Source: a virus
Virus record (IMG/VR): IMGVR_UViG_3300034418_007500
Coordinates: 1 to 20,119 of that record
Length of the DNA stretch: 20,119 nucleotides
Direction: 5' to 3' (one strand)
Shown here: piece after piece, positions 1 to 20,119 of the stretch
How the letters are laid out: the number at the start of each line of letters is the position of its first letter
Position numbering within the stretch: position 1 is the first letter of the stretch
Program-made: the position numbers and the translations under genes
Notes under the pieces: model-generated
Seen by the model: the letters and a program-made list of their open reading frames with translations, nothing else
Database searches by the model: none
Told to the model about the DNA's origin: nothing

Positions 1-790
1 ATTGCTCAAGGAATACACCGCCCAGGACGCCCTCGACAACTGGGAACGCTACCAGTGCTGCCGATACTCCTTGCAAGGGCTTCAGTGGATCCAACTTTCG
101 GAATGGCGAACGGCCAACGCCAAGGTAGACCGCCCGCCGCCAGGAACGCCGATCTATTGCTCGATCGACTTCTCGAAGGCGTTCGATATCACCTCCCTTT
201 GCTACGGATGGTGGATTGACGGCAAATTTCACGTCAAATGGCACCATTGGGCCATCCGCGACCCCCATGTTGAGGGCGTGAAGCGGCATTATCAGCGGTT
301 CGTCGAGAACTGGGCTCGGCACGACAACGTGACGATCTGCACGCATCGGGTGCAATATGACCTCGTAAAGCAGAAACTGGACGAGTTGCGGACGTGGGGC
401 GAGATCAAACGAATCGGGTATGACGCCCTTGGGGGCATGAAAACCGAGGTTCAGGCTTGGGGCGACATCGACGACCGCTACAACCCCGAAACTGACCTGC
501 CCATGTGGTCCATGCCACAGACCATCATGGTGATGGGGCCATCGACCTATCTTGCCGAGTCATATATCCGGCACAAGAACCTAGTTTTGGACGAAGACCT
601 AGTTGTTGAGTACGCTTTGGCGAACGTGCAACTAGAAAAGAACATAAATGGTGATAGAAGACCTTGCAAACTCAAATCTATGGGTATTATTGACCCCATA
701 GTTGCGTTTGTTATGCTTTGCGGTGTTCTAATCCGCGAGGGGGCCGAACGTCCCGGCGCATACTCTGATCTGGGGAACATCGCGTGTTAG
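1..790 (+). CDS. terL: Terminase large subunit, C-terminal part (5' end off window)
   Basis: This is the 3' part of the packaging motor gene, which couples ATP-driven DNA translocation to cleavage of concatemeric DNA. The ATPase domain lies upstream of the window, so the true start is not visible. The reading frame is open from base 2, giving 262 visible residues. Residues 13-38 follow the linker pattern of Terminase_1 proteins (an asparagine-tryptophan segment, then WIQLSEW). The stretch CSIDFSKAFDITSL (residues 53-66) matches the first acidic motif of the RNase H-like nuclease domain. KSMGIIDPIVAF near the end matches the last motif, with its metal-binding aspartate. Family assignment is firm; the resemblance is to HK97-type terminases. 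Codon use becomes A/T-richer after about base 580. The stop overlaps the GTG start of the portal gene, as expected in a head operon. Confidence 0.9.
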   Translation, partial: LLKEYTAQDALDNWERYQCCRYSLQGLQWIQLSEWRTANAKVDRPPPGTPIYCSIDFSKAFDITSLCYGWWIDGKFHVKWHHWAIRDPHVEGVKRHYQRFVENWARHDNVTICTHRVQYDLVKQKLDELRTWGEIKRIGYDALGGMKTEVQAWGDIDDRYNPETDLPMWSMPQTIMVMGPSTYLAESYIRHKNLVLDEDLVVEYALANVQLEKNINGDRRPCKLKSMGIIDPIVAFVMLCGVLIREGAERPGAYSDLGNIAC

Positions 791-2058
791 GAAAACTCGT
801 TACAGAGATCCGACGCAAGTTCTCACATACTAAGTTCGGCGGCTCCGGCCACGTTCTGCCTGACACCTGGTGGAACTGGGAGAAGCCGACTACTGCGAAC
901 GACGTAGTAGCCGATCCGTACACCGCCCTTGGGTTGTGTCCGGTTCAGCGCGCCGTTTCGGTTGTGGCTGGAGACGTTGCCCGGCTCCCGATTCAGATCC
1001 AGAAATACAACGATGGTCGATGGGAGGAGTGCGACGAGTACCCCGACCTCGACGACATCCTGAACCAGCACACCAACAAGTACTTCACCAGCCACGAATG
1101 GCGTCGTCACATGATGACGAACGCGATGGTTTGGGGAAACGCCTTCTCGCTGATCTCGCGGGTCGCTGGCGAGGTCGACGAACTGATCCCGGTCCGACCC
1201 TGGGACGTGCAGTTGCTCCCGGACGCCGATCGCGGTGGCTGGTATTACCGATCGAGCGAATACGGCGACCTCGACCCCAAGGATGTCGTCCACTGGCGAA
1301 TGCCCGCACACCAGCGGATGCTTTGGGGTGAAAGCCCCATCGTCGTCGCTCGCCGTGCGATCGAACTCGGCGCGCAGCAAGAGATCGCCGGGATGCAGGC
1401 GTTCAAGATGCCTGGTCTTGGCAAGATTGCTATCACCACAAAGGAAACGGTCGGAGCCGACGCAATCCGTGCGATGCAGGATGCGTTCAAGTACGCCCAC
1501 GGCACGGTCGAGGGAATGCTGCGTCCGATCGTGGTGCAGAACGAATCTGACGTGAAGCAGGTAGGCCAGTCGCTTACCGATCAAGACTGGATCGCTGCTC
1601 GGCGATTTACGATCAACCAGGTGTCGCAGATGTACGGGGTTCCTCCCCAGTACCTCTACAACTTGGAGAACTCGACGCAGGAGCAAACCAGTGAGATGTC
1701 ACGAGCCTACGTCGATACATGCCTCGGTTCCTATCTGGCTTCCATCCAGACCGAACTCGGTTTCAAGTTGCTACCGGGCCGGGAATCCGAGAGTCGGTAT
1801 CGGGTGTGGTTCGACACCGCGCCTCTCGTTCGCGGCACGTTTAGCGAACAGGTTACTGCGATTCAAACGGCAATTCAGTCGGGCATCATGACCCGAAACG
1901 AAGCCCGCGCGATGATGGGATATACGCCCATCGAAGGCGGGGACGAAGTTCTCATCGGTCCGAACATGCTCCCGGTGGAGCAGAACCAGGAAATGGCTAA
2001 TGGCGAAGATCGAACACCGAATGATGCCAGCGGGGACGCTGACGAAGCGGACGCTTGA
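784..2058 (+). CDS. Portal protein, HK97 family
   Basis: This 424-aa protein should form the dodecameric ring at the capsid vertex through which DNA is packaged and ejected and onto which the neck assembles. HK97-type portals are usually about 400-450 aa. Support comes from the early LCPVQRAVSVVAGDVARLP segment, a typical N-terminal portal helix, and from QVSQMYGVPPQYLYNLENS. The latter is the family's conserved VPP motif, preceding the long clip/stem helices (SEMSRAYVDTCLGSYLASIQ). The start is GTG at 784, overlapping the terL stop, with a GGGGA ribosome site at about 772-776. The C-terminal tail is polar (asparagine, glutamate, aspartate), and the last 59 bases overlap the protease gene in another frame. 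Confidence is high from motifs plus position between terminase and protease. Confidence 0.93.
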   Translation: MLGKLVTEIRRKFSHTKFGGSGHVLPDTWWNWEKPTTANDVVADPYTALGLCPVQRAVSVVAGDVARLPIQIQKYNDGRWEECDEYPDLDDILNQHTNKYFTSHEWRRHMMTNAMVWGNAFSLISRVAGEVDELIPVRPWDVQLLPDADRGGWYYRSSEYGDLDPKDVVHWRMPAHQRMLWGESPIVVARRAIELGAQQEIAGMQAFKMPGLGKIAITTKETVGADAIRAMQDAFKYAHGTVEGMLRPIVVQNESDVKQVGQSLTDQDWIAARRFTINQVSQMYGVPPQYLYNLENSTQEQTSEMSRAYVDTCLGSYLASIQTELGFKLLPGRESESRYRVWFDTAPLVRGTFSEQVTAIQTAIQSGIMTRNEARAMMGYTPIEGGDEVLIGPNMLPVEQNQEMANGEDRTPNDASGDADEADA

Positions 2059-2482
2059 GGGCATCGCGGTCCCGTACCGCAGTCTCTCCGTCATCCTTCG
2101 TGACCGCCCGCGCGCGTACCGCGAAAAGATCGAGCCTCGTGCGATGCAGATCGACGACTCGGTTTCGATGTTCATTCAGCACAATCCAGGCGGCGTACCG
2201 CTTGCACGAACAGGCGCGGGGACTCTTCGATTCGAAGAGCGAGAGAATGGACTTGGATTCGAATGCGACTTGCCGGACTGTCGGCAGGACGTGATCGAAG
2301 CACTCGAACGAGGCGACTTCGACGGATCCGTTTCAGTGGGTTTCATCGTTGCTGAGGATGGCGACACTTGGCAACACCGTCGATCAGGTCCGAGCGTCCG
2401 CACGGTGCGGGCGGCTCGGCTGGTCGAACTCAGTTTGGTGACGAGCGGCGCATACGCGTCGGCCTCGTCCCGTCTCACATAG
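2000..2482 (+). CDS. Prohead (HK97-type) maturation protease
   Basis: A 160-aa serine protease of the U35/S78 prohead protease family, which digests the scaffold (delta) domains of the capsid protein inside the procapsid before DNA packaging. The MFIQHNP motif carries the expected catalytic histidine (H61), and DGSVSVGF carries the serine (S112, with S110 as an alternative). LVELSLVTSGAY near the C-terminus is the conserved family strand, with E143 as a possible third member. The ATG at 2000 has AGGA at 1988-1991, eight bases upstream. ATGs at 2021 and 2024 are less well placed. It overlaps the portal gene by 59 bases, and its stop is fused to the capsid gene's ribosome site. It is near the short end for the family, but all core motifs are present. 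Confidence 0.9.
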   Translation: MAKIEHRMMPAGTLTKRTLEGIAVPYRSLSVILRDRPRAYREKIEPRAMQIDDSVSMFIQHNPGGVPLARTGAGTLRFEERENGLGFECDLPDCRQDVIEALERGDFDGSVSVGFIVAEDGDTWQHRRSGPSVRTVRAARLVELSLVTSGAYASASSRLT

Positions 2483-2492
2483 GAGTCCTCCA

Positions 2493-3839
2493 ATGGACGA
2501 CGCACGGAGTCTCCGCGAGCAGCGGGACGAACTCGCGGGCAAGATGAACGACATCCTGCTCCGCAACGACAGCATCGACGACGTTGAGTCGATCGAACTT
2601 CTGGAGAACGGCGAGGCTCGCCTTGCTGAACTCGACACGCAGATTCGTGGTGCCGAGGCACGCGAAAAGTTGTCCAACCTCGTGAAGAAGCCGTCCTTCG
2701 GTTTCACGCCTGGAGCGGCTACCCCCGCCCGTGAGGATCGGCGATACCGATTCGAGATCAACGGAACCGAGATTAAGATCGTTGGTGGCAACCCCGACGT
2801 TCGAGTCAACCCGCTCGGCGGTGGTTCGGATGGCTCTAATGCCACCTATACGGCTGTCGATGGCGATGGCGACCCGATCACGGGTGCGAGCATTCCGGTC
2901 GATCTGCTTGCACAGATGATCCGGAAGTTGCCGAAGTTGGCTGTTCTGCGACAGCAACTCTCTGTTCGTACCTACAGCAACGACGTGGAACTTCAGCGCG
3001 TCAACGCGAGGATTTCACTCGAAGGTGATGCGTTCACTGCCGAATCCGGCGCGTACACTCAGAAGATTGGTTCATTCGAGCGTGTGCGTGTTCGGAACTT
3101 CAAGAGTTCCGCACGCAGCAACGTCACCGAGGAATTCCTGCGTGACGCTCGCGGCAACGCGGTGCAGGAAATGCTTCTCCAGCACGCCGAAGAGCATGGC
3201 CTGTATTTCGACAACGCCTACGCGACCGGCATCGGAGACGATGATGGTCCGGAACCGGTGTTTCTGACTCCGGAACAGTGGGCAGCGGCCCAGGGTGCTT
3301 ATGCCACAGCCGCTGACACTCCTACCGCGATCTTTACTGGTGCTGCCGCTACTGCTCAGAAGGCCGAACTTGACATCAGTGTTCTAGATACCGGGTCTTC
3401 TGCGGACGCCGCTAAGATGGTGACCCAGGCTTTGACTTCTCTGCGATACGAGAAGATCCCTGCCCAGTATTGGGGCGGTCTGAAGTGGATCATGGGCCAG
3501 GACACGTTCGCGGCAATCGCAAACCTTGTGGACGGCCAGAGCCGACCGCTCTACCAGCCGTTCCTTACTTCGACAGTCGCTGAAAGCAACTACATCGGAA
3601 CCCTTCTTGGTCTTCCGGTCGCAGTCAGCAACAACCTTCCGGTCAAGCAGGCCGGAAACGTGGCTGCAATGCTCATGCACACCGAGGATTACGGCATCTT
3701 CGATCGTGTCGGATTCTCGCAACTCGTCGACCCCTACACCGACAGTGCAAACGGTGAGGTTCGATACCTCACTCGGATGCGTTCGGACGGTCGATGGCTT
3801 CGCCCCTACGCGGCGGGCCAGTTGGTCTGGATTGCCTGA
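2493..3839 (+). CDS. Major capsid protein, HK97 fold
   Basis: A 448-aa phage capsid protein. Residues 1 to about 62 are a charged helical coiled-coil segment (LREQRDELAGKMNDILLRND), typical of the N-terminal delta/scaffold domain removed by the prohead protease. A glycine- and proline-rich linker follows. The HK97 core begins at about residue 135 with IPVDLLAQMIRKLPKLAVL, followed by the E-loop and spine-helix region (NVTEEFLRDARGNAVQEMLL). The C-terminal part has the usual NNLPV and RVGFSQLVDPY elements. The start is well supported by TAGGAGTCCTCC, with the AGGAG at 2481-2485 overlapping the protease stop. A stable hairpin follows the stop. The exact protease cleavage site cannot be fixed by eye. 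Position after portal and protease makes the assignment secure. Confidence 0.93.
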   Translation: MDDARSLREQRDELAGKMNDILLRNDSIDDVESIELLENGEARLAELDTQIRGAEAREKLSNLVKKPSFGFTPGAATPAREDRRYRFEINGTEIKIVGGNPDVRVNPLGGGSDGSNATYTAVDGDGDPITGASIPVDLLAQMIRKLPKLAVLRQQLSVRTYSNDVELQRVNARISLEGDAFTAESGAYTQKIGSFERVRVRNFKSSARSNVTEEFLRDARGNAVQEMLLQHAEEHGLYFDNAYATGIGDDDGPEPVFLTPEQWAAAQGAYATAADTPTAIFTGAAATAQKAELDISVLDTGSSADAAKMVTQALTSLRYEKIPAQYWGGLKWIMGQDTFAAIANLVDGQSRPLYQPFLTSTVAESNYIGTLLGLPVAVSNNLPVKQAGNVAAMLMHTEDYGIFDRVGFSQLVDPYTDSANGEVRYLTRMRSDGRWLRPYAAGQLVWIA

Positions 3840-3862
3840 CCACTCATCTTTCTCCTTCTCCG

Positions 3863-3888
3863 CCTCCCCCACCTTCGGGTGGGGGGGG
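3863..3888 (+). promoter_or_regulatory. GC-rich hairpin with UUCG tetraloop after the capsid gene
   Basis: CCCCCACC (3866-3873) pairs perfectly with GGTGGGGG (3878-3885) around a C(UUCG)G loop, the especially stable tetraloop. A U-G wobble and two more C-G pairs can extend the stem. No T-run follows on the plus strand, so it is not a standard intrinsic terminator. It could protect the 3' end of capsid mRNA or partly attenuate downstream transcription. It overlaps an alternative GTG start (3879) of the next gene, which argues against that start. Confidence 0.6.
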
Positions 3889-3911
3889 TTGGGGAGGAGG
3901 ACGGGGATCAC

Positions 3912-4457
3912 ATGGCGCACACGCTCTCCAATCTCGGCACACACCAGTTCCAACTCTCCGAGTTCAAGGATCACATCCGCCTGGAGATCACGGACGACGA
4001 CCCCGCTGCGCAGCGATCGCTGGATGCAGCGGTGTTCGCAGTCGAGAAGTGGACCGGGCGTCTCATGCGGTCAGGGACGGTCACCCAAGAGTCGGGCTAC
4101 TACCGACCGCCGTTCCGTGCTGAGGTCGGGTCGCCGACGAACATCGGTACCATCACCGAAGTCGATGCGGCACTAGACACGACCACGGACGTAACGTCCA
4201 AGTTCTATCTGATGACCAGTGCAGGCTGGTGGTACGCGATGGTGCGTCCCGACAAGTCTTGCGAATACCGCAAGTATTACCGCTGGCAATATGCGGTCGA
4301 CACGCCGGAGATTTCGCAGGATCTCAAGTTGTGCGTGTTCGGCCTGGGCGCGAACTTCTACGAGAACCGCGAGCAGGTGCAGCAGAACATCAACCTGACC
4401 AAGTTGCCCATCGGCTACAGGTCGTTGCTGGATAACTTCCGGGACGGTGCAATGTGA
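3912..4457 (+). CDS. Head-tail connector (gp6-like adaptor)
   Basis: A 181-aa protein likely to be the adaptor ring that docks under the portal (HK97 gp6/SPP1 gp15 type). Its N-terminal helices (EFKDHIRLEITDDDPAAQRS, then AVFAVEKWTGR) follow the family pattern of a short helical bundle in which a membrane-free 'AVEKWTG' helix contacts the portal. The C-terminal segment (FYENREQVQQNINLTKLPIG, then YRSLLDNFR) is the typical connector ending. The frame stays open back to a GTG at 3879, but that codon lies inside the preceding hairpin. The ATG at 3912 has GGAGGAGGA at 3893-3901 with good spacing, so I chose it. Order and motifs agree; family confidence is good although overall similarity cannot be measured here. 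Confidence 0.8.
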   Translation: MAHTLSNLGTHQFQLSEFKDHIRLEITDDDPAAQRSLDAAVFAVEKWTGRLMRSGTVTQESGYYRPPFRAEVGSPTNIGTITEVDAALDTTTDVTSKFYLMTSAGWWYAMVRPDKSCEYRKYYRWQYAVDTPEISQDLKLCVFGLGANFYENREQVQQNINLTKLPIGYRSLLDNFRDGAM

Positions 4458-4783
4458 ATAGTGGCGGCGCACGACATCGGATTGCCGTGACGTGTAGCAC
4501 GCCCGCGACCGGCAACGTCGGTCAGTCCGACTACATCGGCGGCACGGACACCACCATCACGCGGTGGGGCCAGGTGAAGAGCATCAAGGGGAAACTCGAC
4601 GACCAAGGCATGCAGCAGATGGAGGGACGCCGGTTCTTCCAGATCAAGATGCGGTATGACTCGGGCATCGACTACGGCTGCCGCCTGACCTACAAGGGTC
4701 GGGAACTGGCGATCGAGCGGATCGAGGACGTACGCGAAGTCGAGCATGAACTGGTGATCTACGCTTTCGAGGTGGATCTCTAA
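4454..4783 (+). CDS. Head closure / head-tail joining protein
   Basis: A 109-aa protein resembling the Phage_H_T_join family (SPP1 gp16, HK97 gp7 type). These proteins form the stopper ring that seals the filled capsid and provides the tail docking surface. The visible family pattern is RRFFQIKMRYDSGIDYGCRL followed by TYKGRELAIERIEDV, a small beta-barrel sequence in which an IRY-like strand and a 'GRELAIERI' strand are diagnostic. Translation probably starts at GTG 4454, overlapping the ATGTGA end of the connector gene, with a modest GGGA site upstream. This is consistent with translational coupling. It ends in TAATG, overlapping the next gene. The N-terminal 15 residues could be shorter if another start is used. 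Confidence 0.78.
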   Translation: MNSGGARHRIAVTCSTPATGNVGQSDYIGGTDTTITRWGQVKSIKGKLDDQGMQQMEGRRFFQIKMRYDSGIDYGCRLTYKGRELAIERIEDVREVEHELVIYAFEVDL

Positions 4784-5346
4784 TGGAATACAGCGTCAAC
4801 GAAAAGCAGATCCAGCGGGATCTCCAGATGCTTATCGAGAAGGGTGGTCTGAACAAGACTTACGCTCGCATGGCTGCGAAGCGAGCGACCGAAGTGGTTG
4901 ACGATGTTGCCCGGCGTGGTTACCGCAACGGGGCGTACAAGTACGGCAGCAGCAAGACACACCTTCAGGGCAACATGCTGACGCCGGTCAACAAACCGAT
5001 TTACATTGCCCGCGAGCGATTTCGCAAGTGGGCAGGCCGACGCGGCAGCATCAAGTTCGCATCAAAGAAGCAGCGAAAAACTGATTTCTGGTTTCGCTCA
5101 ATGGTCAAGCGAGTGGCAAACGGCAGGGGCAACCCCTCGACGCTTTCTCACCTGATCGAAGATGGTGCCAGGAACGTGCGAACGGGCAAGAAGAACATGG
5201 CACACCAGATTCGCCGGGAATCATTCAGGCGTAAGCGACGGGAGGCGTTGCGGGTGCTAAACAAGGGCATCGAACTTGCCTGCGAAAACGCGACCAAGGC
5301 CACCAAGATGGGTCTGATCGACTTCCGCAGGAGGACGCAGCCATGA
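4783..5346 (+). CDS. Neck / tail completion protein, HK97 gp10-like
   Basis: A 187-aa, very basic protein in the position normally held by the HK97 gp10-like neck protein between the head closure and tail terminator genes. The N-terminus is helical (EKQIQRDLQMLIEKGG). The segment TLSHLIEDGARNVRTGKKNM (about 120-139) resembles the family's 'HLVEFGT...H' motif near the conserved C-terminal half, and it is followed by a long basic helix ending in ALRVLNKGIELACENATKA. Many lysines and arginines fit contact with DNA or the acidic connector. It starts by a TAATG overlap and ends with an overlap to the next ATG at 5343. Assignment rests on synteny plus a partial motif, so the exact family is moderately certain. 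Confidence 0.6.
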   Translation: MEYSVNEKQIQRDLQMLIEKGGLNKTYARMAAKRATEVVDDVARRGYRNGAYKYGSSKTHLQGNMLTPVNKPIYIARERFRKWAGRRGSIKFASKKQRKTDFWFRSMVKRVANGRGNPSTLSHLIEDGARNVRTGKKNMAHQIRRESFRRKRREALRVLNKGIELACENATKATKMGLIDFRRRTQP

Positions 5347-5723
5347 GCATTCCGCAGACCGCACACGATTTCCTAGTTGAAGCCGTAACGGCTGGTGACC
5401 CTGGAGTACAACAGGCTCCGGTGTCTCCGTTTGTTCGGAATCACGCGGCAGGATTTCCAGCCGTCATTTACACGTTCGAGGGCGACGATTTCTTGAACCC
5501 GATCCCGGCGGTGACCAGCCCCAGGCTCGTGCGTTACAACGCGATGGTTCTGTCTCGCACGTTGGAAGAGGCCGAGACAATCGGCCAGTTGATTGTCGTA
5601 GCAGCAAGAGCAGTCGAGTGTCCTATGCGTGTGACCTCGGTAGGCCGAGACTACGAACCCGCCTATGACGGCGAGCGTCAGGGCATCTACATCCACACGA
5701 CCTCTTTGGAGTTCTTCGCATAA
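5343..5723 (+). CDS. Tail terminator / tail completion protein candidate
   Basis: A 126-aa protein with the length, order and strand pattern of tail terminators (lambda gpU/HK97 gp10-gp11 neighbourhood, DUF3168-like). Such proteins cap the tail tube and join it to the neck. The central part reads PAVIYTFEGDDF, then RLVRYNAMVLSRTLEEAETI, then LIVVAARAV. This is the alpha/beta arrangement in which a 'v.v.v.s.tleEae.l' strand-helix unit is typical. The ATG lies in CCATGA, overlapping the previous stop. It ends in TAATG, overlapping the tail tube gene. No catalytic features are expected. The call is supported by position and pattern only. Confidence 0.6.
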   Translation: MSIPQTAHDFLVEAVTAGDPGVQQAPVSPFVRNHAAGFPAVIYTFEGDDFLNPIPAVTSPRLVRYNAMVLSRTLEEAETIGQLIVVAARAVECPMRVTSVGRDYEPAYDGERQGIYIHTTSLEFFA

Positions 5724-6184
5724 TGGCATTTCTACTCGGCAACAAACTACAAGGCGTTTTTGTTTCTGGTGCAACGTCTCCAGTCACAACAACTTTTGCA
5801 ATCACCGGATTCAGCCACAATGGTGGCGATCGACCAGAGATTGACATCACCACCGGGGCGTCACCTAGGCGTGAAGTTCTTCCTGGGCTTGCCAGCCCTG
5901 AAGAGATGACGCTTTCAGTCAAATATGAAGTCCAGGCTGCTGGAACAGACCCCGCAGTGGATCCTGCTGTTGATGTTGGGGTAGACCTTCGTGCGGCACT
6001 AGAAGAATGCGCTTACGGAACACTGCTTATCAAACTAAATGCAAGTTCAGATTGCGGCAGTGCAAGAATCTACCTAAACAATGGAAGCGATTTGACTGCA
6101 AATGTTGACGCCGTGTCTTGGAATTTCTCGACTGAACTGGACGGGATCATGGAAGGCGAAGTCACTTTCCGGGTGCGACACTGA
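5723..6184 (+). CDS. Major tail protein (tail tube subunit)
   Basis: A 153-aa tail tube protein candidate that should polymerise as hexameric rings around the tape measure. The motif DITTGASPRREVLPGL (about 41-56) is the hallmark 'iTt.ds..re.ipGl' turn of phage tail tube proteins. It is followed by a beta-rich segment and a C-terminal WNFSTELDGIMEGEVTFRVR, typical of the last tube strands. No C-terminal Ig-like domain is present, so this is a minimal tube protein. It sits directly before the chaperone pair, as in most siphoviruses. Codon use is less G/C-biased than in the capsid genes. The start ATG overlaps the previous stop (TAATG), and the stop overlaps the next start. Confidence 0.8.
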   Translation: MAFLLGNKLQGVFVSGATSPVTTTFAITGFSHNGGDRPEIDITTGASPRREVLPGLASPEEMTLSVKYEVQAAGTDPAVDPAVDVGVDLRAALEECAYGTLLIKLNASSDCGSARIYLNNGSDLTANVDAVSWNFSTELDGIMEGEVTFRVRH

Positions 6185-6417
6185 TGTTTGAACCTAAGAA
6201 GGAAACGCACATTGTTCGAGGACAAGAGATCACCATCCGCGAGTTGGAGGCGGATGTTCTCTCGAACCTGGACGAAGCAATGTCGGCGGCAGTCGCCGCT
6301 TCGCTTGTGCCGGAAAGAACGCAGGCCGAGGTGGCCCAGTGGCCCGCTCAGGTTGTCACTGAGATCTTTGGGTTGATCTCGACGCTGAACGGGTGGGACA
6401 CCGAGGGAAAAGGCTAG
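6184..6417 (+). CDS. Tail assembly chaperone, short form (gpG-like)
   Basis: A 77-aa protein in the gpG position, between the tail tube and tape measure genes. Such chaperones coat the tape measure during tail assembly and are absent from the virion. The N-terminus (HIVRGQEITIRELEADVL) resembles small chaperones of this type. The product matters mainly because its last codons, GGA AAA GGC TAG, lie in a slippery site that allows the longer form to be made. The ATG at 6184 overlaps the tail protein stop (CTGATG). Family identity is by position and by the frameshift arrangement, not by strong sequence motifs. Confidence 0.75.
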   Translation: MFEPKKETHIVRGQEITIRELEADVLSNLDEAMSAAVAASLVPERTQAEVAQWPAQVVTEIFGLISTLNGWDTEGKG

Positions 6418-6602
6418 AGCCGATCGACATGCTGATCCACCGGGTCGCATCCCAGATCGGCATGATGGCTCGGCAGGTTCGGACAGAGATGAGCAGCAGC
6501 GAGTTGTTGGACTGGGCTGAATACTTCCGCCGCGAGGCGGGCGAGCAGACCGAAGAAGAGATCGCGGCAGCGATACGAGGTGCATTCAAATGGCGAACGT
6601 AG
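6184..6602 (+). CDS. Tail assembly chaperone, -1 frameshift long form (gpGT-like)
   Basis: This is the predicted fusion made when ribosomes slip by -1 at GGGAAAA (6405-6411). It reads 6184-6411, then 6411-6602, giving about 139 aa: 76 residues of the short form ending at lysine, then 63 residues beginning RLEPIDML. The downstream frame runs from about 6393 and has no well-placed start of its own, which favours production by frameshifting. The second part is helical and acidic (SSSELLDWAEYFRREAGEQT, then EEEIAAAI), like gpT domains that bind the tape measure or recruit tail tube subunits. Its stop overlaps the tape-measure start. Confidence is high for the arrangement and moderate for efficiency of slippage, which cannot be judged from sequence. 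Confidence 0.8.
6405..6461 (+). promoter_or_regulatory. Programmed -1 ribosomal frameshift signal
   Basis: The heptamer G GGA AAA (6405-6411) sits in the zero frame as X XXY YYZ, so both tRNAs can re-pair after a -1 slip. Seven bases later GCCGATC (6419-6425) can pair with GATCGGC (6455-6461) across a 29-base loop, giving a stimulatory stem at suitable spacing. The zero-frame stop TAG is at 6415-6417. Confidence 0.82.
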
Positions 6603-7405
6603 GCAATCTCTTCATCAACGTGACGGGGAACACGAAGGGCTTGACCAAAGCCCTGAGTTCTGCCAAGACCAAACTGGCGACGTTTGACAAGCAGGTCGGC
6701 AGGCCACGCGGCGACTTCATGCGTCGAGCGCGTGGTCGCTTTACGTCTGCGATGAACGAGCGACGAAGGTTTGAACAGGGCATGGCAACAATGAAACAAA
6801 TGGCCCTTGGTCACGGCATGGCATCGCCGGTCTCAGAGGGACAAGAAGCACTAATGCGAAGCCGCCTCGGCAGGAAAGAAAAGGGAGCGAGGCAGGCGTA
6901 TCGCCAGGCACAACGCGAGCAGGTCATGGGCGGGAGGACGGCTAGAACTCGCATGATTACCGCTGGGGTTCTTGGAGTTCTCGGCCTGACTGTTGGCGGC
7001 GTCTCGATGATGGCACGCAAGGCAATGTCTCAAATTCAATCGGCAAAAATTGGAGTCGAGAAATTCAGGTACATCGGTCCGCAAGGCAAGCGAATTATCA
7101 AGGCCGAGATGGACATGCTGGCGAACTCTATTTCGTCAGCGCGAAGCCCAGAAGTGTCTGAAGCCCTTGCTCAAAAAGCAGAAGCAAAACTTGCGGCCCA
7201 AGTCGAATCTAATGCTGGCGGGGGGACAGTTATGTATGTCACACTTGAGGAATACATGGAGCGAATGGGCCAGGTGTTTACCAACTCAATTTCAGGACTG
7301 TTTAACAATCCCGCCGCGGGTCTTACGGCAATCGTCACCGGCAATCCGACTTTAAACACTGCGTTGAATGTCGCAAACAACACCCAAGGAGCAAGCAATC
7401 CATGA
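6590..7405 (+). CDS. Tape-measure protein candidate (unusually short)
   Basis: A 271-aa protein directly after the chaperone pair, which is the tape-measure position. The N-terminus (NLFINVTGNTKGLTKALSSA, residues 6-25) is the usual tape-measure opening, 'l.v.v.gnt.gl.kal..a...l..f.k'. Residues 40-120 are basic and helical. A hydrophobic segment (about 123-141, ITAGVLGVLGLTVGGVSMMA) could be the membrane-inserting part used during DNA ejection. A further helical region (about 165-200) follows. Tape-measure length sets tail length, at roughly 0.15 nm per residue in known siphoviruses, so this would give a tail of about 40 nm. Most tape measures are far longer. It might instead be one of several tape-measure parts, but no other candidate lies nearby. 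The ATG at 6590 overlaps the chaperone stop. Confidence 0.6.
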   Translation: MANVGNLFINVTGNTKGLTKALSSAKTKLATFDKQVGRPRGDFMRRARGRFTSAMNERRRFEQGMATMKQMALGHGMASPVSEGQEALMRSRLGRKEKGARQAYRQAQREQVMGGRTARTRMITAGVLGVLGLTVGGVSMMARKAMSQIQSAKIGVEKFRYIGPQGKRIIKAEMDMLANSISSARSPEVSEALAQKAEAKLAAQVESNAGGGTVMYVTLEEYMERMGQVFTNSISGLFNNPAAGLTAIVTGNPTLNTALNVANNTQGASNP

Positions 7406-8538
7406 CTTGCGATCCGACGATCAAAGTGCGAAAAGGTTCCTGGGATACAGTCAACGGAAGACTGTTCAATCCCAGCACCATGACGGTGGTGATCGTCGTC
7501 GACTATTGCGGTTGGGATGTTGATCTCTGCGGTGCTTTGCCTGATCGGGGAGCCGAAGTTGTCGCAGACGTTGGAAACTACCTGAGAACAGGGGAAAAGT
7601 TCTTTGACATCAGAATCGGTCGGCCTTTGTCCTATTACGACACAGCGACGGCATCCTGGAAGTATTGGATTTCTTCGTACACGCCAGATCAAACGACCGT
7701 AGAAATCAACAGTCTCCCAAGCACCAAAACGGGTTGGATCACGAAGCAGGTCACCTGCAAACAAATCAACGCGGGTCATAATGGGCTTTGGGAAATTGAA
7801 ATCCAGTTGGCCCACATGGCAAAAGAGTCGACTTACGAGCATCCACACGCTGCCGTCAGCATCCAAACATCGAGTCGCCTGGCAAGGGCTTACCGGAACG
7901 GTAAAGACCTAATCATTCCGACCCGAAACACGAGCAATCCTTTGGTCGGTCCAGATATTGGATCGGCATCTAACGGATATTTTGATCCGATTAATTGGAG
8001 AAACGGCGTCAAAGCGGACATGGATGTCGACGGATATCGGGTTGACATAAACGCCCAACCGACGACCGTTGCAATCGAGCAGGTCAGAACAACTATTTCG
8101 TTTGTTCTTAGACGGCCTTTCCTCGGCGGAACGTCAGACAATAATTGGTATGTGAACGAGATGTGGGACAAGTGGGGTCAAGACTCCGACACTCTTCTGA
8201 ACAAGAGAAACGCCGACGCCCTATTCGGTTACGACCCAGGCGAACTGGTAATCGAAGCAGTAAACATATCTTCTATCGACGAGCAATTTTCGAGAGTAGA
8301 CCTTGTTCTTCTCTGGGACGAGTGGGCGCACTTTGATCAGAACGCTTGGGGCATCGACGGCACGGTCCCTGACCTCGATGAACTTTCAATGGCGTCATCT
8401 CCGGACCGACCAATTCTCGTAGCCGAAACGGTCTTCTGGACGACCGCGTACCACGGGGCGTTCTCTTTGACTACGGCTGACTTTCCAGACTTTGTTTGGG
8501 AACTTGCATACGCCGCTATCGTGGATCCAGTGCCATGA
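7402..8538 (+). CDS. Unrecognised tail protein (distal tail/hub position)
   Basis: A 378-aa protein that I cannot assign to a family. It occupies the place of the distal tail or hub protein after the tape measure, and its composition (many W, Y, D, N, T; no transmembrane segment; no signal peptide) suits a beta-rich virion protein. Visible segments include WKYWISSYTPDQTTVEI (about 88-104), KGWITKQVTC-like strands at about 110-119, and a tryptophan-rich NNWYVNEMWDKWGQDSDTLL at about 249-268. The C-terminus is hydrophobic (FVWELAYAAIVDPVP). It starts by an ATGA overlap with the tape-measure stop and ends by another with the next gene, so it is in the tail operon. Its A/T content is a little higher than that of the head genes. 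A tail role is inferred from position only. Confidence 0.55.
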   Translation: MTCDPTIKVRKGSWDTVNGRLFNPSTMTVVIVVDYCGWDVDLCGALPDRGAEVVADVGNYLRTGEKFFDIRIGRPLSYYDTATASWKYWISSYTPDQTTVEINSLPSTKTGWITKQVTCKQINAGHNGLWEIEIQLAHMAKESTYEHPHAAVSIQTSSRLARAYRNGKDLIIPTRNTSNPLVGPDIGSASNGYFDPINWRNGVKADMDVDGYRVDINAQPTTVAIEQVRTTISFVLRRPFLGGTSDNNWYVNEMWDKWGQDSDTLLNKRNADALFGYDPGELVIEAVNISSIDEQFSRVDLVLLWDEWAHFDQNAWGIDGTVPDLDELSMASSPDRPILVAETVFWTTAYHGAFSLTTADFPDFVWELAYAAIVDPVP

Positions 8539-8924
8539 TCTCGGGCACTTGGACCGGACCCATTTTCTGTCGCGTGGAATCATCCGCAGAGGTTTACCCT
8601 GGCGGAGTTGTTGACACGTTGAAGCGAGGCAAGTGGGTCTACTCCATAAAAGCGATTGATTGGGGTTCCGAGTATGCGTTTCCGGCAGGCATTCGCACCA
8701 ACTCAGGATTTGAATCGTCTACCGCTTTGAACCTTTGGGAACTGTCTAACGACGAGACCACTCAGTACGGCGTGACCGTTGCCGATCTACCGGGTGACTT
8801 TGAGTTGAAGCCTGTTCCTAATGGGGCGTTTGTCATGGCTTACGTCGCAACTGCAAAAAAAGACGACCAAGACTTTCGGCTTTGCATTTTCCAGTATCCC
8901 AACCAGTTCGATGGTGACTGCTGA
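8535..8924 (+). CDS. Unrecognised tail-tip protein, 129 aa
   Basis: A hypothetical protein between two unassigned tail genes. I place the start at ATG 8535 (ATGA overlap with the preceding stop) rather than at a TTG 39 bases upstream. The protein then opens with MISGTWTGPIFCRVESS and has a beta-strand-rich pattern with alternating hydrophobic residues (GKWVYSIKAIDWG, FELKPVPNGAFVMAYVATAK). No catalytic motif or membrane segment is evident. Its last codons overlap the next gene as TGATG, so the three tail-tip genes are probably co-translated and may form one structure. The function is unknown. Confidence 0.6.
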   Translation: MISGTWTGPIFCRVESSAEVYPGGVVDTLKRGKWVYSIKAIDWGSEYAFPAGIRTNSGFESSTALNLWELSNDETTQYGVTVADLPGDFELKPVPNGAFVMAYVATAKKDDQDFRLCIFQYPNQFDGDC

Positions 8925-10564
8925 TGACGTTGACCCGGACCTGCTGCTGCGGCAAGTGCTATTTCGGTGCGAGGTCTACCGACCTGGATGCTACGGCGTG
9001 TTTGCACAACAGGACCGAAGTGCTGGAACTTCGGATCCCACGCCCGTCCTACGCCTACGGGGTAGGCGTGATCTCTTACAGCGATTGCGATTGTGCCGGG
9101 GAGTATCAGACCCGCACGCAATGTCCGGCGAGCGACACGATCGAAGTGGATTATGACCACTTTCATCCTGAAGATCGCACATACACCTGGTTCTACGAAA
9201 AGCCGTCAGACGGAAACATCTGGCCCCCATGCACCAGCCCGTGTTGCGGGTACGACGATGCATCGCCAGGGTTTAACGATGCGGAGTGTTGCGATAACGG
9301 CCTGCAATGCTCTACGACGTACCGTCAATACACGGGACTTGCGGCTAGCCGGTTGCAGCAGCAGATCATCGAGAACGGTTCTGTTCCTCACCTTGGCACC
9401 GACTCCGACGCCGAAGACTGCGAATACGGGGATTCGTATTGGTTCCTTCAGGACGTTGCAAATGCAGACATAGACCATCGGTTCCGCCACTGGGTCGTGA
9501 TAAACGGAGTGGTTAGTGAGACATCGACATACAGAAGCATGGAAGAAACCATGCTTTGTGTTGTTCACAAAGAAAAATGGTGGGTTCGAGATTACAACTC
9601 GCTGAATCAAGATGACAACCGAAGCGCGAGCGATTCCGACGACGCCGCCTCGAATTGCAGGACGCCTAAATACTGGGTGTTCGCATGTTCTGGCGTGCCG
9701 TTGTATTCGTGGGAGATCAAGCAGGTCAGCAGTTTGACGACCCAGCAGCAGGATGATGTGATTATCGCAATTCACAACGGCGATCCAATTCCGGAAAACC
9801 TTGCGGACATCCTTGAGCAAGACGGGATCTTGCTTGCAAAGGATTACGAGCGAACAGACGGAACCATCGTCAAGAAAACGTTGCGTTTTATCGACAACGA
9901 CAACAACGGGGCCGACACGACTGAAACGGCGTATTTCTACGCCCGGCCTGGTGGCTGGACTTACGTTTGCCCCGGCTTTTCCTCAAGCCCCGCCGTAGAC
10001 CTTGCAGCGGATTTCCCGCAGATCCCACGCAGATACGACATTGCGTGCGATTATGGTTCGGACAACAACTGTTTCACCGCGTCCCCTCTTCCCGGCAACG
10101 ATTGCGAATGTGCGTTTACCGGCGGCCCCGGTGGCGACTGCGACCCGTGCGCTGGTCTGATTGGATGCGCTCCGGGCGTTCTTTCGGCCTGCGGCGGAAC
10201 GTCCGACATCTACTGCATGGAAGACGTGATCGTCGGGAACTGCAAAGGCGTCTGGGCGCAGTTCTCGCATTACTACAAGAACCTTTCGACCGATTCCAAC
10301 GAGTACGAATGTGGCGTGAGCAACGATGGGTACATCTGCCGAGTCATGCCTGGCGGGACTTGCGACTTTGGAAGCCTGCCGGATGAGATCGGGCATGAGA
10401 TCCCGACCGAGGTGTCGGAGTCTGTCAGAAATGGCGACACGGCAAATGGAGCGTTGTGCTGCGGAGGCGAGGGGACATACGAGCGAGGCACGGCCCAGTG
10501 TCCTGCTTTGACTCCGGACGCAGCGGATTGTGACGATCCGACCAACTGGGGACCAAACGTATGA
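8924..10564 (+). CDS. Cysteine-rich putative virion protein, 546 aa
   Basis: A large protein of no recognised family with 36 cysteines by my count (about 6.6 percent), many in tight clusters. These include CCCGKC at residues 7-12, CDC near 53, CTSPCCG and ECCDNGLQC around 105-135, a dense CECAFTGGPGGDCDPCAG run at about 390-410, and LCCGG near the end. The middle (about 155-350) is cysteine-poor and more ordinary, with WFLQDVANADIDHRFRHWVV and a DIDHRFRHW-type aromatic patch. It is acidic, has no signal peptide or transmembrane segment, and sits between tail-tip and fibre genes, so a tail-tip or surface adhesin role is inferred. The cysteines could form disulfides after release or bind metal. 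Start and stop both overlap neighbours (TGATG, ATGA). The frame is unbroken over 1.6 kb with coding-like composition. Confidence 0.65.
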   Translation: MTLTRTCCCGKCYFGARSTDLDATACLHNRTEVLELRIPRPSYAYGVGVISYSDCDCAGEYQTRTQCPASDTIEVDYDHFHPEDRTYTWFYEKPSDGNIWPPCTSPCCGYDDASPGFNDAECCDNGLQCSTTYRQYTGLAASRLQQQIIENGSVPHLGTDSDAEDCEYGDSYWFLQDVANADIDHRFRHWVVINGVVSETSTYRSMEETMLCVVHKEKWWVRDYNSLNQDDNRSASDSDDAASNCRTPKYWVFACSGVPLYSWEIKQVSSLTTQQQDDVIIAIHNGDPIPENLADILEQDGILLAKDYERTDGTIVKKTLRFIDNDNNGADTTETAYFYARPGGWTYVCPGFSSSPAVDLAADFPQIPRRYDIACDYGSDNNCFTASPLPGNDCECAFTGGPGGDCDPCAGLIGCAPGVLSACGGTSDIYCMEDVIVGNCKGVWAQFSHYYKNLSTDSNEYECGVSNDGYICRVMPGGTCDFGSLPDEIGHEIPTEVSESVRNGDTANGALCCGGEGTYERGTAQCPALTPDAADCDDPTNWGPNV

Positions 10565-10782
10565 CCTACTACAACACCAGGCCAACACGCAAGAAAACCA
10601 TGCCACCCAAAACAACCCCCCCCACCATGCGGGGCTTGGGGGATCTAATCGAGAAGGTCACTGAGAAGACCGGCATCAAGGCCGTGGTCGAGAAGGTCGC
10701 CGAGAAGACGGGAAAGGATTGCGGGTGCGGGAAAAGGCGTGATAAACTGAACAAGGCCATACCATTCGGGGGCAAATCGTGA
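10561..10782 (+). CDS. Small conserved-looking phage protein with DCGCGKR motif
   Basis: A 73-aa basic protein. The C-terminal half reads LIEKVTEKTGIKAVVEKVAE, then KTGKDCGCGKRRDKLNKAIP. I recall this pattern ('GIKxVVExV...DCGCxKRxxxLNxxxP') from small uncharacterised proteins in tail regions of other phages; no function is known to me. The EKV..KTG unit is repeated twice in tandem. Two cysteines two residues apart plus basic residues could bind metal, nucleic acid or a partner. The start at 10561 overlaps the previous stop (ATGA). A downstream in-frame ATG at 10600 or 10627 could give a shorter product that keeps the conserved half. An eight-C run lies in the N-terminal proline codons. Confidence 0.65.
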   Translation: MTYYNTRPTRKKTMPPKTTPPTMRGLGDLIEKVTEKTGIKAVVEKVAEKTGKDCGCGKRRDKLNKAIPFGGKS

Positions 10783-12638
10783 GTTGCAATCCAACCAGAA
10801 TCCTTCTGTCGAACAGCGGAACGACCACCATGCAGGTGACGGTCGATCCGACGCCCGATCCCAATGTCGACGTGACGTTCCAGGTGGACGAACTCGGCAT
10901 CAACAGGACCGCCACCACGTCTAGCGGTGTGGCTACCTTCGTGCTGGATGCGGTCGTTGCCACCAATAACTCGATCTGGGACGCCACTCTCCAGATCGGG
11001 AGCAACATGCGGGCGGCGGCCTCGGTGCAAGCCGTTGAGACGAACGGCAGCACTTCGATCGGGGTCACTGTTTCTAGCGGCGAGGTGACGTACTGTGCCC
11101 CCACCGGAGGCGGTACGGGGACCGGCACGGTGACCGGCGTGCTGGGGACTGATCCGATTGTCTCCGACGGCGACAACACGACGCCGAGAATCAGCCTAGC
11201 GAACGACGGCATCACGACGGCAAAGATCGCAGACGATGCGGTGACTTCCCCGAAAATCGCCGACGATGCAGTCACGCACGGAAAGATTGCGGATCTTGCG
11301 GTAGAACACGGCAAGATCGGCTTGGCAGCGGTTCAGACGACGAACATTCAGGACAACGCGGTAACTGACGACAAACTAGCGGACACCGCAGTCACGCCTG
11401 GCTCGTACACCACGGCAGACATCACGGTCGATGCCCAAGGTCGCATTACCTCTGCGTCTACAGGCTCCCCCCCCGCCGGTACCGTCACGTCTGTCACAGC
11501 GGGGTCCGGGTTGACCGGCGGCACGATCACCAGCAGCGGCACGATCGCCCACGGGCCAGGTACGTTCGTGGGGTCCGAGGAGTATCCGGTCAAGATCGTG
11601 GTGGACTCGTTTGGCCACATTCAGGTCAACGAGTCGGAAACCACGGCGGGAGCGTATCGCACAGCGGTCGGTGCGGATGATGCGTCCAACCTGACGACCG
11701 GAACACTTCCTGCTGCACGTCTTCCAAACACCGCAGTCACACCGGGAAGTTACACGTCAGCAGATATCACCGTGGACGCTCAGGGTCGGTTGACTGCGGC
11801 GTCGAGCGGGTCCGGTGGCGGCGGCGGATCGACGGATTGGAAGTGGGATCCGACCTCGACAACCTACGTTCGCATTTTTGACGAATTCATGGGCGGCTCG
11901 CTCGGCGATCTAATCGGTACCCAAGGCGGCGGTGGAACTGCTTTCGGAATTCTCGGCGGCTCTGGTGGCTATTGGGATTCGTGGGCCGCACAATCAACCT
12001 ATATCAACACCGGCTACGACTTGCGAGGATTCATTCGCGGAAGAAATCCCGTCGGGGATTATAAACGCACGATGTTCCACGTGCCGCAGGTTCTCGATAA
12101 CACGCCATCAGACGGCGACGAAGCAATGGTCGAATTCAGATTGCAACATGACCTGAAATCGTGGGACGACGCCGGAACAACAAGAGAGACAACATTTTGG
12201 CTCTCTGCTTTCCGATCAGACAATGCAAACACCACAGGATCGACAGAATCCGCCGGAGGGTATGGCGATACCGCGAAGGTGGGAATCGACGCAAGACCAT
12301 CCCAGACGTATTACCGTGGCTACGTTTACGACAACGCTGGGACGAGCGGAAGTCCGACATTTACGGCGACGACGGTGGCGTCGACAAACAATACGTTCCG
12401 TAGAATTGGGGTTCATTACAAGTACGTTTCGGCGTCGACTAAATGGGTGGTGACGATGTTTATTGACGGCACCTCCGTATACACCGCCGACCTCACAACG
12501 GGAACGGGATGTCCATATATCACTCTTGCGATCTACTCTGATCGGGCCGCAAACGTGGAAGCGACAATGCTTCTTGACTACGCCGTTCTCCAATACACAG
12601 CACCAACCGTGGCTTGGAAGAACATTACAAGCGTATGA
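10779..12638 (+). CDS. Tail fibre / receptor-binding protein candidate
   Basis: A 619-aa modular protein. Residues 1-105 form a beta-rich N-terminal domain (PDPNVDVTFQVDELG, an Ig-like immunity-protein-style strand pattern), possibly the attachment part. Residues about 118-230 hold short fibre repeats of the kind 'IADDAVT..KIAD' (ITTAKIADDAVTSPKIADDA and following). A 28-residue unit, TAVTPGSYTTADITVDAQGR plus eight more residues, occurs at 203-230 and again at 318-345. A GSGGGGGS linker follows near 346, and then a globular C-terminal domain (about 355-619) with WDPTSTTYVRIFDEFMGG and YYRGYVYDN. That domain has the look of a concanavalin-A/LamG-type jelly roll used for glycan binding. Its start is GTG 10779 with GGGGG just upstream, overlapping the previous stop. 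An eight-C run at 11467-11474 could make its frame unstable. Confidence 0.75.
   Translation: MSCNPTRILLSNSGTTTMQVTVDPTPDPNVDVTFQVDELGINRTATTSSGVATFVLDAVVATNNSIWDATLQIGSNMRAAASVQAVETNGSTSIGVTVSSGEVTYCAPTGGGTGTGTVTGVLGTDPIVSDGDNTTPRISLANDGITTAKIADDAVTSPKIADDAVTHGKIADLAVEHGKIGLAAVQTTNIQDNAVTDDKLADTAVTPGSYTTADITVDAQGRITSASTGSPPAGTVTSVTAGSGLTGGTITSSGTIAHGPGTFVGSEEYPVKIVVDSFGHIQVNESETTAGAYRTAVGADDASNLTTGTLPAARLPNTAVTPGSYTSADITVDAQGRLTAASSGSGGGGGSTDWKWDPTSTTYVRIFDEFMGGSLGDLIGTQGGGGTAFGILGGSGGYWDSWAAQSTYINTGYDLRGFIRGRNPVGDYKRTMFHVPQVLDNTPSDGDEAMVEFRLQHDLKSWDDAGTTRETTFWLSAFRSDNANTTGSTESAGGYGDTAKVGIDARPSQTYYRGYVYDNAGTSGSPTFTATTVASTNNTFRRIGVHYKYVSASTKWVVTMFIDGTSVYTADLTTGTGCPYITLAIYSDRAANVEATMLLDYAVLQYTAPTVAWKNITSV
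11385..11813 (+). repeat. Two copies of a 28-codon repeat in the fibre gene
   Basis: Bases 11385-11468 and 11730-11813 encode the same 28-residue pattern (TAVTPGSYT[T/S]ADITVDAQGR[I/L]T[S/A]AS[T/S]GS) with synonymous changes between copies. The pattern is common in shafts of phage fibres and marks an old duplication. The bases between them encode other shaft-like sequence. Confidence 0.8.
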
Positions 12639-13339
12639 CCCGCGTCCTCGTCATCGGCGACGTTCACGAACCTGCTTGTCATCCGGGGTACATGGCATTT
12701 TGCCAGTCCCTTGCTGAGAAGTGGGAAACTGATCGCGTCGTTTTCATCGGTGACATCCTGGACATGCACTGCATCTCGTTCCATGCCAAGGAACCGGATG
12801 CACCGGGGGCAGAGGACGAAGCAGCGGAGACGTTCGAGCGAGTCCGCAGGTGGCACGATGCGTTCAACCCCGCCACAGTCACGATCGGAAACCATGACGC
12901 CAGGGTCTACCGACTCGGGGCGTCTGTTTCGATCCCCCCCCGGTTCATTAAGGGTTACTCGGAAGCATGGGACACCCCCGAATGGAAGTGGGTTCAGGAC
13001 GTGACCATCGACAAGGTGCAATACATTCATCAGGGCGGTGGGGGCATGGCACCCGCACTTGCCGCCGTGAAGAAAGCATTGGTCAGTGTGGTCTGTGGGC
13101 ACAACCATTGTGCAGGGGGCGTCCACTACATTTCCGGGCCAAACGGTGTCCGGCTTTTCGGCCTGGACACCGGCTGCGGTATCGACGAAGAACATGCCGC
13201 GATGCGCTACGGTAAGGGGTTGTGGCAGCGTCCAAATTTAGGTGCGGGCGTCGTCATCGACGGCGTTGGATACTATGAACCCATGCCGTGCGGAAAGGGA
13301 GAACCATTTCACCGTTCCAAATTCCGAGGAAAGCGATGA
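12635..13339 (+). CDS. Calcineurin-like metallophosphoesterase
   Basis: A 234-aa enzyme with the complete metal-binding motif set of the calcineurin-like superfamily: GDVHEP (D9, H11), FIGDILD (D40), GNHD (N86, H87), a central histidine in YIHQGG (H132) and GHNH (155-158). Superfamily members hydrolyse phosphomonoesters or diesters at a two-metal centre; the substrate here cannot be read from the sequence. Phage members include Ser/Thr protein phosphatases, nucleotidases and DNA-processing nucleases. I chose ATG 12635, which overlaps the fibre stop (ATGA), over a TTG at 12614. Residues about 40-75 contain an acidic insert (KEPDAPGAEDEAAE). There is an eight-C run at codons 100-102, in IPPR. 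Placement after the fibre gene suggests late expression. Confidence 0.88.
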   Translation: MTRVLVIGDVHEPACHPGYMAFCQSLAEKWETDRVVFIGDILDMHCISFHAKEPDAPGAEDEAAETFERVRRWHDAFNPATVTIGNHDARVYRLGASVSIPPRFIKGYSEAWDTPEWKWVQDVTIDKVQYIHQGGGGMAPALAAVKKALVSVVCGHNHCAGGVHYISGPNGVRLFGLDTGCGIDEEHAAMRYGKGLWQRPNLGAGVVIDGVGYYEPMPCGKGEPFHRSKFRGKR

Positions 13340-13578
13340 CTCCCAAGCAACGCGACCAGGCTGTGCTACGAATCCAGAACCAACTCATCGAAGAGGTTTC
13401 CGCCGACGCGGTGCTGATTGTCTATTCGCGGACCAACCGCCGAGGCACCAAGGTCTTCATGACGGCCTGGGGGAACGATCTCGCGTGCGAGGGTCTGGCG
13501 AAGCACGCCTTCGCCCACTACGCCGGGATGGAAATGGAGGAGGTCGAAGAGGAAGAGGAGGAGGAGACTGATGAATGA
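13336..13578 (+). CDS. Small hypothetical protein with poly-acidic C-terminus
   Basis: An 80-aa protein that I do not recognise. The start at ATG 13336 has GAGGA at 13326-13330 and overlaps the phosphoesterase stop (ATGA); a longer reading from GTG 13288 lacks this support. It begins MTPKQRDQAVLRIQNQLIEE, then has a beta-strand-like DAVLIVYSRTNRRGTKVFMT and a helix (CEGLAKHAFAHYAGM). It ends with EEVEEEEEEETDE, a strongly acidic tail. The GAG codons of that tail double as the GGAGGAGGAG ribosome site for the next gene. It may be a structural or regulatory accessory of the lysis region; nothing more can be said from sequence. Confidence 0.65.
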   Translation: MTPKQRDQAVLRIQNQLIEEVSADAVLIVYSRTNRRGTKVFMTAWGNDLACEGLAKHAFAHYAGMEMEEVEEEEEEETDE

Positions 13579-13855
13579 CTTCATCATCGCCGTCGCATCG
13601 ACCCTAACCCCGGCGGCAATCTGCTACGTCGCGTTCAAACTCGAAAAGGTTACCCATGAGATTCATTCCCTTTCTGCTCGCGTTGCCAATCTTGAGCGGA
13701 TGCTCGGTCAGGGGTTTCCCTCAACTGGAGGGAGATTTCCATTCCCCTGGTCAACTGAGATCCGCAGCCGCGATCGCCAAGGCCCAGGGGCAAGCCCTGG
13801 AGGAGATCGCAGACCAGCAGCAGGGGATGATCCAATCGGTCCTCCAGACTGCTGA
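13571..13855 (+). CDS. Small single-span membrane protein; possible inner-membrane spanin or holin-like
   Basis: A 94-aa protein with a transmembrane segment at about residues 4-22 (FIIAVASTLTPAAICYVAF), followed by a coiled-coil-like stretch (EKVTHEIHSLSARVANLERM). The rest is proline-, arginine- and glycine-rich and may reflect overlap with the next gene. The ATG at 13571 has an unusually strong ribosome site made from the poly-glutamate codons of the upstream gene. The downstream lipoprotein gene starts inside it in the +1 frame, the relation seen between Rz and Rz1 spanin genes. Membrane anchor plus coiled coil fits an inner-membrane spanin, but the protein is short and the coiled coil small. 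A holin-like or other membrane role is equally possible. Confidence 0.55.
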   Translation: MNDFIIAVASTLTPAAICYVAFKLEKVTHEIHSLSARVANLERMLGQGFPSTGGRFPFPWSTEIRSRDRQGPGASPGGDRRPAAGDDPIGPPDC

Positions 13856-14033
13856 GGGGGTCGCGGGCTCCCTTGGGGCTCCTGCGGTCCTCACGGGCCT
13901 TCTGGGAGCCGCTGGGGGCTTTCTGGTGCCGACACCCGGCCAGAAGCGTCGGGAGGCTCTGAAGCGGTCTCAGGGGCTTGCTGAGGGGGTGGCTGGGAAG
14001 GCTCGATTCGATTCAAGTCAGGCCGAGGCATAG
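13656..14033 (+). CDS. Lipoprotein overlapping the membrane-protein gene; possible spanin
   Basis: A 125-aa protein with a clear lipoprotein signal peptide: MRFIPFLLALPILSGC has a basic start, a hydrophobic core and an L-S-G-C lipobox with the lipidated cysteine at 16. The mature protein has an Ala/Gln-rich helix (about 33-66), a hydrophobic glycine-rich segment (about 69-92, GSLGAPAVLTGLLGAAGGFL) and a basic C-terminus. AAAAGG at 13644-13649, six bases before ATG 13656, supports the start. About 200 bases overlap the preceding gene in the +1 frame. A lipobox plus a later hydrophobic segment is the layout of unimolecular spanins. Alternatively it is the outer partner of a two-gene spanin, or a superinfection-exclusion lipoprotein. 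It is the last rightward gene before the convergence zone. Confidence 0.6.
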   Translation: MRFIPFLLALPILSGCSVRGFPQLEGDFHSPGQLRSAAAIAKAQGQALEEIADQQQGMIQSVLQTAEGVAGSLGAPAVLTGLLGAAGGFLVPTPGQKRREALKRSQGLAEGVAGKARFDSSQAEA

Positions 14034-14047
14034 GGGTCTGACCGGAA

Positions 14048-14086
14048 TGAATAGAAAACGACCCCCGCGTTCTGTACGCGAGGGTC
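14048..14086 (-). terminator. Leftward intrinsic terminator (distal)
   Basis: Read on the minus strand, GACCCTCGCGT and ACGCGGGGGTC form an 11-bp stem with one U-G wobble around an ACAGA loop, followed by GTTTTCTATT. On the plus strand the same stem has a C/A mismatch and no T-run, so it acts mainly leftward and stops minus-strand transcription before it enters the lipoprotein gene. Confidence 0.75.
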
Positions 14087-14268
14087 TGAGCCTTATGGCT
14101 GGCCTATCCAGCATGATTTGGGAGTGCAGCCGTCCAACCTTCGGGTCAGATCCGCATTGTGGTCGCGGTTCTGGGAAGGCTCACACTGGACTTGTCGACC
14201 CCGCCGGGGCCTCACGCCGCGTAGGGCGTGCGGGGAGTTCCTTGGAAGAATCCCTTGGTTGTTGCTCC

Positions 14269-14277
14269 AGTATAACA
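14269..14277 (-). promoter_or_regulatory. Extended -10-like box, leftward
   Basis: TGTTATACT on the minus strand matches an extended -10 (TGNTATAAT) with one mismatch, but has no good -35. It overlaps the T-rich tail of the adjacent terminator, and transcription from it would end at the distal terminator about 200 bases on. This is weak evidence. Confidence 0.25.
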
Positions 14278-14303
14278 ACAACCCCGCCGGTGAGGGCGGG
14301 GCT
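14270..14303 (-). terminator. Leftward intrinsic terminator after the HNH gene
   Basis: On the minus strand AGCCCCGCC pairs with GGCGGGGTT across the loop CTCACC (7 G-C pairs plus a wobble and an A-U), followed by the T-rich TTGTTGTTAT. It lies about 50 bases beyond the HNH stop, where the leftward operon should end. Confidence 0.72.
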
Positions 14304-14349
14304 GTCGGACGTTCTCCGAGCGAAAGGGAACTCGGGCGTCTCGCTGGCT

Positions 14350-14631
14350 CTACATGGCTCCGTTCCATTCCTGGAACGGCGGGGGCTTCGGCTTGAGGCG
14401 ACCAGCGTCGAGGAGTCGGTGACACTCCTTACAGCATGGTAGCAGGTTCGATTGATCGAATGCAAGGTCAGGCCGTCGGACGATCGGTTCGATGTGGTGG
14501 ACCGTTTCCGAGAGCCGGTCGCACTGGCGGCACTTCGGTTCCCGCTTCAGCATCATGTCTCGGATCGCTCGCCACCTCCGGGTTCCTCGTGGGTCTCTTC
14601 CTGATCCGAAGACATCTCTGAATCGCGGCAT
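14350..14631 (-). CDS. HNH endonuclease
   Basis: A 93-aa HNH nuclease. The N-terminus has the common RGTRRWRAIRDMMLKREPKC entry, giving the first zinc-binding pair C34-C37 (CRQC). TVHHIEP holds the catalytic H-H (45-46), SNLLPCC includes the conserved asparagine (N62), and CCKECH supplies the second zinc pair (C67, C70) and the final histidine (H71). Free-standing phage HNH proteins nick or cleave DNA; some assist terminase in packaging and others act as homing enzymes. Here it is the last gene of the leftward module, next to a methyltransferase-like gene, rather than beside the terminase. The start ATG has GGTGA a few bases upstream on the minus strand. Confidence 0.9.
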   Translation of the reverse strand: MPRFRDVFGSGRDPRGTRRWRAIRDMMLKREPKCRQCDRLSETVHHIEPIVRRPDLAFDQSNLLPCCKECHRLLDAGRLKPKPPPFQEWNGAM

Positions 14632-14723
14632 GGTTTCACCGTAGGTTGAAAGTCAATGGTGGGGTAGAAGCGTTCGCCGTTGACGGCTTCCCAATCCGGT
14701 GATCCTGGTCGGTAGTCTCTCAT
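14553..14723 (-). CDS. Small candidate gene, 56 aa
   Basis: A possible gene filling the gap between the methyltransferase-like and HNH genes. It starts with MRDYRPGSPDWEAVNGERFY at an ATG overlapping the upstream TGA (ATGA), with a GGAG about 12 bases before. The C-terminus is polar and acidic (SSDQEETHEEPGGG). It overlaps the HNH gene by 79 bases in another frame, which is a lot, so it may be non-functional. The longer open frame back to 14891 lies antiparallel in phase to the methyltransferase-like gene and is not credible as a start. No family is recognised. Confidence 0.4.
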   Translation of the reverse strand: MRDYRPGSPDWEAVNGERFYPTIDFQPTVKPCRDSEMSSDQEETHEEPGGGERSET

Positions 14724-15292
14724 CGTAAATTTGGACTCCACTGTTCGGCCATCGCTTGAGCAATTCCTGGGTAGGTAAGTGATCGCAACTTTGCACGTTC
14801 GTCGGAAGGCGGCATCTTCCAGATTCGCTGTTCTCGACCCTCGACGATCTCGGTAGGTTTCAATTTGGGCAATCCGTGCAACCACAAGCATGTCGCTTTC
14901 GTCTCGGGATGACCAAACTGCCAGGGTTGGATGATCTGGTCGGGTTTGCGGTAGTGCGTCGACATGATTCCAACCGGGTTTTCGATCGCTACGGGAATCC
15001 CGGTCTGCTTATGGAACCGCACGAACTCCATGAAAAAGTCGATGCCTTCTTGCTGCCTGCCGTCTGCCCGCTTCTCCGGAAACCACCTTGCTCCACTACT
15101 GGCGAGGTGGGTACACGGGGGGAACGCAATTATCATCTGAAAATTCCAGTCCCAGATTTCCCGGACATCACCTTCCCAGTGCGGGCCTGGGATTTCGGAC
15201 GGCAGCAGGTCGCACGAAACCGCGTGATGCCCTCTGGATATAAATGCGTCCCGAACGCGACCACTAAATTCACATGCGATGAGGATTTTCAT
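14720..15292 (-). CDS. DNA (cytosine-5) methyltransferase-like protein
   Basis: A 190-aa protein of a phage family related to DNA cytosine methyltransferases. It begins MKILIACEFSGRVRDAF (an SAM-binding, motif-I-like glycine turn) and SCDLLPSE (an acidic residue in a motif-II position). PPC at 58-60 corresponds to the catalytic PC motif, and AIENPVG at 102-108 to the ENV-type motif that stabilises the target base. RKPDQIIQPWQFGH and TCLWLHGLPKLKPT are conserved in this phage group, as is the closing PGIAQAMAEQW. It is much shorter than true C5 methyltransferases and lacks an evident target-recognition domain. It may need a partner, have a non-canonical substrate, or have lost activity. It lies between the PP-loop gene (3 bases away) and the HNH end of the operon. 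Confidence 0.8.
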   Translation of the reverse strand: MKILIACEFSGRVRDAFISRGHHAVSCDLLPSEIPGPHWEGDVREIWDWNFQMIIAFPPCTHLASSGARWFPEKRADGRQQEGIDFFMEFVRFHKQTGIPVAIENPVGIMSTHYRKPDQIIQPWQFGHPETKATCLWLHGLPKLKPTEIVEGREQRIWKMPPSDERAKLRSLTYPGIAQAMAEQWSPNLR

Positions 15293-15295
15293 GGT

Positions 15296-16129
15296 TCAAT
15301 CCGTACAGTTGCATGGAATGGTGCTGCCGTCGTCTTCAAACAGACGGCCCTGCACCGAAACTTGGATGAGCGTGTTGCGATAATTGGGTCGGTCGATGCG
15401 GAAGTTCTTTCCCATCTTCTCCTCGACTCGCGCCCACCACTCTAGTTGTTCTGGTTCGTCTTCCGCCACCATTTGCAGGCGTCCGTACGATTTCAGGAAG
15501 CAACCGACGCAGTTGCCTTTCCACCGTGGAATTTCCAAGCGGAAATCCTGCTGCTCCCAGAACGCTTCAACATCTTTCAGCCCATGACCTGCGTGGTACA
15601 TCGGGCAGATCGGAGTCTCAGCGGCACAGTCACCTGTGATCCGAGTAGCCCGGCGTGGCTCGTCGGCACGCAGGCCGATTGCGTTGTCCCACTCTTCGAT
15701 ACCTTGCGCCTTGAGGTACGCACTCATTGCGCGCATCTTCAGGTTCGAGGTGCAGAATCGAGCGACTGGAGTGGGTGGGAAACCTCGATCTTCGAGCAAC
15801 GCCTCGAACGGTTCGCCCTTGCGTGCTGCGGTTTCATAGTTCACCACCTTGAAGCGGTCGCCAGGGACGTACTCCAACCAGGTGATCTCGACATGCCACC
15901 GGACAGCGCATTCGTTCACGAACTCCAGCGTCTTCTCGTGTTCGAGTCCGGTGTTCGCAAACAGGACATGACACCCTTTGGGAATCCCTTCGTTCGCGTC
16001 GAGGATCTTGCGAAGCATGAATCCGGAAGACGCGCCGCCGCTGAACGCTACAGAAAACGGTGGTTTCATCTTGTAGTGGTTCAAAACGGCATCGCCCAAT
16101 CTGAGAACGGCTTCGCGTGAATGTCGCAC
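15296..16129 (-). CDS. PP-loop ATPase, PAPS reductase-like
   Basis: A 277-aa adenine nucleotide alpha-hydrolase superfamily member. VAFSGGASSGFML (27-39) is the pyrophosphate-binding PP-loop, with A-S in place of the usual K/Q-D. ANTGLEHEKTLEFV (58-71) is the second conserved segment of PAPS reductases and DndC-like proteins. RFCTSNLKM (125-132) and GLRADEPRR (152-160) are typical of the phage branch. Cysteines at 126, 207 and 210 (NCVGCF), plus 273 and 275, could hold an iron-sulfur cluster, as in some sulfur-transfer relatives. The reaction is unknown: adenylation for sulfur or other group transfer is the family theme, not assimilatory sulfate reduction. GTG 16129 keeps the usual helix before the PP-loop and overlaps RusA by 49 bases; ATG 16069 is a shorter alternative. 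Confidence 0.82.
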   Translation of the reverse strand: MRHSREAVLRLGDAVLNHYKMKPPFSVAFSGGASSGFMLRKILDANEGIPKGCHVLFANTGLEHEKTLEFVNECAVRWHVEITWLEYVPGDRFKVVNYETAARKGEPFEALLEDRGFPPTPVARFCTSNLKMRAMSAYLKAQGIEEWDNAIGLRADEPRRATRITGDCAAETPICPMYHAGHGLKDVEAFWEQQDFRLEIPRWKGNCVGCFLKSYGRLQMVAEDEPEQLEWWARVEEKMGKNFRIDRPNYRNTLIQVSVQGRLFEDDGSTIPCNCTD

Positions 16130-16497
16130 GTTCCGGGTTCGCCCGTGAAGATGTCGGGGTCAGCGTCCTCGCGGTGAACGATCAGAGAACGGATATGCGA
16201 GTCGTCAGCGATGAACCCGTTCCGAACGATGAGATCGAGAAGCGGCTTCACCGGCCCGTCGATGTCCCGCTTTCGCTTGTCAGGCCATCGAATGGTGATC
16301 TTGACGTGCAGTTCCTTATCATCGGTCATCGGATCACACGCACCGCGAATGTAAACCGCTGCATCCTTCTCCCACTTTCGGAACTTCGGCGATTTGATGA
16401 GGCGGCCTCGGCCCTGCATGCACATCGGCATCAGCCGGTGATTGACAGTCGGCGGCAGTGGGATCTCGTTCAGGTTGATGTAATTCATGTAACTCAT
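16081..16497 (-). CDS. rusA: RusA-like Holliday junction resolvase
   Basis: A 138-aa structure-specific endonuclease of the RusA family, which cuts four-way junctions during recombination or before packaging. The N-terminus has EIPLPPTVNHRLMP, the family's 'P..P.tvN' opening, then KSPKFRKWEKDAA. RKRDIDGPVKPLLDLI holds the metal-binding aspartates (D78, D80), a lysine (K84) and D88, and FIADDSHIRSL contains the conserved DD pair (98-99). The start is ATG 16497, overlapping the upstream ATPase stop as ATGA. The open frame extends to 16686 but that part is antisense-like within the ATPase gene. Length is normal for the family. Its place after an ssDNA-binding protein and a RepA-like ATPase fits a recombination/replication module. 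Confidence 0.9.
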   Translation of the reverse strand: MSYMNYINLNEIPLPPTVNHRLMPMCMQGRGRLIKSPKFRKWEKDAAVYIRGACDPMTDDKELHVKITIRWPDKRKRDIDGPVKPLLDLIVRNGFIADDSHIRSLIVHREDADPDIFTGEPGTCDIHAKPFSDWAMPF

Positions 16498-17609
16498 ACC
16501 AAAAAGTACCTCGTGTTTCGGGTGTTGCCGTCCCGACGGACGGCGTTTTTGCTTACCAGCGTTCGCATCGCACGTTGGAATCGACTTCCCTTCATGTCGA
16601 CGCCTTCCATGACTTCGTTCTTTTCGAATCCGCTGAACTGATCGGCTTCGAGGGTTCCAGGGATCGGAGTGTTCATCTTCACCCATTGCAGGATTCGATC
16701 CGCGTCATCACCCTGCGGGTTCATCGGTCGCACGGCGGATACGTGGTCGGTTCCGTGGTACTGGGCGTCCTCGTACCACAGGCCCATGCGGGAGACGATC
16801 TCGTCGAACCGCCCGGTTCCCTCCAGGACACGCACGGTTTCCGGGTTCGATGCCTCATCAACCTCTTCCCCTTCGCGTGGCTTCCGCAGCGTGAGGATGA
16901 CATCCACGTTTTGGAGGAACGCACTGGCTCCGCGGGCCTGACCACCGGCTTTCCCGGTGTGGTGCAACATCAGCAAGGCGCAATCCCCTTCGGTGGCAAT
17001 GCGCTCCATCTCCATCATCGCGGAAAGCACTTCCATATTATCGTTCTCGGATGTCAACGCGAGAAACCGCGTCACTGGATCGACAACCACCATGTCGATG
17101 TTGTGCAACTTCACGATCTCGATCACCGCGTCAACCCAATACTTGCGTTCGTCGGCACGCACGGGTGCGATCCCGGTGTGCCTCCGATCGTAGAGTTGGA
17201 ACCAATCGAAATCGGACTGCGGCTCTCGATCAGCAGACCAGGAGGAACGGCACACCTCATCCTCCTGCAACCCTGCAAAGAACGCATTCCACGCGAACGG
17301 GTTTTCCTCCGAGAAATAAAGCACTTTCGCCGCCTTGACCAGCCGATCGGGAAGCACGAAGTGCGAGTGCATGTTCTCGTTGAAATGAGCGAGTCCGATC
17401 CGGCGGATCCAGTCGCGGATGAGCGTACTTTTTCCGGCTTTCGGCGCGCCCGAAAGTAGAGTGGTGTGATTTCTGAAAGCAATGCCAGGAAGGATTGCCT
17501 CCGGTGGCGTGGGGTCGTCCATCGCAGCCTCGGTCCCGGTGATCGGCACCGGGAACGTGAACCGCGTCGTTGTGACGCCCTTGTTGTTTTTGATGTCTTC
17601 GAGCGGCAT
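16494..17609 (-). CDS. RepA/RecA-like AAA ATPase (AAA_25 type)
   Basis: A 371-aa hexameric-helicase-type ATPase. Walker A is SGAPKAGKST (53-62), a possible catalytic glutamate follows the FSEE strand (100-102), Walker B is IDMVVVDP (171-178), and MLHHTGK with ARGASAFLQNVDVILTL (about 214-241) forms the sensor and RGAS motifs typical of phage RepA-like proteins. The C-terminal 60 residues look like a winged-helix domain (FQRAMRTLVSKNAVRRDGNT), often used for DNA binding. Such proteins act as replicative helicases or loaders. ATG 17609 has GGGAG immediately upstream, and the gene begins 12 bases after the 55-aa gene. No primase or polymerase is visible in this window, so replication may rely on the host or on genes beyond it. 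Confidence 0.85.
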   Translation of the reverse strand: MPLEDIKNNKGVTTTRFTFPVPITGTEAAMDDPTPPEAILPGIAFRNHTTLLSGAPKAGKSTLIRDWIRRIGLAHFNENMHSHFVLPDRLVKAAKVLYFSEENPFAWNAFFAGLQEDEVCRSSWSADREPQSDFDWFQLYDRRHTGIAPVRADERKYWVDAVIEIVKLHNIDMVVVDPVTRFLALTSENDNMEVLSAMMEMERIATEGDCALLMLHHTGKAGGQARGASAFLQNVDVILTLRKPREGEEVDEASNPETVRVLEGTGRFDEIVSRMGLWYEDAQYHGTDHVSAVRPMNPQGDDADRILQWVKMNTPIPGTLEADQFSGFEKNEVMEGVDMKGSRFQRAMRTLVSKNAVRRDGNTRNTRYFLV

Positions 17610-17621
17610 GCGCTCCCTTTC

Positions 17622-17789
17622 TTACACAAGCCCCAGCAGGCTTAGGAATTCGTACTCGCTCATGATACCAGCGAAAATCATTTCGGTGAAGACCGCGACG
17701 AGGTATTCCGCGTCTTCCTCTCCGATGCGAGCCTTGAGTTTCTCGAACGCTTCGTCAAGTTCCCATTGAAATGGATGTCGTTCTTCCAT
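17622..17789 (-). CDS. Small overlapping gene, 55 aa
   Basis: A 55-aa reading frame: it begins MEERHPFQWELDEAFEKLKA, continues RIGEEDAEYLVAVFTEMIFA, and ends GIMSEYEFLSLLGLV. The start has a strong AGGAGA ten bases upstream on the minus strand, the sequence looks like a genuine helical protein, and it bridges the gap to the ATPase gene. It overlaps the 3' end of the 158-aa gene by 112 bases in another frame. In that overlap the 158-aa gene encodes a Lys/Arg/Ser-rich low-information stretch, suggesting this frame is the selected one. No family is recognised; a small helical partner of the ATPase or the SSB is a guess. Confidence 0.6.
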   Translation of the reverse strand: MEERHPFQWELDEAFEKLKARIGEEDAEYLVAVFTEMIFAGIMSEYEFLSLLGLV

Positions 17790-18154
17790 TCGTCCAGCAT
17801 CTCCTTTCGTGCAATGTTTCCAAGTTTACCGCCCAGCCCGCAGTAAAACGGATGCAATTCCTTCATCGCTTTCCACCTTAACGAGGCAACCGCGTAAGTG
17901 CCACTGCTGACCCCAGTCGCACGAACAATTTCGTTCCGTCCCTGGCACATACTTTGTGCCTTTCCGACGATCATTGCAAAGCAATCTGCACGTTCTTCGC
18001 GCGTCGTTGTGTTGAAGTGTTCCGGCGTGTCGTACACCCGATTGGATGGCCGAGTTGTTACATAGGATAAGTTCCCGACTCCGGCCTGCCACCAGTAAGG
18101 TGGCAAACCGAAGACGGGCGCAGTCTCGCGGATGATGCGATCGACGATAGACAT
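17678..18154 (-). CDS. Hypothetical protein in the replication operon, 158 aa
   Basis: A protein I do not recognise. It begins MSIVDRIIRETAPVFGLPPY, has an aromatic patch (YWWQAGVGNLSY), and then a helical middle (REERADCFAMIVGKAQSM, ASLRWKAMKELHPFYCG). The last 35 or so residues (NGNLTKRSRNSRLASERKTR) look unlike the rest and overlap the 55-aa gene. The end of this protein may therefore be a by-product of overlap, or the original stop may have been lost. The ATG overlaps the SSB-like gene's stop as TGATG, so it is co-translated with it. A role in replication or nucleotide metabolism is inferred from position only. Confidence 0.6.
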   Translation of the reverse strand: MSIVDRIIRETAPVFGLPPYWWQAGVGNLSYVTTRPSNRVYDTPEHFNTTTREERADCFAMIVGKAQSMCQGRNEIVRATGVSSGTYAVASLRWKAMKELHPFYCGLGGKLGNIARKEMLDEWKNDIHFNGNLTKRSRNSRLASERKTRNTSSRSSPK

Positions 18155-18591
18155 CAGAAAGGGATGTCCACGGGCTCCGTGACGACCTGAACATCCTTGA
18201 GGTTCACAAACCTACCGTCCTTGGAGGTATGGAGAATGCCCTTGATCTTGGTGTTCGGCGGCAGCCCCCGCACCACGTCGGCAGCCTTGTCCCAGGCCGA
18301 TACCCACTGCGATCGCTCTCCAGGCGATGCGACCGAGACGCGGCAATACTTGCCCTTGTCTTCAACCTGACCGATCACCATGTCGGTGACATCACCCCCG
18401 CCCCCCGCTGGTTTCGCGTGGGGAGTTGAGTACCCACCTGAATTTTCGGTGGCAGGGCCTGCCAAACGGTCGATCATCTGAATGAACTGCTTCAAGATTA
18501 TCTCAAATTCGTCGTCGGGGACCGTGTAATCCCTGGACTCAATCATCGACTTCATTACCGCAAGCGCGGTTATCCTGGCGTCCTTACTCAT
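18154..18591 (-). CDS. SSB-like / OB-fold single-stranded DNA-binding protein candidate
   Basis: A 145-aa protein with three parts. The first is an N-terminal helical segment (ARITALAVMKSMIESR, EFEIILKQFIQMIDRL). The second is a short Gly/Pro linker (about 45-66). The third is a C-terminal beta-rich half that reads like an OB fold (TDMVIGQVEDKGKYCRVSVA, TKIKGILHTSKDGRFVNLKD). It ends in EPVDIPF, closely like the DDIPF tip through which bacterial SSBs recruit replication partners. This order is unlike classical SSB, where the OB fold is N-terminal, so it would be a diverged or non-homologous ssDNA-binding protein. The start has a perfect AAGGAG seven bases before ATG. It is the first gene of its operon, below a leader with several dyads. 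Confidence 0.6.
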   Translation of the reverse strand: MSKDARITALAVMKSMIESRDYTVPDDEFEIILKQFIQMIDRLAGPATENSGGYSTPHAKPAGGGGDVTDMVIGQVEDKGKYCRVSVASPGERSQWVSAWDKAADVVRGLPPNTKIKGILHTSKDGRFVNLKDVQVVTEPVDIPF

Positions 18592-18617
18592 GAATCGGCT
18601 CCTTTTTTGCCGTTTCT

Positions 18618-18645
18618 GGACTTCGTGAAATCTGTCACGATGTCC
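18618..18645. promoter_or_regulatory. 28-base dyad in the SSB-like gene leader
   Basis: GGAC-T-TCGTGA, six bases, TCACGA-T-GTCC: a ten-pair dyad with a single T/T mismatch. It lies 12 bases upstream of the AAGGAG (18601-18606) and could be a repressor site or an mRNA hairpin controlling translation of the SSB-like gene. Confidence 0.55.
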
Positions 18646-18650
18646 TAACT

Positions 18651-18705
18651 GTTATTACGGACCTCGGGGTCGTTGTTAGCATCGCGCGGTCCGATAACGC
18701 GATGC
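18651..18705. promoter_or_regulatory. Operator-like dyads between the two leftward transcription units
   Basis: GTTATTACGGACCTCGGGGTC (from 18651) carries the near-palindrome GACCTCGGGGTC, flanked by CTAAC and GTTAG. It is followed by GCATCGCG and CGCGATGC (18679-18705) enclosing an inverted TTATCGGACC. Almost the same core occurs at 20059-20088. On the minus strand TAATAA could be a weak -10, but no good -35 is seen. Confidence 0.55.
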
Positions 18706-18711
18706 CGGATG

Positions 18712-18996
18712 TTAGGTCGCGTTGATAGGTTCCATTGGCTCGGGGATCGGTGGCTCATGTTCGTTCTCTGGATCCGCCAGGATTTCCATCAGGACGAGCG
18801 CGCCTTGTTGGCATTGGATGATCCCAGTCATGGGGCGAAGCGGCGAGCGAGCCACGTCATACCCTGCAGCGCGAGCGCGTCGATAGCGAGCGGCCAGTCC
18901 GTATCGGCATCGGGACCGGCTTCCAGTGTATTGCATGCAATGGAGTGCTCCATCGTCTCCAGGCCGACCGATTGTGATTCTCAGAACGTGATTCAT
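18712..18996 (-). CDS. Hypothetical protein, 94 aa
   Basis: A protein I do not recognise, basic in its N-terminal half and acidic and proline-rich at the C-terminus. It starts MNHVLRITIGRPGDDGAL, has an arginine-rich helix (GLAARYRRARAAGYDVARS), a hydrophobic strand or helix (GALVLMEILADP) and an ending rich in Pro and Glu (EHEPPIPEPMEP). GGAG four bases before the ATG on the minus strand supports the start; the overlapping plus-strand frame has no such site and begins inside the operator dyads. It lies just downstream of an intrinsic terminator, so it either has its own promoter or depends on read-through. Its stop abuts the operator region of the SSB-like operon. The function is unknown. 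Confidence 0.5.
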   Translation of the reverse strand: MNHVLRITIGRPGDDGALHCMQYTGSRSRCRYGLAARYRRARAAGYDVARSPLRPMTGIIQCQQGALVLMEILADPENEHEPPIPEPMEPINAT

Positions 18997-19010
18997 GGGG
19001 CTCCGATCAT

Positions 19011-19046
19011 GAAAAAGACCCGCGCTCGTCTTGCGACGAGGACGGG
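19011..19046 (-). terminator. Leftward intrinsic terminator between the 98-aa and 94-aa genes
   Basis: On the minus strand CCCGTCCTCGTC, loop GCAA (a GNRA tetraloop), GACGAGCGCGGG form a strong stem with one mismatch and one wobble, followed by TCTTTTTC. It ends the small right-hand cluster (19076-19868) 30 bases beyond the 98-aa stop. Confidence 0.8.
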
Positions 19047-19075
19047 CCGGGAGGGTTCGAGATGTGGTCGCTAGG

Positions 19076-19372
19076 TCAACGTGGGAACGTCAAGCGGCGG
19101 TACCGCTCCGCGATGGCTTGGATCCTACGAAACGCGCGTTCGTTTCGATTCACTTTCCATCGGCAATACGCGCCGCCGGGAGCGTCGCCATTGGCTCTTG
19201 CCGCTTCCCGATATGTCCGCACATGGTCGAGCATCTCCGACCTTGCGATTGTCAACGCTCTTCGAAGCGGTCCGCGTTCGTCCATCCATGCGACCGCGAT
19301 GAAATCACGTGCTAGCCGATTGACTTCCGCTCGGCTCGCCAGTTCTTCGGGGTAGGTGGTTTCGTGTGTCAT
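19076..19372 (-). CDS. Hypothetical helical basic protein, 98 aa
   Basis: A small protein of no recognised family. It is almost entirely helical and rich in arginine, alanine and glutamate: EELASRAEVNRLARDFIAVA, then RRALTIARSEMLDHVRTYRE, then a basic end (NRNERAFRRIQAIAERYRRL). Such composition is common among small phage proteins that bind nucleic acid or host enzymes. The start is secure: GGAGGCGGC lies just upstream of the ATG, which overlaps the 48-aa gene's stop as ATGA. It is the last gene before a strong terminator. The plus-strand frames across it lack ribosome sites. Confidence 0.6.
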   Translation of the reverse strand: MTHETTYPEELASRAEVNRLARDFIAVAWMDERGPLRRALTIARSEMLDHVRTYREAARANGDAPGGAYCRWKVNRNERAFRRIQAIAERYRRLTFPR

Positions 19373-19515
19373 GCCGCCTCCACAGTGATTCGGATAGTTC
19401 GCTTGCCGTATTCGTTGACGAGCCGAGCAACGTATTCCGCGGCCTCAAAGGCTGGAACACGAACGGATCCCGACAGGCCGGATGTCGTTGACCATGTGAT
19501 TCGCTTATGAGTCAT
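19369..19515 (-). CDS. Small hypothetical protein, 48 aa
   Basis: A short frame that fills the gap between its neighbours exactly. It begins MTHKRITWSTTSGLSGSVRV, continues PAFEAAEYVARLVNEYGKRT and ends IRITVEAA. Start and stop both form ATGA overlaps with the adjacent genes, which is the arrangement used throughout this module. The strand-helix-strand pattern looks like a compact folded protein. It is not a family I recognise. The sequence MTH is shared with the start of the 98-aa gene, possibly by chance. Confidence 0.65.
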   Translation of the reverse strand: MTHKRITWSTTSGLSGSVRVPAFEAAEYVARLVNEYGKRTIRITVEAA

Positions 19516-19868
19516 GCCGACACCAACCAATTCCCACCGCCAACGCTGATCACGAAGTGATCATCGGACATAGCCTCATGAATCGCCACTTCGATGTCGT
19601 TGGGATCTTCCGCATCGCGGGAATCGTCGGCACGAAGTTCCGCGAGAGCCTCCTTCACTTCATCGAAATCATACTCCAGTGTCTCCAGGTCATACTCGCA
19701 CCAATCGCAGCAGATGCCGACGACATCAAGTTCGATGGATTCGTGGAATTCATCGTAGTACTCGTGCAACGCTTCGAACGCTTCGCGGGAGAACTGATCG
19801 CCGCGTCCGCATTCCTTGAAGACTCGGCTTAGGTGCCAGCCATTGTCGATTGTCTGTACCAGGGGCAT
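19512..19868 (-). CDS. Acidic phage protein with CCDWCEY motif
   Basis: A 118-aa strongly acidic protein. It starts MPLVQTIDNGWHLSRVFKEC, has FSREAFEALHEYYDEF (about 28-43), then IELDVVGICCDWCEYD (about 46-61), and ends in HFVISVGGGNWLVSA. This layout, a helix, then 'eLDVi.iCCdw.Ey', an acidic linker and a short 'vi.v..g..l' strand, resembles small uncharacterised proteins I know from many phages; none has a known function to my knowledge. I place the start at the second methionine (19868) because AAGGA lies just before it. The longer form from 19883 would use that ribosome site as coding sequence. It heads the right-hand cluster, directly below the half-site array. Confidence 0.7.
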   Translation of the reverse strand: MPLVQTIDNGWHLSRVFKECGRGDQFSREAFEALHEYYDEFHESIELDVVGICCDWCEYDLETLEYDFDEVKEALAELRADDSRDAEDPNDIEVAIHEAMSDDHFVISVGGGNWLVSA

Positions 19869-19895
19869 GTGATTCCTTTCCATTGTGAGCGGCCG

Positions 19896-19992
19896 GTCCA
19901 GCGTGGTCCAGCCATGCCTCTACTATCGGCCGAATCGCATCCGATGTCCAGTAGTTGGACCGCATTCTCCAAAATGTGGACGGTTCGTGGAC
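19896..19992. promoter_or_regulatory. Array of TGGAC/GTCCA half-sites
   Basis: GTCCA occurs at 19896 and 19906 (direct, 10 apart), GTCCA at 19946 with TGGAC at 19956 (inverted, 10 apart), and TGGAC at 19977 and 19988 (direct, 11 apart). Three pairs at one helical turn, just upstream of the first gene of the cluster, look like operators or iterons for one DNA-binding protein. Confidence 0.5.
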
Positions 19993-20014
19993 AATGACGG
20001 AATGCCGTCAACGC

Positions 20015-20119
20015 ATTATCGGACGGCGATCGAACTAACTAACACTTCGAAAGAGTTAGTAATATCGGACCTCGAGGTCTGTTATAACAACCCCCCCCTT
20101 ATCGGACCTAACGGCTTAT
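20015..20119. promoter_or_regulatory. Right-edge intergenic region with operator-like dyads
   Basis: TTATCGGAC occurs at about 20015 and 20099. The stem ACTAAC...GTTAGT lies at 20038-20060. Bases 20059-20088 form an imperfect 30-base dyad centred on the perfect palindrome GACCTCGAGGTC (20068-20079), followed by GTTATAAC. Eight Cs follow at 20091-20098. It is A/T-rich for this genome and probably holds a divergent promoter or an origin. The gene to the right is outside the window. Confidence 0.5.

Follow-up and report, generated by a model that had tools for sequence, protein, structure and literature searches.

TGGAC pentamers clustered at one end of a small siphophage genome are probably divided among three elements in the promoter and leader of a leftward early operon

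The DNA analyzed here, which as a whole is called the window, is a 20,119-base virus record. The six TGGAC/GTCCA pentamers near its right end are probably parts of three different elements in the leftward early promoter and leader of a small siphophage, namely a tandem box, the promoter itself and a hairpin in the RNA. All three are kept in the orthologous leaders of two related viral contigs, where sequence comparison finds them in conserved order and spacing, with covariation in the hairpin. In the scheme that we favor, a sigma-70-type promoter would drive the leftward early operon, and the transcript would open, two or three bases in, with a hairpin of 9–10 bp closed by a CGC loop. A strong Shine-Dalgarno sequence follows the hairpin after 9–10 nt, such that the hairpin would guard the 5′ end while the ribosome site stays open, as in the ompA leader. 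The tandem RTCCACA box, near -64/-75 and with an 11-bp spacing, would be bound by a protein on one face of the DNA.

Results

Genome setting and related contigs

The left end of the record carries rightward terminase, portal and capsid genes, and the right end carries leftward genes, including those for an AAA_25 protein, a RusA resolvase and an HNH protein. The pentamers lie directly upstream of the outermost leftward gene, whose start codon occupies 19868-19866 and whose 118-residue protein gave no match in Pfam or PHROGs. We infer that the operon is early from its position and direction.

Protein searches recovered one locus with the first-gene protein, two with a 98-aa protein and two with a helicase-like protein, the last pair being the same two loci that an alignment search with this protein returned. 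The leader was compared in three related contigs: the window, L002 and L007. The viral contig L002 (16,947 bases) holds the orthologous region with the first gene kept at 90% identity, and the viral contig L007 (20,132 bases) has a 266-bp leader that is 76% identical and is followed by a different first gene. A third contig, L004 (56% over 30 residues in the search with the 98-aa protein), was used for motif counts only. Two contigs that matched a palindrome pattern (L005 and L006) had no blastn match to the window and were discarded as unrelated, and a match to a Burkholderiales MAG contig (L017) was attributed to chance, there being no real similarity to the window. A blastn search of 18500-20119 against 50,697 phage records gave no match. 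The sole match of the helicase-like protein was one distant Corynebacterium phage (two records), and the portal matches, all below 60% identity (26–31% in the 12 listed of 1226), came from many hosts.

Eight bases, GCATCCGG, are common to the start of L002 and the end of the contig G001 (L010), and the window ends about 11 bases before that point, which is possibly the physical end of the genome. G001 begins 134 bases before its terminase gene and may, at about 20 kb, be almost complete. On the minus strand beyond the early operon (19017-19048), a strong stem-loop with TTTTTC after it is likely to be a terminator, and similar stem-loops were seen by eye at the same place in L002 and L007. In each of the three phages, a dyad of about 30 bp around ACCTCGAGGT, with copies of TTATCGGAC nearby, stands ahead of two transcription units that run leftward (Table 1). 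This dyad is distinct from the TGGAC elements and possibly serves a phage regulator as operator or promoter signal; the sequence-only reading had kept the nearby CGGACC dyads apart from these elements, and this is likely to be right.

Table 1. Positions of the features discussed, in window coordinates unless another contig is named.
Feature	Position	Strand	Remarks
First box TTGTCCACG	19986..19994	-	TTGTCCACA in both relatives; contains pentamer 19988
Second box CCGTCCACA	19975..19983	-	CCATCCACA / GCATCCACA in relatives; contains pentamer 19977
Inverted-repeat arm, pentamer 19956	19956..19960	+	Opposite the -35; unconserved
-35 hexamer TGGACA (predicted)	19945..19950	-	Contains pentamer 19946; identical in 3/3; from promoter scan; unique per contig
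-10 hexamer GATAGT (predicted)	19922..19927	-	GATGAT, GATATT in relatives; 17-bp spacer
Predicted transcription start (+1)	19915	-	From -10 geometry
RNA hairpin GGCTGGACCA-CGC-TGGACCGGCC	19891..19913	-	Arms are pentamers 19906 and 19896
Shine-Dalgarno-like GGAAAGGAA	19873..19881	-	
First gene of leftward early operon	19512..19868	-	118 aa from ATG after Shine-Dalgarno; acidic
ACCTCGAGGT dyad	window 20059-20088, 18651-18680; L002 85-115, 1838-1930; L007 1-70, 2725-2775		

The pentamer cluster exceeds local chance

A recount confirmed the six half-sites with the strands, spacings and orientations given by the sequence-only reading. Three lie on the minus strand (19896, 19906 and 19946) and three on the plus strand (19956, 19977 and 19988), and the pairs are spaced by 10 bases in direct (19896/19906), 10 in inverted (19946/19956) and 11 in direct orientation (19977/19988). 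The cluster is real and goes beyond local chance. Shuffling, which that reading had proposed as a check, gave a mean of 0.54 pentamers for the 236-bp intergenic end, where six are observed, and six were reached in none of 5000 shuffles, the test being post hoc on a cluster picked by eye. Over the whole window there is no excess (44 observed, 48.8 expected). When any pentamer was allowed, one or another occurred at least six times within 97 bp in about 0.4% of 2000 shuffles and, in the window itself, in 2 of 169 tiles. TGGAC pairs at 10 or 11 bp number three in the window and all of them are found here (shuffled mean 0.26, maximum 2 in 300).

Comparison with the related phages, also suggested by that reading, revealed partial conservation, L002 and L007 each keeping two of the six pentamers, and the same two (19988 and 19946). 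In both relatives the pentamer at 19977 reads ATCCA instead of GTCCA and that at 19956 is replaced by TTATA. The longest conserved run in this alignment of three related contigs (10 bases) was matched in 21% of column shuffles.

A predicted promoter contains the central pentamer

Pentamer 19946 belongs to a hexamer, TGGACA, that is separated by 17 bp from GATNNT in all three phages, in line with conserved sigma-70-type hexamers 16–18 bp apart, this consensus being assumed for the host. The pattern TGGACA-16..18-[TG]AT[AG]NT occurs once in each of the three contigs, always at this place. Strict promoter-like sites number 2, 3 and 2 in the three contigs, and the one site per contig that has a hairpin with a 3-nt loop at its start is always this one. 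Shuffled sequence would by itself give 1.0 such site here, so that the support for the promoter comes from its conservation. A sigma-70-type promoter is predicted ahead of the leftward early operon. The neighboring pentamer, 19956, forms a weak DNA hairpin with 19946.

A covarying RNA hairpin opens the predicted transcript

The two pentamers closest to the gene are the arms of an RNA hairpin with its loop at 19901-19903, which looks like a direct repeat in the DNA because GGACC pairs with GGACC except for one A.A mismatch. The window copy folds with -14.5 kcal/mol (z -2.1), and the hairpin folds in all five copies given, one each in the window and L002 and three in L007. Across these five copies, which amount to four distinct sequences, one of them a paralogue (the repeated L007 copy), 34 of 36 cells are paired and both sides are changed at four of nine pairs. 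Only 1 of 500 shuffles was as good, and slid versions were 10.7–37.5% paired. At the sequence level, the pairing is supported by these compensatory changes. The stem starts at +3, +3 and +2 relative to the predicted starts of the three phages, and 9, 9 and 10 nt separate its end from the Shine-Dalgarno sequence. No T run follows the hairpin, so that its reading as an intrinsic terminator was rejected. An Rfam search of 18400-20119 was negative up to E = 1. In L007, the same hairpin together with TCACAATGGAAGGA recurs before genes 2 and 3, where both copies are intergenic.

A tandem box lies upstream of the promoter

The remaining two pentamers lie in a direct repeat, TTGTCCAC-N5-RTCCACA, with an 11-bp spacing in all three phages. 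The run CATTGTCCAC (19996-19987) is identical in the three, and the second box, 11 bases on, reads RTCCACA with one varying base, the intervening letters differing among the phages. TCCAC-N6-TCCAC occurs once in each of the three contigs, at the tandem box, and exact TTRTCCACA has a single occurrence in each relative contig, at the first box.

According to Table 1 of PMC4285127, TTGTCCACA is a high-affinity DnaA box of M. tuberculosis and S. coelicolor. The first box fits it at 9 of 9 positions in the two relatives and at 8 of 9 in the window, this high-G+C consensus being assumed for the host; the second box is missing the first two T in every one of the three phages and fits at 7 of 9 at most. 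DnaA boxes with one mismatch number 4, 3 and 5 in the whole contigs and matches to a reversed-pattern control 7, 7 and 3, the sum being not above the control. No A+T-rich unwinding stretch was seen in the window.

When viral contigs were scanned for a tandem box with TGGACA after it, 12 stretches were returned, namely the two relatives and 10 others, which are without blastn similarity to the window and fall into five related groups. Seven of these 10 contigs have a full TT[AG]TCCACA second box, including two letters that the pattern did not demand. L018, L020 and L022 (and L019, L021 and L023-L027) show arrays of TTGTCCACA boxes in 11-bp register and then TGGACA, with up to four such boxes in a row in L022. 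From their sequences, the arrays of L018-L027 have the look of replication origins of small replicons, of the DnaA-box or iteron kind.

Discussion

Alternative explanations

The sequence-only reading proposed that a single protein cooperatively occupies all six half-sites, as iterons or operators. The excess and the helical spacing, both beyond chance in the window, are what such an array would display, and the 11-bp phasing of 19977/19988 does hold in all three phages. The other two phased pairs resolve differently, 19946/19956 into the promoter -35 and an unconserved arm and 19896/19906 into arms of an RNA hairpin that covary. Since each relative keeps two of the six pentamers, a single array of six sites is unsupported; the other four half-sites are altered or lost in each, although the promoter and the neighboring sequence are kept, and we consider the cooperative array very improbable. 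We lean instead towards coincidence as the origin of the shared word TGGAC, which three elements would happen to contain in one phage, an explanation that is compatible with the three-element reading. The shared word is not kept in the relatives, and the "six copies" therefore need no common cause; against coincidence stands the excess over shuffles in the window, itself judged post hoc.

The identity of the protein at the tandem box and the role of the hairpin each admit competing answers. DnaA is the leading single candidate for the box on the strength of the sequence match, and its binding there is possible, at rather less than an even chance. The box may otherwise be a class I site, at about -64/-75, for a host response regulator of the OmpR/PhoB family or for a phage activator, which we place only a little short of even. 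The box centers, at -74/-63, -75/-64 and -75/-64 from the predicted +1, suit such a regulator, as does a small MarR-like protein (below Pfam's cut-off) encoded in the early region of L002, but the first box is a known DnaA box at nine of nine positions in both relatives. For the hairpin, a translational operator or an RNase processing site, with the L007 copies marking repression or cleavage before each gene, is a doubtful alternative. The copies before genes 2 and 3 of L007, intergenic and 22–23 nt ahead of the start codons, would be well placed for either role, yet neither requires what is seen at gene 1, where the hairpin lies at the predicted 5′ end in three phages. By analogy with known leaders, the hairpin most likely protects the mRNA 5′ end against decay and leaves the ribosome site accessible; the internal copies of L007 would be 5′-terminal only with processing or further promoters.

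Significance of the leader

The genes directly behind the shared leader differ between the window and L002 (window 19076-19868) on the one hand and L007 (271-2290) on the other, and none of four L007 frames checked was above the Pfam cut-off. Judged from these sequences, the position behind the leader is a site of gene exchange. The leader stays constant while the cargo genes change, which suggests that it is kept for its own sake. It is conceivable, though less likely than not, that the hairpin and TCACAATGGAAGGA make up a portable expression leader, early accessory genes being swapped behind a fixed promoter and each newcomer being given a 5′ hairpin and ribosome site of its own; the inherited unit would then be the RNA leader and not the gene. 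Were the hairpin leader portable, its sequence could be used to look for exchangeable early genes in uncultured phages of small size. Once orthologues are compared, the striking pentamer cluster breaks up into a tandem box, a predicted promoter and the arms of an RNA hairpin; the region seems to be an ordinary early control region, whose interesting part is the hairpin apparently placed at the start of the message.

Comparison with known systems

In the ompA leader, a hairpin protects the mRNA against degradation at its 5′ end and leaves the ribosome site open. Such 5′-terminal mRNA-stabilizing hairpins, of the ompA and papA type, were reportedly described by Emory, Bouvet and Belasco in 1992. 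The hairpin of the window would resemble them in lying 1–2 nt from the 5′ end, here a predicted one, ahead of a strong ribosome site, and differs in its setting, which is a phage early operon with a predicted start and, in one relative (L007), intergenic copies.

With the tandem DnaA boxes presented in PMC4285127, the tandem box shares a head-to-tail repeat at one helical turn, whereas here there are two boxes only, they lie upstream of a predicted promoter and no A+T-rich stretch accompanies them. The PHO box is given in PMC4415409 as two direct repeat units of 11 nt each, and the tandem box resembles this and other OmpR-family repeats in form, as a pair of direct repeats with an 11-nt register ahead of a predicted promoter.

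Together with the 5′-terminal hairpins, the ESAS/SAS elements of Cluster K mycobacteriophages come closest among known kinds. These elements, as the account in PMC3203893 has it, combine an inverted repeat (ESAS) with a conserved translation-start sequence (SAS) just downstream, and within a single phage they recur ahead of several non-structural genes. The ESAS arms measure 17 bp with a spacer of mostly 4–13 bp, the SAS is the 13-bp GGGATAGGAGCCC, and in the part of that paper dealing with these elements its authors see little support for RNA pairing. Membership in this family, as described there, was rejected for the leaders of the three phages, which show a different start motif and shorter arms. 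Compared with that description, the leaders studied here are characterized by arms of 9–10 bp, a loop of 3 nt, the start motif TCACAATGGAAGGA and base pairs that covary.
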